Shown here: one piece after another, positions 1-64,000 of the stretch | How positions within the stretch are numbered: position 1 is the stretch's first letter | Layout of the letters: each line of letters begins with the position of its first letter | Source: Arthrobacter sp. NEB 688 | GTDB taxonomy: Bacteria > Actinomycetota > Actinomycetes > Actinomycetales > Dermatophilaceae | Direction of reading: 5' to 3' | Assembly: GCF_013201035.1 (NCBI RefSeq) | Contig: NZ_CP053707.1 | Span: 1,736,001 to 1,800,000 of the forward strand | DNA length: 64,000 nt | Notes under the pieces: generated by a model | The model's input: only the letters and a program-made list of their open reading frames with translations | Database searches by the model: none | Told to the model about the DNA's origin: nothing | Translations under genes and position numbers: made by a program

Positions 1-1
1 G

Positions 2-547
2 ACGGCCGTCCCGACCGCGCGCGAGGTGACCGCGGCCCGCTCCGCCGACGCCCCGCAGAGCGCTCGCGCCGACGGCGTCTTCGTCACGGTCGACGCGGTC
101 CCCACCGGTGACCGGCTGCGGCTCGTCGTCCGGGCCCAGCCCGTCGTCCGCCCGGTCGGCGCGCCGGTCACCGGGGTCGACGTCGCGGTGTCCGACGGTG
201 TCGTCACGGCCCCGACATCGGCGGGCACGGACCGGGTCGCGCTCTCGCGCACCGAACCCGGGCGCTGGGAGGCGACCGTCGCCGACCCCGGAACGCGCGA
301 CTGGACCGTGGAGGTCCTGCTCCACCGCGCCGGTGCCCGCACCACCGTCGTCCTCGTCCCGTGGAGCAGCGCCCCCGAGCGGTCGGGGCTGGGCACGGCC
401 GCGACCTCGGCCTCCCTCGTCCTGCTGGCCGTGCTCGCCACGGCGCTCGGGTGGGCCCGCCTGCGCCGTCGCCGGGCCGACCCGCCGGAGCCCACGGGCC
501 CCGCGCCCGCCGTCGTCCCCGTCCTCGAGGAGGTGGGTCGCCGATGA
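2..547 (+). CDS. C-terminal part of a membrane-anchored exported protein (5' end outside window)
   Basis: An open frame runs in from the left edge without a stop and ends at TGA 545-547, so the true start lies outside the window. The visible part is a beta-rich extracytoplasmic stretch with many Val/Thr/Asp residues, then one hydrophobic segment (about the 125th to 145th visible residue), an Arg-rich stop-transfer sequence and a Pro-rich cytoplasmic tail. This resembles the YtkA/FixH-like domain that ends some actinobacterial CopC/CopD copper proteins, but no copper motif is visible, so that is only a guess. The last bases overlap the start of the S8 protease gene (ATGA), so the two are probably co-translated. 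Confidence 0.6.
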   Translation, partial: TAVPTAREVTAARSADAPQSARADGVFVTVDAVPTGDRLRLVVRAQPVVRPVGAPVTGVDVAVSDGVVTAPTSAGTDRVALSRTEPGRWEATVADPGTRDWTVEVLLHRAGARTTVVLVPWSSAPERSGLGTAATSASLVLLAVLATALGWARLRRRRADPPEPTGPAPAVVPVLEEVGRR

Positions 548-2232
548 GGCGCTCGCTCGTCGTGTCCCTCGTCGCCCTGACCGCCGCGGCGCTCGCGGCG
601 CCCTCGGCGGCCGCGCTCCCGTCGAGCGCCCCCACGCCACCCTCGTCGCCGGCCGTCGAGGCGCTGCTGGCGCACGTCCCGCAGGACGGGACCGTCAAGG
701 TCCTCGTGCGGATGCGGCCGACCGGACCTGTTCCCCGCAGCCTCGCCGGGGCAGGTCCCGCGCGCCGGAGGGCCCTGGTCCGCGGCCTGCGCGACGGGGC
801 CGCGGCGCACCAGCGGGGCGTCCTCGACGCCGTCGACCGGCTGGCCCGCCGGGGGGAGGTGCGGGCGCACACCGCGCTGTGGGTCACCGACGCCGTGGCC
901 GTCACCGCCTCGCCCGCGGCGGTGCGCGAGCTCGCCGCCCGCCCGGACGTCGCGTCGGTCGTCCCGGACCGGGTCGTCGTCACCCCGGCGGCGGTCTCCG
1001 TGGAGCCGACCATCGACGCCACCGGCGCGCCGGCGCTCTGGGCGGGCGGGCGCACCGGCACCGGCGTCGTCGTCGCGTCGCTCGACTCCGGCGTCGACCT
1101 GACCAACCCCGACCTCGCGGCGTCCTGGCGCGGGGGAGCCGGCTCGTGGTTCGACCCCTACGGCGAGCACCCCGACACCCCGACCGACCTCCTCGGGCAC
1201 GGCACGGCCGTCACCGGGACGATGGTCGGCGGCACCGACGCCGGCTCCGCCTACGGGATGGCCCCCGGCGCCCGGTGGGTCGCGGCGCGGATCTTCGACG
1301 ACCGGGGTGCCTCCTCGCTCACGGCGCTCCACCAGGCGTTCCAGTGGGTCCTCGACCCCGACCACGACCCGACGACCGACGACGCCCCCGACGTCGTCGA
1401 CCTGTCCTGGTCGCTCGGCACCGGACCCGGCTGCGACCTCGCCGTCCAGCCCGACGTCGCCGCCCTGCGCGCCGCCGGCATCCTGCCGGTCGCCGCGGCC
1501 GGGAACTTCGGCCCGGGCGCGGCGACCAGCGCGAGCCCGGCCAACTACCCGGAGGCCCTGTCGGTCGGGGCGGCCACCGCGGACGGCGCGGTCTGGGCGT
1601 TCTCGAGCACCGGTCCGAGCGGGTGCGGGGGCCGCACGCGCCCGTTCCCGGACCTCGTGGCGCCGGGCGTCGACGTGCTCACCGCCGACCTCTACGGCTC
1701 CTACCAGGCCGTCGACGGCACCTCCATCGCCGCACCCCACGTCGCCGGCGCCGCGGCGCTGCTGCTCCAGGGCCGGCCGACCACGACGCCGGACGTGCTC
1801 TCCGCGGCCCTCGCGACGACGGCACGGGACCTCGGTGTGCCGGGTCCCGACGACGTCTTCGGCTCCGGCCTCGTCGACGTCGCGGCCGCCGACACCGCGC
1901 TGGGGCCGGTCGCGCCGACCGGTGACTTCACGGTCGTGGTGCGCCCCACCCGCCTGGTGCTCGCCCCCGGACCCACCGCGTCCGTCATCGTGCGCGTCGC
2001 GCCCACCGACGGCTACGACGCGTCGACCGCCCTCTCGCTCAGCGGGATCGAGCCGCGCGAGGCCTGGTGGAGGTTCGTCCGCGAGCAGGTCGGACCCGGC
2101 GCCTGGCGGACCCGGCTGCGGCTGCGTCTGCGCCCCGGGGCCGCGCGCGGCGTCCACCGGCTCGTCGTCACGGCGACGGGTGGTGGGCTCGAGCGGTCCG
2201 CACCGCTGACGCTCGTCGTCCGGGCGCCGTAG
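544..2232 (+). CDS. Secreted subtilisin-like serine protease (peptidase family S8)
   Basis: This is a 562-residue exported endopeptidase. The N-terminus has a signal peptide (RR, a hydrophobic core, then an Ala-rich cleavage region near residue 24), followed by a propeptide-like region (about 36-150) of the inhibitor I9 type. The catalytic triad is visible: Asp181 in SLDSGVDL, His219 in LLGHGTAV and Ser394 in DGTSIAAPH, with oxyanion Asn321 in AAGNFGPG. A beta-rich C-terminal domain of about 100 residues follows and may aid secretion or binding. ATG 544 overlaps the upstream stop by 4 bp, indicating an operon with the preceding membrane protein. It converges on the sensor kinase gene with a 9-bp gap. 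The substrate cannot be deduced. Confidence 0.9.
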   Translation: MRRSLVVSLVALTAAALAAPSAAALPSSAPTPPSSPAVEALLAHVPQDGTVKVLVRMRPTGPVPRSLAGAGPARRRALVRGLRDGAAAHQRGVLDAVDRLARRGEVRAHTALWVTDAVAVTASPAAVRELAARPDVASVVPDRVVVTPAAVSVEPTIDATGAPALWAGGRTGTGVVVASLDSGVDLTNPDLAASWRGGAGSWFDPYGEHPDTPTDLLGHGTAVTGTMVGGTDAGSAYGMAPGARWVAARIFDDRGASSLTALHQAFQWVLDPDHDPTTDDAPDVVDLSWSLGTGPGCDLAVQPDVAALRAAGILPVAAAGNFGPGAATSASPANYPEALSVGAATADGAVWAFSSTGPSGCGGRTRPFPDLVAPGVDVLTADLYGSYQAVDGTSIAAPHVAGAAALLLQGRPTTTPDVLSAALATTARDLGVPGPDDVFGSGLVDVAAADTALGPVAPTGDFTVVVRPTRLVLAPGPTASVIVRVAPTDGYDASTALSLSGIEPREAWWRFVREQVGPGAWRTRLRLRLRPGAARGVHRLVVTATGGGLERSAPLTLVVRAP

Positions 2233-2241
2233 GACGCCGGC

Positions 2242-3309
2242 TCAGCCGCGCGGGACCACCAGCGCCACGCGGGCGCCACCGTCGGTGCCCCGGCCCGCGA
2301 CGAGGTGGCCGCCCGCGGACCGGGCGATGCCCTGGACGATGCGCAGGCCGAACCCGGTCTGGGAGTAGGCGTCCCGCAGCAGCGCGGAGACGTCGGCCTC
2401 CTCGTCGTCGTCGGGGGCGGACTGCCCGCGGTTGACGGTCTCGACGAGGTCGGCCGACATCCCCGGGCCGCTGTCCTCGACGCCGACCTCGACCCGGTCG
2501 TCGTACGACTCGCTGAAGAGGCAGATGCGGTCGCCGGCGCCGGTGTAGCGCACCGAGTTCTCGACGAGGGTGTCGAGCGCCGCCCGCAGCCGCTCCGGGT
2601 TGAGGGCGACCGGTCCCTCGTCCGCCCGCACGACGAGCTCGCGGTCGGTGATGACCGACCAGCGTCGACGGACGTCGTCGAGGAGCTCGGCCGCGTCGGA
2701 GGGCACGTCGGGCGCGCCGAGGTCGAGCGAGACCGCCCGCACGAGCCGGTCGGCGAGGCGGGTCAGCTGGTCGAGCTCCTCGCGGACCGTCGTGAGGTCC
2801 TCGCGCCGCTGGTCGTCCGGCTCGCTCGCGGCGAGATGGTCGACATAGCCCCGGGCGATGGTGAGCGGCGTGCGCAGCTCGTGCGAGGTCATCCGGCCGA
2901 GCCGCTCACGGGCCCGGGCCCGGCGACGGTCGGCGGTGGCCAGGGCCTCGGCGGTGTCGATCGCGTCGTCGCGCCGGCGCACGTGGTAGGTCACGACCGC
3001 CGCGAGGACGACGGGCGTCACGACCTCGACGAGCTCGACGGCGGGCAGGTCGCCGCGCAGGACCCGCGGCAGCATGATCGCGGCCGCGACGACGGCGAAA
3101 CCGGTGACCGACACCACTGTCCGCACGACCGGCCACGAGCCGAAGCCGTAGAGCACGGCGAAGGACAGGACGACGATCTCGACGGCCGCGAGCTCGACGC
3201 TCGGCACGAGCAGGAGGAAGAGCCCGCAGACGACGAGGATGCCCAGCCAGAGGAGGAAGAGGGCGCCGACGCGGTGCTCCTCACGCCTCCGCGACGCAGT
3301 ACCCCACAC
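2242..3309 (-). CDS. Sensor histidine kinase of a two-component system
   Basis: This membrane histidine kinase would phosphorylate the response regulator encoded just upstream. Its N-terminus consists of four closely packed hydrophobic segments with almost no extracytoplasmic loop. A HisKA domain follows, with the phospho-acceptor His at about 143 in SHELRTPL, and then an HATPase_c domain with N box NSVRYTG, G1 box DSGPGMS and G2 box TGFGLRI. No ATG fits. In-frame GTG codons at 3312 and 3309 are the best starts and put about 30 bp of the gene inside the regulator gene, which implies translational coupling. The lack of a sensory loop suggests it senses a membrane-embedded signal (inference). 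Confidence 0.87.
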   Translation of the reverse strand: MWGTASRRREEHRVGALFLLWLGILVVCGLFLLLVPSVELAAVEIVVLSFAVLYGFGSWPVVRTVVSVTGFAVVAAAIMLPRVLRGDLPAVELVEVVTPVVLAAVVTYHVRRRDDAIDTAEALATADRRRARARERLGRMTSHELRTPLTIARGYVDHLAASEPDDQRREDLTTVREELDQLTRLADRLVRAVSLDLGAPDVPSDAAELLDDVRRRWSVITDRELVVRADEGPVALNPERLRAALDTLVENSVRYTGAGDRICLFSESYDDRVEVGVEDSGPGMSADLVETVNRGQSAPDDDEEADVSALLRDAYSQTGFGLRIVQGIARSAGGHLVAGRGTDGGARVALVVPRG

Positions 3310-3952
3310 CACGGACGGTCTCGATCGTCGACGGGGTCCCGATCTTCGTGCGCAGCCGGGCGACGCAGACCTCGAGGACGTTGCTGCCGGGGTCGAAGTC
3401 GAAGCCCCAGATGTCCTTGAGGAGCTCCTCGCGGGTGCACACGTCACCGACCCGGCGCAGGAGGTAGGCGAGGACGGCCGCCTCGCGCTCGCTGACCGAG
3501 CGCGTGCCCTCGGGGGTGACGAGCACGCGCCGGCGGGTGTCGAGGCTGAGGTCGCCGTGGGTCAGGTAGCGCCCCGACTCCGAGACCGTGCGCGGGACCC
3601 CGAGGTGGCGGTTGACGCGGGCGAGGAGCTCGGCGGTGACGAAGGGCTTGGTGAGGAAGTCGGTGGCGCCCTCGTTGATGGCCTGGACGCGCGTCCCGAC
3701 GTCGCCGACCCCCGAGAGGACGATGACCGGCGGGGGGCTCTCGAGCTGCTGGATCTGCCGCAGCACCGTGAGGCCGTCCATCCCCGGCATGACGAGGTCG
3801 AGCAGCACGAGGTCGACCGTGCGCGCGCGGACCGTCTGGCACGCCTCGGCGCCGTCCGCTGCCGTGAGCGGCCGGTGACCCGCGGCGACGAGGGTCCGGC
3901 TCAGCAGCGTGCGCAGGCGGACCTCGTCGTCGACGATGAGGATGTCAGCCAC
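3281..3952 (-). CDS. OmpR/PhoB-family response regulator
   Basis: This 223-residue transcription factor has a receiver domain (acidic pocket Asp8/Asp9, phospho-acceptor Asp52 in LLDLVMPG, conserved Lys in FLTKPF) and a C-terminal winged-helix DNA-binding domain ending in the typical RGVGYCV motif. GTG 3952 is the start, preceded by a purine-rich GAGAGG. The overlap with the downstream kinase gene makes the pair a classic two-component operon. The target genes are unknown; the adjacent secreted protease and the divergent universal stress gene are candidates by position only. Confidence 0.93.
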   Translation of the reverse strand: MADILIVDDEVRLRTLLSRTLVAAGHRPLTAADGAEACQTVRARTVDLVLLDLVMPGMDGLTVLRQIQQLESPPPVIVLSGVGDVGTRVQAINEGATDFLTKPFVTAELLARVNRHLGVPRTVSESGRYLTHGDLSLDTRRRVLVTPEGTRSVSEREAAVLAYLLRRVGDVCTREELLKDIWGFDFDPGSNVLEVCVARLRTKIGTPSTIETVRGVGYCVAEA

Positions 3953-3986
3953 TCCCTGCTGCCTCTCGTGACGTGTTGCTGACGCG

Positions 3987-4015
3987 AGGCTAACCGTCGG
4001 ATGACCTGTGCGTAA
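3987..4015 (-). promoter_or_regulatory. Probable sigma-70-type promoter of the two-component operon
   Basis: On the minus strand a -35-like TTACGC (4010-4015) and a -10 TAGCCT (3987-3992) are separated by 17 nt. They lie about 35 nt before the regulator's GTG, leaving a short leader that contains GAGAGG as a ribosome site. Spacing and -10 fit actinobacterial housekeeping promoters; the -35 is imperfect. Confidence 0.45.
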
Positions 4016-4114
4016 GTCCTTGGTGAGAACTTGCCCCCGGCGCTGGTGGCCGGGGGGCGCGAGAGGGAGGCTGGGGAGGTCGGGGAGCGACGTCCGGGTA
4101 CCCCACCCGGCCGA

Positions 4115-4172
4115 CGGTCACGGCGACCACCCTGCCTCGGTGGAGCCACTTCGTCGACGGTCGCCGTGACCG
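4115..4172. repeat. Inverted repeat between the regulator and universal stress genes
   Basis: A perfect 14-bp inverted repeat (CGGTCACGGCGACC at 4115-4128, its complement at 4159-4172) encloses 30 nt that contain a smaller CCACC/GGTGG inverted repeat. It lies 66 bp before the universal stress gene, in an intergenic region of 285 bp. It could be a split operator or an mRNA leader hairpin. Confidence 0.5.
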
Positions 4173-4237
4173 GTTCCACGGGGTGCCTGTGACCCACGAG
4201 ACTGCGCCCGCGCCCACGCGCGGAGGACCATGGGGAC

Positions 4238-5164
4238 ATGGCCGAGAACGTGCTCTCGCAGCAGTCGGGCCCGGGTCCCGAGGGACCGGCCCACCCCCCG
4301 GTCGTCGCCGCGCTCGACGGCTCCGCCCACGAGGCGGCCGTCCTCGCGTGGGCGTCGGCCCTCGCCGTGCGGAGGGACGTGCTGCTCGAGCTGGTCCACG
4401 TCGTCGAGATCGGCGCCACGCTGGCGCCGTACTCGGTGCTCGCCGTCGAGGCGCCGTGGTTCGGCGAGCAGCTCGAGGAGGCCGAACGCGCCCGCCTCGA
4501 CGGCATCGCCGCCGGGCTGCGCGAGCGGCACCCCGGCCTCGAGGTCCTGGTCCGCACGCCCGTCGGGTCCCCGGCCGGCGTCCTCGTCCACCTCTCGGAG
4601 CGCGCCACGGTGGTCGTCGGCGCCTCCACCCACGACCTGCTCGAACGCCTCGTCCTCGGGTCGACGGCGCTCGCGGTCGTGGCCCACGGGCACGGGAGCG
4701 TCGTCGTCGTGCCCGAGTCGCTGCCGCCGGTGCAGCCGCACCGGGTGGTCGTCGGAGCCGACGGCAGCGACGCCGGGGCCCGGGCCCTCGCCCACGCGGT
4801 CGACGAGGCCGCGACGGTCGGCGGCCGGGTCACGGCGGTGACGGCCTGGACGGTCGAGGTCGAGGACGGCGTCGTCGTCACCGAGCCCGGCACGGTGCGC
4901 TGGGCCCGGGTCGAGGAGCGGCTGCGGGCGGCGGGCCACGCCGCGCTCGCCGCGGCCGCCGCCGCCCACCCCGAGGTGCCCGTCGACGTCGTCGTCCGCA
5001 ACGGGCCGCCGGCCCGCGCCGTGCTCGACGTCGCCGCGGAGGTCGGTGCCGACCTCGTCGTCGTCGGCCGGCGGGGCCGTGGTGGCTTCGCCGGGCTGCT
5101 CATGGGCAGCGTGAGCCGCACCGTGGTGCAGCGTTCGTCCGTCCCGGTCGCGGTCGTCCACTGA
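4238..5164 (+). CDS. Tandem-domain universal stress protein (UspA family)
   Basis: This 308-residue cytoplasmic protein has two Usp domains (about 20-155 and 165-308). The C-terminal domain keeps the ATP-binding pattern G-x2-G-x9-G-S (GRRGRGGF followed by MGS). The N-terminal domain has only a degenerate version (GASTHDLL, LGST), lacking the second Gly, so only one domain is likely to bind ATP. ATG 4238 is preceded by GGAGGA about 10 nt upstream. Such tandem proteins act in dormancy, hypoxia or stress responses in actinobacteria. The gene stands alone, divergent from a two-component operon that might regulate it (inference), and ends at a bidirectional hairpin. Confidence 0.92.
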   Translation: MAENVLSQQSGPGPEGPAHPPVVAALDGSAHEAAVLAWASALAVRRDVLLELVHVVEIGATLAPYSVLAVEAPWFGEQLEEAERARLDGIAAGLRERHPGLEVLVRTPVGSPAGVLVHLSERATVVVGASTHDLLERLVLGSTALAVVAHGHGSVVVVPESLPPVQPHRVVVGADGSDAGARALAHAVDEAATVGGRVTAVTAWTVEVEDGVVVTEPGTVRWARVEERLRAAGHAALAAAAAAHPEVPVDVVVRNGPPARAVLDVAAEVGADLVVVGRRGRGGFAGLLMGSVSRTVVQRSSVPVAVVH

Positions 5165-5169
5165 GCGGT

Positions 5170-5192
5170 GGCCGGCCCGTCGTGGGCCGGCC
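5170..5192. terminator. Hairpin between convergent usp and lipase genes
   Basis: A perfect 9-bp stem (GGCCGGCCC / GGGCCGGCC) with a 5-nt loop fills most of the gap between the two convergent genes. There is no T-run, as is usual in GC-rich actinobacteria. It could terminate both transcripts. Confidence 0.6.
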
Positions 5193-5198
5193 GACGGC

Positions 5199-6011
5199 TC
5201 AGCCCATCGCGGCCCGCACGAGCGGCGCGAAGCCGTCGCGGTGGCCGGCCTTCGTCGGGTGGTAGATGTCGAGCAGACCGGTCTTCTTGCCCCAGACGAA
5301 CGGCGTCGCCGAGCAGACCTCGTGGCCCGTGAACGTCGACGCGGGGTCGAGGTAGGTGAAGCCCGCGGCCTTCGCCCGGGCCGCGAGCACCCGGTCGAGG
5401 TGCGCGGAGACGCCGTCGAGCAGGCCGGCCTCCCGGGTGTTCACCCCGCCCGCCTGGCTGCACGAGACATTGCCGGCGAACGGCTTCGGGTACCCGAGGA
5501 CCATGACCTTCGCGCCCGGGGCGCGGGTGCGGATGTCGGCGTACGTCGCGTCGAGCCTCGCGGGGAGCTCGGCGTCGATGCGGGCGTCGACCTTCGCGAC
5601 GGTGGAGCGGCACAGCAGCTCGTCCCAGCTGTTGACGCAGCTGAGGATGAGGTCGACGAAGCCGACGTCGTTGCCGCCGATGCTCACCGTCACGAAGTCC
5701 GTCGAGGACGACAGCGCGGCGGTCTGTCCGCCCGTGACGTCGCCGGTCTCGGCGCCCGAGCAGGCCCTGAAGGTCAGGCTCGTGTTCGGCCGTGCCTTCG
5801 CGACGAGCGGCGCGTAGGCGAGGCTGCTGCGGTAGCAGGAGAGGCTGAGGTCCGGCCACCCGGTGCCGTTGCCCGACGCGTAGGAGTCGCCGAGGGCCAC
5901 GTACTGGTCCGGCTCGGCGGCGGCCGCCGAGGGCACCAGCATCCCGGCGAGGACGAGGGGCACCGCCGCGACGGCGGCGGCGAGCGAGCGCAGGCGGGGG
6001 CGGACGGACAA
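5199..6011 (-). CDS. Secreted SGNH/GDSL-family lipase or esterase
   Basis: This is a 270-residue exported hydrolase. A signal peptide ends near the Ala-rich SAAAAEPD. Block I is ALGDSYASG with the nucleophilic Ser, block III is IGGNDVGF, and the C-terminal DIYHPTKAG supplies the catalytic Asp/His. Several paired Cys residues fit the disulfides of secreted actinobacterial SGNH lipases. The start is taken as TTG 6011 because AAGGAG lies 6 nt upstream and the following residues form the signal peptide; a GTG slightly upstream is in another frame. The substrate (ester lipid or acetylated glycan) is not predictable. Confidence 0.88.
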   Translation of the reverse strand: MSVRPRLRSLAAAVAAVPLVLAGMLVPSAAAAEPDQYVALGDSYASGNGTGWPDLSLSCYRSSLAYAPLVAKARPNTSLTFRACSGAETGDVTGGQTAALSSSTDFVTVSIGGNDVGFVDLILSCVNSWDELLCRSTVAKVDARIDAELPARLDATYADIRTRAPGAKVMVLGYPKPFAGNVSCSQAGGVNTREAGLLDGVSAHLDRVLAARAKAAGFTYLDPASTFTGHEVCSATPFVWGKKTGLLDIYHPTKAGHRDGFAPLVRAAMG

Positions 6012-6109
6012 CGGGCACTCCTTCGTGCGGTGTCGCGGGCGGTCGCGCCGCCCCGGGGCCCCCAGCGTGGACCGGGTGCGGGGGAGCCGCAACCGGAGCG
6101 CGACCCCGC

Positions 6110-6919
6110 TCAGGCGCGCTCGAACGGCCAGCCCTCGACGAGCCCCGGTGCACGCCCCGGCTCGAGGTAGTGCTCGAAGCCGAAGACCGCCTCGAAGACC
6201 TCCGGCGGCATCGCCAGCATCATCCCGACGTCGCTCGTCTGGCTCGCGTGGGCGGCGAGCGCGGACCGCTTGCGCTCGACGAGGCCCCGCACGTCGACCC
6301 GCCAGTGCAGCTCGGCCTCGGGCGTGCCCATCGGGTTGCCGTCGTCCATCGGCGCGTCGGGGTCCCAGTCGTCCTCGCGGCCGGCCGCCTTCGCCATCTC
6401 GAACATCCGGCGCATCGCGTCGCGGTTCATCGAGGACTCCAGCAGGCGCGGCGTGCGGGCGGCGAGCTCGACGCCGCGGTGCAGGACGCGGTGGACCTGG
6501 ACGTGGTCGGGGTGGCCGTAGCCGCCGTGCCAGTCGTAGCCGACGGCGACGTCGGCGTCCTCCTCGTCGAGCACGTCGGCGAAGCGCCGCCCCGCCTCGT
6601 CGAGGTCGGCCCCGGTGAACGCGCCCTCGTGCCCGTTCTGCTCCCAGCCGGTCATCCCCGAGTCGGCGTAGCCGAGCCACACGACCCGGTGCAGGCCGAT
6701 GGCCTCGGCCGAGCGGGCGAGCTCGGCGCGGCGGCGCTCGACGACCGTCTCGCCGTCGGCGAGGTCGTCGGGGGCGGTGCCGTGGTCGCCGTTCGTCGCG
6801 ACGACGAGCACGACGCGGTGGCCCTCGTCGACGGCGCGGGCCATCGTGCCGGAGGTCTGCGAGGCCTCGTCGTCGGGGTGGGCGTGGAGGAAGACGATGG
6901 TCGACACGACGCCCATCAT
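6110..6919 (-). CDS. PIG-L/LmbE-family N-deacetylase-like hydrolase
   Basis: This zinc-dependent deacetylase-fold protein of about 269 residues has the metal motif HAHPDDE near the N-terminus and GYGHPDH in the middle, both hallmarks of the GlcNAc-PI de-N-acetylase superfamily (MshB, Mca, BshB). Adjacent ATG codons at 6919 and 6916 are the likely starts, and GTG 6907 is also possible. It is one of three PIG-L paralogs in this window; mshB is the clear mycothiol enzyme, so this one could be a Mca-like amidase or act on another GlcNAc or thiol conjugate. It lies about 100 nt upstream of the lipase on the same strand. Confidence 0.82.
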   Translation of the reverse strand: MMGVVSTIVFLHAHPDDEASQTSGTMARAVDEGHRVVLVVATNGDHGTAPDDLADGETVVERRRAELARSAEAIGLHRVVWLGYADSGMTGWEQNGHEGAFTGADLDEAGRRFADVLDEEDADVAVGYDWHGGYGHPDHVQVHRVLHRGVELAARTPRLLESSMNRDAMRRMFEMAKAAGREDDWDPDAPMDDGNPMGTPEAELHWRVDVRGLVERKRSALAAHASQTSDVGMMLAMPPEVFEAVFGFEHYLEPGRAPGLVEGWPFERA

Positions 6920-7044
6920 GCCGAGCCCGACCGACACCCGCCGACACCGACCGGGGCGGAAAGTCCCCACGCGCCCCACCAGTCCCTACGGTGTCGGGTG
7001 GTCCGGCCGCCGCCGGGCGTCCACCGGGGGTCTCAGGAGGGTCC

Positions 7045-7368
7045 ATGAGCAACGTCCACACCGGGCACGACGGGGAGGGCGGCGCCGACGCCGTCGACCA
7101 CGACACCGTGCCGCCCGCGAACAAGGGGCTGCTCGCCGTCGCCGGCGTGCTCCTCGCCCTGCCCGTCGTCGCCCTGCTCTGGGTCGGCAGCTACAGCCGC
7201 GTCGAGCCGCGGCTGTGGGGCTTCCCCTTCTTCATCTGGTACCAGTTCCTCTGGGTCTTCCTCTGCTCGGCGCTCACGTACACGGCCTACCGGCTCGTGC
7301 TGCGCGCCCGGCCGCACCGCCCGATGACCGGCCACGGCGCCGGCGACCGGACGGGGGAGCAGGCGTGA
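7045..7368 (+). CDS. Small membrane protein of the DUF3311 family, symporter partner
   Basis: This 107-residue protein has two hydrophobic helices (about 28-49 and 61-84) with a Trp/Phe-rich loop, the pattern of DUF3311. Such proteins are regularly encoded immediately before sodium:solute symporters and are presumed accessory subunits, comparable to the small subunit of acetate/monocarboxylate permeases. ATG 7045 follows a strong CAGGAGGG ribosome site, and the stop overlaps the symporter's GTG by 4 bp. A possible -10 (TACGGT, about 6987) gives a short leader. Confidence 0.8.
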   Translation: MSNVHTGHDGEGGADAVDHDTVPPANKGLLAVAGVLLALPVVALLWVGSYSRVEPRLWGFPFFIWYQFLWVFLCSALTYTAYRLVLRARPHRPMTGHGAGDRTGEQA

Positions 7369-9014
7369 GCGGGGTCGACGGCGTCGCGCTGGCCGTCCTC
7401 ACCGCGCTCTTCCTCCTCGTCACCGTCATGGGCTTCCTCGCCACCCGGTGGCGCCGGCCCACGTCGATGGAGTCGCTCGACGAGTGGGGCCTCGGCGGCC
7501 GCTCGTTCGGCACCTGGGTCACGTGGTTCCTGCTCGGCGGCGACCTCTACACGGCGTACACGTTCGTGGCGGTGCCGGCCGCGATGTTCGCCGCGGGCGC
7601 GGTCTCGGGCTTCTTCGCGGTGCCGTACACGATCGTGCTCTACCCGATCATCTTCGTCTTCATGGCGCGCCTGTGGTCGGTCAGCCACCGCCACGGGTAC
7701 GTGACGACGGCCGACTTCGTCCGCGGCCGGTTCGGCTCCCGCGGGCTCTCGCTCGCGGTCGCCGTGACGGGCTTCCTCGCGACGATGCCGTACATCGCCC
7801 TGCAGCTCGTCGGCATCCAGGCGGTGCTCGAGGTCGTCGGCCTCGGCGGCGGCAGCAACATCATCGCCAAGGACGCCCCGCTGTTCATCGCCTTCGCGCT
7901 GCTCGCGGCCTACACCTACTCGGGCGGCCTGCGCGCGCCGGCCATCATCGCGTTCGTCAAGGACTTCCTCATCTACCTCGTCATCATCGTCGCGATCATC
8001 TACCTGCCGACGAAGTTCGGTGGCTGGGAGGCGATCTTCTCGGCGGCCGAGCAGAAGATGGCGACGCCGAACCCGGTGGACGGCAAGCCGACCGGTGCGT
8101 TCGTGCCCGGCCTGCAGGCGCACTGGGCCTACGCGACGCTCGGGCTCGGGTCGGCGCTCGCGCTCTTCATGTACCCGCACTCGGTCACGGCCAGCCTCTC
8201 GGCCAAGGACCGCAACACGATCCGCCGCAACGCCGCCATCCTGCCGGCGTACTCGTTCGTGCTCGGCCTGCTCGCCCTCCTCGGCTGGGTCGCCATCGCG
8301 GCCGGCACCAAGCCGATCGGGCTGGACGGCAAGCCGAACGCGCAGCTGGTCATCCCGCAGCTGTTCGAGGACTCCTTCCCGTCGTGGTTCGCGGGGGTCG
8401 CGTTCGCGGCCATCGCGATCGGCGCGCTCGTGCCGGCGGCGATCATGTCCATCGCCGCGGCCAACACCTTCACGCGCAACATCTACAAGGAGTGGCTCAA
8501 GCCCGACGCCACCCCGCAGCAGGAGGCCAGGGTCTCCAAGCTCGTGTCGCTGATCGTCAAGGCGTTCGCGCTCGTGTTCGTCCTCACGCTCGACAAGCAG
8601 AACGCCATCAACTTCCAGCTGCTCGGCGGCATCTGGATCCTCCAGACCTTCCCCGCCGTCGTCCTCGGGCTCTACACCCGCTGGCTGCACCGGTGGGCGC
8701 TCACCGCCGGCTGGGCGGTCGGGATGGTCTACGGCACCTGGCAGGCGTGGAGCGTCGCCAACCCGCGCGCCAACATCAACCACTTCGGTGGCTCGCTCGC
8801 GGAGATCCCGGTCATCGGCCAGATGGGCTACATCGCGGTGACGGCGTTCGCGCTCAACCTCGTCGTGGCGCTCGTCGGCACGCTCGTCCTGCGGGCGGCC
8901 AAGGCGCCCGAGGGCGACGACGAGACCATCCGCGGCGACTACTTCGCCGACGCCGGTGACCCGCGCGTCCAGAAGGTCCTCCAGCCGCTGCACCAGGAGA
9001 CGCCGAACCCCTGA
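7365..9014 (+). CDS. Sodium:solute symporter (SSS family), probable monocarboxylate permease
   Basis: This polytopic membrane protein of 549 residues has about 13 hydrophobic segments and the SSS-family look: an N-terminal helix, GGRSFGTWVTWF, SHRHGYVTTADFVRGRFGS, and GALVPAAIMSIAAANTFTRN with the conserved sodium-site serines. Pairing with a DUF3311 subunit is typical of MctP-like carriers of short carboxylates such as acetate, pyruvate or lactate. GTG 7365 overlaps the upstream stop (GTGA). A strong hairpin follows the gene, so this is a two-gene operon. The exact solute is inference. Confidence 0.88.
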   Translation: MSGVDGVALAVLTALFLLVTVMGFLATRWRRPTSMESLDEWGLGGRSFGTWVTWFLLGGDLYTAYTFVAVPAAMFAAGAVSGFFAVPYTIVLYPIIFVFMARLWSVSHRHGYVTTADFVRGRFGSRGLSLAVAVTGFLATMPYIALQLVGIQAVLEVVGLGGGSNIIAKDAPLFIAFALLAAYTYSGGLRAPAIIAFVKDFLIYLVIIVAIIYLPTKFGGWEAIFSAAEQKMATPNPVDGKPTGAFVPGLQAHWAYATLGLGSALALFMYPHSVTASLSAKDRNTIRRNAAILPAYSFVLGLLALLGWVAIAAGTKPIGLDGKPNAQLVIPQLFEDSFPSWFAGVAFAAIAIGALVPAAIMSIAAANTFTRNIYKEWLKPDATPQQEARVSKLVSLIVKAFALVFVLTLDKQNAINFQLLGGIWILQTFPAVVLGLYTRWLHRWALTAGWAVGMVYGTWQAWSVANPRANINHFGGSLAEIPVIGQMGYIAVTAFALNLVVALVGTLVLRAAKAPEGDDETIRGDYFADAGDPRVQKVLQPLHQETPNP

Positions 9015-9041
9015 GGCGGGCCCGGCACGGGGCGGCACGGA

Positions 9042-9074
9042 GGGCGGGCGCGGACCGGGAGTCCGCGCCCGCCC
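9042..9074 (+). terminator. Strong hairpin terminator after the symporter operon
   Basis: A perfect 14-bp stem (GGGCGGGCGCGGAC with its complement) with a 5-nt loop starts 28 nt after the symporter stop and ends 21 nt before malQ. It has no T-tract, as usual for actinobacterial terminators. Confidence 0.7.
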
Positions 9075-9095
9075 TGCCGTTGGCAGGATGGGGGC

Positions 9096-11225
9096 ATGCA
9101 GCCCACCCCGTCGCCCCGGCTCGTCGAGCTCGCCCAGGCGCACGGCGTCGCCACCGAGTACTGGGACTGGCGGGGGCAGCACGTCGTCGTGTCCACCGCC
9201 TCGATCGTCGCGGTGCTCACGGCCCTCGGGGTCGCCTGCGACGACGACGCCGCGGTCGAGGCCGCGCTGCTCGACCACGCCGACCTGCCGTGGCGGCGCA
9301 CGCTGCCCCCGACCGTCGTCGCCCGCGCCGGCCGCGCCGCGCAGGTACAGGTGCACGTGCGCGCCGGGGCGTCCGTCGGGCTCGTCGTCGAGCTCGAGGA
9401 TGGCGGCCGGGTCGAGGCCGCGCAGGTCGACCGCTGGGTGCCTGACCGCGTCGTCGACGGGGTCTCGCTCGGCGAGGCGACCTTCGAGCTGCCGGCCGAC
9501 CTCCCGCTCGGGTGGCACCGCCTCGTGGCCGTCGGAGACGCCGTGCCGCTGGACGCCGCGTCGACCGAGGCCACCCTCGTCGTGACGCCGGAGCGCCTCG
9601 AGCTGCCCGAGCCCGTCGCCTCGCGCCGCGTCGTCGGCCTCATGGCCCAGCTGTACCAGGTGCGCTCGTCGACGACGTGGGGTGTCGGGGACCTGCGCGA
9701 CCTCGCCGGCCTCGCGACGTGGGCGGCTGCCGCGCACGACGCCGACTTCGTCCTCGTCAACCCGCTGCACGCCGCCGAGCCGGTGACGCCGATGGAGGCC
9801 TCCCCGTACCTGCCGACCACCCGGCGCTTCGTGAACCCGCTCTACCTCCACGTCGAGGACGTCCCCGAGGTCGCCTCGCTCGACGCCACCGGCCACCGGG
9901 TCTTCCTCGGGCTGGCGGCGCGCGGTCGGGCGCTCAACGCCGGTGACCGCATCGACCGAGACGCCGCGTGGGGCATCAAGCGCGAGGCGCTGCGGCTGGT
10001 CTTCGACGCCGGGCTCTCCGGCGCGCGGGCCGAGGCCTTCGCGGCCTTCTGCGCCCGGGAGGGCTCGGGGCTCGCGCGCTTCGCGACGTGGTGCGCGCTC
10101 GCCGACGTCCACGGGCTGCCGTTCACCGCGTGGCCGGCCGAGCTCCAGGACCCCGACGGGCCGGGGGTGCGCGCGTTCGCCGCCGCGCACGCCGACGACG
10201 TCGACTTCCACCGGTGGATGCAGTGGCTCCTCGAGGACCAGCTCGCCGGCGCCCAGCGCGAGGCGACGGCGGCCGGGATGACCCTCGGCGTCGTCCACGA
10301 CCTCGCGGTCGGGGTGCACCCGGTCGGCGCGGACGCGTGGGGGCTCGGCGACGCGCTGGCCCGCGGCGTGACGGTCGGTGCGCCGCCGGACCCGTTCAAC
10401 CAGCTCGGGCAGAACTGGAGCCAGCCGCCGTGGCGCCCCGACCGGCTCGCGGAGCTCGGGTACGCGCCCTTCCGCGACATGGTGCGAACCGTGCTGCGCG
10501 ACTCCGGGGGCATCCGGGTCGACCACATCCTCGGGCTGTTCCGCCTCTGGTGGATCCCGACCGGTGGCTCGCCGGTCGACGGCACGTACGTCTACTACGA
10601 CCACGAGGCGCTGCTCGGCATCCTCGTGCTCGAGGCGCAGCGGGCCGGCGCCGTCGTCATCGGCGAGGACCTCGGGGTCGTGGCCCCCAACGTGCGCGAC
10701 GTGCTGCTCGAGCGCGGGCTGCTCGGCACGTCCATCCTGTGGTTCGAGTGGGACGACGACACCGTGCGCCCGCCCGAGGCCTACCGCGACCTGTGCCTCT
10801 CGACCGTGACGGTCCACGACCTGCCGCCGACCGCGGGGTACCTGACGCTCGAGCACGTCGCGGTGCGCGAGCGGCTCGGGCTGCTGACCCGCCCGGTCGA
10901 GGAGGAGCGCGAGGTCGAGCAAGCCGCCATCGGTCGGGTGCGCGCGGCGCTGGTGGAGCGAGGTCTGCTCGCGGAGGGCGCCGACGTCGACGAGACGGTG
11001 GTGGCGCTGCACCGGTGGCTGGCCCGCACGCCGAGCCGGATGCTCGCCGTCGCCCTGCCGGACCTCGTCGGGGACCGCCGGGCCATCAACCAGCCCGGCA
11101 CCAACGACGAGTACCCCAACTGGCGGCTGCCGCTCGCCGGGCCGGACGGCACCCAGGTCGACCTCGACGACATCCGCGAGTCCCCGCTCGCCGAGGCCCT
11201 CTTCGCCGCCCTCCGCGGCGACTGA
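9096..11225 (+). CDS. malQ: 4-alpha-glucanotransferase (amylomaltase, GH77)
   Basis: This 709-residue cytoplasmic enzyme transfers glucan segments between maltodextrins in maltose and glycogen metabolism. The N-terminal 150 residues form the extra beta-domain of the long actinobacterial MalQ type. The GH77 barrel follows, with the nucleophile in IRVDHILGLFR, the acid/base Glu in VIGEDLGVV, the third carboxylate in TVHDLPPTAGY and a conserved NQPGTNDEYPNW near the end. ATG 9096 has CAGGAT 6 nt upstream, which may be the -10 of a leaderless transcript. The gene is monocistronic between two hairpins. Confidence 0.94.
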   Translation: MQPTPSPRLVELAQAHGVATEYWDWRGQHVVVSTASIVAVLTALGVACDDDAAVEAALLDHADLPWRRTLPPTVVARAGRAAQVQVHVRAGASVGLVVELEDGGRVEAAQVDRWVPDRVVDGVSLGEATFELPADLPLGWHRLVAVGDAVPLDAASTEATLVVTPERLELPEPVASRRVVGLMAQLYQVRSSTTWGVGDLRDLAGLATWAAAAHDADFVLVNPLHAAEPVTPMEASPYLPTTRRFVNPLYLHVEDVPEVASLDATGHRVFLGLAARGRALNAGDRIDRDAAWGIKREALRLVFDAGLSGARAEAFAAFCAREGSGLARFATWCALADVHGLPFTAWPAELQDPDGPGVRAFAAAHADDVDFHRWMQWLLEDQLAGAQREATAAGMTLGVVHDLAVGVHPVGADAWGLGDALARGVTVGAPPDPFNQLGQNWSQPPWRPDRLAELGYAPFRDMVRTVLRDSGGIRVDHILGLFRLWWIPTGGSPVDGTYVYYDHEALLGILVLEAQRAGAVVIGEDLGVVAPNVRDVLLERGLLGTSILWFEWDDDTVRPPEAYRDLCLSTVTVHDLPPTAGYLTLEHVAVRERLGLLTRPVEEEREVEQAAIGRVRAALVERGLLAEGADVDETVVALHRWLARTPSRMLAVALPDLVGDRRAINQPGTNDEYPNWRLPLAGPDGTQVDLDDIRESPLAEALFAALRGD

Positions 11226-11318
11226 CCCCACCCGCCGCGCCCCCACCCCAGCCCACAGTCCCTCGGTGACACGCACCGCGTGTCAGGTCGAGCAGGTGGC
11301 CCTCGTGGCTCGGCCGGT

Positions 11319-11356
11319 GGCGCCGGAACGGGGGTGATGACCCCCGTTCCGGCGCC
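11319..11356. repeat. 38-nt palindromic hairpin, copy 1
   Basis: A perfect 16-bp stem with loop TGATGA lies between the convergent malQ and AbiEi-like genes. Length, stem sequence and loop match two further 38-nt hairpins at 12516-12553 and 12712-12749 on the other side of the AbiEi-like gene. It could serve as a bidirectional terminator, but the recurrence marks it as a dispersed palindromic repeat. Confidence 0.75.
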
Positions 11357-11361
11357 GGCAG

Positions 11362-12363
11362 TCACGCCACCCGTCCCACCCACGGGTCGAGGCGGGTGGC
11401 CTGCACCGGAGGGCGAGGGCGCGCTGCGGCCACGGCGTAGGACTCCTCGAGGCGGCGCAGCACCGCCTCCGGCGTACGGTCGATGCTCCGCGGCGTGACG
11501 CCGACGACGACGATCCCGGCCGCCGTCGAGGTCGCGTCCGCCTCGACGGTCGCGTCCCAGTCATCGCCCTGGCTGTGGAAGCGGTGCGAGTGCACCATCA
11601 CCGCCATCGCCACGTCGTCGAACCACGCGTCGGGAGCGACGAGCCGCACGCCCGCCGCGGTCTCGAGCCGAGGGTTGAGCCACGGCTCGGGGAGGAGCGA
11701 CGACGAGCGGACGAGGGTCGCGAGCGCGTGCTCGGGTCGCGACCACGCGCCGCCGGCCGCTGCGGCGAGGCCGGTGGACACCTGTCCGCCGGCTGCCGCC
11801 CGCGTGCGATGGGCCCACTCCGCGACGTCGTCGAGCGGCGCGATCCCCTTCTGGACCACCTCGACGAGGATGGCCACCGCGGTGTCCGACGTGGGGGCGA
11901 GGGCGGCCGCATCGACCGCGGCCCGCGCCCGCGACGACATCCGCAACGGCCCACGCACGACGACGTCGGGGTCGTGCAGCGCGGTGCGCCGGAGGGAGGC
12001 GAACCCTGCCGTGCGGTCCGACCCCGGTCGGGGGACCAGCAGGTGGACGGTGCCGTCGTCCTGCGCCGAGGTGATGCCGTGCAGACGGGCGGCGGTGCTC
12101 CCGGCGATGACGGACCCGGGGCCCGCCCACAGCAGGGCGGCCACGAGGCGCTGTCGCGGCGACGGCTCCGCGCGGGACACCAGCACCACGCGCGGGAGGA
12201 CCACCCGCCACGTCCGTCCGGCGTTCCAGCGCCATGTCTCGACGCCCACCCCGAGGGCGAGCAGCTGGGAGCGGCTCGCGACGCCGTCCTGGCGGGCGAG
12301 GAGGTCGCGGACCTCGGAGGGGAGCTCGGGCACCCGTGCATCGTCGTCGGCCGCCGCACCCAT
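11362..12363 (-). CDS. AbiEi-like antitoxin-domain protein with degenerate nuclease-fold C-terminus
   Basis: This 333-residue protein has an architecture common in actinobacteria. An N-terminal winged-helix AbiEi-type domain (about 13-75; LPSEVRDLLARQDGVASRSQ, then WRVVLPRVVLVSR) is followed by a central region and a C-terminal domain resembling Vsr/DUF559 endonucleases. In the C-terminal part the PD of PDAWFDD is present, but the expected E-x-D/K pair on the next strand reads as a Met-Val-His stretch, so nuclease activity is doubtful. ATG 12363 is the start. No AbiEii-type toxin gene is adjacent. The gene is bracketed by members of one hairpin repeat family. Function is unknown; transcriptional control is one possibility. 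Confidence 0.72.
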   Translation of the reverse strand: MGAAADDDARVPELPSEVRDLLARQDGVASRSQLLALGVGVETWRWNAGRTWRVVLPRVVLVSRAEPSPRQRLVAALLWAGPGSVIAGSTAARLHGITSAQDDGTVHLLVPRPGSDRTAGFASLRRTALHDPDVVVRGPLRMSSRARAAVDAAALAPTSDTAVAILVEVVQKGIAPLDDVAEWAHRTRAAAGGQVSTGLAAAAGGAWSRPEHALATLVRSSSLLPEPWLNPRLETAAGVRLVAPDAWFDDVAMAVMVHSHRFHSQGDDWDATVEADATSTAAGIVVVGVTPRSIDRTPEAVLRRLEESYAVAAARPRPPVQATRLDPWVGRVA

Positions 12364-12444
12364 GCGCGAGGCCCGGGCGCAGAGCTGTGGACAGCCGGAG
12401 GCGCCGCCGGCGACTGTGGACGGTGCCGCCGAGGCTCGTCGACC

Positions 12445-12586
12445 GCTGCGCCGCGGTGGAGGTTGCACGTCACCGGCATCGCCGCGGCCGTGGTTTCCGT
12501 CGAGGCGCTGCTGGTGGCGTCGGAACGGGGGTGATCGCCCCACTTCCGACGCCTTGGGGGGAGCCACCGAAGCCGCCACGGGCAGC
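12445..12586. repeat. 142-bp direct repeat, copy A (contains hairpin 12516-12553)
   Basis: Copies A and B start 196 bp apart, are the same length without gaps and differ at about 20 positions by hand count (about 86 % identity). Each has a central 38-nt hairpin. In copy A the stem is GGCGTCGGAA paired with TTCCGACGCC, then a two-base mismatch and a GGGG/CCCC top around a TGATCG loop. Confidence 0.8.
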
Positions 12587-12640
12587 GTGCGGCCATCCGC
12601 CGGGTGCCGGCACCTGGGCTGAGGTGGATGCGCGTCGTCG

Positions 12641-12782
12641 GCTGCGCCGCGGTGGTGGATGCACGTCGTTTGCGGCGTCGCGGCCGCAGTTCCCGTCGTG
12701 GTGCTGCTGGTGGCGTCGGAAAGGGGGTGATCGCCCCATTTCCGACGCCATGGGGGGAGCCACCGAAGAGGCCACGAGCAGC
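12641..12782. repeat. 142-bp direct repeat, copy B (contains hairpin 12712-12749)
   Basis: This is the second full copy of the element. Its hairpin stem is longer than in copy A (11 bp, one mismatch, 4 bp), because one mismatched position of copy A is an A-T pair here. Flanks on both sides (GCTGCGCCGCGGTGG on the left, GGGGGGAGCCACCGAAG on the right) are conserved, so the repeat unit is larger than the hairpin. Confidence 0.8.
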
Positions 12783-12944
12783 ACGAGGGGCCAACAGCAG
12801 TGAGCCGACACGTGCGGGGTTGTCGTCGTCGGGCTGGGGCGCTGGTCGAGGTGAGCCGGCACGTGCGGGGATGGCGTCGTGGTGGATGCACGTCGTCCGC
12901 TGCGGCGCAGCAGTGGCCCCGTCTCGGTGTTGCCGGGGGCTCGG

Positions 12945-13640
12945 TCAGGTGAGCTGGGCGGCGAAGCGGGCGGCGAGGGGCTGCCAGGCGGTGCGCAGCG
13001 CCTCCCGGGCGGCGGTGACGTCGGCGAGGGCCGCGGCGCCGGACGCCGACGCCGGCTCGGCGCGCACCCAGTCGGCGAAGACCTCGGGGGAGGTCTCGGG
13101 GTGGAATTGCACCGACCACGCCCGCAGCCCGATCCGCAGCGCCTGCGGCCGACCGTCCGGCAGGGTGGCCAGCAGGGTCGCCCCGGGCGGGAGGTCGAGG
13201 ACGACGTCGTCGTTGTAGTGCACGGCGGGCGCCCCGGCCGACCCGGCGAGCAGCGGGTCCGCCGCGCCCTCGCGGGTCAGCGCGACGGGCACGACGCCGA
13301 TGGTGCGCCCGGACGGGTTGCACCCCGCCCGACCGCCGAGCGACACGGCCGCCAGCTGGTGCCCGAGGCACACGCCGAGCACCGGCTCGCCGGCCCGGGC
13401 GGTGTCGCGCAGGAGCGCCTTGGCCGGCGCGAGCCACGGGTGCTCGGCGTCGTCGTTCGCGCCCATCGCGCCGCCGAGGACGACGAGCCCGTCGTGCCCG
13501 CCGTCGGCCAGCCGGGCCGGCACGGGCTCGCCGAGGTCGCCGCGCACGACGTCGAGATCGACGCCGAGCGCGGACCACCACTCGCCGAGCCAGGCCGGCG
13601 GCGCGTCCGGCTCGTGCTGGACGACGAGGAGGCGCGGCAC
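12945..13640 (-). CDS. Class I glutamine amidotransferase-like protein (GMP synthase glutaminase type)
   Basis: This 231-residue cytoplasmic enzyme has the class I GATase triad: nucleophilic Cys in GVCLGHQ, and His and Glu in QFHPETSP. The oxyanion-strand motif VVLGGAMGAND is typical of stand-alone GMP-synthase-like amidotransferases, some of which hydrolyse gamma-glutamyl amines. GTG 13640 begins 3 nt after the stop of the VIT gene, so the two are co-transcribed. The amide acceptor is unknown; no synthetase partner is adjacent. Confidence 0.85.
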   Translation of the reverse strand: MPRLLVVQHEPDAPPAWLGEWWSALGVDLDVVRGDLGEPVPARLADGGHDGLVVLGGAMGANDDAEHPWLAPAKALLRDTARAGEPVLGVCLGHQLAAVSLGGRAGCNPSGRTIGVVPVALTREGAADPLLAGSAGAPAVHYNDDVVLDLPPGATLLATLPDGRPQALRIGLRAWSVQFHPETSPEVFADWVRAEPASASGAAALADVTAAREALRTAWQPLAARFAAQLT

Positions 13641-13643
13641 GGC

Positions 13644-14447
13644 CTAGCCGACCTGGGTGCCGACGAGCGAGCCGATCGCGTACGTGATGGCCATCGCGAG
13701 CAGGCCCCCGACGACCACGCGCACGGTCGCCCGCTGCGCGTCCGCGTCGCCGAGCCGGGCGCTGACCAGCCCCGTGAAGGCGAGGGCGAGGACGACCGCG
13801 AGCACCGTGACGGGCACGCGCCAGTCCTGCGGCGGCAGGAGGATGGCCACGAGCGGCAGCAGCGCGCCGACCGTGAAGGCGATCATCGACGCCCACGCGG
13901 CGTGCCACGGGTTGGTGAGGTCGTCCGGGTCGATGCCCAGCTCGACCTCCGCGTGCGCGGCGAGCGCGTCGTGCGCCGTCAGCTCGACGGCGACCTGCCC
14001 GGCGAGCTCGGGGGAGAGGCCCTTGCCCTCGTAGATGGCCGCGAGCTCGGCGAGCTCGGCCTCGGGCTCGTCGCGCAGCTCGCGGATCTCCTTGGCGATG
14101 AGCGCCTTCTCGCTGTCGCGCTGGGTGCTGACCGAGACGTACTCGCCGACGGCCATGCTCATCGCCCCGGCCGCGAGCCCGGCGAGGCCCGCCGTGAGGA
14201 CCGGGCCGCGCTCGGACGTGGCGGCCGCGACGCCGATGACGAGCCCGGCGGTCGAGACGATGCCGTCGTTCGCGCCGAGGACGCCCGCCCGCAGCCAGTT
14301 GAGCCGGCTGGAGAACGAGCGGTCGTGCGCCTCGTCGTGGCCGTCGAGCGCCGTGGTGTCGACGGGGTCCGGCGCCTGCACCCCGGACGCCTGCACCCCG
14401 GACGCCTGCACCCCGGGGGCCGACCGGTCGGGGGTCACGTCACTCAC
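13644..14447 (-). CDS. VIT1/CCC1-family iron/manganese transporter
   Basis: This 267-residue membrane protein has the VIT-family signatures LRAGVLGANDGIVSTAG and AGAMSMAVGEYVSVSTQ, a charged cytoplasmic insert rich in Glu (about 115-180) that in this family binds metal, and three C-terminal helices. It is predicted to export or sequester Fe(II)/Mn(II). GTG 14447 overlaps the upstream pterin dehydratase stop by 8 bp. The N-terminal tail carries a pentapeptide repeat (ASGVQ) encoded by a 15-bp tandem repeat. It lies in an operon with PCD upstream and a glutamine amidotransferase downstream. Confidence 0.9.
   Translation of the reverse strand: MSDVTPDRSAPGVQASGVQASGVQAPDPVDTTALDGHDEAHDRSFSSRLNWLRAGVLGANDGIVSTAGLVIGVAAATSERGPVLTAGLAGLAAGAMSMAVGEYVSVSTQRDSEKALIAKEIRELRDEPEAELAELAAIYEGKGLSPELAGQVAVELTAHDALAAHAEVELGIDPDDLTNPWHAAWASMIAFTVGALLPLVAILLPPQDWRVPVTVLAVVLALAFTGLVSARLGDADAQRATVRVVVGGLLAMAITYAIGSLVGTQVG
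14374..14418. repeat. Three 15-bp tandem repeats inside the VIT gene
   Basis: The unit GCCTGCACCCCGGAC occurs twice exactly and a third time with two end changes. It encodes ASGVQ-type repeats in the disordered N-terminal tail. The unit is a multiple of three, so changes in copy number would keep the frame. Confidence 0.85.
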
Positions 14448-14748
14448 CGACGCTCGCCCCCTCGGCACGCGCGGCGGTCGAGATGCGGTGCGCCAGCTCG
14501 ATGTCGAGCTGGGTCAGGCCGCCGGCGTCGTGGGTCGTCAGCAGCCAGCGGGTCGTGCGCCAGCGGATGTCGATGTCGGGGTGGTGGTTCATCTGCTCGG
14601 CCTCGTCGGCCGCGGCGGCGACCATCCGGATGGCGGCCGGGAAGTCGGGGGCCTCGATCGAGGCCACGAGGGTGTCGCCCTCGCGCGCCCACCCGGGCAG
14701 GTCGGCGAGCTGGCGGGTGACCTCGTCGTCGGTGAGGAGTCGGCTCAT
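14440..14748 (-). CDS. Pterin-4a-carbinolamine dehydratase (PCD/DCoH)
   Basis: This 102-residue enzyme recycles the 4a-hydroxy-tetrahydropterin produced by aromatic amino-acid hydroxylases. The signature is visible: EQMNHHPDIDIRW followed by WLLTTHDAGGLTQLDIELAHRI. ATG 14748 follows GATGAT by 6 nt, possibly a weak leaderless -10. Its stop lies inside the start of the VIT gene, implying coupling. No pterin-dependent hydroxylase gene is in the window, so its partner is elsewhere or it has another role. Confidence 0.9.
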   Translation of the reverse strand: MSRLLTDDEVTRQLADLPGWAREGDTLVASIEAPDFPAAIRMVAAAADEAEQMNHHPDIDIRWRTTRWLLTTHDAGGLTQLDIELAHRISTAARAEGASVGE

Positions 14749-14811
14749 CCCGTCATCATCCGCCACCCGAGCGCCCGGCGGCACGTCAGGTGAGCCTCAC
14801 CGCCCCCGGTG

Positions 14812-16010
14812 TCAGAGACCGCCGCCGTACCCGCCCTGGTGGCCCGGGGGGTGGATCTGCGCCTCGGCGACCGAGGCCGGCCCGATGACGTCGCCGTCGT
14901 CGTCGTCGCGCCAGTCCTGCGTCGTCGCGGTGGCGGTCACCTCGTGCCGCCGGATCTCGCCGCGGGCGATCTCCTCGGCGAAGTGGCACGCCACCCGGTG
15001 CGAGGCCGGCACGCCGTCGACCTCGACGACGCGCAGCTGCGGGCGCTCGTCGTCGCAGCGCGTCTCCTGGCGCCACGGGCAGCGGGTGTGGAAGCGGCAG
15101 CCCGACGGCGGGCGCGAGGGGGAGGGCAGGTCGCCGACGAGGAGGATCTGCTCGCGCGCGTCCTCCGCGGCCGGGTCGGGCACGGGCACCGCCGACAGCA
15201 GCGCCCGCGTGTACGGGTGCAGCGGAGCGGCGTACAGGTCGTCGGCCTCGGCCTCCTCGACCATCCCGCCGAGGTACATGACCCCGATGCGGTCGCTGAT
15301 GTGGCGGACGACCGCGAGGTCGTGGGCGACGACGAGGTAGGTGAGGTCGAACTCGTCCTGCAGCTCCTCGAGCAGGTTGATGACCTGCGCCTGCACCGAC
15401 ACGTCGAGCGCGGAGACCGGCTCGTCGGCGACGATGAGCTTGGGCTCGACCGCGAGCGCGCGGGCGATGCCGATGCGCTGGCGCTGGCCGCCGGAGAACT
15501 CGTGCGGGTACTTCTTGAGGGCCGCCGCCGGCAGCCCGACCGCGGCGAGCAGCTCGCGCAGGCGTCTGGCCGTCGCCTTGTCGTCCGTCGCGAGGCCGTG
15601 CGCCTTCATCCCCTCGACGAGGAGGGACTCCACCGACTGCCGCGGGTCGAGGCTGCTCATCGGGTCCTGGAAGACCATCTGGAAGTCCTTGCGCCGCTTG
15701 CGCAGCGCCGACCCCTTGAGCGACGAGACGTCGGTCCCGTCGACGAGAACCGTTCCGCCGGTGGGCGGCTCGAGATTGAGGATCGCCTTGCCGAGCGTCG
15801 ACTTGCCGCAGCCGGACTCGCCGACGAGGCCATAGGTCTCGCCCTTGCGGATCTGCAGGTCGACGCCGTCGACGGCGTAGACGTGCCCGATCACCTTGTC
15901 GAAGATGACGCCCCGCTTGATGGGGAAGTGCACCTTCACGCCCCGGGCGTCGACGAGCAGCTCGCGCTCGTCCTGCGGCGTCGCGGCGGGCGTGGGCTCG
16001 GCGGTGGCGG

Positions 16011-16014
<4 letters not shown>
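14812..16014 (-). CDS. oppF: Oligopeptide ABC transporter, ATP-binding protein (OppF type)
   Basis: This 400-residue ATPase is one half of the energising pair of the importer. Walker A is GESGCGKST, the signature is SGGQRQR, Walker B is LIVADEPVS, and a C-terminal oligopeptide-transporter domain with the CRFHTRCPW cysteine motif follows. The tail is longer than in most OppF proteins, with an Asp-run and a Gly/His-rich end. ATG 16014 overlaps the oppD stop by 4 bp. It is the last gene of oppABCDF. Confidence 0.93.
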
Positions 16015-17027
<1,013 letters not shown>

Positions 17028-17034
17028 CGGCGGG

Positions 17035-18018
17035 TCACCTCCTGCTCTTGGGGTCGAGGGCCTCGCGCAGCGACTCGCCCATGAGGGTGAAGCCGAGGGC
17101 GACGACGATGATGCACAGCGCGGGGTACACGGCGAGGTGGGCGTTGTCGTAGATGTACGGCTGGGCGCGGCCCAGCATCTGGCCCCACTCGGGACGACGG
17201 TCGTTCGGGTTGCCGAGGCCGAGGAAGGACAGGGCCGCGGCGTCGATGATCGACGTCGCGAGGACGAGCGTCGACTGGACGATGATCGGCCCGAGCGAGT
17301 TGGGCAGCATGTGGCGGAAGACGACCGCCCGCTCGCTGACGCCGAGGGCGCGGGCGGCCAGGACGTGGTCGCTGTGCCGCTGGACGAGCATCGAGCCGCG
17401 CAGCAGGCGGGCGAAGATCGGCACCTGCACGGCGGCGACGGCGATGATGACCGTCAGCTGGCTCGGTCGCGCGGCGAGCGCGGCGATCGAGAAGGCGAGG
17501 AGCAGCGAGGGGATCGAGAGCAGGACGTCGACGATGCGCATGACGAGCGCGTCGACCCAGCCGCCGAGGGCGCCCGCGAGGATGCCGAGCACCATGCCGC
17601 CGGTCAGCCCGAACAGCGTCGCGACGACGCCGACGATGAGCGTCTGCTGGCTGCCGACGAGCAGGCGCGAGAGCAGGTCGCGCCCGGCGTCGTCGGCCCC
17701 GAGCGGGAAGCCCGGCTGCGGCCCCGGCACGGGGTTGGTCTGCGGCCGCACCTGGTCGATGAGGAGGTTCGCGGCCGGGTCGTGGGGCGCGATGAACGGC
17801 GAGATGAGCGCGAGGACGACGAAGACCAGCGTGATGCCCGCGCCGATGAGGAAGACCGGGTTGCGGCGCAGGCGCTTCCACGCGCTGGCGATGAGCGAGA
17901 CGCCCGGCTTCTCGTCGACCGAGCCGGCCTCGCGCACGAGGACGGCCGTGTCGCCGGAGGAGGCGGCGAGGTCGTCGATCCGGTCCTTGCGGCGGTTCAT
18001 CGGGTTCGTGGGGCTCAT
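17035..18018 (-). CDS. oppC: Oligopeptide ABC transporter permease (OppC type)
   Basis: This 327-residue inner-membrane permease has a cytoplasmic N-terminal extension of about 40 charged residues, a first helix, an extracytoplasmic loop with HPLGADDAGRD-like residues (FPLGADDAGRDLLSR), and a core with the EAA-type motif (ARALGVSERAVVFRHMLPN). It forms the channel with OppB. ATG 18018 overlaps the oppB stop by 4 bp. Confidence 0.93.
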   Translation of the reverse strand: MSPTNPMNRRKDRIDDLAASSGDTAVLVREAGSVDEKPGVSLIASAWKRLRRNPVFLIGAGITLVFVVLALISPFIAPHDPAANLLIDQVRPQTNPVPGPQPGFPLGADDAGRDLLSRLLVGSQQTLIVGVVATLFGLTGGMVLGILAGALGGWVDALVMRIVDVLLSIPSLLLAFSIAALAARPSQLTVIIAVAAVQVPIFARLLRGSMLVQRHSDHVLAARALGVSERAVVFRHMLPNSLGPIIVQSTLVLATSIIDAAALSFLGLGNPNDRRPEWGQMLGRAQPYIYDNAHLAVYPALCIIVVALGFTLMGESLREALDPKSRR

Positions 18019-19022
18019 CGGGTCCTCACCCTCGGGTCGATGATCGCGTAGGCGATGTCGACGAGCAGGTTGATGATGACGTAGATGGCGGCCGCCGCGA
18101 GGATGAGGACCTCGAGGACGGGGTAGTCGCGCCGCTGGAAGGCCACCGCGAGGGCGTTGCCGATGCCGCCGAAGTTGAAGACCTGCTCGGTGAGCACCGC
18201 GCCGGCCAGCAGGCCACCGGTCTGGAGGCCGATCGTCGTGACGACGGGGAGGAGTGCGTTGCGCAGGACGTGCCGGCCGCGGACGACCCGCGCGGTGAGG
18301 CCCTTGGACTCGGCGGTGCGGACGTAGTCCTCGCCGAGCACCTCGAGCACCGACGCCCGGGTGATGCGGTAGATGACGGCGAAGGGGATCGTCGCGAGCG
18401 CCACCGACGGCAGGACGAGGTGCTTGAGGGCGCTCGCGGAGCAGTCGAACTCGCGGGTCAGCAGCCCGTCGAGGACGAAGAAGTTGGTGACGCGCGTGCA
18501 GCCGAGGTTGTCCTGGCGGCCCGACACGGGGAGCCAGTTGTGCTCGACGGCGAGCTGGTTCTGCAGGACGAAGGCGAGGAAGAAGACCGGGACCGCGACG
18601 CCGATGAGGGAGATGACGACGAGGCCGCTGTCGACCGGCGAGTTGGCCCGGCGCGCCGACACGTAGCCGAGCGGGATCGCGAGGACGACGGCGATGACGA
18701 GGGCGACGAAGCTCAGCTCGATCGTGGCCGGCAGGCGGTCGAGGAAGATCGAGAGGGCGTCGGTGCCGGGCAGGACGCCGGTCGAGACACCGAACTCGCC
18801 CTGGAGGGCGCGGGTGAGGAACTTCCAGTACTGCACCCACACGGGCTGGTCGAGGCCGAGCGCCCGGGTCAGCGCCTCGCGCGTCTCGGGGGTGGCCCGC
18901 TCACCGAGGATCGCGGAGACCGTGCCGCCGGGCAGCGAGCGCAGCCAGAGGAACAGCAGGAGCGAGAGCACGAAGACCACCCCCACCATCTGGAGGAGTC
19001 GTCTGATGATGAAGCGCGCCAA
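18015..19022 (-). CDS. oppB: Oligopeptide ABC transporter permease (OppB type)
   Basis: This 335-residue permease begins MARFIIRRLLQM, the typical OppB/DppB start, has about six helices and carries the EAA loop AESKGLTARVVRGRHVLRN. TTG 19022 is taken as start because AGGAG lies about 8 nt upstream and the N-terminus fits the family exactly. A Cys-containing periplasmic loop (about 175-195) is larger than in many homologs. A 16-bp hairpin separates the gene from oppA, so expression is probably lower than that of the binding protein. Confidence 0.93.
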   Translation of the reverse strand: MARFIIRRLLQMVGVVFVLSLLLFLWLRSLPGGTVSAILGERATPETREALTRALGLDQPVWVQYWKFLTRALQGEFGVSTGVLPGTDALSIFLDRLPATIELSFVALVIAVVLAIPLGYVSARRANSPVDSGLVVISLIGVAVPVFFLAFVLQNQLAVEHNWLPVSGRQDNLGCTRVTNFFVLDGLLTREFDCSASALKHLVLPSVALATIPFAVIYRITRASVLEVLGEDYVRTAESKGLTARVVRGRHVLRNALLPVVTTIGLQTGGLLAGAVLTEQVFNFGGIGNALAVAFQRRDYPVLEVLILAAAAIYVIINLLVDIAYAIIDPRVRTR

Positions 19023-19053
19023 CGTGAGGCTCCTGGTGTTCCCGGTGGACGAC

Positions 19054-19091
19054 GGTGGCCGCCCCGAACGTCTGTGTTCGGGGCGGCCACC
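19054..19091 (-). terminator. Intercistronic hairpin between oppA and oppB
   Basis: A perfect 16-bp stem (GGTGGCCGCCCCGAAC with its complement, 6-nt loop) lies in the 111-nt gap between the oppA stop and the oppB start. In binding-protein operons such hairpins act as partial terminators or 3'-end stabilisers that raise the level of the binding protein over the membrane components. Confidence 0.75.
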
Positions 19092-19133
19092 GACCCTATA
19101 CGGATGTGCTCGCGGGGTGGGGACCCCGCGCGG

Positions 19134-20807
19134 TCACTTGCCTGCGGTGACGGTGTCGAACATCTCCGCCGTCAGCGGGCTGGCCGTCAGGCCCTGGACC
19201 TTGCCGCTCGTGACGAGCGCCGGCGGGGAGTGGCTGACCGGGATGCCCGGCAGGTACTCCTCGGCGATGCGCTTGTTGAGGTCCTGGTAGGCGGCCTCGC
19301 GCTCGCCCTCGTCGACGACCGCGTCGGCCTTCTTGAGGTCCTCGGACAAGGTCTTGCCCCACGGCATGACGCTCGTGTGGAAGTCGTTGCCCTTGAGGTC
19401 GCTGAAGAAGGTGCCGAGGAAGTTGTCCGCGGCGTTGTAGTCACCGGTCCAGCCGAGCAGCCACATGTCGTACGCGCCGTTGGCGGACACGTCGTCGAGG
19501 TAGCCACCGTTCCACGGCTTGCTCACCTGCTCGACCTTGATGCCGACGGCCTCGAGGTCCTTGGTGAACGCGGCGTGGATCTTCTGGGGGTCCGGCATGT
19601 ACGGCCGCGAGACCTCGGTCGGGAAGGCGAACTTGAGGGTCATGCCCTCGGCGCCGGCCTCGGCGAGGAGCGACTTGGCCTTCTCCGGGTCGTACGGGTA
19701 CGGCTGGAGCTGGGTGTTGTAGCCGGACACGGTGTCGGGCATGAACTGCGAGGCGACCTTCGCGCCCTCGGGCAGCTGGCTCTTGACCATCTGGTCCCGG
19801 TTGAGGGCGTAGGCGATGGCCTGGCGGACCTTGAGGTCCTTGAGCTTCGGGTTGCGCTCCGGGTTCAGGCCCAGGTAGAGGATGTTGAAGGCGGGACGGA
19901 CCTCGACCTTGTTGCCGGCGTCCTCCAGACCCTTCCAGTCGACCGGGTTGGGCAGGTCGTAGCCGTCGATCGAGCCGGCCTGCAGCTCCTGGCGACGGGT
20001 GCTCTCGTCGGGGATGATCTTGAAGACGAGGGTCTTGGTCTTCGGCTGCTCGCCGTAGTACTGGTCGTTGGCGACCAGCGTGACCGTCTTGTTGGCCTCG
20101 TCGTACTTCGAGAGCTTGTACGGGCCGATGCCGACCGGGTTCTTCGAGTACTCCGGGTAGGTGAAGCCCTCGCCCTGCGCCTGGACGTTGTTGGCGTCGC
20201 CCTTCTCCAGCGCCGTCGGCGACTGCATCGAGAAGGAGTCGAGGGAGAGGATCGTCGGGAAGGACGAGGTCGTGCGCGTCACGTTGATGACGGCGTTGGA
20301 GGCGTCCTTGGCCTCGCAGGACTTGTAGAGCGAGCCCTCGGGGTCGTCGCTGAAGGTGCCGAAGAAGTACGTCCAGTACTCGGCGGCGGTCTGGCCGGCG
20401 CCCTTCTGGTTGTACATGCGGTCGAGGTTGTAGCAGACGGCCTCGGCGTCGAACGGGGTGCCGTCGGAGAACTTGACGCCCTGGCGCAGCTTGAAGGTCC
20501 AGGACAGGCCGTCGTCGGACGGGGTCCAGCTCTCGGCGAGCTCGGGCTGGATGTCGGCGGTGCCCGGCTTGATGCCGAGCAGGCCCGAGTGGATCTGCCG
20601 GGTGACCCGGAAGGTCTCGCCGTCGGTCGCGTACAGCGGGTCGAACAGCTCCGGGGCCCCTGCCGCGCCGAAGGTGAAGGTGTCCTTCACGCTCCCGCCG
20701 GTGCTGCCGGTGTCGCCGCCCGAGTCACGCTCGGACTGGGCGCACGCCGACATGCTCAGGGCGGCCGCCGTGAGCAGGACGAGCGGCGCCGTGCGCTTGA
20801 GTGTCAT
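19134..20807 (-). CDS. oppA: Oligopeptide ABC transporter substrate-binding lipoprotein (family 5)
   Basis: This 557-residue extracytoplasmic binding lipoprotein has a signal peptide ending in lipobox MSAC (Cys22), a Gly/Ser-rich linker, then the SBP_bac_5 fold (ELAESWTPSDDGLSWTFKLRQGVKFSDGTPF-type region, shown in part as WTFKLRQGVKFSDG). It captures peptides or related solutes for OppBCDF. ATG 20807 is the start. It is the first gene of the operon, with a leader of about 95 nt containing a small CCGCCCG hairpin. The substrate could also be a nickel complex or a dipeptide, since family 5 is broad. Confidence 0.93.
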   Translation of the reverse strand: MTLKRTAPLVLLTAAALSMSACAQSERDSGGDTGSTGGSVKDTFTFGAAGAPELFDPLYATDGETFRVTRQIHSGLLGIKPGTADIQPELAESWTPSDDGLSWTFKLRQGVKFSDGTPFDAEAVCYNLDRMYNQKGAGQTAAEYWTYFFGTFSDDPEGSLYKSCEAKDASNAVINVTRTTSSFPTILSLDSFSMQSPTALEKGDANNVQAQGEGFTYPEYSKNPVGIGPYKLSKYDEANKTVTLVANDQYYGEQPKTKTLVFKIIPDESTRRQELQAGSIDGYDLPNPVDWKGLEDAGNKVEVRPAFNILYLGLNPERNPKLKDLKVRQAIAYALNRDQMVKSQLPEGAKVASQFMPDTVSGYNTQLQPYPYDPEKAKSLLAEAGAEGMTLKFAFPTEVSRPYMPDPQKIHAAFTKDLEAVGIKVEQVSKPWNGGYLDDVSANGAYDMWLLGWTGDYNAADNFLGTFFSDLKGNDFHTSVMPWGKTLSEDLKKADAVVDEGEREAAYQDLNKRIAEEYLPGIPVSHSPPALVTSGKVQGLTASPLTAEMFDTVTAGK

Positions 20808-20909
20808 CTGTGTGAACCTCGCTTGGGTGTGCGATCGCTCGGACCGCCCGGGTCGGGCGGACGAGGTCCCGCGCGGGCACCGGGCGACCGGCCCCTCGCG
20901 GTTGCACGG

Positions 20910-20938
20910 ACCCTAGCCAGCAAATTGCGCGGGGGGAA
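20910..20938 (-). promoter_or_regulatory. Possible oppA operon promoter
   Basis: On the minus strand TTCCCC (20933-20938) and TAGGGT (20910-20915) are 17 nt apart, about 100 nt before the oppA start. The -10 is good and the -35 is weak. Confidence 0.35.
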
Positions 20939-21062
20939 CGGCCCGACGCGAGTGGTTACCCAAGTGAGACCGAATCCGTGGCGCAGACCTTTCGGCAGGC
21001 CCCCGGAGCCGCGCCACTACGCCGATTCGGTCGCTGGCGCAAGACCTGAGAGACTGGTGGGC

Positions 21063-22958
21063 ATGTCTGCCTCCCGCCGCGACGACCTCCGTAACGTCGC
21101 CATCGTCGCGCACGTCGACCACGGAAAGACCACGCTCGTCGACAAGATGCTCTGGCAGTCCGGAGCCTTCGGCGAGCACCAGCACGTCGACGAGCGCGCC
21201 ATGGACAGTGGTGACCTCGAGCGCGAGAAGGGCATCACCATCCTCGCGAAGAACACCGCCGTCCGGTACGCCGGCCCGGCGGCGCTCGAGGCCGGCATCA
21301 CCGACGGCATGACGATCAACATCATCGACACCCCCGGCCACGCCGACTTCGGTGGCGAGGTCGAGCGCGGCCTGTCGATGGTCGACGGCGTCGTCCTGCT
21401 CGTCGACGCCTCCGAGGGCCCGCTGCCCCAGACCCGCTTCGTCCTGCGCAAGGCGCTCGCCGCGCAGATGCCCGTCGTCCTGTGCATCAACAAGGTCGAC
21501 CGCCCGGATGCCCGCATCGCCGAGGTCGTCGACGAGGTCTACGAGCTCTTCATGGACCTGCTCGTCGACGCCGAGCACCACCAGGACCAGCTCGACTTCC
21601 CGGTCGTCTACGCCTCGGCCAAGGCCGGTCGCGCCTCGCTGACCCGCCCCGCCGACGGCGGCCTGCCCGAGGACGAGGACCTCGAGGCCCTGTTCAAGAC
21701 GATCATCGAGACCATCCCGGCCCCGTCCTACGACGACGAGGCCCCGCTCCAGGCGCACGTCACCAACCTCGACGCCTCGAACTTCCTCGGCCGCCTCGCG
21801 CTGCTGCGCGTGCACAACGGCACGATCCGCAAGGGCCAGCAGGTCGCCTGGTGCCGCCGCGACGGCTCGACCGTCCCGGTGAAGATCACCGAGCTGCTCA
21901 TGACGAGCGCCCTCGAGCGCCGCCCGGCCGAGTCCGCCGGCCCCGGCGACATCATCGCCGTCGCCGGCATCCCCGAGATCACCATCGGCGAGACCCTCGC
22001 CGACATCGACGACCCGCGCCCGCTGCCGCTCATCACGGTCGACGAGCCCGCGATCTCGATGACCATCGGCATCAACACCAGCCCGATGGCCGGCCGCGTC
22101 AAGGGCGCCAAGGTCACCGCGCGCCTGGTCAAGGACCGCCTCGACCGCGAGCTCATCGGCAACGTCTCGATGCGCGTCCTGCCGACCGAGCGTCCCGACG
22201 CCTGGGAGGTCCAGGGCCGCGGCGAGCTCGCGCTGGCCATCCTCGTCGAGCAGATGCGCCGCGAGGGCTACGAGCTGACCGTCGGCAAGCCGGTCGTCGT
22301 CACCCGCGAGGTCGACGGCAAGGTCCAGGAGCCGGTCGAGCGCCTGACCATCGACACCCCCGAGGAGTACCTCGGCTCCATCACCCAGCTGCTCGCCGCC
22401 CGCAAGGGCCGGATGGAGCAGATGACCAACCACGGCACCGGCTGGGTCCGGATGGAGTACCTCGTCCCGTCGCGCGGCCTCATCGGCTTCCGGACGCAGT
22501 TCCTCACCGACACCCGCGGCACGGGCATCGCCAACCACGTCTTCGAGGGCTACGAGCCCTGGCTCGGCGAGATCACGACCCGCATCAGCGGCTCGCTCGT
22601 CTCGGACCGCTCGGGGCCGGCGACCGCCTACGCGATGATGAACCTCCAGGAGCGCGGCACGCTCTTCATCCCCCCGACCACCGAGGTCTACGAGGGGATG
22701 ATCGTCGGCGAGAACTCGCGCGCCGACGACATGGACGTCAACATCACCAAGGAGAAGAAGCTCACCAACGTGCGCTCCGCCGGGGCCGACGTCCTCGAGC
22801 GGCTCGCGCCGCCGCGGGCGCTCTCCCTCGAGCAGTCCCTCGAGTTCTGCCGCGAGGACGAGTGCGTCGAGGTCACCCCCGAGGCCATCCGCATCCGGAA
22901 GGTGGAGCTCGACCAGACCCTGCGCGCCCGCGCCGCGGCCCGCGCCAGGAGGAGCTGA
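21063..22958 (+). CDS. typA: Ribosome-associated translational GTPase TypA/BipA
   Basis: This 631-residue GTPase has G1 AHVDHGKT (16-23), G3 DTPGHADF and G4 NKVD, then EF-G-like domains and the TypA-specific C-terminus. It acts in ribosome assembly and stress adaptation. ATG 21063 is chosen from homology of the N-terminus (MSASRRDDLRNVAIVAHVD). A -10-like GAGACT ends 7 nt before it, so the message may be leaderless. It heads a run of genes (lpqW-like, mshB, flavin reductase, vanW) in the same direction with very small gaps. Confidence 0.96.
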   Translation: MSASRRDDLRNVAIVAHVDHGKTTLVDKMLWQSGAFGEHQHVDERAMDSGDLEREKGITILAKNTAVRYAGPAALEAGITDGMTINIIDTPGHADFGGEVERGLSMVDGVVLLVDASEGPLPQTRFVLRKALAAQMPVVLCINKVDRPDARIAEVVDEVYELFMDLLVDAEHHQDQLDFPVVYASAKAGRASLTRPADGGLPEDEDLEALFKTIIETIPAPSYDDEAPLQAHVTNLDASNFLGRLALLRVHNGTIRKGQQVAWCRRDGSTVPVKITELLMTSALERRPAESAGPGDIIAVAGIPEITIGETLADIDDPRPLPLITVDEPAISMTIGINTSPMAGRVKGAKVTARLVKDRLDRELIGNVSMRVLPTERPDAWEVQGRGELALAILVEQMRREGYELTVGKPVVVTREVDGKVQEPVERLTIDTPEEYLGSITQLLAARKGRMEQMTNHGTGWVRMEYLVPSRGLIGFRTQFLTDTRGTGIANHVFEGYEPWLGEITTRISGSLVSDRSGPATAYAMMNLQERGTLFIPPTTEVYEGMIVGENSRADDMDVNITKEKKLTNVRSAGADVLERLAPPRALSLEQSLEFCREDECVEVTPEAIRIRKVELDQTLRARAAARARRS

Positions 22959-22967
22959 CCCCCGGGC

Positions 22968-24818
22968 ATGTCGAGCAGGAGCGACCGCAGGGCCGAGCAG
23001 GCCGCCGTCTCGCGCAGCGCGCGGCGGCGGGCCGGCCGGCGACGTCCGACGCGTGCGGTGGTGGGGCTGGTCCTCATCGTCGTCGCGGCCCTGGTCGGTG
23101 CGGGGGTGGTCGTGGCGCGCCAGCGCGGCGACGCCACGGACCCCGACACGCTGCCGACCTCCGCGGTCGGTGACCGGGTCGAGACCCGTGGCGGCACGCT
23201 GAGCGCGCTCTCGCTCGGGCCCGTGCCCTCGTGGGACCCGCAGCGCATCGCCTCGCGCGCCGACATGGCGTTCGCCGGGCGGGTCTTCGCCCGCACGCTC
23301 ACGGCGTTCGCGCCGAGCACGGACCCCGCGCAGCAGTCCCGGCTCGTCGGTGACCTCGCGACCGACACCGGCACCGCGAGCTCGGACCTCAAGACCTGGT
23401 CCTTCACCCTGCGCGACGGCCTGACCTGGCAGGACGGCAGCGAGCTCACCTGCGAGGACGTCGCCTACGGCATCTCCCGGACCTTCGCCACCGACGTGGT
23501 CAAGGGCGGCCCGACCGACGCGCTCGCCGTCCTCGCCATCCCGCGCCAGGCCGACGGCTCGAGCACCTACGACGGGCCCTACGGCTCCGGCGAGAAGGCC
23601 AAGGCCGCGCAGGCCGCCTTCGACAAGGCCGTCACCTGCGAGGACCGGCAGATCACGTTCACGCTGAGCACCCCCGTCGGCGACTTCGCGGAGATGCTCT
23701 CGCAGCCGGCCTTCGGCCCGGTCAAGCGCTCGGCCGACCGGCGCGAGGACGGCACCTACGACGTGTTCAGCAGCGGCCCGTACATGCTGCGCGGCGCGTG
23801 GGAGCGCGGCCGGGGCGGCCTGTTCGTCCGCAACCCGCACTGGGACGCCGCCTCCGACCCGGTGCGCAAGGCCTACCCGGACCAGATCCGCTACCAGGAG
23901 GGCCTGGACACCGAGGCCGTCGCGCAGCAGGTCACCGCCGACAACGCGGCCGGGCGCAGCTCCGTCGCGCTCGGGTCGGTCCCGCCCGCGATCCAGCAGC
24001 AGGTCACCGCGGTCCAGAGCCTCGACGAGCGCTCGGTCAACCCGCTGACCGGGGTCGTCGACTACCTCGTCCCCAACGTCCGGAGCACGGTCTTCGAGGA
24101 CGAGAAGGTCCGCCTGGCCCTCGCCGCCGCGACCAACCGCGACGCGTACGTCACCGCGATCGGCGGGGCCACCGCGGCCCAGCCGTCGATCTCGCTCCTG
24201 CCGAGCGCCCTGCCCTCCGCGCACGACGACGACCCGGTCGGGACCGGCCTGCGGGGCGACCCCACCCGCGCCAAGGCCCTCCTCGCCGAGGCGAAGGTCG
24301 AGGAGCCGGTGGAGTTCACGCTGGCCTACCGCTCGGACCCCACCGCCGACAAGGCGGTCGCCGCCCTCGTCGCCGGCTGGCGCCAGGCCGGCTTCGCCCC
24401 GACCCTCAAGCCCATCACCGAGAGCTACTTCTCGACGATCGCCGAGAAGTCCGCGGTCGACGACTACGACCTCTTCTGGTCGAACTGGGCGCCCGCCTGG
24501 CCCTCGGGCTCGACGGTCCTGCCGCCGCTGTTCGACAGCACGATCAACATCACCGCCGAGGGGCCCGGCCGCGACTACGGGTACTTCAGCGACCGCCGGC
24601 TCGACGAGCAGATGGCCAAGACCTCGACCGTCGCCGACCGCACCGCTCGCGAGCGCGGCTGGGCCGACGTCGACCGGCGCCTGCTCCAGCAGGGCGCCTA
24701 CATCGGCCTCGCCGAGCGCAGGGCCCTGTACGTGGCCGGCAGCGACGTGCGCAACCTCTCGGCCAACGCGGTGCTCGGCGGCGTCGTCGAGCTCGCCGAC
24801 ATCGCGGTCGTCCCGTGA
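22968..24818 (+). CDS. LpqW-like family 5 substrate-binding protein, membrane-anchored
   Basis: This 616-residue protein has a basic cytoplasmic N-terminus, one transmembrane helix (about 28-50) and an SBP_bac_5-like extracytoplasmic domain (WSFTLRDGLTWQDGSEL, SGPYMLRGAWERG). No permease or ATPase is adjacent. Its position between typA and mshB matches M. tuberculosis lpqW, a SBP-like protein that regulates phosphatidylinositol mannoside/lipoarabinomannan synthesis rather than import. Unlike LpqW it has no lipobox Cys; the helix itself would anchor it. It starts 9 nt after the typA stop, with GGAGGAG upstream. Orthology is inferred from context and fold. Confidence 0.78.
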   Translation: MSSRSDRRAEQAAVSRSARRRAGRRRPTRAVVGLVLIVVAALVGAGVVVARQRGDATDPDTLPTSAVGDRVETRGGTLSALSLGPVPSWDPQRIASRADMAFAGRVFARTLTAFAPSTDPAQQSRLVGDLATDTGTASSDLKTWSFTLRDGLTWQDGSELTCEDVAYGISRTFATDVVKGGPTDALAVLAIPRQADGSSTYDGPYGSGEKAKAAQAAFDKAVTCEDRQITFTLSTPVGDFAEMLSQPAFGPVKRSADRREDGTYDVFSSGPYMLRGAWERGRGGLFVRNPHWDAASDPVRKAYPDQIRYQEGLDTEAVAQQVTADNAAGRSSVALGSVPPAIQQQVTAVQSLDERSVNPLTGVVDYLVPNVRSTVFEDEKVRLALAAATNRDAYVTAIGGATAAQPSISLLPSALPSAHDDDPVGTGLRGDPTRAKALLAEAKVEEPVEFTLAYRSDPTADKAVAALVAGWRQAGFAPTLKPITESYFSTIAEKSAVDDYDLFWSNWAPAWPSGSTVLPPLFDSTINITAEGPGRDYGYFSDRRLDEQMAKTSTVADRTARERGWADVDRRLLQQGAYIGLAERRALYVAGSDVRNLSANAVLGGVVELADIAVVP

Positions 24819-25672
24819 GGGGCCTGCTCGACGGGCTCGACCTCGGGGGCCGGCCGGCGCGGATGCTCTTCGTCCACGCCCACCCCGACGACGAGACCCT
24901 GACGACCGGGGTGGCGCTCGCGCACCACGCGGCCCGGGGCGACGAGGTCCACGTCCTCACCTGCACCCTCGGCGAGGAGGGCGAGGTCATCCCACCGGCG
25001 CTCGCGCACCTCGAGGGCGACGGGCCGGCGCTCGCCGCCCACCGCCGCGCCGAGCTGCACCGGGCGATGGCCGTGCTCGGCGTCACCCACCACCTGCTCG
25101 AGGACGCCGACGGCGGCTTCCGCGACTCGGGGATGGCCGGCTCGGCCGCCGCGGCCGACCCGCGCGCGTGGGCCGGAGTGCCGCTCGAGGTCTCCGCGGC
25201 AGCGATCGGCGCCGTGCTCGAGCGCCTCGACCCCGACGTCGTCGTCACCTACGACGCCGGCGGCGGCTACGGGCACCCCGACCACGTCCGCACCCACGAG
25301 GCGACGCGGGCCGCGCTGCGCGCGCACGGCGCCGACGTCCCCCTCCTCGCCGTGCTCACCCCCCTCACCTGGGCCACCGAGGACCACGCCTGGCTGACCG
25401 CGACGGTCCCCGGCGGCCAGGGCTGGGTCGTGCCGGACGCGAGCAGCGAGTACGCCGGTGACGTCGTCCCCGACGAGGTCGTGACGCGGGCGGTGCTCGA
25501 CCCCTCGGTCGTCCCGGCCCAGGAGCAGGCGCTGCGGGCGCACGAGACCCAGGTCGTCGTGGGCCCGGGCTGGTACGCCCTCTCGAACCGGCACGTCTTC
25601 CGGCTCGCCGGCCGCGAGGGCTACGCCCGCCTCGACCTCGACAGCGGCCGACCGGTGGGGGAGGCGTCGTGA
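24815..25672 (+). CDS. mshB: GlcNAc-Ins deacetylase MshB (mycothiol biosynthesis)
   Basis: This 285-residue zinc enzyme deacetylates GlcNAc-inositol, the second committed step of mycothiol synthesis. The segment MLFVHAHPDDETLTTG holds the metal ligands (His23, Asp26), with the third His in GYGHPDHVRTH. LTCTLGEEGEVIPPALAHLE is a strong MshB-specific stretch. GTG 24815 overlaps the lpqW-like stop by 4 bp, and the end overlaps the next gene by 4 bp. Its presence is direct support for an actinobacterial, mycothiol-making host. Confidence 0.95.
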   Translation: MRGLLDGLDLGGRPARMLFVHAHPDDETLTTGVALAHHAARGDEVHVLTCTLGEEGEVIPPALAHLEGDGPALAAHRRAELHRAMAVLGVTHHLLEDADGGFRDSGMAGSAAAADPRAWAGVPLEVSAAAIGAVLERLDPDVVVTYDAGGGYGHPDHVRTHEATRAALRAHGADVPLLAVLTPLTWATEDHAWLTATVPGGQGWVVPDASSEYAGDVVPDEVVTRAVLDPSVVPAQEQALRAHETQVVVGPGWYALSNRHVFRLAGREGYARLDLDSGRPVGEAS

Positions 25673-26160
25673 GCACCCCCGACGAGGCCGTCTTCCGGCA
25701 GGCGATGGGCCGGATGGCCCAGGGCGTCAGCATCATCTCGACGAGCCAGGGCGGCCACGACCACGCGATGACGGCCGACACCGTCACCTCGGTCTCGCTC
25801 GACCCGCTGCTCGTCCTCGTGTGCGTCGAGACCGAGAGCCGCTTCCACGACGCCGTCGTCGACGCCGGGGTCTGGGGGGTCAGCGTGCTCGGCCTGGACC
25901 AGCGACCGCTCTCGGAGTGGTTCGCGACGCGCGGGCGGCCGCTGCACGGGCAGCTCGACCGCGCCCCGCACCACCGGGGGCCGCAGACGGGCGTGCCGCT
26001 CATGGACGGCGCGCTGACGACGCTGGAGTGCGTGACCACCGCGGTCCACCCCGCGGGCGACCACGTCATCCTCGTCGGCGAGGTCCTCGGCGTCGAGATC
26101 CCCGACACCGTCGGGCCCGCCCTCGTCCACTACCGCGGCCGCTACGGGAGCATCGCATGA
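25669..26160 (+). CDS. Flavin reductase-like FMN-binding protein
   Basis: This 163-residue split-barrel flavoprotein of the flavin reductase/HpaC type starts with FRQAMGRMAQGVSIIST and has the conserved MTADTVTSVSLDPLLVLVCV. It could provide reduced flavin to a monooxygenase or act on its own. It lies in the mshB operon with 4-bp overlaps on both sides (GTG 25669 start; stop over the vanW-family ATG), which hints at a link to redox homeostasis, but no partner oxygenase is nearby. Confidence 0.88.
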   Translation: MSTPDEAVFRQAMGRMAQGVSIISTSQGGHDHAMTADTVTSVSLDPLLVLVCVETESRFHDAVVDAGVWGVSVLGLDQRPLSEWFATRGRPLHGQLDRAPHHRGPQTGVPLMDGALTTLECVTTAVHPAGDHVILVGEVLGVEIPDTVGPALVHYRGRYGSIA

Positions 26161-27899
26161 CCGAGGACCTGCTCGAGCAGGAGTCGTGGGACGAGCCGAC
26201 GTGGGAGGAGCCCGGACCGGGCCGCCGGCGCTGGCCGTTCGTCGTCGGCGGGGTCGTGGCGCTGCTCGCCGTCCTCTACGGCGCCACCGCGGCCTGGGCC
26301 GGCGACCGCGTCGCCCGCGGCACGACCGTCGCCGGCGTCGACGTCGGCGGGCAGGACGCGGACGCCGCCCGGGCCGCCCTCGAGCGCGCGCTCGGCGGGG
26401 CCTCGGGGGAGCGGCTGACGCTCACCTCCTCCGCCGGGAAGGCCACGGTCGTCCCGGCCGACGCCGGCCTCTCCGTCGACGTCCCGGCCACGGTCGACGG
26501 GCTCGTCGGCTTCAGCCTCGCGCCGGCCGACGTCTGGCGCCACCTCGCCGGCGGCGGCGAGCGGCCGGCCGTCGTCCGCGTCGACGACGCCGCCTTCGCG
26601 CAGGCGCTCGAGGGCGCCCGCGACGACCTCGACGCCAAGGCCGTCGAGGGGACCGTCTCCGTCACCGGCGGCAGGCTGACGTACAAGGCACCGGTCGCCG
26701 GCGTCGAGACCGACGTGACGCGCACGGCCGCGGCGGTGCGCCGCGACTGGCCCGGCCGCGACACCGTCGCGGTCGTCGGTGAGGTCCGTGCGCCGAAGGT
26801 GTCCGCGCAGGAGCTCGAGCGGGTCCGCGACGACTTCGCCCGGGTCGCGGTCTCCGGCCCCGTCACCCTCGAGGTCGGCGAGACGTCGTTCGAGGTGTCC
26901 GCCCGCCGGCTCGCGCCCGCGGCCGTGCTCACCCCGGCGGCGGACGGCACCATCACGCCGCGCGCCGACGTCGAGAAGCTGCGGCGCATCGTCCACTCCG
27001 CCGCGCGGGAGGCGAAGGTCGAGGTCGAGCCGCAGGATGCCGTCGTCACCTTCGCCGGCGGCGACTGGCGCAAGCCGCGGGTGCGTGACTCGGTGGCCGG
27101 GAGCCGGCTCGACGACGCCTCGATCGACGCCACCGTCTGGAAGGCCTTCTCGACCTCGTCGAGGACCGCCACGGTGACGACGGAGGAGGTGCAGCCGGAG
27201 TTCACCACCGCCGTCGCGAAGAAGACGCTGCCGAAGGAGAAGGTCGCGAGCTTCACGACGTACTTCGAGGCCGGCGCGCCGCGCGTCACGAACATCAAGA
27301 ACGCCGCCCGGATCATCGACGGGACGTACGTGCCGCCGGGGGAGCAGTTCAGCATGAACGGCGTCCTCGGCCAGCGCACGCCCGACAAGGGCTACGTCAA
27401 GGCCGGCATCATCCTCAACAACCGGCTCTCCGAGAGCTACGGCGGCGGCATCTCGCAGGTGTCGACGACGATCTTCAACGCCTCGTTCTTCGCCGGCGTG
27501 CAGCTCGACGCCTGGCAGGCGCACTCCTTCTACATCTCGCGCTACCCGGAGGGGCGCGAGGCGACGATCTCGTGGCCGGACCTGCACAACAAGTTCACCA
27601 ACACCCTCGACGGCGGCATCCTCATGGACGTCTCGACGACGGACACCTCGATCACCGTCACCTACTGGGGCACGAAGAAGTACGACGTCGAGGCGACCAA
27701 GAGCGCGCGCTACGACATCGTCGCGCCGAAGGTCATCCGCGACGACAGCCCGACGTGCAAGCCGCAGAGCCCGGTGCCCGGGTTCAAGGTCGACATCGGC
27801 CGGATCTTCACGGAGAAGGGCAAGGTCGTCCGGAAGGCCTCCTTCACGACGTCGTACGTCCCCGAGGACGACGTCACCTGCACGACCAAGGCCCCCTGA
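26157..27899 (+). CDS. VanW-family cell-wall protein with peptidoglycan-binding-like domains
   Basis: This 580-residue protein is anchored by one N-terminal helix (about 25-47). The extracytoplasmic part has two repeats of the PG_binding_4/YoaR type (about 55-370), then a VanW domain (about 380-530; RVTNIKNAARIIDG, PPGEQFSMNGVLG, GGGISQVSTTIFNA). The C-terminal tail has two Cys that may pair. VanW proteins occur in glycopeptide-resistance clusters, but most family members are housekeeping wall proteins of unknown activity. It ends the typA-mshB run; ATG 26157 overlaps the previous stop. Confidence 0.88.
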   Translation: MTEDLLEQESWDEPTWEEPGPGRRRWPFVVGGVVALLAVLYGATAAWAGDRVARGTTVAGVDVGGQDADAARAALERALGGASGERLTLTSSAGKATVVPADAGLSVDVPATVDGLVGFSLAPADVWRHLAGGGERPAVVRVDDAAFAQALEGARDDLDAKAVEGTVSVTGGRLTYKAPVAGVETDVTRTAAAVRRDWPGRDTVAVVGEVRAPKVSAQELERVRDDFARVAVSGPVTLEVGETSFEVSARRLAPAAVLTPAADGTITPRADVEKLRRIVHSAAREAKVEVEPQDAVVTFAGGDWRKPRVRDSVAGSRLDDASIDATVWKAFSTSSRTATVTTEEVQPEFTTAVAKKTLPKEKVASFTTYFEAGAPRVTNIKNAARIIDGTYVPPGEQFSMNGVLGQRTPDKGYVKAGIILNNRLSESYGGGISQVSTTIFNASFFAGVQLDAWQAHSFYISRYPEGREATISWPDLHNKFTNTLDGGILMDVSTTDTSITVTYWGTKKYDVEATKSARYDIVAPKVIRDDSPTCKPQSPVPGFKVDIGRIFTEKGKVVRKASFTTSYVPEDDVTCTTKAP

Positions 27900-27914
27900 C
27901 CCGGGTCGAGCGGC

Positions 27915-28937
27915 TCAGGGGCGGCGCAGCGTCGTGTACTCGTGGTGCACGACGAACCCCGCGCGGCGGTACAGCCGCTGCGCGGCGGTGTTGTCGGTGT
28001 CGGTCTGCAGGTGCAGCGAGCGGATGCCGCGCGACCCCGCCTCGTCCGCGAGCCGCCGCAGGAGGGCGGTCGCGACCCCGCGCCGGCGGGCCCGCGGCGC
28101 CACGTACATCGCCGCGATGCCGCCCCACGTCGACGCGACGCCCAGGCGCCCCACGCCGAGGACGTCCTGGTCGTCCTGCGCGGTCGCGAACACCTGCTCC
28201 GGCGAGCCGGTGAGGACGGCGCGGGCGGGCCCCTCGGGCGCCTCGCGGTAGCCGCGGTAGGCCGCGAACCAGCGGTCCTCCAGCGTCGCCGATGTCGTCA
28301 GCGCGACTCCGGGGGAGGACTGCTCGGGCAGGACGGCGAGCACCCCGTCGACCGAGGCCGTGAAGGCGCTCGTCATGACCCGCGGGAGGTAGCCGCGCGC
28401 GAGCAGCAGGGCGCCGAGCGGGTCCTCGGCCGGGCGGAACCCGGCGGGGCCGGCGAGGGTCAGCATCGGCGGCAGGCCACGGGCGGCGTACCAGCCCTGC
28501 ACGGCGTCGACCGCGGCCTCGAGCGTCGTGCCCGGGTCGCCCACCGTCAGTGCGGAGTTGGCGCGATGGGTGAAGCCGTCGGCGGCGCGCAGCAGCCAGT
28601 CGCCGAGGTGCTCGCCCTGCGGCGCCGGCCAGGCGCCGACCATGACCCGCTCGAGGTCCTCGACCGACAGCGCGAGGTGCGGGGCGCCCCGGCGGGAGGG
28701 ACGCGGCGGCAGCTCCTTGACGACCGTGACCGACGGCCGCGGGACGGCGACCTCGCCCCGCCGGGTGCGGACGAGGAGGTGGTCGGGGCCGGCCTGCACG
28801 AGGTCGCCCACGACGTCGGTGAGGGTCGCGCCCGAGACCGGGTCGGGGGCGGGCAGGCGGTGCCGGACGACGACGCGCGTCCCGACCGGCGGGACGTCGG
28901 GGGAGTGCGTCGGCGGGCCGCCCTCCGGGGTGCTCAT
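27915..28937 (-). CDS. GNAT-family N-acetyltransferase with N-terminal extension
   Basis: This 340-residue cytoplasmic protein has an N-terminal 100 residues that form a small beta domain ([23 protein letters not shown]), then a GNAT fold whose acetyl-CoA loop is [11 protein letters not shown] followed by [21 protein letters not shown]. This two-part type is common in actinobacteria; the acceptor is not known. ATG 28937 lies 7 nt after the shared -10 element, so the message should be leaderless. It is divergent from fdxA and converges on the VanW-family gene with a 15-nt gap. Confidence 0.87.
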
Positions 28938-28944
28938 GGCGTGA

Positions 28945-28951
28945 ATAGTAT
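28945..28951. promoter_or_regulatory. Shared bidirectional -10 element (ATAGTAT) for fdxA and the GNAT gene
   Basis: The + strand reads TAGTAT (28946-28951), 7 nt before the fdxA ATG. The - strand reads TACTAT (28950-28945), 7 nt before the GNAT ATG. The two hexamers overlap by 5 bp, so polymerase can use only one direction at a time and both transcripts would be leaderless. No good -35 is visible on either side. Confidence 0.65.
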
Positions 28952-28958
28952 GGGCGGC

Positions 28959-29285
28959 ATGACGTACGTGATCGCGCAGCCCTGTGTGGACCTGAAGGAC
29001 AAGGCCTGCATCGAGGAGTGCCCCGTCGACTGCATCTACGAGGGTGAGCGCAGCCTCTACATCCACCCCGACGAGTGCGTCGACTGCGGTGCGTGCGAGC
29101 CGGTCTGCCCGGTCGAGGCGATCTACTACGAGGACGACGTCCCCGAGCAGTGGGCCGACTACTACAAGGCCAACGTCGAGTTCTTCGACGACCTGGGCAG
29201 CCCCGGCGGCGCCGCCAAGCTCGGCGTCATCGCCAAGGACCACCCGATCATCGCCGACCTGCCCCCGCAGGAGCACGACGAGTGA
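28959..29285 (+). CDS. fdxA: 7Fe ferredoxin
   Basis: This 108-residue low-potential electron carrier has Cys9, Cys17 and Cys50 placed as [3Fe-4S] ligands and Cys21, Cys40, Cys43, Cys46 as [4Fe-4S] ligands, with an extra Cys25, the pattern of FdI-type 7Fe ferredoxins. The N-terminus [20 protein letters not shown] is nearly invariant in actinobacteria and fixes the start at ATG 28959. fdxA is followed by dapC, a conserved actinobacterial pair. Confidence 0.96.
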
Positions 29286-29289
29286 CGGG

Positions 29290-30450
29290 GTGCTGACCCT
29301 CCCCGACTTCCCCTGGGACTCGCTCGCTCCGGCCAAGGAGCGGGCGAGCGCCTTTTCCGACCCCGACCTGGGGCCGGACGCGGGGCACGGCCTCGTCGAC
29401 CTCTCGGTCGGCACCCCGGTCGACCCGACCCCGGAGGTCGTGCGCCGCGCGCTCGCCGACGCCGCGGACGCCCCCGGCTACCCGCAGACGTACGGCACCC
29501 CCGACCTGCGCGAGGCGGTGGCGGCGTGGTTCGCCACCCGCCGCGGCGTCCCCGGCGTCGACCCCGACGGCGTCCTGCCGACGATCGGCTCCAAGGAGCT
29601 CGTCGCGTGGCTGCCGACGCTCCTCGGGCTCGGTGACGGCGACGTCGTCGCCTTCCCCCGGGTGGCCTACCCGACCTACGACGTCGGCGCCCGGCTGGCG
29701 CGCGCGGTGCCGATGGCCGTCGACGCCCTCACCGCCCTCGGCCCGCTGACCCCGGCCACCACCCCGAAGCTGCTCTGGCTCAACACCCCCGGCAACCCCA
29801 CGGGCAAGGTCCTCGGCGTCGAGCACCTGCGCAAGGTCGTCGACTGGGCCCGCGCGCACGGGGTCGTCGTGGCCTCCGACGAGTGCTACGCCGAGCTCGA
29901 CTGGCGTGCGCGAGAGGCGGGTTCGACCGAGCCGCCGACCACGCCGTCCATCCTCGACCCCCGCGTCTGCGGCGGCTCGCACGAGGGGCTGCTCGCCGTC
30001 TACTCGCTCTCGAAGCAGTCCAACCTCGCCGGGTACCGCGCGGCCTTCGTCGCCGGCGACCCCGCCCTCGTCCGGCAGCTGCTCGAGGTCCGCAAGCACG
30101 CCGGGATGATCGTCCCGTGGCCCGTGCAGCGCGCGCTCCTCGCGGCGCTGTCCGACCCCACGCACGTCGAGGAGCAGAAGGCCCGCTACGCCGCGCGCCG
30201 GGCCGTCCTGCGCCCGGCCGTCGAGGCCTTCGGCCTGCGCGTCGACGTTTCCGAGGCCGGTCTGTACCTGTGGGCCAGCGCCGGCGAGCCCGCCCGCACC
30301 ACCCTCGGGCGCCTCGCCGAGCGGGGCGTCCTCGTCGCTCCCGGCGACTTCTACGGAGCCGCCGGCCGCGAGCACGTGCGCATCGCGCTCACCGCCACCG
30401 ACGAGCGCATCGAGGCCGCCGCCCGGCGCCTGACCCGACCGGAGCGTTGA
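29290..30450 (+). CDS. dapC: Succinyldiaminopimelate aminotransferase
   Basis: This 386-residue fold-type I PLP aminotransferase has the PLP lysine in YSLSKQSNLAGYRAAF, LNTPGNPTGKVL around the cofactor Asn, and SDECYAELDW. It is assigned to the succinylase route of lysine and meso-diaminopimelate synthesis because it follows fdxA, as in other actinobacteria, and because dapD and dapE are less than 4 kb away. GTG 29290 starts 4 nt after the fdxA stop, so the two are co-transcribed. Confidence 0.9.
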   Translation: MLTLPDFPWDSLAPAKERASAFSDPDLGPDAGHGLVDLSVGTPVDPTPEVVRRALADAADAPGYPQTYGTPDLREAVAAWFATRRGVPGVDPDGVLPTIGSKELVAWLPTLLGLGDGDVVAFPRVAYPTYDVGARLARAVPMAVDALTALGPLTPATTPKLLWLNTPGNPTGKVLGVEHLRKVVDWARAHGVVVASDECYAELDWRAREAGSTEPPTTPSILDPRVCGGSHEGLLAVYSLSKQSNLAGYRAAFVAGDPALVRQLLEVRKHAGMIVPWPVQRALLAALSDPTHVEEQKARYAARRAVLRPAVEAFGLRVDVSEAGLYLWASAGEPARTTLGRLAERGVLVAPGDFYGAAGREHVRIALTATDERIEAAARRLTRPER

Positions 30451-30537
30451 ATCTCACGTCGACCCCGTTTTTCCCGTCGGTGACCGGCGGGTAGGGTCGA
30501 AAGGACGCCCAACGCCCTTCAACCCAAGGATCGCGAC

Positions 30538-31824
<1,287 letters not shown>

Positions 31825-31839
31825 CCGACCGCGCACGCC

Positions 31840-31874
31840 GACGGCCCGGCACCCCTCGAGGGTGCCGGGCCGTC
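31840..31874 (+). terminator. Hairpin terminator after gltA
   Basis: A perfect 15-bp stem (GACGGCCCGGCACCC with its complement) with a 5-nt loop starts 15 nt after the stop. It can also serve the converging gene on the other strand. Confidence 0.8.
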
Positions 31875-31900
31875 GCGCGTCCGGGCGTCCGGCCGCCCGC

Positions 31901-32785
31901 TCAGGCGGCGAGCCGGATGACGACCTCGCGGTCGTCGGCGCCGCTGCCCTCGGACCACGTGAACGCGGAGTCGTCCATCGAGCGGTCCCAGCGCAGGCCG
32001 TGGGTGCTCACCTGCGTCACGTCGGTGTCGACGGCCCGGGCGACCGCCCAGGAGGCGACGGCCCACGCGGTCTCGGGGGAGTCGGTGCGGACCCGGACGG
32101 CGCCGTCGCGCCGGGTGGCGCTCAGCCCGAAGTCCTTCTTCACGAGGGCGACGAGCGCGTCCGGGTCGCCGACCGACTCCGGCGCCTCGAGCGCGCAGCC
32201 GATGCCCTGTGCCGTCTGCCCGGAGAGCACCGACGCCGTCGTGCGCGCCTTGTCCTCGTGCTGGGCGTAGGCGGAGCCGGCGGCCGAGCGCTGCACCTCC
32301 TGGGCGGCGACGGCGATCTCCATCGAGGTGTAGCCGTCGACCTTCTCGAGGGCGTCGTAGAACTTGTTCGTCGCGTACTCGGGGTCGAGGATCTGCTCGG
32401 CCGAGCCCCAGCCCTGCGAGGGCCGCTGCTGGAAGAGGCCGAGGGAGTCGCGGTCGCCGAAGCGCACGTTGCGCACCTTCGACTCCTGCATCGCGGTGGC
32501 GATGGCGATGGACGCCGCGCGCGGCGGCAGGCCGCGCTTGACGGCGATCGCGGTGATCGCGGCCGCGTTGCTCGCCTGGTCGGGGGCCCAGTCGTGGGTC
32601 GTGCCGTTGGCGGTGACCCGGCACTGCTGGCCGGAGACGGCGTGGAGCAGCCGCTGCACCCCGCCCCAGCCGACGACGCCCAGCCCGACGAGCGCGAGCA
32701 CGAGCACCGCCGCGACCCGGCGGCCGCGGCGGGCGGGCCGTCGCTGCTCGGCGAGGGTCACGGAGCCCTTGCGGGTGCGCGGCAT
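31901..32785 (-). CDS. Membrane-anchored lytic-transglycosylase-like protein
   Basis: This 294-residue protein has a basic N-terminus and one helix (about 23-45). An extracytoplasmic domain follows with a lysozyme-like stretch (TAMQESKVRN, DSLGLFQQRPSQGWG, ILDPEYATNKFYDAL), in which the Glu of MQES matches the SLT/GEWL catalytic Glu position. Proteins of this type are often mislabelled as heavy metal transporters. It converges on gltA and lies upstream of nothing on its strand. Enzymatic activity is inferred from motif shape only. Confidence 0.75.
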   Translation of the reverse strand: MPRTRKGSVTLAEQRRPARRGRRVAAVLVLALVGLGVVGWGGVQRLLHAVSGQQCRVTANGTTHDWAPDQASNAAAITAIAVKRGLPPRAASIAIATAMQESKVRNVRFGDRDSLGLFQQRPSQGWGSAEQILDPEYATNKFYDALEKVDGYTSMEIAVAAQEVQRSAAGSAYAQHEDKARTTASVLSGQTAQGIGCALEAPESVGDPDALVALVKKDFGLSATRRDGAVRVRTDSPETAWAVASWAVARAVDTDVTQVSTHGLRWDRSMDDSAFTWSEGSGADDREVVIRLAA

Positions 32786-32839
32786 CGGGGACGGTCCTCC
32801 GGGGGTGGGGTGCGGTTAAGGGTGCGCTCGGGTGGGGGG

Positions 32840-33763
32840 TCAGTCGTTGGCGTGCAGGGCCGAGTTGAGCACGATGCCGTGCCCGTCGCGCGGCCGGGCC
32901 TCGACGGTGCCGGTGACCGAGTTGCGCAGGAACAGCAGGCTCGACTGCCCCGACAGCTCGCGCGCCTTGGTGACGGTGCCGTCGGGCAGCGTCACCTTGG
33001 TGCCGGCGGTCAGGTAGAGGCCGGCCTCGACGACGCAGTCGTCGCCGAGGGCGATCCCGAGCCCTGCCTCGGCTCCGAGCAGGCAACGCCTCCCGATGCT
33101 CACGCGTTCCGTGCCGCCGCCGGAGAGGGTCCCCATCGTGGAGGCCCCGCCGCCGATGTCCGAGCCGTCGCCGACGACGACGCCCTGGCTGATCCGGCCC
33201 TCGACCATCGAGGAGCCGAGGGTGCCGGCGTTGAAGTTGACGAAGCCCTCGTGCATGACGGTGGTGCCGCTCGCGAGGTGGGCGCCGAGCCGGACCCGGT
33301 CGGCGTCGCCGATGCGCACGCCGGAGGGCAGGACGTAGTCGACCATCCGCGGGAACTTGTCGACGGCGAGGACCTGCACCGGGCCGCGGGCCTGCATCCG
33401 GGCGCGGACCAGCTCGAAGCCCTCGACGGCGCACGGGCCCTGGGTGGTCCAGACGACGTTGGGCAGCACCCCGAAGAGCCCGTCGAGGTTGAGCGAGTTG
33501 GGCTCGGCGAGGCGGTGCGAGAGCAGGTGCAGGCGCAGGTAGGCGTCCTCGGTGGAGGCCGGGGCGGCGTCGAGGTCGACGGCGACGGTGACCGTCTCGC
33601 GGGTCGTGCCGCGCACGTCGTCGGCGACCGCGAGGGAGCGCAGCTCGGTGGGGGCGTCGCTGCCGTCGGGCTCGCCGAGGGCGGGGGCGGGGAACCAGGC
33701 GTCGAGGACGGTGCCCTCGGCCGTGCGGGTCAGGAGGCCGTGGCCCCAGGCGGTGCGCGTCAT
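32840..33763 (-). CDS. dapD: Tetrahydrodipicolinate N-succinyltransferase (actinobacterial type)
   Basis: This 307-residue enzyme catalyses the succinylation step of the lysine/diaminopimelate pathway. It has the left-handed beta-helix hexapeptide pattern ([36 protein letters not shown]) and an N-terminal domain of the actinobacterial DapD class. ATG 33763 lies 7 nt after TAGGCT, so it appears leaderless. It is divergent from dapE, with a 70-bp gap containing both promoters, the same order as in mycobacteria. Confidence 0.95.
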
Positions 33764-33770
33764 GGTCTCC

Positions 33771-33776
33771 AGCCTA
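33771..33776 (-). promoter_or_regulatory. -10 element of dapD (TAGGCT), leaderless arrangement
   Basis: TAGGCT on the minus strand is followed by 7 nt and the dapD ATG, placing the predicted transcription start at the start codon. No -35 is recognisable. Confidence 0.55.
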
Positions 33777-33820
33777 CGGGGGGCGCCCGGGCGGCCCGGA
33801 CGACCCCGCCGAGCGCTCAC

Positions 33821-33826
33821 TAGGGT
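33821..33826 (+). promoter_or_regulatory. -10 element of dapE (TAGGGT), leaderless arrangement
   Basis: TAGGGT is followed by 7 nt and the dapE ATG. The dapD and dapE -10 elements are about 45 bp apart and face away from each other. Confidence 0.55.
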
Positions 33827-33833
33827 GGTCGGC

Positions 33834-34940
33834 ATGACCGGTCCCACGCCCGTCCTCGACCTCTCCCTCGACGTCACGGCGCTCACCGCGCAGCTCTGCG
33901 ACGTGCCCTCGGTCAGCCTCGACGAGGCCGCGCTCGCGGACGCGGTCGAGGCCGCCGTCCGCGCCGTCGGGCGCCTCGAGGTCACCCGCCTCGGCAACAC
34001 GGTCGTCGCCCGGACCGCGCTGGGGCGCGCCGAGCGCGTCGTCCTCGCCGGTCACCTCGACACCGTCCCGCTGACGAGCGAGCCGGTCAACCTGCCGACC
34101 CGCCGCGTCCCGGGCGCGGACGGCGAGGTGCTCTGGGGCCGCGGCACGGTCGACATGAAGGGCGGCGTGGCGGTGATGCTCCGCGTCCTGCACGAGGTCG
34201 CCGAGCCCGAGCGCGACATCACCTACGTCTTCTACGAGGGCGAGGAGATCGACAGCGCGTACAACGGCCTGCTCCACGTCGAGCAGCAGGCGCCGCACCT
34301 CGTCGCGGACGCCGACTTCGCCGTGCTCCTCGAGCCGACGGACGGCCGCGTCGAGGGCGGCTGCAAGGGCACGCTGCGCGCCGAGGTCTCGACCAAGGGC
34401 ATCGCGGCGCACTCGGCGCGCCCGTGGAAGGGGCACAACGCCATCCACGACGCCGCCGAGGTGCTGGCCCGCCTCGTCGCCTACCGGCCGCGGACGGTCG
34501 AGGTCGACGGCCTCGAGTTCGTCGAGGCGCTCAACGCCGTCAAGGTCGAGGGCGGCATCGCCGGCAACGTCATCCCCGACCTGTGCGTCGTCACCGTCAA
34601 CTACCGCTACGCCCCCTCGCTGTCGCCGGACGAGGCCGAGGCGCACGTGCGCCAGGTCTTCGACGGCTTCGAGGTGAGCGTCGGCGACAACGCCGGCGGC
34701 GCCCGCCCCGGGCTGCACCTGCCGGCGGCGAAGGCCTTCGTCGAGGCCCTCGACCTGCCCGTCCTCGCCAAGCAGGGCTGGACCGACGTCGCCCGCTTCT
34801 CGGCGATGGGCGTGCCGGCGGTCAACTTCGGGCCCGGCGACCCCAACCTCGCGCACATGGACGACGAGCAGTGCCCGGTGGACCAGTACGCCGCGTGCGA
34901 GGCCGCGCTGCTGCGCTGGCTGCGCCGGTCGGAGGGCTGA
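33834..34940 (+). CDS. dapE: Succinyl-diaminopimelate desuccinylase
   Basis: This 368-residue M20-family zinc hydrolase removes succinate to give LL-diaminopimelate. Metal ligands are seen in [19 protein letters not shown] and [22 protein letters not shown] and the dimerisation domain follow, and a late His ([10 protein letters not shown]) completes the site. It works with DapD and DapC encoded nearby. ATG 33834 follows a leaderless-type promoter. The stop lies 18 nt before the LOG gene. Confidence 0.95.
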
Positions 34941-34946
34941 GCGACC

Positions 34947-34952
34947 TAGGCT
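34947..34952 (+). promoter_or_regulatory. -10 element of the LOG gene (TAGGCT)
   Basis: TAGGCT lies 6 nt before GTG 34959, just after the dapE stop, giving the LOG gene its own apparently leaderless transcript. Confidence 0.5.
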
Positions 34953-34958
34953 GACGCC

Positions 34959-35741
<783 letters not shown>

Positions 35742-35776
35742 CGCGCACGGCCCGGCGGGCCCGCAGGTCCGGATCG

Positions 35777-35782
35777 TAGGAT
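35777..35782 (+). promoter_or_regulatory. -10 element of the small DivIVA-domain gene (TAGGAT)
   Basis: TAGGAT lies 7 nt before GTG 35790, fitting the leaderless pattern seen across the window. Confidence 0.5.
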
Positions 35783-35789
35783 CCCCCTC

Positions 35790-36122
35790 GTGGTCCCGGT
35801 CCTGCTCGTCCTCGTCGCGCTGGCGCTCGTCGCCGTCGTGGCCCTCGTGGCGACCGGGCGGCTGCGCGTCGACCCCCTCGCGGACGCGGTGACGAGCACC
35901 CCCGACCACGGGCTGCCCGACGCCCCCCGGGCCGACGACGTGCGCTCGGTGCGCTTCGACACCGCCGCCCGCGGCTACCGGATGGACGAGGTCGACGCGC
36001 ACCTGCTCGACCTCGCCGACACCCTCGCCGCCCGGGAGCGCGAGGTGGCCGAGCTCCGCGGTGACACCGCCCCCGACCCCACGCTCGACCCCACGCCCGA
36101 CCCCGCCCCCCAGGAGCGCTGA
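35790..36122 (+). CDS. Small membrane-anchored DivIVA-domain protein
   Basis: This 110-residue protein has one N-terminal helix (about 2-24), then a single DivIVA-type motif (VRFDTAARGYRMDEVDAHL) with a short predicted coiled coil (DLADTLAAREREVAELRG), and an acidic Pro/Asp-rich tail with a TPDPTLDP-like repeat. The motif matches the lipid-binding N-terminal element of DivIVA/Wag31 polar-growth proteins but lacks the long coiled coil. It heads a four-gene cluster that includes a second DivIVA-motif protein. It probably acts at the membrane in growth or division (inference). Confidence 0.8.
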   Translation: MVPVLLVLVALALVAVVALVATGRLRVDPLADAVTSTPDHGLPDAPRADDVRSVRFDTAARGYRMDEVDAHLLDLADTLAAREREVAELRGDTAPDPTLDPTPDPAPQER

Positions 36123-36559
36123 TGGCCTTCACGATCCGGCGCGCGAGCGACCTCCCGCGGCAGGCCGCCTGGGACGCCGTCACCGACCTGCGCGCCCACA
36201 CGGCCCACGTGCCGCTCACCGACGTCGAGGTGCCCGACGGCGGCCTCGCCCTCGGGGCCGAGGTCAACGCGGTGACCCGGCTCGGCCCGGTCGCCGGCTC
36301 GGACCGGATGCTCGTCGTGGCCCTCGAGCCCGGGCGCCGGCTGCGGCTGGTCAAGACCGGGTGGTTCCTGCGCGGCTGGGCCGACATCACCGTCGAGGAC
36401 GATCCGGCGGGCAGCCGGGTCACGTGGACCGAGGAGATCTGGCTGCCCGGGCTGCGGCGCGTCACGCGCCCGGTCGGCGACCGCCTCGGGCCGCTGCTCT
36501 TCGGCAAGGTGGTCGAGGGCCTCGTCGCCGGCGCCGAGCGCCACCGGGGCGGCTCGTGA
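36122..36559 (+). CDS. SRPBCC-family (START-like) protein
   Basis: This 145-residue helix-grip protein of the polyketide cyclase/SRPBCC type begins with RRASDLPRQAAWDAVTDLRAHTAHVPLT and ends with a long amphipathic helix. Such proteins bind hydrophobic ligands, lipids or polyketide-like molecules. The start codon shares one base with the previous stop (TGATG) and the stop overlaps the next gene's GTG by 4 bp, so it is translated as part of the DivIVA/GT-C cluster. The ligand is unknown. Confidence 0.85.
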   Translation: MAFTIRRASDLPRQAAWDAVTDLRAHTAHVPLTDVEVPDGGLALGAEVNAVTRLGPVAGSDRMLVVALEPGRRLRLVKTGWFLRGWADITVEDDPAGSRVTWTEEIWLPGLRRVTRPVGDRLGPLLFGKVVEGLVAGAERHRGGS

Positions 36560-38616
36560 CCTGGTCGGTCCTCGCCGCGCTCCTCGGGGTCGCGGCGGTC
36601 CTCGGCGCCGCGTGGTGGCTCGGCCGCCAGCGCGCCGACGACGAGGTGCTCGTCGACGAGCCCCGCGCGGCCACCTACCGCACGGCCTTCCGCGGCTACC
36701 GCGCCGACCAGGTCGACGAGGTCGTCGACCGCCTCGAGGCCCGCATCGCCGAGCGCGAGACCGAGCTGCGCGTGCTGCGCGGCGAGGAGCCCGCGGCGCA
36801 CCCCGGGGGGCCGGCCGGTGCGGGGGAGGACGAGCCGCCCCCTCGAGGTCGTCCGGCGGCCGGGCCCGACCCGGTTGCCGGACACCCCGCGCCCCTGCGC
36901 CGCCTCGACCTCCTCGCGCCGCTGGCCTACCTCCTGGTCGCCGCCTACGTGACGATGCACCTGCTCGGGGCGCTGCGCACCGGCTACCTCTCGCAGGGGG
37001 TGCAGGACCAGCAGGCCTTCGAGTGGTACTTCGGCGCGACCGCGCACAACCTCGCGACCTTCTCCAACCCGCTGCTCAGCGACCTCCAGAACTTCCCCAC
37101 GGGCGTCAACCTCATGGCGAACGCCGCCGTCCTCGGCCTCGGCGTCCCGCTCGCGCCGCTCACGCTGCTCGCCGGCCCGGAGGTCACCTTCGTCCTCGTC
37201 GAGCTGCTCGGCCTGGCCCTGACGGCGAGCGGCTGGTACTGGCTCGTGCGCCGGCGCCTGGCGGTGCACCCGCTCGCGGCCTTCCTCGCCGGGGCGCTCG
37301 CGGGCTTCGGCCCGGGGATGGTCAGCCACGCCAACGGCCACCCCAACTTCGTCGTCCAGGCCCTCGTGCCCCTCGTCGTCGACCGGGTGCTGCGCCTCGC
37401 GGAGGGGCGCCGGCCGGTGCGCGACGGGGTCGTCCTCGGGCTGCTCGTCGCGTGGCAGGTGCTCATCGGCGAGGAGGTGCTCCTCCTGACGGCGGTCGGG
37501 CTGCTCGTCGGCGGCGCCGTGTGGGCGGCCCACGGCCGGGTCCGCTGGCGCCCCCTCCTCACCGGGGCCGGCGTCGGCGCGCTCGTCGCCCTCGTGCTCG
37601 TCGGGTTCCCCCTCTGGTGGCAGTTCCTCGGCCCGCAGAGCTACGCGTCCATCTGGCACCCGCCGGGCGGCAACGACCTCGCCCAGCTGTGGGGGAGGGC
37701 CACCCGCACCGTCGGCGCCGACCCCTGGGCCTCGGCCGCCCTCTCGATGAACCGCACGGAGGAGAACTCGTTCTTCGGCGTCGCCCTCTGGGTCGCCGTC
37801 GGCGCCACCGTGCTCGCCCTGTGGCGCAGCGTCGTCGTCCGGGCGCTCGCAGCGGTCGTCCTCGTCCCCTGCTGGCTCTCGCTCGGCGAGGAGCCGACCC
37901 TCGACGCCACGACGCTCGGCGTCCCCGGTCCCTGGGCCCTGCTCGAGCACGTGCCCGTCGTCCAGAACGTCCTGCCCACCCGGTTCACCCTCGTCGCGCT
38001 GCCGGTGCTCGGGGTGCTCCTGGCCCTCGGGGTCGAGCACCTGCGCCGGGCCGTCGACCGCCTCGCGGACCAGCCCGGGCCCGGCCTCCTGCTCGGCGTG
38101 GCCGCCGGTGTCGTGGCCCTGCTGCCCGTCGTCCCGACCCCGCTCGTCGTCGAGCCGCGCCCGGTCGTGCCGGCGTTCTTCACGCAGGGGACCTGGCGCG
38201 AGCACGTCGACCCCGGCGGCTCGGTCCTCGCCGTGCCGCCGCCGAACGTCGCCGACGCCCGCGCGCTGGAGTGGCAGGCCGCCGCCCGCTGGGGCTTCCC
38301 CGTCGTCGCCGGGTACTTCGTCGGGCCGGACGGGGGACCGGACCGCGGTGGCCAGTACGGGGCCACCCCGACCGGGCTCACGGTGTGGCTCGCCGAGGTC
38401 GCGCAGACCGACGTCGTCCTGCCGGCCTCCGCGCAGCAACGGCCCGGCTTCGTCGAGAACCTGCGCGCGGGACGGGTCGACGCCGTGGTCCTGCCCGACG
38501 ACCGGCCGGCCGCCGCCTCCCTGAGAGACTCTCTCGTGACGTTCCTCGGTGACCCGCAGCACCTCGACGGGGTGTATCTCTGGGACGTGAGGAGGCTGAC
38601 CGATGGCGCAGGCTGA
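36556..38616 (+). CDS. Fusion of a DivIVA-like motif to a GT-C-like polytopic membrane protein
   Basis: This 686-residue protein has, in one continuous frame, a TM helix (about 3-23), a DivIVA-type motif (TAFRGYRADQVDEVVDRL, about 40-58), a short coiled coil, a Pro/Gly-rich linker (about 75-118) and then about eleven hydrophobic helices with an extracytoplasmic C-terminal domain. The membrane part, with charged loop SQGVQDQQAFEWYFGA after helix 1, looks like GT-C glycosyltransferases, but no exact family was recognised. There is no plausible internal start before the GT-C part. GTG 36556 overlaps the SRPBCC stop; its end overlaps the next glycosyltransferase by 14 bp. Confidence 0.78.
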   Translation: MTWSVLAALLGVAAVLGAAWWLGRQRADDEVLVDEPRAATYRTAFRGYRADQVDEVVDRLEARIAERETELRVLRGEEPAAHPGGPAGAGEDEPPPRGRPAAGPDPVAGHPAPLRRLDLLAPLAYLLVAAYVTMHLLGALRTGYLSQGVQDQQAFEWYFGATAHNLATFSNPLLSDLQNFPTGVNLMANAAVLGLGVPLAPLTLLAGPEVTFVLVELLGLALTASGWYWLVRRRLAVHPLAAFLAGALAGFGPGMVSHANGHPNFVVQALVPLVVDRVLRLAEGRRPVRDGVVLGLLVAWQVLIGEEVLLLTAVGLLVGGAVWAAHGRVRWRPLLTGAGVGALVALVLVGFPLWWQFLGPQSYASIWHPPGGNDLAQLWGRATRTVGADPWASAALSMNRTEENSFFGVALWVAVGATVLALWRSVVVRALAAVVLVPCWLSLGEEPTLDATTLGVPGPWALLEHVPVVQNVLPTRFTLVALPVLGVLLALGVEHLRRAVDRLADQPGPGLLLGVAAGVVALLPVVPTPLVVEPRPVVPAFFTQGTWREHVDPGGSVLAVPPPNVADARALEWQAAARWGFPVVAGYFVGPDGGPDRGGQYGATPTGLTVWLAEVAQTDVVLPASAQQRPGFVENLRAGRVDAVVLPDDRPAAASLRDSLVTFLGDPQHLDGVYLWDVRRLTDGAG

Positions 38617-39925
38617 GCTGGCCACCGTCACCGAGCCCGACACCGGCGTCGGTGGCGGGTCGGTGCTGCGACGGCTGACGACCTCGGCGGGTCGCCACGA
38701 GCTCGCGGGCCGCGCCCTCCAGCGTCCGGTGCTGACCATCCTCGCGGTGTACGCGCTCTCGCGCGTCGTCGCCCTCGCCGCGCTCTGGGTCGCCGCGACC
38801 TGGTTCCAGAACCCCGCCGGCGTCGGCCACCCGGACCCCACCGTCGGCGACCTCGTCGGGCTCTGGGACGGCGTCTGGTACCACCGCATCGTCGAGGACG
38901 GCTACCCCGTCCCCCTCCCGCGCGACGCCGACAACGGCCGGATCACCTACAGCGCCTGGGCCTTCTACCCGCTCTACCCCTACCTCGTGAAGGGGCTGAT
39001 GCTCACGGGGATGAGCTTCGAGGTCGCGGGGGTCGTGCTCAACCTCGTCCTCGGGGCCGTCGGCGCGGTGCTCATCCACGCGCTGTTCCGCAGCACCTAC
39101 CACGCGGCGCGCCAGCCCCAGCGGGAGCGGCTGGCCCTCGTCGCCGCCTGCCTGTGGTGCTTCTACCCGACGACCTCGGTCATGCTCAAGCCGTACACCG
39201 AGGCCCTGGCCGTGGCGCTCGTCGCCGCCGCGCTGCTCGTCCTCGTCCGTCGCCAGTACCTCCTCGTCGCCGCGCTGGCCATCCCGCTCGGCTTCACGCG
39301 CGGGGTGGCGCCGGCCCTCGGGCTCGCCGTCCTCATCCACCTCGGGGTCCGCTGGCGCGAGGAGCGGGCCGCCGGCCTGACGCCCCTGGCCGGCCAGTGG
39401 CCCCGGATCGTCACGATGCTCTCCGCCGTCGGCGTCAGCGCGGTCGCCTGGCCGGCCGTCGCCGGCTACGCCACGGGGGTCCCGACGGCGTTCTTCGACG
39501 TCCAGGCGGCGTGGGGCCAGAAGCCCGCCGACGGCCCGTTCGTCCTGTGGTTCCAGTGGGCGTGGGACGGCAAGGGCCTCGCGGGGGTGCTCGTCCTCGT
39601 CGCGCTCGCCGCCACGTACGTCGCCCTCGTCCTCGGCCGCCACGGCCGCTGGATGAGCGTCGAGATGCGCGTCTGGGCCCTGGCCTACCCCTTCTTCCTC
39701 TTCGCCGTCGTCCGGCCGATCACCTCGATGTGGCGCTTCCTCCTCCTCGACATGCCGCTCGCGGCGCTCCTGGCGTCCGTCGCGATGCGCACCGCCGACG
39801 GGCAGCAGGTCGTGCCGCACTGGAAGCGGCGGGTCGCGGTCGTCGTCCTCGTCCTCGTCGGCGGCATCCTCTGGTGGACCTGCAGCCTCCTCACGTACAC
39901 CCCCTGGGGCTCCTTCCCCCCGTGA
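38603..39925 (+). CDS. PIG-V-like GT-C mannosyltransferase
   Basis: This 440-residue integral membrane protein has about ten helices. The first loop contains LWDGVWYHRIVEDGYP, the Asp-containing motif of PIG-V/GPI-mannosyltransferase-2 type GT-C enzymes, and SAWAFYPLYPYLVK follows. It would transfer mannose from a polyprenyl-phosphate donor on the outer face of the membrane, to a lipid, glycan or protein acceptor not evident from sequence. It overlaps the preceding GT-C-like gene by 14 bp, so the two are probably co-translated and may act on the same glycan. Confidence 0.85.
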   Translation: MAQAELATVTEPDTGVGGGSVLRRLTTSAGRHELAGRALQRPVLTILAVYALSRVVALAALWVAATWFQNPAGVGHPDPTVGDLVGLWDGVWYHRIVEDGYPVPLPRDADNGRITYSAWAFYPLYPYLVKGLMLTGMSFEVAGVVLNLVLGAVGAVLIHALFRSTYHAARQPQRERLALVAACLWCFYPTTSVMLKPYTEALAVALVAAALLVLVRRQYLLVAALAIPLGFTRGVAPALGLAVLIHLGVRWREERAAGLTPLAGQWPRIVTMLSAVGVSAVAWPAVAGYATGVPTAFFDVQAAWGQKPADGPFVLWFQWAWDGKGLAGVLVLVALAATYVALVLGRHGRWMSVEMRVWALAYPFFLFAVVRPITSMWRFLLLDMPLAALLASVAMRTADGQQVVPHWKRRVAVVVLVLVGGILWWTCSLLTYTPWGSFPP

Positions 39926-39964
39926 CGTGCAGGTTCGGATTTCGTCACGCCGCACGGCTGCTGC

Positions 39965-39970
39965 GATAAT
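39965..39970 (+). promoter_or_regulatory. -10 element (GATAAT, preceded by TGC) before the DUF3117 gene
   Basis: GATAAT is the best A/T-rich -10 in this region, with a weak TTCGTC 18 nt upstream. It lies about 80 nt before the DUF3117 ATG, so this transcript has a real 5' leader, unlike most in the window. Confidence 0.45.
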
Positions 39971-40050
39971 GGAGGTCGAGTCTCGGCGGTCCGGCGTCGA
40001 GCAGGACGCGGAGCGACCCACGCTGCCGCGACGAAGAAGGGAAACACGCC

Positions 40051-40221
40051 ATGGCGGCAATGAAGCCGAGGACGGGCGACGGCCCGCTCGAGGTCACCAA
40101 GGAAGGTCGCGGCATCGTGCTGCGCATGCCCCTCGAGGGTGGCGGACGGCTCGTCGTCGAGATGACCCCCGACGAGGTGCGCGCCCTGGGCGAGGCCATC
40201 GACAACTGCGACGGCCTCTGA
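40051..40221 (+). CDS. DUF3117 small conserved protein
   Basis: This 56-residue protein (MAAMKPRTGDGPLEVTKEGR at the N-terminus, ending IDNCDGL) is highly conserved across actinobacteria and corresponds to Rv1211 of M. tuberculosis, which has been described as calmodulin-like. It is small, soluble and basic at the start, with an acidic end. GAAGAAGGGA about 12 nt upstream serves as ribosome site. The gene has its own promoter region and a strong terminator. Confidence 0.9.
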   Translation: MAAMKPRTGDGPLEVTKEGRGIVLRMPLEGGGRLVVEMTPDEVRALGEAIDNCDGL

Positions 40222-40243
40222 CCCGCGTCGCAGGCCGCTGACG

Positions 40244-40275
40244 GGAGCCCCCACCGACCCATCGGTGGGGGCTCC
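40244..40275 (+). terminator. Hairpin terminator after the DUF3117 gene
   Basis: A perfect 14-bp stem (GGAGCCCCCACCGA with its complement, 4-nt loop) starts 22 nt after the stop. Confidence 0.8.
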
Positions 40276-40391
40276 GTCGTGTCCGGGGCACGCGGTGAGA
40301 CGGTGTGGCGCGCCCCCGCCGCGCCCGCCTACGGTCGGGGCCACGACACGACGACCCCGCCGGAGCCCCGGCGGTCGAGGAGGACCCACGG

Positions 40392-40748
40392 ATGAACGCC
40401 GGCTACGGACTGACGGTGCGCTGGTCGCTCGAGGACGCCCCCGCGGGGGTGGCCGACGAGCTGCGCGAGTACGTCGTCGGCACCTCGATCGCGCGCTTCA
40501 TGTTCCTCGACGGTCTCGCCTTCAAGGTCTGGCGGATGCGCGAGGGGGAGTGGTTCGAGGGCACCTACGTCTTCGACAGCGAGCAGGAGCGCTCGCACTT
40601 CCGCGAGGGCTTCGAGCCGGGCGCCGCGAGCGCGCCGGGCAGCGCGATCATCGGGTCGGGTCCGAGCACGATCGAGGAGTGGGAGGTCGTCGCGATCGCC
40701 GAGGGCCCGGCCGGCTTCCGTCGGGGCGCCGGACCGTCGGTCAGCTGA
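40392..40748 (+). CDS. Conserved hypothetical protein, possible dimeric alpha/beta-barrel
   Basis: This 118-residue soluble protein contains TVRWSLEDAPAGVADELREY, FLDGLAFKVWRMREGEWFEG and an FDSEQERSHFREGF stretch. The alternation resembles small dimeric alpha/beta-barrel proteins (YdhR/ABM-like) of unknown ligand, though I cannot assign a family firmly. ATG 40392 is preceded by GAGGAGGACC. It is a single gene converging on the methyltransferase, with small palindromes (GGCCGCGCGGCC, 40749-40760) in the 30-nt gap. Confidence 0.7.
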   Translation: MNAGYGLTVRWSLEDAPAGVADELREYVVGTSIARFMFLDGLAFKVWRMREGEWFEGTYVFDSEQERSHFREGFEPGAASAPGSAIIGSGPSTIEEWEVVAIAEGPAGFRRGAGPSVS

Positions 40749-40778
40749 GGCCGCGCGGCCGCACGGCGGGCCGTCCGC

Positions 40779-41414
40779 TCAGCGGCGGACGGCGACGAGC
40801 ACGCCGTCGCTGACCGGCAGCAGCGCCGTCACGAGCGAGTCGTGGTCGCGCAGCGTCTTGCCGAGGTCGCGCAGCGTCGTCGTCGTCGCGTCCCGCGAGG
40901 CGGGGTCGGCGACCTTGTCGTGCCAGAGCATGTTGTCGACGACGAGCACGCCGCCGCTGCGCAGCAGCCGGACCGCGTGGTCGACGTAGGTCGGGTAGGT
41001 GTCCTTGTCGGCGTCGACGTGGACCATGTCGTAGCCGCCGTCGGCCATCCGCGGGAGGACCTCGGCGGCCGCGCCCGTGATGACACGCGTGCGCTGGTGC
41101 GGGTAGCCGGCCTCGGCGTAGGCCTGCTTGGCGAGGCGCTGGTGCTCGGCGGAGACGTCGATCGTCGTGAGGACGCCGTCGTCGTCCATCCCCGAGAGCA
41201 GCCAGAGCCCGGAGGTGCCGGCGCCGGTGCCGACCTCGAGCACGTGCTTGGCCCGGACGGACGCGGCGAGCAGCCGCAGCACGGCCCCCGCCCCCGTGCC
41301 GACGGGGGAGGCCGCGCCGAGCTCGGTGCCCCGGCGGCGGGCCGCCTCGACGACCTCGGGCTCGGGGACGAACTCCTCCGCATAGGACCAGCTGGCCGGC
41401 TTCAGTCCGCTCAT
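40779..41414 (-). CDS. Class I SAM-dependent O-methyltransferase (caffeoyl-CoA type)
   Basis: This 211-residue methyltransferase has SAM motif [35 protein letters not shown] with metal-binding acidic residues, and [13 protein letters not shown], typical of the cation-dependent COMT-like family. It lies divergent from sigE exactly as Rv1220c does in M. tuberculosis. ATG 41414 lies 7 nt after TAGGGT; an upstream in-frame start at 41438 would run through that box and is less likely. The substrate is unknown. Confidence 0.9.
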
Positions 41415-41421
41415 GGCGGCA

Positions 41422-41427
41422 ACCCTA
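41422..41427 (-). promoter_or_regulatory. -10 element of the methyltransferase gene (TAGGGT)
   Basis: TAGGGT lies 7 nt before ATG 41414 on the minus strand, a leaderless arrangement with no visible -35. Confidence 0.55.
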
Positions 41428-41483
41428 GTGCGCCGCACGGGGGGCGTCGCGCCACCGGTTCCCAGCCGACGTTCAGGCTTCCC

Positions 41484-41510
41484 GGGAACAATTCACGGTT
41501 CCGGCACGTA
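41484..41510 (+). promoter_or_regulatory. ECF-type promoter of sigE (GGGAAC-N17-CGTA)
   Basis: GGGAAC (41484-41489) and CGTA (41507-41510) are 17 nt apart, matching promoters read by SigE/SigH-type ECF factors, so sigE is probably autoregulated. The expected transcription start falls within about 8 nt of ATG 41523. The -35 is also half of a small inverted repeat (GGAAC at 41485-41489, GTTCC at 41498-41502). Confidence 0.65.
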
Positions 41511-41522
41511 TCGATGGGTGGC

Positions 41523-42173
41523 ATGAGCAGCGTGGTGAGCGAGGAACCGATGGCGACGACCGCAGACCCGGCCCCGGTGGGCACGGGGACGGCGTGGGTG
41601 CCCCCGTCGTGGGAGGAGGTCGTCGAGCAGCACTCGGCCCGCGTCTACCGCCTGGCCTACCGCCTCACCGGCAACGTCCACGACGCCGAGGACCTCACCC
41701 AGGACGTCTTCGTCCGGGTCTTCCGCTCGCTGCACACCTACCAGCCCGGCACCTTCGAGGGCTGGCTGCACCGCATCACGACCAACGTCTTCCTCGACAA
41801 GATGCGCCGCAAGCAGCGGATCCGCTTCGACGCCCTGTCCGACGAGTCGGCCGCGCGCCTGCCCAGCCGTGACGTCGGCCCGGAGCAGACCTTCGCCGAC
41901 ACCCACCTCGACGACGACGTGCAGCGGGCGCTCGACGCGCTCTCGCCCGACTTCCGGGCTGCGGTCGTCCTCTGCGACATCGAGGGCCTCTCGTACGAGG
42001 AGGTCGCCGCGACGCTCGGCATCAAGCTCGGGACGGTGCGCTCGCGCATCCACCGCGGCCGGGCCCAGCTGCGCGAGGCGCTCGCGCACCGCGCACCGCG
42101 CCCCCGCCCCGAGGTCACCGCTCCCGCCCGTCGCGGCCCGATCGTCCGGCGCCCGGCCGCGGGAGTCGTATGA
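41523..42173 (+). CDS. sigE: ECF RNA polymerase sigma factor SigE
   Basis: This 216-residue group 4 sigma factor has region 2 with [20 protein letters not shown] and [19 protein letters not shown], and region 4 with [20 protein letters not shown]. The basic C-terminal tail is Arg/Pro rich. The sigE-rseA-htrA-tatB order is the mycobacterial envelope-stress locus. ATG 41523 is preferred to ATG 41514, because the latter lies at or before the predicted transcription start; ATG 41550 would give a shorter form. The stop overlaps the anti-sigma start by 4 bp. Confidence 0.93.
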
Positions 42174-42715
42174 CCTCTCGCGCGGGTGTGCAGTGCCTCG
42201 GTGACGAGCTCTCGGAGTACGCCGCCGGGCGCCTCGGCGCGTCCCGCGAGCACGCCTGGGACCAGCACCTCGTCGCGTGCGAGGTGTGCCGGCACGCCGT
42301 CGGGCAGGAGCGCCGGCTGCGCGCCGCCCTCGCGGGTGCACCGTCGATGCCCGGTGACCTGAGGGTCACCCTCCTCGCCCTCGGTCGCGACCTCCAGCCG
42401 CCGGCCCCGCCGGTGCTCGCGGGTCCCGACCCCCTCCGCCTGCTCGCCCCGACGGCGCCCCCCTGCCACCGCAGCGCCCTGCGGGCCACCGTCGTCGCCG
42501 CGGCCGCGGCCGGGGTCTCCGCCGCCGCCGCGTGGAGCCTCACCGTCATCGGCGCCCCCGGGGTCGTGCGCCCCACGGGGGCACCGGCCTCCCCGGTGTC
42601 CGCCACGACCCGGGTCGTCACGCACCACGGCACGTCGGCGTTCGCGCAGGTCAGCCTGACCACGCGCACCTCCTCGCCCGCGCCGTCGCGCCAGCAGGCA
42701 CAATCGACCCCATGA
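42170..42715 (+). CDS. rseA: Zinc-finger (ZAS) anti-sigma factor of SigE
   Basis: This 181-residue protein has the ZAS motif H-x3-C-x2-C (His33, Cys37, Cys40) in its N-terminal sigma-binding domain, a Pro-rich linker, one hydrophobic segment (about 106-128) and an extracytoplasmic Ser/Thr tail. It would hold SigE at the membrane and release it on oxidation or degradation. ATGA overlaps with sigE and with htrA keep stoichiometry tight. Compared with the mycobacterial protein, the clear membrane helix is notable. Confidence 0.88.
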
Positions 42716-44112
42716 GCGAACGGGACCGCGGGTCCGACGACTGGCAGCCGTGGGACCGTGAGCCCGCGGCCGCGCCGACGCAGCCCCAGCCCCCCGTCGA
42801 CGCGGGCCCTCGCGGCCCCGAGCCGCACTGGGCGGACGCGGTCGGCGCGGAGCCGACGACCGAGCTCCCGACGACGCCGCCCCCGCCGCCGGCCGGCGCC
42901 CCGACCTCGCCCACGACCCCGTACCAGCCGATCAGCGGCTCGTGGGGCGTCCCGCCCGCCACCCCGCCGGCCTCGGCCGCGTACCCCGTCTCGCAGCCCG
43001 AGCCGCGCCCGGCCCGGCGCGGGCCGGGCTGGGGGGCCCTGGTCGGTGTCGCGCTCGCGAGCGCGCTCGTCGCGGGGTCGGTCGGCGGCATCCTCGGCGG
43101 GGCCCTGTCCGACCGCGCCACGGGCTCCTCCGGCACCTCGGTCGCCGCCCCCTCGCCCGGCGCGGGAGCCACGACGCGACCGCGCGGCTCGGTCGCCAAC
43201 ATCGCCGCCACCGCCCTCCCGAGCGTCGTGACGCTGCGGGTCGAGGGCGCCGACGGCGGCGCCACCGGCTCCGGCTGGGTCTACGACGACGCGGGCCACG
43301 TCGTGACGAACAACCACGTCGTCGCGGGCGCGGGCGACGACGGCACGATCACCGTCGTCCTCTCCAACGGCAAGCAGGTCTCCGGCAAGGTCGTCGGCCG
43401 GGACGCGTCCTACGACCTCGCCGTCGTGCGGGTCGAGGGCGCCGACCTGGCGGCGCTGCCCGTCGGGCGCTCGGCCGACGTCGTCGTCGGCGACGAGGTC
43501 ATCGCCGTCGGCGCACCGCTCGGCCTGGACTCGACCGTCACGAGCGGCATCGTCAGCGCCCTCGACCGGCCGGTCACGCCGGGGCAGCAGGACGACCAGT
43601 CGTTCATCAACGCCATCCAGACCGACGCTGCGATCAACCCGGGCAACTCCGGCGGCCCGCTGCTCGACATGGCCGGTCAGGTCATCGGCGTCAACTCCGC
43701 CATCGCCCGCGTGCCCGGTACCTCGCTCGGCGGGCAGAGCGGCAACATCGGGGTCGGCTTCGCCATCCCGAGCGACCAGGTGGCGACGACGGTCGACCAG
43801 CTGATCCGTACCGGCAAGGCCGAGCACCCGATCATCGGCGTCTACCTCGACAGCGGCTACGACGGCGAGGGCGTCCGCGTCGCCGACGACGGCCCGAACG
43901 GCGACCCCGCGGTCAACCCCGGCGGACCCGCCGACGAGGCCGGCATCGAGGCGGGCGACGTCATCACCGCGTTCGAGGGCAAGCCCGTCTCCGACGACGG
44001 CGAGCTCGTCGTGAAGATCCGCTCGCGCAAGGTCGGGGAGTCCGTTCAGCTGACCATCGTGCGTGACGGCCGGGAGCGGGATGTCACCATGGTGCTCCAG
44101 GGGTCGGAGTGA
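42712..44112 (+). CDS. htrA: HtrA/DegP-type membrane serine protease with PDZ domain
   Basis: This 466-residue protein has a long Pro-rich cytoplasmic N-terminus (about 100 residues), one helix (about 105-127), a trypsin-like domain (His in VTNNHVVAG, Asp in SYDLAVVRV, Ser in INPGNSGGPLLD) and one C-terminal PDZ domain (GGPADEAGIEAGDVITAFEG). It is an envelope quality-control protease and a plausible regulator or effector of the SigE response. ATG 42712 overlaps the anti-sigma stop. Confidence 0.94.
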   Translation: MSERDRGSDDWQPWDREPAAAPTQPQPPVDAGPRGPEPHWADAVGAEPTTELPTTPPPPPAGAPTSPTTPYQPISGSWGVPPATPPASAAYPVSQPEPRPARRGPGWGALVGVALASALVAGSVGGILGGALSDRATGSSGTSVAAPSPGAGATTRPRGSVANIAATALPSVVTLRVEGADGGATGSGWVYDDAGHVVTNNHVVAGAGDDGTITVVLSNGKQVSGKVVGRDASYDLAVVRVEGADLAALPVGRSADVVVGDEVIAVGAPLGLDSTVTSGIVSALDRPVTPGQQDDQSFINAIQTDAAINPGNSGGPLLDMAGQVIGVNSAIARVPGTSLGGQSGNIGVGFAIPSDQVATTVDQLIRTGKAEHPIIGVYLDSGYDGEGVRVADDGPNGDPAVNPGGPADEAGIEAGDVITAFEGKPVSDDGELVVKIRSRKVGESVQLTIVRDGRERDVTMVLQGSE

Positions 44113-44139
44113 CCCCCCGGCACGAAGGGGTGTGACGCG

Positions 44140-44706
44140 GTGTTCGGCGTCAACGGGTGGGAGATCATCCTGCTCGCGCTCATCGCGGTCTTCGTCCTCG
44201 GCCCGGACAAGCTCCCCGAGTACGCGGCCAAGCTCGCGCGCGGCATCCGCCAGCTGCGGGTGATGGCCGAGGGCGCGAAGACCTCGCTGCGCGACCAGCT
44301 CGGCCCGGAGTACGAGGACATCGACTGGCGCCAGTACGACCCGCGCCAGTACGACCCGCGGCGCATCGTGCGCGAGGCGCTCCTCGAGCCGCTCGACGAG
44401 GCGGTCGCGCCGATCCGCGGCGAGATCTCGACCGTCCGCGACGCCGCGCGGGTCCGGCGGCCGGGTGGCGACGCCGCGACCGCTGCCGCCGCGGGGGCGG
44501 CCGGCGCGGGTGCGGCTGCTGCCGGAGCCGCGGCCACGACCACGGGTGCCTCGTCCGGCACCGCCGCTGCCGCCCCGGCGACCGACCTCGGCGACGGGTA
44601 CGTCGAGGACGGCTACGACGACGAGTACGTCACCGTGCAGCCGTGGATGACGCCGCAGGCGTTCGACCCGGCTCTGCCCACCCCGTTCGACACCGACGCG
44701 ACCTGA
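44140..44706 (+). CDS. tatB: Twin-arginine translocase subunit TatB
   Basis: This 188-residue protein has a single N-terminal helix (WEIILLALIAVFVLGPDKLP, with the family GP hinge), an amphipathic helix, then a long low-complexity tail rich in Ala/Thr. A 15-bp tandem duplication (44329-44358) encodes QYDPRQYDPR. TatB forms the substrate-receptor complex with TatC, which is not in this window. GTG 44140 starts 27 nt after htrA, completing the sigE-rseA-htrA-tatB order. Confidence 0.92.
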   Translation: MFGVNGWEIILLALIAVFVLGPDKLPEYAAKLARGIRQLRVMAEGAKTSLRDQLGPEYEDIDWRQYDPRQYDPRRIVREALLEPLDEAVAPIRGEISTVRDAARVRRPGGDAATAAAAGAAGAGAAAAGAAATTTGASSGTAAAAPATDLGDGYVEDGYDDEYVTVQPWMTPQAFDPALPTPFDTDAT

Positions 44707-44730
44707 GCGCGGCGCCGTCGGCGGGGTCCG

Positions 44731-45864
44731 TCAGCGGCCGACCGGCGAGAGGCCGAGCGAGCGCCCGGCGAGCCCGCGCGAGCGCGTGGCCAGCCCGGAG
44801 GCGATGCCGCGCAGCGCGACGGCCGCCGGGGAGTCCGGCTCGCCGAGGACGACCGGGCTGCCCTGGTCGGCGCCGATGCGCAGGCGCGTGTCCAGGGGGA
44901 TCTGACCGAGCAGCGGGACCTCGGAGCCGATCGAGCGCGAGAGCGACTCGGCGACCTCGCGGCCGCCGCCGGAGCCGAAGATCTCCTCGCGGGAGCCGTC
45001 GGGCAGCTCGAGCCAGCTCATGTTCTCGATGACGCCGGCGACCCGCTGGTGGGTCTGCAGGGCGATCGAGCCGGCACGCTCGGCGACCTCGGCCGCCGCC
45101 TGCTGCGGCGTGGTGACGACGAGGATCTCGGCGCCCGGGATGAGCTGGGCGACGGAGATCGCGATGTCGCCGGTGCCCGGCGGCAGGTCGAGGAGGAGGA
45201 CGTCGAGGTCGCCCCAGAAGACGTCGGCGAGGAACTGCTGCAGCGCCCGGTGGAGCATCGGGCCGCGCCAGACGACCGGCTGGTTGCCGGGCACGAACAT
45301 CCCGATCGAGATGACCTTCACGTCGTGGCTGACCGGCGGCATGATCATGTCGTCGACCTGGGTCGGCTTGTGCTCGACGCCGAGCATCCGGGGGATCGAG
45401 AAGCCGTAGATGTCGGCGTCGACGACCCCGACCCGCAGGCCCTGCGCCGCGAGGGCGGCCGCGAGGTTGGCCGTGACCGAGCTCTTGCCGACGCCGCCCT
45501 TGCCGGAGGCGACCGCGTAGACCCGGGTCAGCGAGCCGGCCTTCGCGAAGGGGACCTCGCGCTCGGCCGTGCCGCCGCGGAGCTTGGTCTTGAGCTCGGC
45601 GCGCTGCTCGTCGCTCATGACCCCGAGGGTGACGGCGACGTCGGTGACGCCCTCGACCGCGCTCAGGGCGTTGGTCGTGTCCCGGGTGAGGGTGTCCTTG
45701 AGCGGGCACGCGGCCACCGTGAGCAGGACCGTGACGGCCACGCGGCCGTCGTCGTCGTACGCGAGGTCGCCGACCATCCCGAGCTCGGTGATGGGGCGCC
45801 GGATCTCGGGGTCGATGACCGTCTCGAGGGCGGCGTGGAGGGCGTCGGTGCTGACCTGCGGCAT
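44731..45864 (-). CDS. mrp: Mrp/ApbC-type P-loop iron-sulfur cluster carrier
   Basis: This 377-residue ATPase has an N-terminal MIP18/DUF59 domain (about 5-80, with TVAACPLKDTLTRD) and a ParA-like P-loop domain (VASGKGGVGKSSVTANLA). It lacks the usual C-terminal CxxC pair, as is common in the actinobacterial Mrp group. It is thought to load Fe-S clusters on target proteins. ATG 45864 lies 7 nt after a TAGACT box whose TAG is also the stop codon of the upstream DUF1003 gene. It converges on tatB. Confidence 0.92.
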   Translation of the reverse strand: MPQVSTDALHAALETVIDPEIRRPITELGMVGDLAYDDDGRVAVTVLLTVAACPLKDTLTRDTTNALSAVEGVTDVAVTLGVMSDEQRAELKTKLRGGTAEREVPFAKAGSLTRVYAVASGKGGVGKSSVTANLAAALAAQGLRVGVVDADIYGFSIPRMLGVEHKPTQVDDMIMPPVSHDVKVISIGMFVPGNQPVVWRGPMLHRALQQFLADVFWGDLDVLLLDLPPGTGDIAISVAQLIPGAEILVVTTPQQAAAEVAERAGSIALQTHQRVAGVIENMSWLELPDGSREEIFGSGGGREVAESLSRSIGSEVPLLGQIPLDTRLRIGADQGSPVVLGEPDSPAAVALRGIASGLATRSRGLAGRSLGLSPVGR

Positions 45865-45871
45865 ACCCCCG

Positions 45872-45877
45872 AGTCTA
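45872..45877 (-). promoter_or_regulatory. -10 element of mrp (TAGACT), overlapping the upstream stop codon
   Basis: On the minus strand the DUF1003 stop TAG (45877-45875) is the first half of TAGACT, which lies 7 nt before the mrp ATG. Confidence 0.5.
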
Positions 45878-46435
45878 GGTGCGCGGCGTGGTCCGGCCGT
45901 CGTCGGCCCCGGTCGGGGGCAGGGGCTGTTGCACCACGACGAGGCCGCGCTCCTCCATCTCGTCGAGGAGGTCGCGCAGCTCGCTGCGGACGAAGTCGCG
46001 GGTCGCGGTGTCGCGCATCGCGATGCGCAGCGCGGCGACCTCCCGGGTGAGGAACTCGGTGTCGGCGAGGTTGCGCTCGTCGCGCGAGCGGTCCTGCTCG
46101 AGCGCGACGCGGTCGCGGTCGGCCTGCCGGTTCTGCGCGAGGAGGATGAGCGGGGCCGCGTAGGAAGCCTGGAGCGACAGGATGAGCGTCAGCAGCGTGT
46201 AGTTGAGCGAGCGGGGGTCGAACTGGAGGACCGCCGGCAGGAAGGTGTTCCAGACGAGCCAGACGATGACGAAGACCGTCATCCCGATGAGGAAGTACGC
46301 CGTGCCCATGAAGCGGGCGAACTTCTCGGACAGGACGCCGAACGCCTCCCCGGAGAACGCGGCCGGCAGCGTGAAGCGGCGGCGCCCGGCCTCGCGGGGG
46401 GTGTCGATGCGGGCGCGGCGCTCGCGCTCAGCCAC
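45875..46435 (-). CDS. DUF1003 membrane protein
   Basis: This 186-residue protein has two adjacent helices (about 45-65 and 80-100) and a coiled-coil-like charged C-terminal half (NRQADRDRVALEQDRSRDER). The pattern FARFMGTAYFLIGMT and FDPRSLNYTLLTLILSLQASYAAPLILLAQ is diagnostic for DUF1003. Function is unknown. GTG 46435 overlaps the end of the CBS-domain gene by 8 bp, so the two are coupled. The order CBS/MgtE, DUF1003, mrp is conserved in actinobacteria. Confidence 0.9.
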   Translation of the reverse strand: MAERERRARIDTPREAGRRRFTLPAAFSGEAFGVLSEKFARFMGTAYFLIGMTVFVIVWLVWNTFLPAVLQFDPRSLNYTLLTLILSLQASYAAPLILLAQNRQADRDRVALEQDRSRDERNLADTEFLTREVAALRIAMRDTATRDFVRSELRDLLDEMEERGLVVVQQPLPPTGADDGRTTPRT

Positions 46436-47726
46436 GACGCACCTCCTCGTGGGCGACGACGTCGTGGCGCTCCTCGCGCCAGTCGTCGGGGAGGATGTGG
46501 TCGAGCACGTCGTCGACGGTGACCGCGCCGAGCAGGTGCCCCTCCGCGTCGACGACCGGCATCCCGACGAGGTCGTAGGTGGCGAGCGTGCGGGTGACCT
46601 GCCCGAGGGTGGCGGTCGGGGGCAGCGGCTCGACGTCCTTGTCGAGGATGCCGCCGATCGGCTGGTGGGGCGCCTCGCGCAGCAGGCGCTGGATGTGGAC
46701 GACGCCGAGGAACTTGCCGGTCGGGGTCTCGAGCGGCGGCCGGCAGACGAAGACGGTGCAGGCGAGCGCGGTCGAGAGCTCCTGGCGGCGGACGACGGCG
46801 AGGGCCTCGGCGATGGAGGCCTCCGGGCCGAGGATGACCGGCTCGGTCGTCATGAGGCCGCCGGCGGTGTTCTCGTCGTACATGAGGAGGCGGCGCAGGT
46901 CGGCGGCCTCGTCGGCGTCCATCTTCTCGAGGAGCTCCTCCTGGCGCTCCGGCGGGAGCTCGGAGAGCAGGTCGGCGGCGTCGTCGGGCTCCATCGCCTC
47001 GAGGACGTCGGCGGCGCGGGCGACCTCGAGGCCGACGAGGATCTCGACCTGGTCGTCCTCGGGCAGCTCCTCGATGACGTCGGCGAGGCGCTCGTCGGTC
47101 AGGGCCGCGGCGACCTCGGCGCGGCGGCGCGGGCTGAGGTCGTGGATGACCTCGGCGAGGTCGGCGGGCTTGAGGTCCTCGTAGGTCTCGAGGAGCTTGG
47201 CGGCGCCCTGGCCCTCGCTCGCGGTGCGCAGGCCGACGACGTCCTCGATCGTCGCGACGAAGGTCTCGCCGCGCCGGCGGCCCAGGCGCCCGAGGCGGGA
47301 GGGGCGCGAGGCGTCGAGGCGGACCGCGACGCGCGTGACGTTCCATCCCCGCTGGCCGAGCTGCTCGATGCCGACGTCCTGGACGGTGGCCGTCGCGATG
47401 TCGCCGTCCTCGGTGCGGACCTGGACGGTGCGCTCGAGGAGCTCGGCGACGACGAGGGTCTCGTTGGGGCGCTGCTCGAAGCGGCGCATGTTGACCAGCC
47501 CGGTCGTGATGACCTGGCCGCCCTCGACCGAGGTGACGCGGGTCATCGGGACGAAGACGCGCCGCCGGCCGGGCACCTCGACGACGAGGCCGATGGCGCG
47601 CGGACGGGCCTTGCTGGCGCTGAACGTGACGACGACGTCGCGGACGCGGCCCACCTTGTCACCGAGCGGGTCGAAGACGTCCAGCTCGGACAGGCGGCCG
47701 ACGAAGGCGCGGGTCGGCGTGCTCAC
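46428..47726 (-). CDS. Soluble MgtE-N/CBS-domain protein with N-terminal PRC-like domain
   Basis: This 432-residue protein has an N-terminal PRC-barrel-like domain (about 1-85), an MgtE N-terminal helical superhelix (about 185-285; LSPRRRAEVAAALTDERLAD, LEAMEPDDAADLLSELPPER) and a CBS pair (about 290-415). It has no transmembrane helices, so it carries the regulatory half of an MgtE magnesium channel without the pore. It may sense Mg2+ or nucleotides. GTG 47726 lies 7 nt after TAGCCT, part of which is the upstream gene's stop codon. Confidence 0.88.
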   Translation of the reverse strand: MSTPTRAFVGRLSELDVFDPLGDKVGRVRDVVVTFSASKARPRAIGLVVEVPGRRRVFVPMTRVTSVEGGQVITTGLVNMRRFEQRPNETLVVAELLERTVQVRTEDGDIATATVQDVGIEQLGQRGWNVTRVAVRLDASRPSRLGRLGRRRGETFVATIEDVVGLRTASEGQGAAKLLETYEDLKPADLAEVIHDLSPRRRAEVAAALTDERLADVIEELPEDDQVEILVGLEVARAADVLEAMEPDDAADLLSELPPERQEELLEKMDADEAADLRRLLMYDENTAGGLMTTEPVILGPEASIAEALAVVRRQELSTALACTVFVCRPPLETPTGKFLGVVHIQRLLREAPHQPIGGILDKDVEPLPPTATLGQVTRTLATYDLVGMPVVDAEGHLLGAVTVDDVLDHILPDDWREERHDVVAHEEVRRG

Positions 47727-47733
47727 GTCCGAC

Positions 47734-47739
47734 AGGCTA
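47734..47739 (-). promoter_or_regulatory. -10 element of the MgtE-N/CBS gene (TAGCCT), overlapping the upstream stop codon
   Basis: The TAG stop of the upstream gene (47739-47737 on the minus strand) begins the TAGCCT hexamer, which lies 7 nt before GTG 47726. Confidence 0.5.
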
Positions 47740-48375
47740 TCCGCCGTCGGGCGGGGTCGAGGACGGCTCGTGGGTCGTGTTCTCGGGGGTCGTGTTGCGG
47801 CGGGCGCCGGCCCGGCCGCGCCAGTGCCAGGGGCGCCGGCGGGCGGTCGCCGGGGCCGCGGGGCGGACGGGGGCGGCGCCGCTGCCGTCGTCGTAGTGGC
47901 CGGGCTGCTCGCCGGGGCGCCCGTGGGGGGTGAGGACGTGGAGGGTGTTGTGGTCGCGCCAGCGCTCGAGGACCTCCTCGGCGCTGCCCGGCGCGTTGAG
48001 CCGCTCGGGTCGCAGGACGGCCGCCGCCTGCTCCCACGCGTCGGTGCCCGGCTCCAGGGCGCGGGCGGTCGCGTGCATCGTCAGGAGGCGTCCGCCGGTG
48101 TCCTTGCTGCGCAGGACGAGCTCGACCTCGTCGGGCAGCCAGGGCAGGTGCTGCTCGCCCGGGCCGGAGACGACGTAGGCCGCCGGCCCCGTGCCCCGCT
48201 CGTCGCCGTCGTCGTGCCAGACGTGCCACACCGGGTGCGTCGTGCCCTCCGGGAGGCGCACCCAGAGCAGGCCGGACTTGGACGCCGCCTCGTTGACGAG
48301 CTTCGTCACGTCGACCCGTGGGGGAGCGGGTGGGACGGCGGTGTCCGGTGCGTCGGTGGTCGCCTCGTCGGGCAT
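47737..48375 (-). CDS. Conserved hypothetical protein
   Basis: This 212-residue soluble protein has an N-terminal Pro/Ala-rich tail, then a compact alpha/beta domain (VDVTKLVNEAASKSGLLWVR, HPVWHVWHDDG, YVVSGPGEQHLPWLPDEVEL, GGRLLTMHATARAL) and a basic C-terminal tail with an Arg/Trp-rich patch. The central strands recall FMN-binding split barrels, but no cofactor motif is clear. ATG 48375 lies 7 nt after a -10-like GAGAGT. It is followed on the same strand by the CBS, DUF1003 and mrp genes. Confidence 0.7.
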   Translation of the reverse strand: MPDEATTDAPDTAVPPAPPRVDVTKLVNEAASKSGLLWVRLPEGTTHPVWHVWHDDGDERGTGPAAYVVSGPGEQHLPWLPDEVELVLRSKDTGGRLLTMHATARALEPGTDAWEQAAAVLRPERLNAPGSAEEVLERWRDHNTLHVLTPHGRPGEQPGHYDDGSGAAPVRPAAPATARRRPWHWRGRAGARRNTTPENTTHEPSSTPPDGG

Positions 48376-48556
48376 GGGTCGCACTCTCCCACACCGAGCG
48401 TGTGGCGGGCTCCCGGCGGACCTCCCGACCGCCTGCGTGGGTCGGGTCGTCGACGAGGTCAGGTCGCGCCCGGCGGCGCGTGCGGGCGCAGGCGCTCGGG
48501 ACACGAGATCGTCTGTGGGGGAGTGATTTTGGTCGTCCACAGGTGCGCTTGGATGC

Positions 48557-48585
48557 TTGCCCGTCGAACGCGTGTTCGGTAGGAT
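48557..48585 (+). promoter_or_regulatory. Promoter of the HNH endonuclease gene (TTGCCC-N17-TAGGAT)
   Basis: TTGCCC (48557-48562) and TAGGAT (48580-48585) have ideal 17-nt spacing and lie 5 nt before ATG 48591. It is the clearest two-box promoter in the window. Its spacer is occupied almost entirely by an SOS-like palindrome. Confidence 0.7.
48564..48579 (+). promoter_or_regulatory. LexA-type SOS box in the HNH gene promoter
   Basis: TCGAACGCGTGTTCGG matches the actinobacterial/Bacillus-type SOS box (CGAAC-N4-GTTCG perfect; only the last base differs from TCGAAC-N4-GTTCGA). It sits exactly between the -35 and -10 hexamers, where bound LexA would block polymerase. Confidence 0.75.
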
Positions 48586-48590
48586 GGGGC

Positions 48591-50027
48591 ATGGACACCG
48601 GGACCCTCTCCCGCCGCGTGACGGCGTTGCGCGAGGAGTGCGCGCGGCTGGGTCGTGAGCTGGTGGAGGGCGGTCACCGGTTGTCGGAGGACGAGGCGTT
48701 CGCGCTCGCGGGTGAGCTGCAGGGGTTGGTGAACGCAGCCGAGGGTGCGACGGCAGTGGCGGGGGCGTGGGGTGCGCGGTTCGAGCTGACGCTGATGGGC
48801 ACGGAGCGGGTCCACCCGTTGGGGTTCATGGACCAGATGTCCGGGACGCAGATGTCCTTGGCGACGGGTGTGACGGAGGGTCTGGCCACGCGGAAGGTCT
48901 CGCTCGGGGCGGCGTTGGGTGGGTGCTTCCCGCGGCTGTTGGACCTGCTGCTGGGTGGTGAGGTGCCGGCGGCGTCGGCGCACAAGGTCATCGACGCGTG
49001 TGCCGGGCTGGACGTCGAGGCGTGCGAGCGGGTCGACGGAGCCCTGGCTCCTCGTCTGGCGGGGATGGACCCGGCGCGCGTGACGGGTGAGGCTCGCCGG
49101 GTGGCCTCCCGGGTGGCGGCGGACCAGGTCGCGGCGCAGGTGGCGCGGACGAGGAAGGGTCGGCGGGTGGAGGTGTGCCCGGGTGAGGACGGGTTGACCG
49201 AGTGGCTCGCCGCGTTGCCGACGGCCACGTCGAGCGCGATGTGGACGGCGGTCGAAGCGCTGGCCGGGGACTATCGCGCGCTCGACGACGCCCTGTCCCT
49301 GCCGGAGTCCCGCGCGGACGCCCTGACCGATCTCGTCCTCAGAAACGTGACGGTGTCCGCGCAGGTGACTCTCGGGGTGCCGGTGGTCACCGACCGGCCG
49401 GCGCCGGAGCCGGTGGCGGGGACGCGGTTTCGGGTGGAGTGGGACGACGACGACACCCTCGTCGACGCGACGACGGGTGAGTTCGTGCGGTACGGCGACC
49501 TGGACCCTCAGTCGCGGGAGGAGCTGTCGTGGCTCGAGGAGCCCGCCGACGACCCCAGCGACCACGCCGTCCTCCAGGCCGAGGTGACTCCCGGGTACGC
49601 CGTGTCCGGCACCCAGCTCCCCGGCCTGGGGTGGGTCGAGCCCGCCACCCTGGCCAACCTCTTGAAGCTGCTGCCGGTCGAGGTCGCCCGGGCCGTGCTC
49701 GAGGCGGGCAGTGGCACCCTGTCCTCCCTCACCACTGCGGCGTACCGGCCACCCAGGGCCGTCAGCGACTTCGTCGAGACTCGCGACGGGACGTGTCGGA
49801 TGTGGGGCTGCACCCGCCCCGCCGCACGCTGCGACCTCGACCACGTCCGACCCTGGCCCGGCGGCAGCACGTCACCGGGCAACCTCGCTGCGCTCTGCCG
49901 ACGCCATCACCGCCTCAAGCAACAAGGGCGTTGGCGACCGATCCTGGCACCGGACGGGACCGTCACCTGGCACGGACCCGACGGCGCCACCCGCACCACC
50001 GAACCCGCTCACCGCCTCTCCGGGTGA
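48591..50027 (+). CDS. DUF222/HNH endonuclease-domain protein (13E12 repeat family)
   Basis: This 478-residue protein has an N-terminal DUF222 helical domain (about 10-330) and a C-terminal HNH nuclease domain (CRMWGCTRPAARCDLDHVRP, then LAALCRRHHRLK) with the Cys pairs and His residues needed for metal and catalysis. Members are multicopy in actinobacteria and linked to the REP13E12 repeats of M. tuberculosis, several of which are LexA-regulated. The 5' half uses more G-ending codons (GGG, GTG, TTG) than its neighbours, a hint of separate origin. It is a single gene with its own promoter. Confidence 0.9.
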   Translation: MDTGTLSRRVTALREECARLGRELVEGGHRLSEDEAFALAGELQGLVNAAEGATAVAGAWGARFELTLMGTERVHPLGFMDQMSGTQMSLATGVTEGLATRKVSLGAALGGCFPRLLDLLLGGEVPAASAHKVIDACAGLDVEACERVDGALAPRLAGMDPARVTGEARRVASRVAADQVAAQVARTRKGRRVEVCPGEDGLTEWLAALPTATSSAMWTAVEALAGDYRALDDALSLPESRADALTDLVLRNVTVSAQVTLGVPVVTDRPAPEPVAGTRFRVEWDDDDTLVDATTGEFVRYGDLDPQSREELSWLEEPADDPSDHAVLQAEVTPGYAVSGTQLPGLGWVEPATLANLLKLLPVEVARAVLEAGSGTLSSLTTAAYRPPRAVSDFVETRDGTCRMWGCTRPAARCDLDHVRPWPGGSTSPGNLAALCRRHHRLKQQGRWRPILAPDGTVTWHGPDGATRTTEPAHRLSG

Positions 50028-50173
50028 GCCGCGGCGGCGACCGTCACCCCTGCCCCTGAGTGCTCCGGGCCGGCCGCGGCGTGGGTCACACCGTGACGTG
50101 GCTCATGCGGGAGGCGCCCACCCCGCTGCTAGCGTCCGAGGCGACCGTGCACCCCGCCTCGGAAGGCTCGACG

Positions 50174-51238
50174 ATGCGCAGCGCCAAGGACTTCTTCGCC
50201 CCCCTCGCCGTGGGGGCGCCGACGCCGCTCCGCGAGGTGCCGGCCCGCCCCGGCCGGATGATCCACTTCGTCGACCCGAGCAACCCGAAGATGGCCGCGA
50301 AGGTCCCGGACCTGGTCGGCACGGTCGACGTCCTCCTCGGCAACCTCGAGGACGCCGTCAAGGCCGAGAACAAGGAGGCGGCCCGCCAGGGGCTCGTCGA
50401 CATCGCGCAGGCCACCGACTTCGGCGAGCACACCCAGCTCTGGACGCGCATCAACGCGCTCGACAGCCCGTGGGCCCTGGACGACCTCACGACGCTCGTC
50501 ACCGAGATCGGTGACCGGCTCGACGTCGTCATGGTCCCCAAGGTGCAGGGGCCCGAGGACATCCACTACGTCGACCGGCTGCTCGCGCAGCTCGAGGCGA
50601 AGGCCGGCGTGACCCGCCCGATCCTCGTCCACGCGATCCTCGAGACCGCCCGGGGGATGGCCAACGTCGAGGCCATCGCCGGCGCGAGCCCGCGGATGCA
50701 GGGCATCAGCCTCGGCCCCGCCGACCTCGCGGCCGACCGCCGGATGAAGACGACGCGCGTCGGCGGGGGCCACCCCGGCTACCTCGTGCGCCGGGACCCG
50801 GTCGACGGCGACGTCGAGGGTCCGCGGCCGGTCTTCCAGCAGGACCTGTGGCACTACACGATCGCGCGGATGGTCGACGCCTGCGCGATGCACGGGATCT
50901 TCCCGTACTACGGGCCCTTCGGGGACATCAAGGACGTGGTCGCGTGCGAGGACCAGTTCCGCAACGCCTTCCTCCTCGGCTGCGTCGGGACGTGGACCCT
51001 GCACCCGGTCCAGATCGCCATCGCCAAGAAGGTCTTCAGCCCCTCGGCCGACGACGTCGCTCACGCCCGTCGGGTGCGGGCGGCGATGGGTGACGGCACC
51101 GGCGCCGTCATGCTCGACGGCAAGATGGAGGACGACGCGAGCCTCAAGCAGTGCCTCGTCATCCTCGAGCTCGCGGAGCGCCTGTCGGCCAACGACCCCG
51201 AGCTCGCCGAGCTCTACGCCGAGCGGAGCGACGCATGA
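50174..51238 (+). CDS. HpcH/HpaI-family CoA-ester lyase (malyl-CoA lyase-like, long form)
   Basis: This 354-residue TIM-barrel enzyme of the HpcH/HpaI/citrate lyase beta superfamily contains LLGNLEDAVKAENK with Mg-binding acidic residues, VMVPKVQGPED, ILETARGMANVEAI with the catalytic Glu, and a lid-like C-terminal region. Length and features resemble Mcl1-type L-malyl-CoA/beta-methylmalyl-CoA lyases. It overlaps the next gene by 4 bp (ATGA), so the two related enzymes are co-translated. ATG 50174 follows GGAAGG. A GTCAC/GTGAC palindrome (50085-50097) and TAGCGT (50130-50135) lie upstream. Confidence 0.82.
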   Translation: MRSAKDFFAPLAVGAPTPLREVPARPGRMIHFVDPSNPKMAAKVPDLVGTVDVLLGNLEDAVKAENKEAARQGLVDIAQATDFGEHTQLWTRINALDSPWALDDLTTLVTEIGDRLDVVMVPKVQGPEDIHYVDRLLAQLEAKAGVTRPILVHAILETARGMANVEAIAGASPRMQGISLGPADLAADRRMKTTRVGGGHPGYLVRRDPVDGDVEGPRPVFQQDLWHYTIARMVDACAMHGIFPYYGPFGDIKDVVACEDQFRNAFLLGCVGTWTLHPVQIAIAKKVFSPSADDVAHARRVRAAMGDGTGAVMLDGKMEDDASLKQCLVILELAERLSANDPELAELYAERSDA

Positions 51239-52098
51239 GCGACACCTACCGTCCCCGCCGCTCGGTCCTCTACATGCCGAGCAGCAACGAGCGTGCCCTC
51301 GAGAAGGCGAAGACGCTGCCGGTCGACGGCCTGATCCTCGACCTCGAGGACGCGGTCGCCCCGGACGACAAGCCGAAGGCTCGCGAGAACGCCTGCGCCG
51401 CAGCGTCGTCCGGTGAGTACGGCCACCGCGAGGTGACCATCCGCGTCAACGGGCTCGGCACCGAGTGGCACGACGCCGACCTCGAGGCCGCCTGCGCGGC
51501 AGGCCCGGACGGCATCGTCGTCCCCAAGGTCGGCTCGGCACAGGAGGTTCGCGACCTCGTGGCCGCGATGGAGCGCCACGGCGTCCCCGACCGCACGCGT
51601 CTCTGGGCGATGGTCGAGACCCCCGGCGCCGTCCTCGACGCGCGCGCCATCGCGTCCGCCTCCGACCGGCTGGCCGTCCTCGTGCTCGGCACCAACGACC
51701 TCGTCAAGGAGCTCCAGGCGCGCTTCGTGCCCGGGCGCGCGCCCCTGCTGACGGCGCTGTCGACCGTCCTCCTCGCCGGCCGCGCGGCCGGTGTCGCGGT
51801 GCTCGACGGCGTGTTCAACGACGTCCGGGACGCCCGCGGCTTCGCGGCCGAGTGCCGCGAGGGACGTGACCTCGGCTTCGACGGCAAGACGCTCATCCAC
51901 CCCGGTCAGGTCGACCCCTGCAACACCGCCTTCGCCCCGAGCGAGGAGGAGGTCGAGGACGCCCGCGGCCTGCTCGCCGCCTGGGAGGCCGGCGCCGGCC
52001 GCGGCGTCGTCACGCACCGCGGCCGGATGGTCGAGAACCTCCACGTCGAGGTCGCCCAGCGTGTCCTCGCGGTCGACGAGGTCGTCCGCGCCCGCTGA
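51235..52098 (+). CDS. HpcH/HpaI-family CoA-ester lyase or thioesterase (CitE-like, short form)
   Basis: This 287-residue CitE-like enzyme starts with RRSVLYMPSSNERALEKAKT and has DGLILDLEDAVAPDDKPKAR (Mg site), VVPKVGSAQEV, AMVETPGAVLDA and FDGKTLIHPGQVD. Relatives include citramalyl-CoA lyase, (3S)-malyl-CoA thioesterase (Mcl2) and stand-alone CitE. Encoded directly behind a Mcl1-like enzyme, it may hydrolyse or cleave the same CoA ester. No other ethylmalonyl-CoA pathway genes are in the window, so the pathway is uncertain. Confidence 0.85.
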   Translation: MSDTYRPRRSVLYMPSSNERALEKAKTLPVDGLILDLEDAVAPDDKPKARENACAAASSGEYGHREVTIRVNGLGTEWHDADLEAACAAGPDGIVVPKVGSAQEVRDLVAAMERHGVPDRTRLWAMVETPGAVLDARAIASASDRLAVLVLGTNDLVKELQARFVPGRAPLLTALSTVLLAGRAAGVAVLDGVFNDVRDARGFAAECREGRDLGFDGKTLIHPGQVDPCNTAFAPSEEEVEDARGLLAAWEAGAGRGVVTHRGRMVENLHVEVAQRVLAVDEVVRAR

Positions 52099-52099
52099 C

Positions 52100-52124
52100 C
52101 GCCGGCCGGCGGGGCGGGCCGGCG
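52100..52124. terminator. Hairpin between the convergent lyase and saccharopine dehydrogenase-like genes
   Basis: A perfect 8-bp stem (CGCCGGCC / GGCCGGCG) with a 9-nt loop fills the 33-nt gap between the convergent genes. Confidence 0.45.
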
Positions 52125-52131
52125 TGCGTGC

Positions 52132-53169
52132 TCAGGCGGTGCGGACCGACTGCGCCTCGCGGTACGCGGCCTCCGCGGCGGCCCACGGCCCACGCCGCCC
52201 GGCCAGGGACGGCACGAGGGGCACGAGGTCGGCCGAGAAGGCGACGCTCGCCTCGCGCGGCAGGAGCGAAGGCAGGTTGTCGACGGCGATGACGTCGAGG
52301 GCGGGCTCGTCGGCCACGCGGCGGGCGGGCTCCTCCCACGACGTGATCGAGGTGTTGACCGGCACGAGGTTGTGCTCGGAGGTCACGTCGCACGTGACGT
52401 CGGCGACGACCCGCAGCTCGCGGTCCGCGTCGAGGTCCTCCGCGCGGACGAACGCCGGCTGCGGCGTCGTCGAGAGCACGCAGTTGACGAGCAGCTCGTG
52501 CTCGAGGATCGCCTCGTGGTCGAGGTCGCGGGTGTCCTCGCGGTCCCACCCGTCGAGGACGGTGCCGGCGCCGACGAGCGCGTCGAGGGCGCCGATCCCG
52601 CTGCGGCCCTGCGCGCCGATGACGAGGGCGGTCATCCCGTCGGCGCCGGCCGCGCGCACGAGGGCGTCGAGCTCGGCCTTCTCCATCGGGTGCAGCGGCT
52701 CCAGCCGCCCGCGCGCCGCGAGGACGCCGAGCGAGGCGCCGACGTAGCCCGCCCAGTAGCCGAAGGCGATGACGCGGCGGCCGTCGACGGTGAGGTACTC
52801 GAGGTCGAGCAGGCGCCCGCCGCCCGCCGTGAAGCGGCGCAGCAGCGCGTCGGCGCCGTCCTGGCCCTTGTAGGCGTGCCCGAAGAAGATGTGGGTGTGC
52901 CGCAGGGCGGCCGGCTCGTCCGGCAGCTCCTTGATGCCGAGGACGTGGGCGTCGTCGGGGGCGTCGACCCAGGAGCCGGCGGGCGCGACCTCGCAGCCCC
53001 CGGTGCGGTAGGCCTCGATGCCGAAGACGCGCTGCGGCGACTCCTCGACCGTGACCCGGACGCCGTCGGCGACGAGGCGCGCGGCGTCGTGCGGGACGAG
53101 CGGTGCACGGCGCTCGGTGGGACGGGTCTCGTGGCGCAGCCACAGGTGCGGTGACGACATGGTGCTCAT
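52132..53169 (-). CDS. Saccharopine dehydrogenase (NAD+, lysine-forming)-like protein
   Basis: This 345-residue protein of the alanine dehydrogenase/LYS1 superfamily begins with LWLRHETRPTERRAPLVPHDAARLV, has GIKELPDEP and HIFFGHAYKGQDGA in the first domain and a Rossmann-like ALVIGAQGRSGIGALDAL. It would interconvert saccharopine with lysine and 2-oxoglutarate. Since the window encodes the diaminopimelate route for lysine synthesis, a catabolic or other role is more likely. ATG 53169 is preferred to 53160 because it overlaps the upstream stop by 4 bp. Confidence 0.87.
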   Translation of the reverse strand: MSTMSSPHLWLRHETRPTERRAPLVPHDAARLVADGVRVTVEESPQRVFGIEAYRTGGCEVAPAGSWVDAPDDAHVLGIKELPDEPAALRHTHIFFGHAYKGQDGADALLRRFTAGGGRLLDLEYLTVDGRRVIAFGYWAGYVGASLGVLAARGRLEPLHPMEKAELDALVRAAGADGMTALVIGAQGRSGIGALDALVGAGTVLDGWDREDTRDLDHEAILEHELLVNCVLSTTPQPAFVRAEDLDADRELRVVADVTCDVTSEHNLVPVNTSITSWEEPARRVADEPALDVIAVDNLPSLLPREASVAFSADLVPLVPSLAGRRGPWAAAEAAYREAQSVRTA

Positions 53170-54206
53170 TCTCCCGGGTAGACGACGCCGACCTGGTGGC
53201 GGACCTCGTCCATGACCCCCATGGCCCGCCGGGTTGCCTCCCACGGCACCGACCAGGTCTCCTGCCGCCCGGCGGCCACCGCCCGCGCGACCTCGGCCGC
53301 CTCGTAGCGGAAGCCGTGGTCGGGGTGCTCGGGCTCGAAGGTCTCGACGAGCGTCCCGGCGGGGTCGAGCAGCCGCACGGTGCTCGCCGAGCCGTAGAAG
53401 TGGCCGGGGCCGGTCAGCTCCAGGCGCCCGGCCGAGCCCGCGACGAGCGCGGCGCACGGCGTGGCGGCGGCCATCGTCGAGGTCATCCGGGCCAGCGTCG
53501 ACCCCTTGACCGAGCTGATGCCGACGGTGACGTCGACCCCCTCGGGGCTCAGGGTCCCGCGCGCGGCGACGGCCCCGAGCTCACCGAGGACGTGGTCGAC
53601 GAAGTGGATCGGGTAGACGCCGAGGTCGAGGAGCGAGCCGCCGGCGAGCTCGGGGTCCCAGAGGCGCTGCGGGCCGTCCGGCCACAGGAGCTGGCCGTGG
53701 TCGGCCTGGACGAGCACGACCTCGCCGATCGCGCCGGACTCGACGGTGCGCCGGACGACGTCGTACTGGGGCAGGTAGCGGCTCCACATCGCCTCGGCGG
53801 CGAGCAGGCCGTGCGCCTGCGCGGCGGCGAGCACCTCGTCGGTCTCGGTGCGGTTGCGGGCGAACGCCTTCTCGACGAGGACGTGCTTGCCGGCGGCCAG
53901 GGCGAGCAGCGCGTGCGCGTGGTGCTCGCTGTGCGGGCTCGCGACGTACACGGCCTCGACGTCCGGGTCGGCGACGAGCTCCTCGTACGAGCCGTACGCG
54001 CTCGCGACGTCGTGCCGCTGCGCGAAGGCCCGGGCCCGGTCGACCGACCGGGAGCCGACGGCGACGACGCTCGAGCGCGTGCCCTCGCGGACCGCGTCGG
54101 CGAAGACGTGGGCGATGCCCCCCGGGCCGATGACGCCCCAGCGCAGCGGAGGCGCCTCGAGCGGGTCGGGGGTCGTCGGCGGGGCGAGGGAGAGCGGCGA
54201 CGGCAT
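53166..54206 (-). CDS. Gfo/Idh/MocA-family oxidoreductase
   Basis: This 346-residue NAD(P)-dependent dehydrogenase has an N-terminal Rossmann fold starting RWGVIGPGGIAHVFADAV, the family motif VEKAFARNRTE with the catalytic Lys, and LAGGSLLDLGVYPIHFV in the C-terminal domain. Substrates in the family are sugars, inositols or related polyols. It is translationally coupled to the saccharopine dehydrogenase-like gene downstream. ATG 54206 lies 6 nt after TAGGGT, which begins with the stop codon of the upstream esterase gene. Confidence 0.9.
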   Translation of the reverse strand: MPSPLSLAPPTTPDPLEAPPLRWGVIGPGGIAHVFADAVREGTRSSVVAVGSRSVDRARAFAQRHDVASAYGSYEELVADPDVEAVYVASPHSEHHAHALLALAAGKHVLVEKAFARNRTETDEVLAAAQAHGLLAAEAMWSRYLPQYDVVRRTVESGAIGEVVLVQADHGQLLWPDGPQRLWDPELAGGSLLDLGVYPIHFVDHVLGELGAVAARGTLSPEGVDVTVGISSVKGSTLARMTSTMAAATPCAALVAGSAGRLELTGPGHFYGSASTVRLLDPAGTLVETFEPEHPDHGFRYEAAEVARAVAAGRQETWSVPWEATRRAMGVMDEVRHQVGVVYPGE

Positions 54207-54212
54207 GGGTGA

Positions 54213-54218
54213 ACCCTA
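54213..54218 (-). promoter_or_regulatory. -10 element of the Gfo/Idh gene (TAGGGT), overlapping the esterase stop codon
   Basis: On the minus strand the esterase stop TAG (54218-54216) forms the first half of TAGGGT, which lies 6 nt before ATG 54206. Confidence 0.5.
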
Positions 54219-55010
54219 GGCGCTCGCACGCCCGTCGAGCACCGAGCGGATCCAGCGCAGCTGCGGCCCGCCGTGCTCGCGCCAGTAGTCGCCGGTGTGG
54301 CCCCCCGCGTCGATGGCCACGCGTGCCGACGGCAGCGCCTCGCCGAAGGCCCGGTTCGCCGCGGCGAAGGAGTCGTCGCGGCCACAGGCCATCCGCACCG
54401 GGATGCGCCGGAGCACCCGGCGGCGGGCGGTGTCGAAGACGTCGTGCGCCTCGAAGTCCTCGCGGTCGTCGAAGGCCCCGGGCGCCGACGCCCCCGGCGA
54501 GGTCCACAGGGCCGCGCTGAGCGGTGCCACGGCGGCGACGCGCTCCGGCCCGAGGGCGGCAGCGAGCAGCAGCGAGCCGTAGCCGCCCATCGACCAGCCG
54601 AGGAAGGCGACCCGGTCGGTCGCGCCGTACGCGTCGGCGACGAGCGGGAGGAAGTCGTCGAGCACCATCGCGCCGGAGTCGGTGCCGTCGTCGCGCCGGT
54701 GCCAGTAGCCGTTGCCGCCGTCGACCGCCGCGACCGCCAGCCCGGTGGCGGCGACGTGGTCGTCGAGGTGCAGCAGGTCGAGCGCCTGCTCGCCGTGGCC
54801 GCCCTTGCCGTGCAGGACGACGACGGGCGGTCGGGCGACGGGCCGGTCGCGGGGCATCGCGAGGACCCACGGCAGGTCACGTCCCGGCACGTGCCGGGAG
54901 CGCAGGGTGCCGCGGCGCACCTCGACGTCGGAGCGCGAGCAGCCGGCCGCCGCCAGCGCCGCCCCCGACACCGCACCGGCGAGGACGCGGCGGCGGGAGG
55001 GGGTCGGCAC
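54216..55010 (-). CDS. Exported alpha/beta-hydrolase, putative esterase lipoprotein
   Basis: This 264-residue protein has an N-terminus (SRRRVLAGAVSG...LAAAGC) that combines a Tat-like Arg cluster with a lipobox (AAGC), so it is probably a lipoprotein. The hydrolase core shows VVVLHGKGGHGEQ (oxyanion region), the nucleophile elbow FLGWSMGGYGS, a late Asp region (MACGRDDSF) and His in DAGGHTGDYWREH, as in esterase D/feruloyl esterase-like enzymes. GTG 55010 lies 6 nt after TACCCT. Confidence 0.84.
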   Translation of the reverse strand: MPTPSRRRVLAGAVSGAALAAAGCSRSDVEVRRGTLRSRHVPGRDLPWVLAMPRDRPVARPPVVVLHGKGGHGEQALDLLHLDDHVAATGLAVAAVDGGNGYWHRRDDGTDSGAMVLDDFLPLVADAYGATDRVAFLGWSMGGYGSLLLAAALGPERVAAVAPLSAALWTSPGASAPGAFDDREDFEAHDVFDTARRRVLRRIPVRMACGRDDSFAAANRAFGEALPSARVAIDAGGHTGDYWREHGGPQLRWIRSVLDGRASA

Positions 55011-55016
55011 GGCCTC

Positions 55017-55022
55017 AGGGTA
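55017..55022 (-). promoter_or_regulatory. -10 element of the esterase gene (TACCCT)
   Basis: TACCCT lies 6 nt before GTG 55010 on the minus strand, a leaderless arrangement. Confidence 0.45.
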
Positions 55023-55042
55023 GGCGCGCCGGCGCCCCGGCG

Positions 55043-55888
55043 TCAGAAGCGGGCGGTCGCCTCCGCGACGAGGTCGCCGACGAGCTCGCCCGCGTCGACG
55101 TCGAGGCCGCGCCGGACGAACCAGGTGGCCATCGTCGTCGCGTCGCGCTCGAGGAACTCGAACCCCTGCGGGTTGCCGATGACGTCGACGACCTGCGGCC
55201 AGTCGATGAGGACGAGGCGCTCCTCGTGGACGAGCACGTTGTACGGGCTGAGGTCGCCGTGGGTCCAGCCGTGGTGGGCGAGGGTCAGCATCACCGAGCG
55301 CAGCTGCTCGTAGAGCTCGCGCAGCAGCGCGGCGTCCGGGCGGGTCTGGACCAGCCGGGGCGCCGCGACCGGCGTCGGGCCGTCGAGGCTGCCGACGAAC
55401 TCCATGAGCATCTCGGACTCGTCGAGCTGCACCGGGTAGGGCACCGGCAGCCCGAGCTCCCAGAGGCGCGCGAGCGCGGCGAACTCGGCGGCGGCCCACT
55501 GGCCGGCGATGACCTGCTTGCCGAAGTCGGTGCGCCGGGCCATCGCCCGCGACTCGCGGCTCTTGCGGACCCGGCGGCCCTCGAGGTAGCCGGCGTCGCG
55601 GTGGAAGAGGCGGTGCTCGCCGCTGCGGTAGCGCTTGGCGGCCATCGTCGAGACGGCGGCGTCGCCGGGGACCCAGCGGCGGACGACGTGGACGTCGGCC
55701 TCCTTGCCGGTCTTGAGCACGCCGAGGTCGGCGTCGACGGCGCCGAGGGCGGTGACGACCCAGCCCGGGCGGGGCTTCGGCCCGTGGGTCGCGCCGTCCC
55801 AGGAGGACCAGCGCTCGCCCTCGGGCGGGGCGTCAGGGGAGGTGTCGGTGGAGAAGGCGGCCTGCCGGTCGGGCAGGTGGAAGGGCAT
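55043..55888 (-). CDS. RIO1-type atypical serine/threonine kinase
   Basis: This 281-residue protein has a RIO kinase core: GVLKTGKEADVHVV (nucleotide loop), MAAKRYR (ATP-anchoring Lys), GWTHGDLSPYNVLVH (catalytic Asp and Asn) and LVLIDWPQVVD (metal Asp). RIO kinases assist ribosome assembly in eukaryotes and archaea; the bacterial versions have no established role. ATG 55888 is chosen, and TTG 55897 is an alternative. The 387-bp region upstream, shared with the divergent acyl-CoA dehydrogenase gene, contains twin palindromes. Confidence 0.88.
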   Translation of the reverse strand: MPFHLPDRQAAFSTDTSPDAPPEGERWSSWDGATHGPKPRPGWVVTALGAVDADLGVLKTGKEADVHVVRRWVPGDAAVSTMAAKRYRSGEHRLFHRDAGYLEGRRVRKSRESRAMARRTDFGKQVIAGQWAAAEFAALARLWELGLPVPYPVQLDESEMLMEFVGSLDGPTPVAAPRLVQTRPDAALLRELYEQLRSVMLTLAHHGWTHGDLSPYNVLVHEERLVLIDWPQVVDVIGNPQGFEFLERDATTMATWFVRRGLDVDAGELVGDLVAEATARF

Positions 55889-56058
55889 GTGGGACAACGG
55901 GGTGCTCCTGGTCGAGGAAGGGGGTGGGGGCCGGGGTGCGGCCCGTGACGGTCGTCGACATGTCGGCCTCCTCCTTCGCTCGGGAGCACGCGGATGCGCG
56001 CCTGCGTCCCAGCGTGGCCCAGCCGCCCGGGAGGCGCCACTGCATTTCCCACCGACCC

Positions 56059-56087
56059 CACCGGTATCGGGTGACCCGATACCGGTG
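56059..56087. promoter_or_regulatory. Palindromic operator 1 (13-bp arms around TGA)
   Basis: CACCGGTATCGGG, the centre TGA and the exact complement make a 29-bp perfect palindrome. Its core TATCGGGTGACCCGATA recurs 62 bp downstream. It is probably a site for a dimeric repressor such as a TetR or GntR protein (inference). Confidence 0.7.
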
Positions 56088-56124
56088 CGCCTCACCCGGG
56101 AACCGTTCCGGGGTGAAGCGCGGC

Positions 56125-56145
56125 CGTATCGGGTGACCCGATACG
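56125..56145. promoter_or_regulatory. Palindromic operator 2 (same 17-bp core)
   Basis: CGTATCGGG-TGA-CCCGATACG repeats the core of operator 1 exactly, with 9-bp arms. Core-to-core spacing of 62 bp is close to six helical turns, so two bound dimers would lie on the same DNA face. Confidence 0.7.
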
Positions 56146-56275
56146 CGTGTGACTCGGGCCGTGGGCGGCGTCACACGGTGGGGGGACTCACAGTCGACGG
56201 CCGTTCCGGGGCACCTCCGCCGCAGGCAGACTGAGCGGCGACACCACCGACCCACGCGAAGGCGGCGATCTGCGC

Positions 56276-57475
56276 ATGTCCCGACTCCAGACCACCGACG
56301 GTCTCACCGAGGAGCAGCACGAGCTCATCAAGCTGGTCCGCGAGTTCGTCGACGAGCAGATCCTCCCCGTGGCGACCGAGCTGGAGCACAAGGACGAGTA
56401 CCCGACGCAGATCGTCGAGGGCATGAAGGAGATGGGGATCTTCGGGCTGATGATCCCCGAGGAGTACGGCGGCCTCGGCGAGAGCCTGCTCACCTACGCG
56501 CTCGTCGTCGAGGAGATCGCCCGCGGCTGGATGAGCGTCAGCGGCATCATCAACACCCACTTCATCGTCGCGTACCTGCTGCTGCAGCACGGCACCGAGG
56601 AGCAGAAGCAGCGCTACCTGCCGCGGATGGCGACCGGCGAGGTCCGCGGGGCGTTCTCGATGAGCGAGCCGGGCCTCGGCTCGGACGTCGCGGCCATCCG
56701 GACCAAGGCGGTCCGGGGCGAGGACGGCGGCTGGACCATCGACGGCCAGAAGATGTGGCTGACCAACGGCGGCTCGGCCAACCTCGTCGCGGTGCTCGTC
56801 CGGACCGACCTCGGGGAGTCCTCCAGCCCGTACAAGAACATGACGACCTTCCTCGTCGAGAAGGAGTCCGGCTTCGGCGAGACGGCGCAGGGCGTCACGG
56901 TGCCCGGCAAGATCGAGAAGATGGGCTACAAGGGCGTCGACACGACCGAGCTCGTCTTCCAGGGCCACCGCACGAGCGACGCGCAGGTCCTCGGCGGGGT
57001 CCCCGGCCAGGGCTTCTACCAGATGATGGACGGCGTCGAGGTGGGCCGGGTCAACGTCGCCGCCCGCGCCTGCGGCCTCTCGCGGCGGGCCTTCGAGCTC
57101 GGCATCGCCTACAGCCAGCAGCGCGAGACCTTCGGCAAGAAGATCGCCGAGCACCAGGGCATCCTCTTCCGCCTCGCCGACATGGCGACCAAGGTCGAGG
57201 CGAGCCACCAGATGATGGTCAAGGCCGCCCGGCTCAAGGACGCCGGCCAGCGCAACGACCTCGAGGCGGGGATGGCGAAGTACCTCGCGTCCGAGAACTG
57301 CGCCGACGTCGTCGAGCAGTCCTTCCGCATCCACGGCGGCTACGGCTACTCCAAGGAGTACGAGATCGAGCGCCTCTACCGCGAGGCACCGATGCTGCTC
57401 ATCGGCGAGGGCACGGCCGAGATCCAGAAGATGATCATCGGCCGCCGGCTCCTCGAGGACTACAAGGCCCGCTGA
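56276..57475 (+). CDS. Acyl-CoA dehydrogenase
   Basis: This 399-residue FAD enzyme has AFSMSEPGLGSDVAAI and MWLTNGGSA at the flavin site, RETFGKKIAEHQG in the third domain and the catalytic-base region LLIGEGTAEIQKMIIGR. It oxidises an acyl-CoA at C2-C3; chain specificity is not predictable. ATG 56276 follows GAAGGCGG. Two identical palindromic operators lie 130-220 bp upstream, which suggests control by a substrate-responsive repressor not encoded in this window. Confidence 0.93.
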   Translation: MSRLQTTDGLTEEQHELIKLVREFVDEQILPVATELEHKDEYPTQIVEGMKEMGIFGLMIPEEYGGLGESLLTYALVVEEIARGWMSVSGIINTHFIVAYLLLQHGTEEQKQRYLPRMATGEVRGAFSMSEPGLGSDVAAIRTKAVRGEDGGWTIDGQKMWLTNGGSANLVAVLVRTDLGESSSPYKNMTTFLVEKESGFGETAQGVTVPGKIEKMGYKGVDTTELVFQGHRTSDAQVLGGVPGQGFYQMMDGVEVGRVNVAARACGLSRRAFELGIAYSQQRETFGKKIAEHQGILFRLADMATKVEASHQMMVKAARLKDAGQRNDLEAGMAKYLASENCADVVEQSFRIHGGYGYSKEYEIERLYREAPMLLIGEGTAEIQKMIIGRRLLEDYKAR

Positions 57476-57534
57476 CCCTCGGCACGGGCGGTCTCCGCCC
57501 AGCGGGCGCCCAGCCCGCGTCCAGCCGACGGTGA

Positions 57535-57540
57535 CACACT
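57535..57540 (+). promoter_or_regulatory. -10-like element (CACACT) of the general stress protein gene
   Basis: CACACT lies 6 nt before ATG 57547, at the same distance as the TAnnnT boxes elsewhere; its first base departs from the consensus. Confidence 0.35.
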
Positions 57541-57546
57541 GGTGCC

Positions 57547-58134
57547 ATGAGCACCCAGCCGATGCGCCCGGGCCTGCGCGCCGCCCTGTCGCTGGAGTAC
57601 CCGATGAGCCTCGGGGTCCACGACACCTACGAGGAGGCGCAGAAGGCCGTCGACTACCTGTCCGACCACGAGTTCCCGGTCCAGGACGTGATGATCGTCG
57701 GCACCGACCTCAAGCAGATCGAGCGGGTCACCGGCCGGCTCACGCAGGGCCGCGTCATCGGCGCCGGCGCCCTGTCCGGCATGTGGCTCGGCCTGTTCGT
57801 CGGGACGATCTTCGCGGTGTTCGACCCCAACGGGCTCAACTTCGTCAACATCCTCGGGACGGTCGTCTTCGGTGCGGTCTTCGGGATGATCTGGGCCTGG
57901 TTCGGCTACCGGCTGACGCGCGGCCAGCGCGACTTCACGTCGGTCAGCCAGGTCGTCGCGGCGAAGTACGAGGTGCTCGTCGAGCACCGCCACGTGACCC
58001 GCGGCCGCGAGCTGCTGACGCAGATGGACCCGATGAAGGCCGCGCAGGAGCAGGTCCGCCAGGCCCAGGAGGCCGAGCGGGCACGCCTCGCGACCGAGCA
58101 CGGGCACCCGCAGCAGCAGCCGCCGCAGGCCTGA
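57547..58134 (+). CDS. General stress protein 17M-like membrane protein
   Basis: This 195-residue protein starts with a GSP-17M-like domain (VHDTYEEAQKAVDYLSDHEF, VMIVGTDLKQIERVTGRLTQ), has two helices (about 72-93 and 100-121) and a Gln/Glu-rich cytoplasmic tail likely to be helical. It belongs to a family of small actinobacterial membrane proteins linked to general stress; the biochemical role is unknown. ATG 57547 is the first start and is preferred because the -10-like box directly precedes it. Confidence 0.85.
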   Translation: MSTQPMRPGLRAALSLEYPMSLGVHDTYEEAQKAVDYLSDHEFPVQDVMIVGTDLKQIERVTGRLTQGRVIGAGALSGMWLGLFVGTIFAVFDPNGLNFVNILGTVVFGAVFGMIWAWFGYRLTRGQRDFTSVSQVVAAKYEVLVEHRHVTRGRELLTQMDPMKAAQEQVRQAQEAERARLATEHGHPQQQPPQA

Positions 58135-58155
58135 CGCGCCGGGCGCCGTCGCGCG

Positions 58156-58161
58156 TATCGT
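58156..58161 (+). promoter_or_regulatory. -10 element of the third PIG-L gene (TATCGT)
   Basis: TATCGT lies 6 nt before ATG 58168, a leaderless arrangement. Confidence 0.45.
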
Positions 58162-58167
58162 CGGCCC

Positions 58168-58911
58168 ATGGCTGACGAGCGCCCCGACCTCGCGCCCCTC
58201 GAGGGCCCCTTCACGTCCGTCCTCTGCGTCGTCGCGCACCCGGACGACATCGAGTACGGGACCGCCGCGGCCGTCCACCGCTGGGTCGGCGAGGGCGCGC
58301 GCGTCGCGTACTTCCTCCTGACCCGGGGCGAGGCCGGCATCGACACGATGGAGCCGGCCGAGGCCGGCCGGGTGCGGGAGGCGGAGGAGCGCGAGAGCGC
58401 CCGCCGCGTCGGGGTCGGGACGGTCGAGTTCGCCGGCTGGGCGGACGGGGCCGTCGAGCCCGGCGTGCCGCTGCGCCGCGAGATCGCCGCGGTGATCCGT
58501 CGCCACCGCCCCGACCTCGTCGTCGGGCAGACGTGGGCCGAGTTCTTCGGACCGAACATGGTCAACCAGGCCGACCACCGCGCGGTCGGCCTCGCGACGC
58601 TCGACGCGGTGGCCGACGCGGGCAACCGGTGGCTGCACCGCGACCTCCTCGACGAGGGTCTCGAGCCCTGGAACGGCGTCAAGGTCGTGGCCGTGGCAGG
58701 GGCGCCGCAGCCGACGCACGTCGTCGACGTCTCGGGCGAGCACTTCGAGGCGTCCGTGCACTCGCTCGAGGCGCACGAGGCCTACAACGCGGCTCTCCCG
58801 GACGACTTCCCGTCGCCGCGCGACCTGCTGCAGATGGTCCTCGGGGGCGCCGGGCAGGCGGTGGGCGTCGAGCACGCGTGGGCGGCGCAGGTCGTCATCG
58901 ACCGGCGCTGA
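58168..58911 (+). CDS. PIG-L/LmbE-family deacetylase-like hydrolase
   Basis: This 247-residue protein has the metal motif VVAHPDDIEYGTAAAV; the usual HPDH is replaced by NQADHRAVG, as in the BshB/LmbE-like subgroup. The GEAGIDTMEPAEAGRVREAE segment is typical of this subgroup. It probably hydrolyses an N-acetyl or amide bond of a small glycoside or thiol conjugate. It is the third family member in the window and is followed after 4 nt by a hypothetical gene on the same strand. Confidence 0.85.
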   Translation: MADERPDLAPLEGPFTSVLCVVAHPDDIEYGTAAAVHRWVGEGARVAYFLLTRGEAGIDTMEPAEAGRVREAEERESARRVGVGTVEFAGWADGAVEPGVPLRREIAAVIRRHRPDLVVGQTWAEFFGPNMVNQADHRAVGLATLDAVADAGNRWLHRDLLDEGLEPWNGVKVVAVAGAPQPTHVVDVSGEHFEASVHSLEAHEAYNAALPDDFPSPRDLLQMVLGGAGQAVGVEHAWAAQVVIDRR

Positions 58912-58915
58912 CGCC

Positions 58916-59587
58916 GTGGCCGACGTGCGCCGGCTGACCGACGTCGCGGTCGGCGACTGGCTCGTGCAGCGGCTGGACCGTCGTCGCGACGCGTGGGGGA
59001 CGGCCGGGTCGGCGGTGCCCACGGGCTTCCCCCGCGTGGTGCGCGTGCTGCACCCCGTGTGGGGTGGTGGTCGCTGGGCGGACGAGGCGGCGAGGACGGG
59101 CCGCACGATGCACCCGCTCGTCCAGTGGCGCTCGATCTCGGCCGACCACCTGGCCGGCCGGCCGTGCGAGGACGAGCCGGAGGAGGGGAGCATCCCCGCG
59201 GAGACGCTGGAGAGGGTGCTGCGGCACTGCCCGGCCCAGGGTGAGGTGGTGCACGCCGTGTGGGACGGCTTCGGCGCCGTGGACCCGCCGGGCCCGCTGC
59301 TGATCGGCCACGGGCGAGCCTTCGCGCTCTTCTCCGGACCCCGGGCAGCGGTCACCGACTGGCCGGGCCTGGACACCCCGTGGGGCCAGAGCGCCAACCT
59401 CGTCTGGCCGGCCGACCGCTCGTGGTGCCTGGCGACCGAGATCGACTGGGACTTCACGCTCGTCGCGTGCGCGGACGACGTGGCCGACGCCCTGCGCGCC
59501 GACCCGGGCCTGGAGACCTACGACGTCGCCGTGACCGACGACCTGACCTGGGCCGGCGACCGCGTCAACGGCCCTGGACGCGCCTGA
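58916..59587 (+). CDS. Conserved hypothetical protein
   Basis: This 223-residue soluble protein is rich in Trp and His (HPVWGGGRWADEA, PLVQWRSISADHL, HAVWDGFG, WPADRSWCLATEIDWDFTLV). The pattern matches an uncharacterised actinobacterial family with no catalytic motif I can name. GTG 58916 starts 4 nt after the PIG-L stop, so it is co-transcribed with that gene. Its 3' end overlaps the convergent aminopeptidase gene by 23 bp. Confidence 0.75.
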   Translation: MADVRRLTDVAVGDWLVQRLDRRRDAWGTAGSAVPTGFPRVVRVLHPVWGGGRWADEAARTGRTMHPLVQWRSISADHLAGRPCEDEPEEGSIPAETLERVLRHCPAQGEVVHAVWDGFGAVDPPGPLLIGHGRAFALFSGPRAAVTDWPGLDTPWGQSANLVWPADRSWCLATEIDWDFTLVACADDVADALRADPGLETYDVAVTDDLTWAGDRVNGPGRA

Positions 59588-61064
59588 CCCACGCCTCGAC
59601 GTCGGCCGAGCTGCGCGGCATCGCGGCCGAGAGGTTCTCGCAGCCGTCCTCGGTGACGAGCACGTCGTCCTCGATGCGGACGCCGATGCCGCGGAAGCGC
59701 TCGGGTGCCTTGAGGTCGTCGGACTTGAAGTACAGGCCGGGCTCGACCGTGAGGACCATGCCGGGGCGCAGCTCGGCGTCCATGTACTCCTCGCGGGTGG
59801 CGAGGGCGCAGTCGTGGACGTCGAGGCCGAGGTGGTGCGAGGTGCCGTGCACCATCCAGCGGCGGTGGTACTGGCCGTGCTCCTTGTCGAGGCTGTCCTC
59901 GACGGACACGCCCTCGGGCAGCAGACCCCACGCGTGGAGGTGCTCGGCGATGACGCGGATGGCGGCCGCGTGGACGTCGGAGAACTTGTTGCCCGGCTTG
60001 ACGGCCGCGATGCCGGCCTCCTGCGCCGCGAAGACCGCGTCGTAGACCTCGCGCTGGGCGTCGGTGTACGTGCCGTCGGCGGGCAGGGTGCGGGTGATGT
60101 CGGCCGTGTAGAGGCTGTCGACCTCCACGCCGGCGTCGATGAGCACGAGCTCGCCGGCCGTGACCTCGCCGGTGTTCTTGATCCAGTGCAGCGTGTTGGC
60201 GTGGTCGCCGGCCGCGCAGATGGAGTCGTAGCCGACCCCGTTGCCGCGGTGGCGCGCCGTGAGGCCGAACGTGCCCTCGAGCCACCGCTCGCCGCGGGGG
60301 TCGCCGACGGCGTCGGGGAGGGCGGCGATCATCGCCTCGAAGCCCTCGTGCGTCGCGGCGACGGCCTCGCGCATCTGCTCGACCTCGTAGCCGTCCTTGC
60401 GCAGGCGCAGCAGCGAGACCTCGTGGGCCAGGGCGTCGTCGGACTCCTGCAGGCCCTCCTCGGCCGCGCCGTTGGCGACGCGGGCGGCGTCGAGGCGCGC
60501 GGTCAGCTCGGCGTCGGCGTCCCGGACGAGGCGGACGGTGACCTCGCCCGCGTCCTTGGCGACGGCGTCGACGAGACCGTCGACGTGGCGCGCGGTGAGG
60601 CCGAGCTCGAGCTCGACGTCCTCGAGGGTCGGGCGGGCGCCGACCCAGAACTCGCCGTAGCGGGCGTCCGCGAAGAACTCGTCGCTGTCGCGGTCGGCCA
60701 GCGGGCGGAAGTAGAGGACCGCCTCGTGGCCGCCCTCGTCGAGCGGCTCGAGGACGAGCACGGCGTCCGGCTCGCGGTCGGCCCCCAGGCCGGTCAGGTA
60801 GGCGAAGGCGGTGTGCGGGCGGAAGACGTAGTCGGTGTCGTTGCTGCGGACCTTGAGGCCACCGGCCGGCACGACGAGCCGCTGCTTCGGGTAGGCGGCG
60901 CTCAGCACGGCCCGACGCTCGGCGGCGGGGCCGGCCGCGGGCGAGGGCCCGGTGACGGTCGGGCGGCGCGGCGCCCAGTCCTCGCGGATGAAGGCCCGCA
61001 GCTCGTCGGTGGTCGCTCGCGCGCGGTTGTCGGCCTGCTTCTGCTCCTCGCTCACCCGCCCCAT
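59565..61064 (-). CDS. pepP: Xaa-Pro aminopeptidase (peptidase family M24B)
   Basis: This 499-residue metallopeptidase removes N-terminal residues preceding proline. Metal ligands are visible: Asp in LIDAGVEVDSLYTADITRT, His in VHGTSHHLGLDVHD, Glu in LTVEPGLYF and Glu in IGVRIEDDVLVTEDG. An N-terminal AMP_N-type domain (about 60-200) is present. ATG 61064 is the likely start, with GTG 61055 an alternative. It is divergent from the DUF2332 gene (82-bp gap) and overlaps the convergent hypothetical gene at its 3' end. Confidence 0.93.
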   Translation of the reverse strand: MGRVSEEQKQADNRARATTDELRAFIREDWAPRRPTVTGPSPAAGPAAERRAVLSAAYPKQRLVVPAGGLKVRSNDTDYVFRPHTAFAYLTGLGADREPDAVLVLEPLDEGGHEAVLYFRPLADRDSDEFFADARYGEFWVGARPTLEDVELELGLTARHVDGLVDAVAKDAGEVTVRLVRDADAELTARLDAARVANGAAEEGLQESDDALAHEVSLLRLRKDGYEVEQMREAVAATHEGFEAMIAALPDAVGDPRGERWLEGTFGLTARHRGNGVGYDSICAAGDHANTLHWIKNTGEVTAGELVLIDAGVEVDSLYTADITRTLPADGTYTDAQREVYDAVFAAQEAGIAAVKPGNKFSDVHAAAIRVIAEHLHAWGLLPEGVSVEDSLDKEHGQYHRRWMVHGTSHHLGLDVHDCALATREEYMDAELRPGMVLTVEPGLYFKSDDLKAPERFRGIGVRIEDDVLVTEDGCENLSAAMPRSSADVEAWVRRVQGR

Positions 61065-61134
61065 GCTGCCACGGACGCCGACGTCGCCGTGCGGGCCGGG
61101 TGGGCAGCGTTTGCGGGGCCCGGCCGGGCGTTGC

Positions 61135-61140
61135 CACACT
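61135..61140 (+). promoter_or_regulatory. -10-like element (CACACT) of the DUF2332 gene
   Basis: CACACT lies 6 nt before GTG 61147, the same hexamer and distance as before the general stress protein gene at 57547. Confidence 0.35.
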
Positions 61141-61146
61141 CTGCCC

Positions 61147-62220
61147 GTGGCAGCACAGCAGGCGGCGTCGGGCCGCGAGACCGGCGGTGGTCCCACCCTC
61201 GCCGACCGCTTCCGGGAGCACTTCGGCGGGCGCGACCACCTCTACGGGGTGCTCCTCGCCGAGATGGCCGACGACTGGGAGGAGGGCGGCGTCACCCGCG
61301 AGCTCTTCGAGGGCTGGGAGGGCGCCGAGCCGCGCCAGTTCGTCCAGCTGCGGCTGCTCGCCGGTCTCTTCCGCATCGTCCTGCGCGGCGACGCACCGCA
61401 GCTCGTGCCCTTCTACCCGGTGCTCGGCGGCGACGCCGACCCCGAGGAGGCCTGGGCGGCCGTCCGGCCGGTGCTCGCCGCGCACGTCGAGGAGCTGCGG
61501 GCCTCACTCTCGGACGTCCCGCAGACGAACGAGCCGGCCCGCACCGTGGCCCTGCTCGTCGGCATCTCCGAGGCCGTCCGGCGCACCGGCCTGCGGCGCG
61601 TCCGGCTGCTCGAGCTCGGGGCGTCGGCGGGCATGGGCCTGCAGGTCGACCGCTACCGCTTCGAGGGCGACGGCTGGAGCGCCGGCCCGGAGGACGCGCA
61701 CCTCGTCATCCACGCCTGTGGCGCAGCGGGTTTCGACCCCCAGCCGTTCCAGGTCGTCGAGCGCCGCGGCTGCGACCTCGCCCCGGTCGACGTCTCGACC
61801 CCGGAGGGCGAGGCGCACATGCGCTCGTTCGTCTGGCCGTGGATGCTCGACCGCCACCTGCGCTTCGACGGCGCGCTCGACGTCATGCGGCAGCACCCGG
61901 TGACGGTCGACGCCGCACCGGCCGGGGCCTGGCTCGCCGAGCAGCTGACCGTGGCGCCGCCCGAGGGCGTGCTCACCGTCGTGTGGCACTCGGTGACCCG
62001 GGTGTACTGGCCCGTCGAGGAGGCGCGGGCGGTCGACGCCGCGCTCGCCGACGGCCGCACGCGGATGCCCGTCGCGCACGTCTCGATGGAGACGCCGTGG
62101 TCCGCGTGGGAGGCGGCGATGGCCCGGCCGCTGCCGCGGCTGCCGCGCATCGAGGTCGACGGGGACCTGCTCGGCACGTGCGACCACCACGGGCCGCCGG
62201 TGCAGCTCGAGCGGCGGTGA
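61147..62220 (+). CDS. DUF2332 family protein
   Basis: This 357-residue soluble protein contains FREHFGGRDHLYGVLLAEMA, RRVRLLELGASAGMGLQVDRY and VLTVVWHSVTRVYWP. The stretch LLELGASAG resembles the SAM-binding motif of methyltransferases, although the family is officially of unknown function. GTG 61147 is taken as start; the stop overlaps the following acyl-CoA synthetase by 4 bp, so the pair is translationally coupled and may share a pathway. Confidence 0.85.
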   Translation: MAAQQAASGRETGGGPTLADRFREHFGGRDHLYGVLLAEMADDWEEGGVTRELFEGWEGAEPRQFVQLRLLAGLFRIVLRGDAPQLVPFYPVLGGDADPEEAWAAVRPVLAAHVEELRASLSDVPQTNEPARTVALLVGISEAVRRTGLRRVRLLELGASAGMGLQVDRYRFEGDGWSAGPEDAHLVIHACGAAGFDPQPFQVVERRGCDLAPVDVSTPEGEAHMRSFVWPWMLDRHLRFDGALDVMRQHPVTVDAAPAGAWLAEQLTVAPPEGVLTVVWHSVTRVYWPVEEARAVDAALADGRTRMPVAHVSMETPWSAWEAAMARPLPRLPRIEVDGDLLGTCDHHGPPVQLERR

Positions 62221-63752
62221 GCGACCCGCTGCCGCCCGGCCCGGTCAACCTCGCCCGGACCTGCCTCGGCCCGGCGCCGTACCGACCGCCGGACGGCCTC
62301 GGGCTGGTCGTCACCCACGACCTCGACGACCCGTCGGCGGGCGAGGAGCGGTGGACGTGGGGCGAGCTGGCCGACGCCGTGCTCGGGGTGGCGGCGGGGC
62401 TGCTCGCGGCGGGGATCGCGCCGGGGGACCGGCTCGTCCTGCGGCTCGGCGACACGAGCGACTTCGCGCTGGCCTTCTTCGGGGCCGCCGCCGCGGGAGT
62501 GGTCCCGGTGCCGACGTCGGACCAGCTGACCGCCGACGAGGTGGCGTTCGTGGCGGCCGACTGCGGCGCCGTGGCGCTCGCGGTGGCCCCCGGGCTCGAG
62601 GTGGCGACGACGCTGCCCGTGGTCGGGCCGGCCGACCTCGCCCGGTGGCGCGCCGGTGGCGCCCGGGCGGACTGGGCCGCGACCGCGCCCGACGACCCGG
62701 CGTTCCTCGTCTACACGTCGGGGACGACGGGGCGGCCCAAGGGGGTCGTGCACGCACACCGGTCGGCGTGGGGCCGCCGGCCGATGCACGCGGGGTGGCT
62801 GGGCATCGGGCCGGGCGACGTCGTCCTGCACGCCGGCTCGTTCACGTGGACCTACACGCTCGGGGTGGGGCTCACCGACCCGTGGTCGGTCGGTGCCACG
62901 GCGGTCGTGCACAGCGGGCGACGCGACCCCGCCGCCTGGCCCCGACTCGTGGAGCACTGCGGCGCAACGGTGTTCGCCGCGGTTCCCGGCGTCTACCGCC
63001 AGCTGCTGGCGCGCTGGGCGGGTGCGCCGCTCGACGCACCCGACGGGCCGCTGCGGTCGCTGCGGCACGCCGTGACGGCGGGGGAGGCGCTGACCCCCGA
63101 CCTCCTCGAGCAGTGGCGGGCGCGCACGGGCCTGGAGCTGTTCGAGGCGCTCGGGATGAGCGAGGTGTCGACGTTCGTGTCGTCGGGGCCGTCGACGCCG
63201 GTACGCCCCGGAAGCCCCGGGCGGGCCCAGCCCGGCCGGCGCATCGCCGTCCTGCCGGTCGAGGGCGGCGAGGTCCCCCTGCCGGTGGGGGAGGCGGGGC
63301 TGCTGGCCGTCCACCGCAGCGACCCCGGGCTGATGCTCGGCTACTGGGACCGCCCCGAGGAGGACGAGTCCGTCCGGCGCGGAGACTGGTTCGTCAGTGG
63401 CGACCTCGTCCACCTCGACGACGACGGCTACGTGCACCACCACGGCCGCGCCGACGACGTCATGACCTCGATGGGCTACCGGGTCTCACCGCAGGAGGTC
63501 GAGGCCGTCCTCGTGCGCCACCCGGCCGTGGCCGAGGCGGCGGTCACGGAGGTGCCCGTGCGCGACGGCGTGCGCATCGTCACGGCGTTCGTCGTGCCGG
63601 CCCCGGGGCAGCACGTGGACGAGGAGTCGCTGCTCGCGTTCGCCGCGGAGCACCTGGCCCGGTACAAGTGCCCGCGGGCGGTCCGGGTCGTGGAGCGGCT
63701 GCCCCGGACGCCGAACGGCAAGGTCGTCCGACGAGCCCTGGCGGAGGGCTGA
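62217..63752 (+). CDS. Acyl-CoA synthetase (AMP-forming, benzoate-CoA ligase-like)
   Basis: This 511-residue ANL-superfamily ligase has the P-loop LVYTSGTTGRPKGVVHAH, LELFEALGMSEVSTF in the adenylate site, DWFVSGDLVHLDDDGYVHHHGRADD at the hinge and the C-terminal catalytic Lys in RTPNGKVVRRAL. The overall look is nearest to benzoate-CoA ligase/acetyl-CoA synthetase-like enzymes of medium length; the acid substrate is not predictable. GTG 62217 overlaps the DUF2332 stop (GTGA). Confidence 0.9.
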   Translation: MSDPLPPGPVNLARTCLGPAPYRPPDGLGLVVTHDLDDPSAGEERWTWGELADAVLGVAAGLLAAGIAPGDRLVLRLGDTSDFALAFFGAAAAGVVPVPTSDQLTADEVAFVAADCGAVALAVAPGLEVATTLPVVGPADLARWRAGGARADWAATAPDDPAFLVYTSGTTGRPKGVVHAHRSAWGRRPMHAGWLGIGPGDVVLHAGSFTWTYTLGVGLTDPWSVGATAVVHSGRRDPAAWPRLVEHCGATVFAAVPGVYRQLLARWAGAPLDAPDGPLRSLRHAVTAGEALTPDLLEQWRARTGLELFEALGMSEVSTFVSSGPSTPVRPGSPGRAQPGRRIAVLPVEGGEVPLPVGEAGLLAVHRSDPGLMLGYWDRPEEDESVRRGDWFVSGDLVHLDDDGYVHHHGRADDVMTSMGYRVSPQEVEAVLVRHPAVAEAAVTEVPVRDGVRIVTAFVVPAPGQHVDEESLLAFAAEHLARYKCPRAVRVVERLPRTPNGKVVRRALAEG

Positions 63753-63782
63753 GCGCCGAGCGTCGCTGCGGCAGAAGGTGGC

Positions 63783-64000
63783 TCAGTCCTCGACCCAGTC
63801 CAGGGTGCGGTCGACCGCCTTGCGCCATCCGCGGTAGCCGTCGCGCCGCTGGTCCTCGGACCAGGTCGGCTCCCAGCGCTCGTCCTCGGCCCAGTTGGCG
63901 CGCAGCTCGTCGGTGTCGGCCCAGAACCCGACCGCCAGGCCGGCCGCGTAGGCGGCGCCGAGGGCGGTCGTCTCGGCGACGACCGGCTTGCTCACCGGGA
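63783..64000 (-). CDS. glpK: Glycerol kinase, C-terminal end (5' part outside window)
   Basis: The last 72 codons of a gene on the minus strand enter from the right edge. The residues [19 protein letters not shown], a GFW segment, [14 protein letters not shown] and a final RTLDWVED are characteristic of the glycerol kinase C-terminus (FGGY family). The frame is open to the window edge, so this is a truncation by the window and not a pseudogene. It converges on the acyl-CoA synthetase gene with a 30-nt gap lacking a clear hairpin. Confidence 0.9.

Follow-up and report, generated by a model that had tools for sequence, protein, structure and literature searches.

What switches on a nuclease gene of the DUF222/HNH (13E12) family, and what would its product do to the DNA of the cell that makes it? 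The question is raised by a gene in the 64,000-nucleotide stretch of DNA analysed here (the window), which spans positions 1,736,001-1,800,000 of a 4.08-Mb single-contig genome (G000). DUF222/HNH proteins are present in many copies in many actinobacteria, including M. tuberculosis where 13E12 HNH genes are among the LexA targets (PMC4181829), as the preliminary description of this locus had stated, five putative HNH endonucleases are induced by mitomycin C in a RecA-dependent manner (PMC8151990) and the REP13E12 genes form a conversion hotspot with 87 gene-conversion events (PMC13061034, a preprint). We infer that the five endonucleases are 13E12 proteins.

By their published descriptions, the 13E12/REP13E12 genes of M. 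tuberculosis share with the genes described here the DUF222 and HNH parts, the presence of several copies, LexA as regulator and frequent gene conversion. What sets the genes of the window's genus, very probably Phycicoccus, apart is their placement at nine shared chromosomal sites and a box lying in the 17-nt spacer of a probably leaderless promoter, with the LexA box replaced by a PafBC motif in some relatives. Here, we describe the promoter of the window gene, the protein, the distribution of two damage-response motifs among its relatives and the gene conversion among its copies, before weighing what the enzyme may be for. Judging from the DNA and its relatives, the window gene is very probably a LexA-controlled nuclease of the DUF222/HNH family, an assessment that takes its regulation and its assignment as a nuclease together.

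A LexA box between the promoter elements

The gene lies on the forward strand at 48591..50027, stop included, and encodes 478 amino acids, an assignment based on the letters and on Pfam and PHROG matches. Upstream of it, on the same strand, are a -35-like hexamer, TTGCCC (48557..48562), of which the TTG recurs at the same spot in five of the five close copies in its own genome, and a -10 element of the form TANNNT, TAGGAT (48580..48585), recognised from the letters and by comparison of copies. The LexA (SOS) box, TCGAACGCGTGTTCGG, occupies 48564..48579, with no strand assigned, and is supported by the letters, the genome scan and the comparison of promoters. The preliminary description had the box filling the spacer; its location between the two hexamers is correct, but the spacer is 17 nt long and the box 16, the remaining base being the G at 48563. 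The 11 bases that it counted from box to start codon are confirmed by direct reading (TAGGAT, then GGGGC, then the ATG at 48591), and its count of 15 matches in 16 is fair against a 16-letter consensus, corresponding to 11 of the 12 fixed positions of TCGAAC-N4-GTTCGA, the published LexA palindrome (PMC4181829).

With 5 nt separating the -10 element from the ATG, the transcript probably lacks a leader. A TANNNT element 5-6 nt before the start is the layout of a leaderless actinobacterial transcript, and 51 of the 52 genus copies introduced below have one whose end is 5-6 nt from the mapped start, the exception being G010a with 13 nt. The five close copies in the window's genome all have the full arrangement TTG-N3-G-box-TANNNT, which in its exact form occurs in only 3 of 58 genomes (five places in the window's own, four in G003 and one in G010), since other relatives have TCGTAC variants or different spacing; the G010 instance (2358261-2358289, L063) lies outside the listed genus copies. 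The DNA that the copies of the window's genome have in common extends from 62-86 nt upstream of the ATG (28 nt for one pair) to near the stop codon. A generic sigma-70 scan of 48300-50300 returned no promoter, the hexamers being weak by that consensus, and predicted RNA structure at the gene start was unremarkable (z -1.1).

Further upstream, at 48533..48541 on the forward strand, is a DnaA-box-like element, TCGTCCACA, which agrees in 8 of 9 positions with TTRTCCACA, the sequence we take to be the DnaA box consensus. Many copies have this 9-mer, in either orientation, 47-58 nt upstream of the start, and 20 of the 52 genus copies carry it at 8/9 or better vs none of 1234 control windows, a difference that reflects conservation, not independent enrichment, as the 52 copies are homologous. 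It hints at a link to replication initiation.

LexA sites in the window and its genome

The box before the window gene is the sole place in the window with two or fewer mismatches to TCGAACRNNTGTTCGA. At three mismatches the window has 28 matches vs 7.3 in shuffled sequence; inexact matches are thus frequent in this DNA, and the level expected by chance is higher than shuffling suggests. Over the whole genome, the LexA-box pattern with at most one mismatch occurs at 29 sites vs six for a reversed control pattern, by which about 0.1 such sites would be expected per 64 kb. DUF222/HNH-type genes stand behind seven of these 29 best sites, five of them close copies (the window gene and those at 1564168, 1850958, 2749848 and 2889206) and two distant (678984 and 1176210). 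Of the other perfect sites in this genome, one lies by lexA, identified at L003 from its LexA DNA-binding and S24 domains, and one by a gene for a PHP-domain polymerase-like protein, which we read as dnaE2-type; recA has a box with one mismatch about 0.18 kb upstream. The window gene thus has the marks of the actinobacterial LexA regulon, namely the box sequence, its position for a repressor within the promoter and a lexA gene in the genome, which also has boxes by lexA and the polymerase-like gene; the difference here is the share of the best sites, 7 of 29, taken by DUF222/HNH genes. Two further observations concern LexA-type sites: four LexA-like boxes (10 to 12 of 12 positions) cluster beside lexA at L003 1432-1516 (about 2278975-2279059 of the genome), and a third perfect LexA-type palindrome (L005) lies by what looks by eye like a sulfite/nitrite-reductase-like gene, with no obvious SOS gene.

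A DUF222 protein with an HNH core and a possible ParB/Noc-like fold

The earlier assignment to the 13E12 family is borne out by a Pfam match to DUF222 of 30.9 bits (cut-off 24.4). The HNH match in Pfam, at 20.5 bits, falls just below its cut-off of 21.4, and the PHROG HNH match has an E value of 4.2e-7. The HNH nuclease core lies at codons 402-440 (49794..49910, forward strand) and contains C402, C407, H418, N431, C436 and H439/H440, presumably the catalytic and zinc-binding residues; C402, C407, H418 and C436 are invariant in 22 sequences. The protein thus has the features by which the family is known, DUF222, a C-terminal HNH and several gene copies with gene conversion. To our knowledge, DUF222 has no assigned function in Pfam, and among the best-ranked literature results for DUF222 no title dealt with its function. 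Searches of the protein against NCBIfam and against the PADLOC models, which cover described defence systems only, gave nothing at E <= 0.1.

The model of the full-length protein was poor (pLDDT 65.3), so the N-terminal 195 residues were modelled separately. In this model a helical domain at codons 43-178 (48717..49124, forward strand) resembles the DNA-binding domains of ParB and Noc, a likeness for which the fold provides moderate evidence and the sequence weak evidence: identity is 12%, the profile match is weak and, in contrast to ParB and Noc, the domain is here fused to HNH. Compared with the sequences of solved structures, a profile of the full protein had no match at E <= 1, while one of the N-terminal part returned 11 rows at E 0.0088 or worse, topped by two designed proteins and including one ParB row at 0.66.

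LexA or PafBC before the copies of the genus

The preliminary description had made conservation of the box in orthologous promoters a test of its reading, and we ran this comparison on 52 copies from 12 Phycicoccus genomes, all starting at or near residue 1 (53 listed genus matches begin at profile position 1 to 4, of which a contig-edge fragment, G002 C75, was left out). A LexA-type box with at least 10 of 12 positions lies within 60 nt of the start, at the same spot, in 44 of the 52 vs 7 of 1365 control windows. A second motif accounts for most of the rest. PafBC, which activates damage-response genes without LexA, recognises TGTCGG-N10-TA-N3-T (PMC8151990), and a pattern of this type, TGTCRGTG-N8-TANNNT, is matched at 9/11 or better by 7 of the 52 copies, all lacking the LexA box, vs 9 of 1365 control windows; the remaining copy without the box, G005a, has a weak PafBC motif (8/11). 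No genus copy has both. The window gene itself reaches at best 7/11 for the PafBC pattern within 120 nt.

Counting G005a as PafBC, promoter type changes at least five times on the gene tree, and a tree that unites the PafBC-type copies of G005 and G010, seven in all, in one clade is rejected (p-AU 5e-8). Because one damage-response motif replaces the other in some relatives, damage-timed expression appears to be what is kept. The reading of a nuclease under LexA is therefore supported, and what the preliminary description overlooked is this replacement by PafBC, together with the gene conversion described below.

Both types occur side by side in the window's genome, which has the exact PafBC motif 13 times and 79 sites with at most one mismatch (five for the reversed control). 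Among the exact sites scanned, the genes behind include recA, sbcD-like, SprT-like, exonuclease/GIY-YIG and mycothiol-S-transferase genes, and three of the 13 (2071910, 2338605 and 2801112) precede DUF222/HNH-type genes, the first recognised by 76% identity to the protein of the second and having no Pfam match. In all, 14 DUF222/HNH-type genes were found in this genome, seven with LexA boxes, four with PafBC motifs of at least 10/11, two with motifs of 9/11, one of which lies far upstream of its gene, and one with neither; two of the 14 (1686376 and 3807667) match the window protein only in its HNH part. The PafBC regulon, a RecA-independent damage response, is thus similar in having its motif at the promoters of some copies as well as before recA and the sbcD-like and SprT-like genes, and different in that the promoter of the window gene lacks it. 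A search for PafB and PafC in this genome yielded two neighbouring WYL-domain matches, at 2768612 and 2769607, as possible candidates. One of the five close copies, at 2749848-2751273 (L017, L020), is frameshifted, and broken copies also occur in relatives, for example in G007.

The two motifs across the phylum

Among 119 genomes drawn from the phylum, 40 had a DUF222 match at E <= 1e-12. From the matches listed we chose 94 genes in 38 genomes, at most six per genome, consisting of 26 of 30 returned loci (L138, L141, L143 and L148 were left out, their position in the locus being uncertain) and 68 hand-picked matches with a profile start of 31 or less. The 400 nt upstream of each gene were compared with control windows further upstream, which are not annotated promoters, and several genes come from the same genome. 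Among these genes, 49 of the 94 have a LexA box of at least 11/12 vs 3 of 385 control windows (65 vs 33 at 10/12 or better), and the exact PafBC motif (11/11) precedes 15 of the 94 vs none of the 385. LexA at 11 or better or PafBC at 10 or better is found for 57 genes vs 5 controls, and of the 94 listed matches so chosen ten have both and 37 neither, with 27 of the 38 genomes having at least one gene with either motif. This survey likewise agrees with a conserved LexA box upstream of DUF222 genes. In some of the loci with both motifs (L176, L178, L179 and L180 of genome G115, L185 and L133) the LexA box directly follows or overlaps the PafBC element, and dual control by LexA and PafBC is possible in these relatives.

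LexA control of 13E12/HNH genes is already known in M. tuberculosis; the exchange of LexA for PafBC, the phylum-wide link and the DUF222 fold are, as far as our searches found, apparently new. The literature searched, the best-ranked results for broad topics, held no report of PafBC control of DUF222/HNH genes and none of a phylum-wide promoter survey or a fold for DUF222.

Gene conversion among copies at fixed sites

Each genus genome has 2 to 16 matched stretches, and comparison of flanks places copies of different species at shared chromosomal sites. The gene tree has 46 rows: a same-site copy of G006 and 45 of the 52 genus copies, seven that were short or broken having been dropped. Five broken copies contribute only the part before the break, and G009f was included as translated, though its end looks out of frame. 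By flank comparison, read by hand, 37 of the 46 rows were placed at nine sites, with G011c, which shares the left flank of the window copy, left unassigned.

For these 37 copies, site labels require 27 changes on the tree vs a shuffled mean of 26.3, whereas genome labels (minimum 11) require 15, a value as low as which none of 300 shuffles came (mean 27.1). Of 135 directed comparisons between copies at the same site, 122 find a paralog from the same genome nearer than the positional partner, and G006g or G007a is involved in 10 of the 13 exceptions. A single clade of the window copy and its same-site G006 counterpart is rejected (p-AU 6e-5). Shared runs of identical polymorphic sites were examined in 38 within-genome pairs from four genomes, and for 11 pairs at most 1 in 1000 shuffles reaches a run of that length, a test that ignores uneven conservation along the gene; the longest run, of 117 polymorphic sites (about 470 bp), joins two copies of the window's genome, and those of the window copy itself are weak (reached by 31, 30, 206 and 148 of 1000 shuffles). 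Promoters seem to take part, their median identity being 0.78 within genomes vs 0.44 at the same site. Copies at nine conserved sites thus resemble the other copies of their genome and not their positional counterparts, which points to gene conversion, one copy of gene and promoter overwriting another in the same genome; independent replacement at these sites is a formal alternative.

At the window's own site, the right-hand gene is preceded by a whole or partial copy in G000, G003, G006, G007 and G002 (in the last with about 650 nt between copy and gene), and in G008 and G004 the two flanking genes adjoin without it. Within 1.5 kb at this site, G001, G005, G009, G010 and G011 showed no nuclease gene and no left neighbour, although a copy in G011 shares the site's left flank.

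What the nuclease may be for

Repression by LexA and its RecA-triggered release are established SOS biology, and the box lies between -35 and -10, a conserved placement in which a bound LexA dimer would block RNA polymerase. Upon damage, RecA assembled on single-stranded DNA would stimulate LexA to cleave itself, and a leaderless nuclease mRNA would then be made just when RecA-dependent recombination is active. From its fold, the DUF222 part may grip DNA through a ParB/Noc-like helix-turn-helix and, from its motif, the C-terminal HNH domain would cut it. We suggest that the enzyme introduces breaks that provoke recombination, among them some within or beside copies of its own family, which RecA would repair from a sister copy, the family thereby maintaining and homogenizing itself during the damage response. 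Breaks that fall within the family or close to it are favoured by the timing with recombination and by the conversion. Repeats would be expected to convert each other without a nuclease as well, and we hold this role, tentatively, as the most likely one.

An enzyme with the logic of P1 Ref, an ordinary repair nuclease for damaged forks or recombination intermediates, is possible, if doubtful. Ref is likewise an HNH nuclease in a setting of recombination and damage, one that cuts only RecA-bound DNA (PMC4713147), although it is a phage gene and is likened here by description; the convergence of two damage regulators' motifs on the DUF222/HNH family fits such a role, as does the published suggestion that 13E12 HNH proteins belong to a mismatch-repair-like set (PMC4181829). 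Variable copy number, broken copies and an empty window site in two relatives are nevertheless unlike core repair genes, and DUF222 looks like a sequence-specific DNA binder. We think it unlikely that the enzyme instead shreds the chromosome of a doomed or infected cell, as self-destruction or phage exclusion triggered by damage. The timing would suit this, and over-expression of an M. smegmatis HNH nuclease leads to chromosome cutting and cell death (PMC9416677), but the term DUF222 is absent from the text of that paper, several copies induced together would be redundant for a killer and relatives are few on phage and plasmid records and never cover most of the protein; the lack of a PADLOC match at E <= 0.1, covering described systems only, excludes little.

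It is less probable still that the gene is a selfish element, free-standing and akin to a homing endonuclease, which spreads through unoccupied sites and whose damage timing serves itself. Its presence and absence among relatives at one site, the window's, the many copies and their decay and a common block in its own genome of little more than promoter and gene all speak for this, whereas the sharing between species of the nine sites that hold 37 of the 46 tree rows suggests that insertion at new places is rare in the genus, the window gene is not flanked by long terminal repeats and the empty sites may be losses. That the box is a passenger, an old promoter spread by gene conversion under a LexA control that is now functionless, we consider very improbable: promoters do resemble others of their genome more than their same-site counterparts, but the association with LexA or PafBC is strong across the 38 phylum genomes (among the matches listed), seven of the eight genus copies without the box have the PafBC motif and promoter type has changed at least five times on the tree.

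Extended to the phylum, self-homogenization through cutting would mean that Actinomycetota keep HNH nucleases with ParB-like DNA binding under LexA or PafBC, and that these, by cutting sister copies during RecA activity, power their own concerted evolution, a generalization that we regard as improbable as it stands. If true, it would amount to intragenomic homing whose timing is set by the response to DNA damage. That the family is tied to damage control throughout the phylum, by interchangeable motifs of two unrelated regulators, suggests that timing is essential to the family's job, and the likely DNA-binding fold and the conversion at fixed sites make the target of cutting a testable question.

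Surroundings of the gene and of its copies

A transposon was considered and rejected, there being no long terminal repeats around the window gene and few relatives on mobile records (at E <= 1e-5, 1 of 50,697 phage and 5 of 72,556 plasmid records, none over most of the protein). On its left lie, both on the reverse strand, genes for a PRC-barrel/MgtE_N/CBS protein (46428-47726) and for a protein of 212 amino acids with no Pfam match at E <= 0.1 (47737-48375); on its right are two adjacent, distantly alike HpcH/HpaI-type lyase genes on the forward strand (50177-51238 and 51235-52098). A scan of contigs returned three loci, all from P. jejuensis (G003), and two contigs of this assembly, C11 and C12 (L098 and L099), end inside copies of the DUF222/HNH gene, which is what an assembly broken at near-identical repeats would show.
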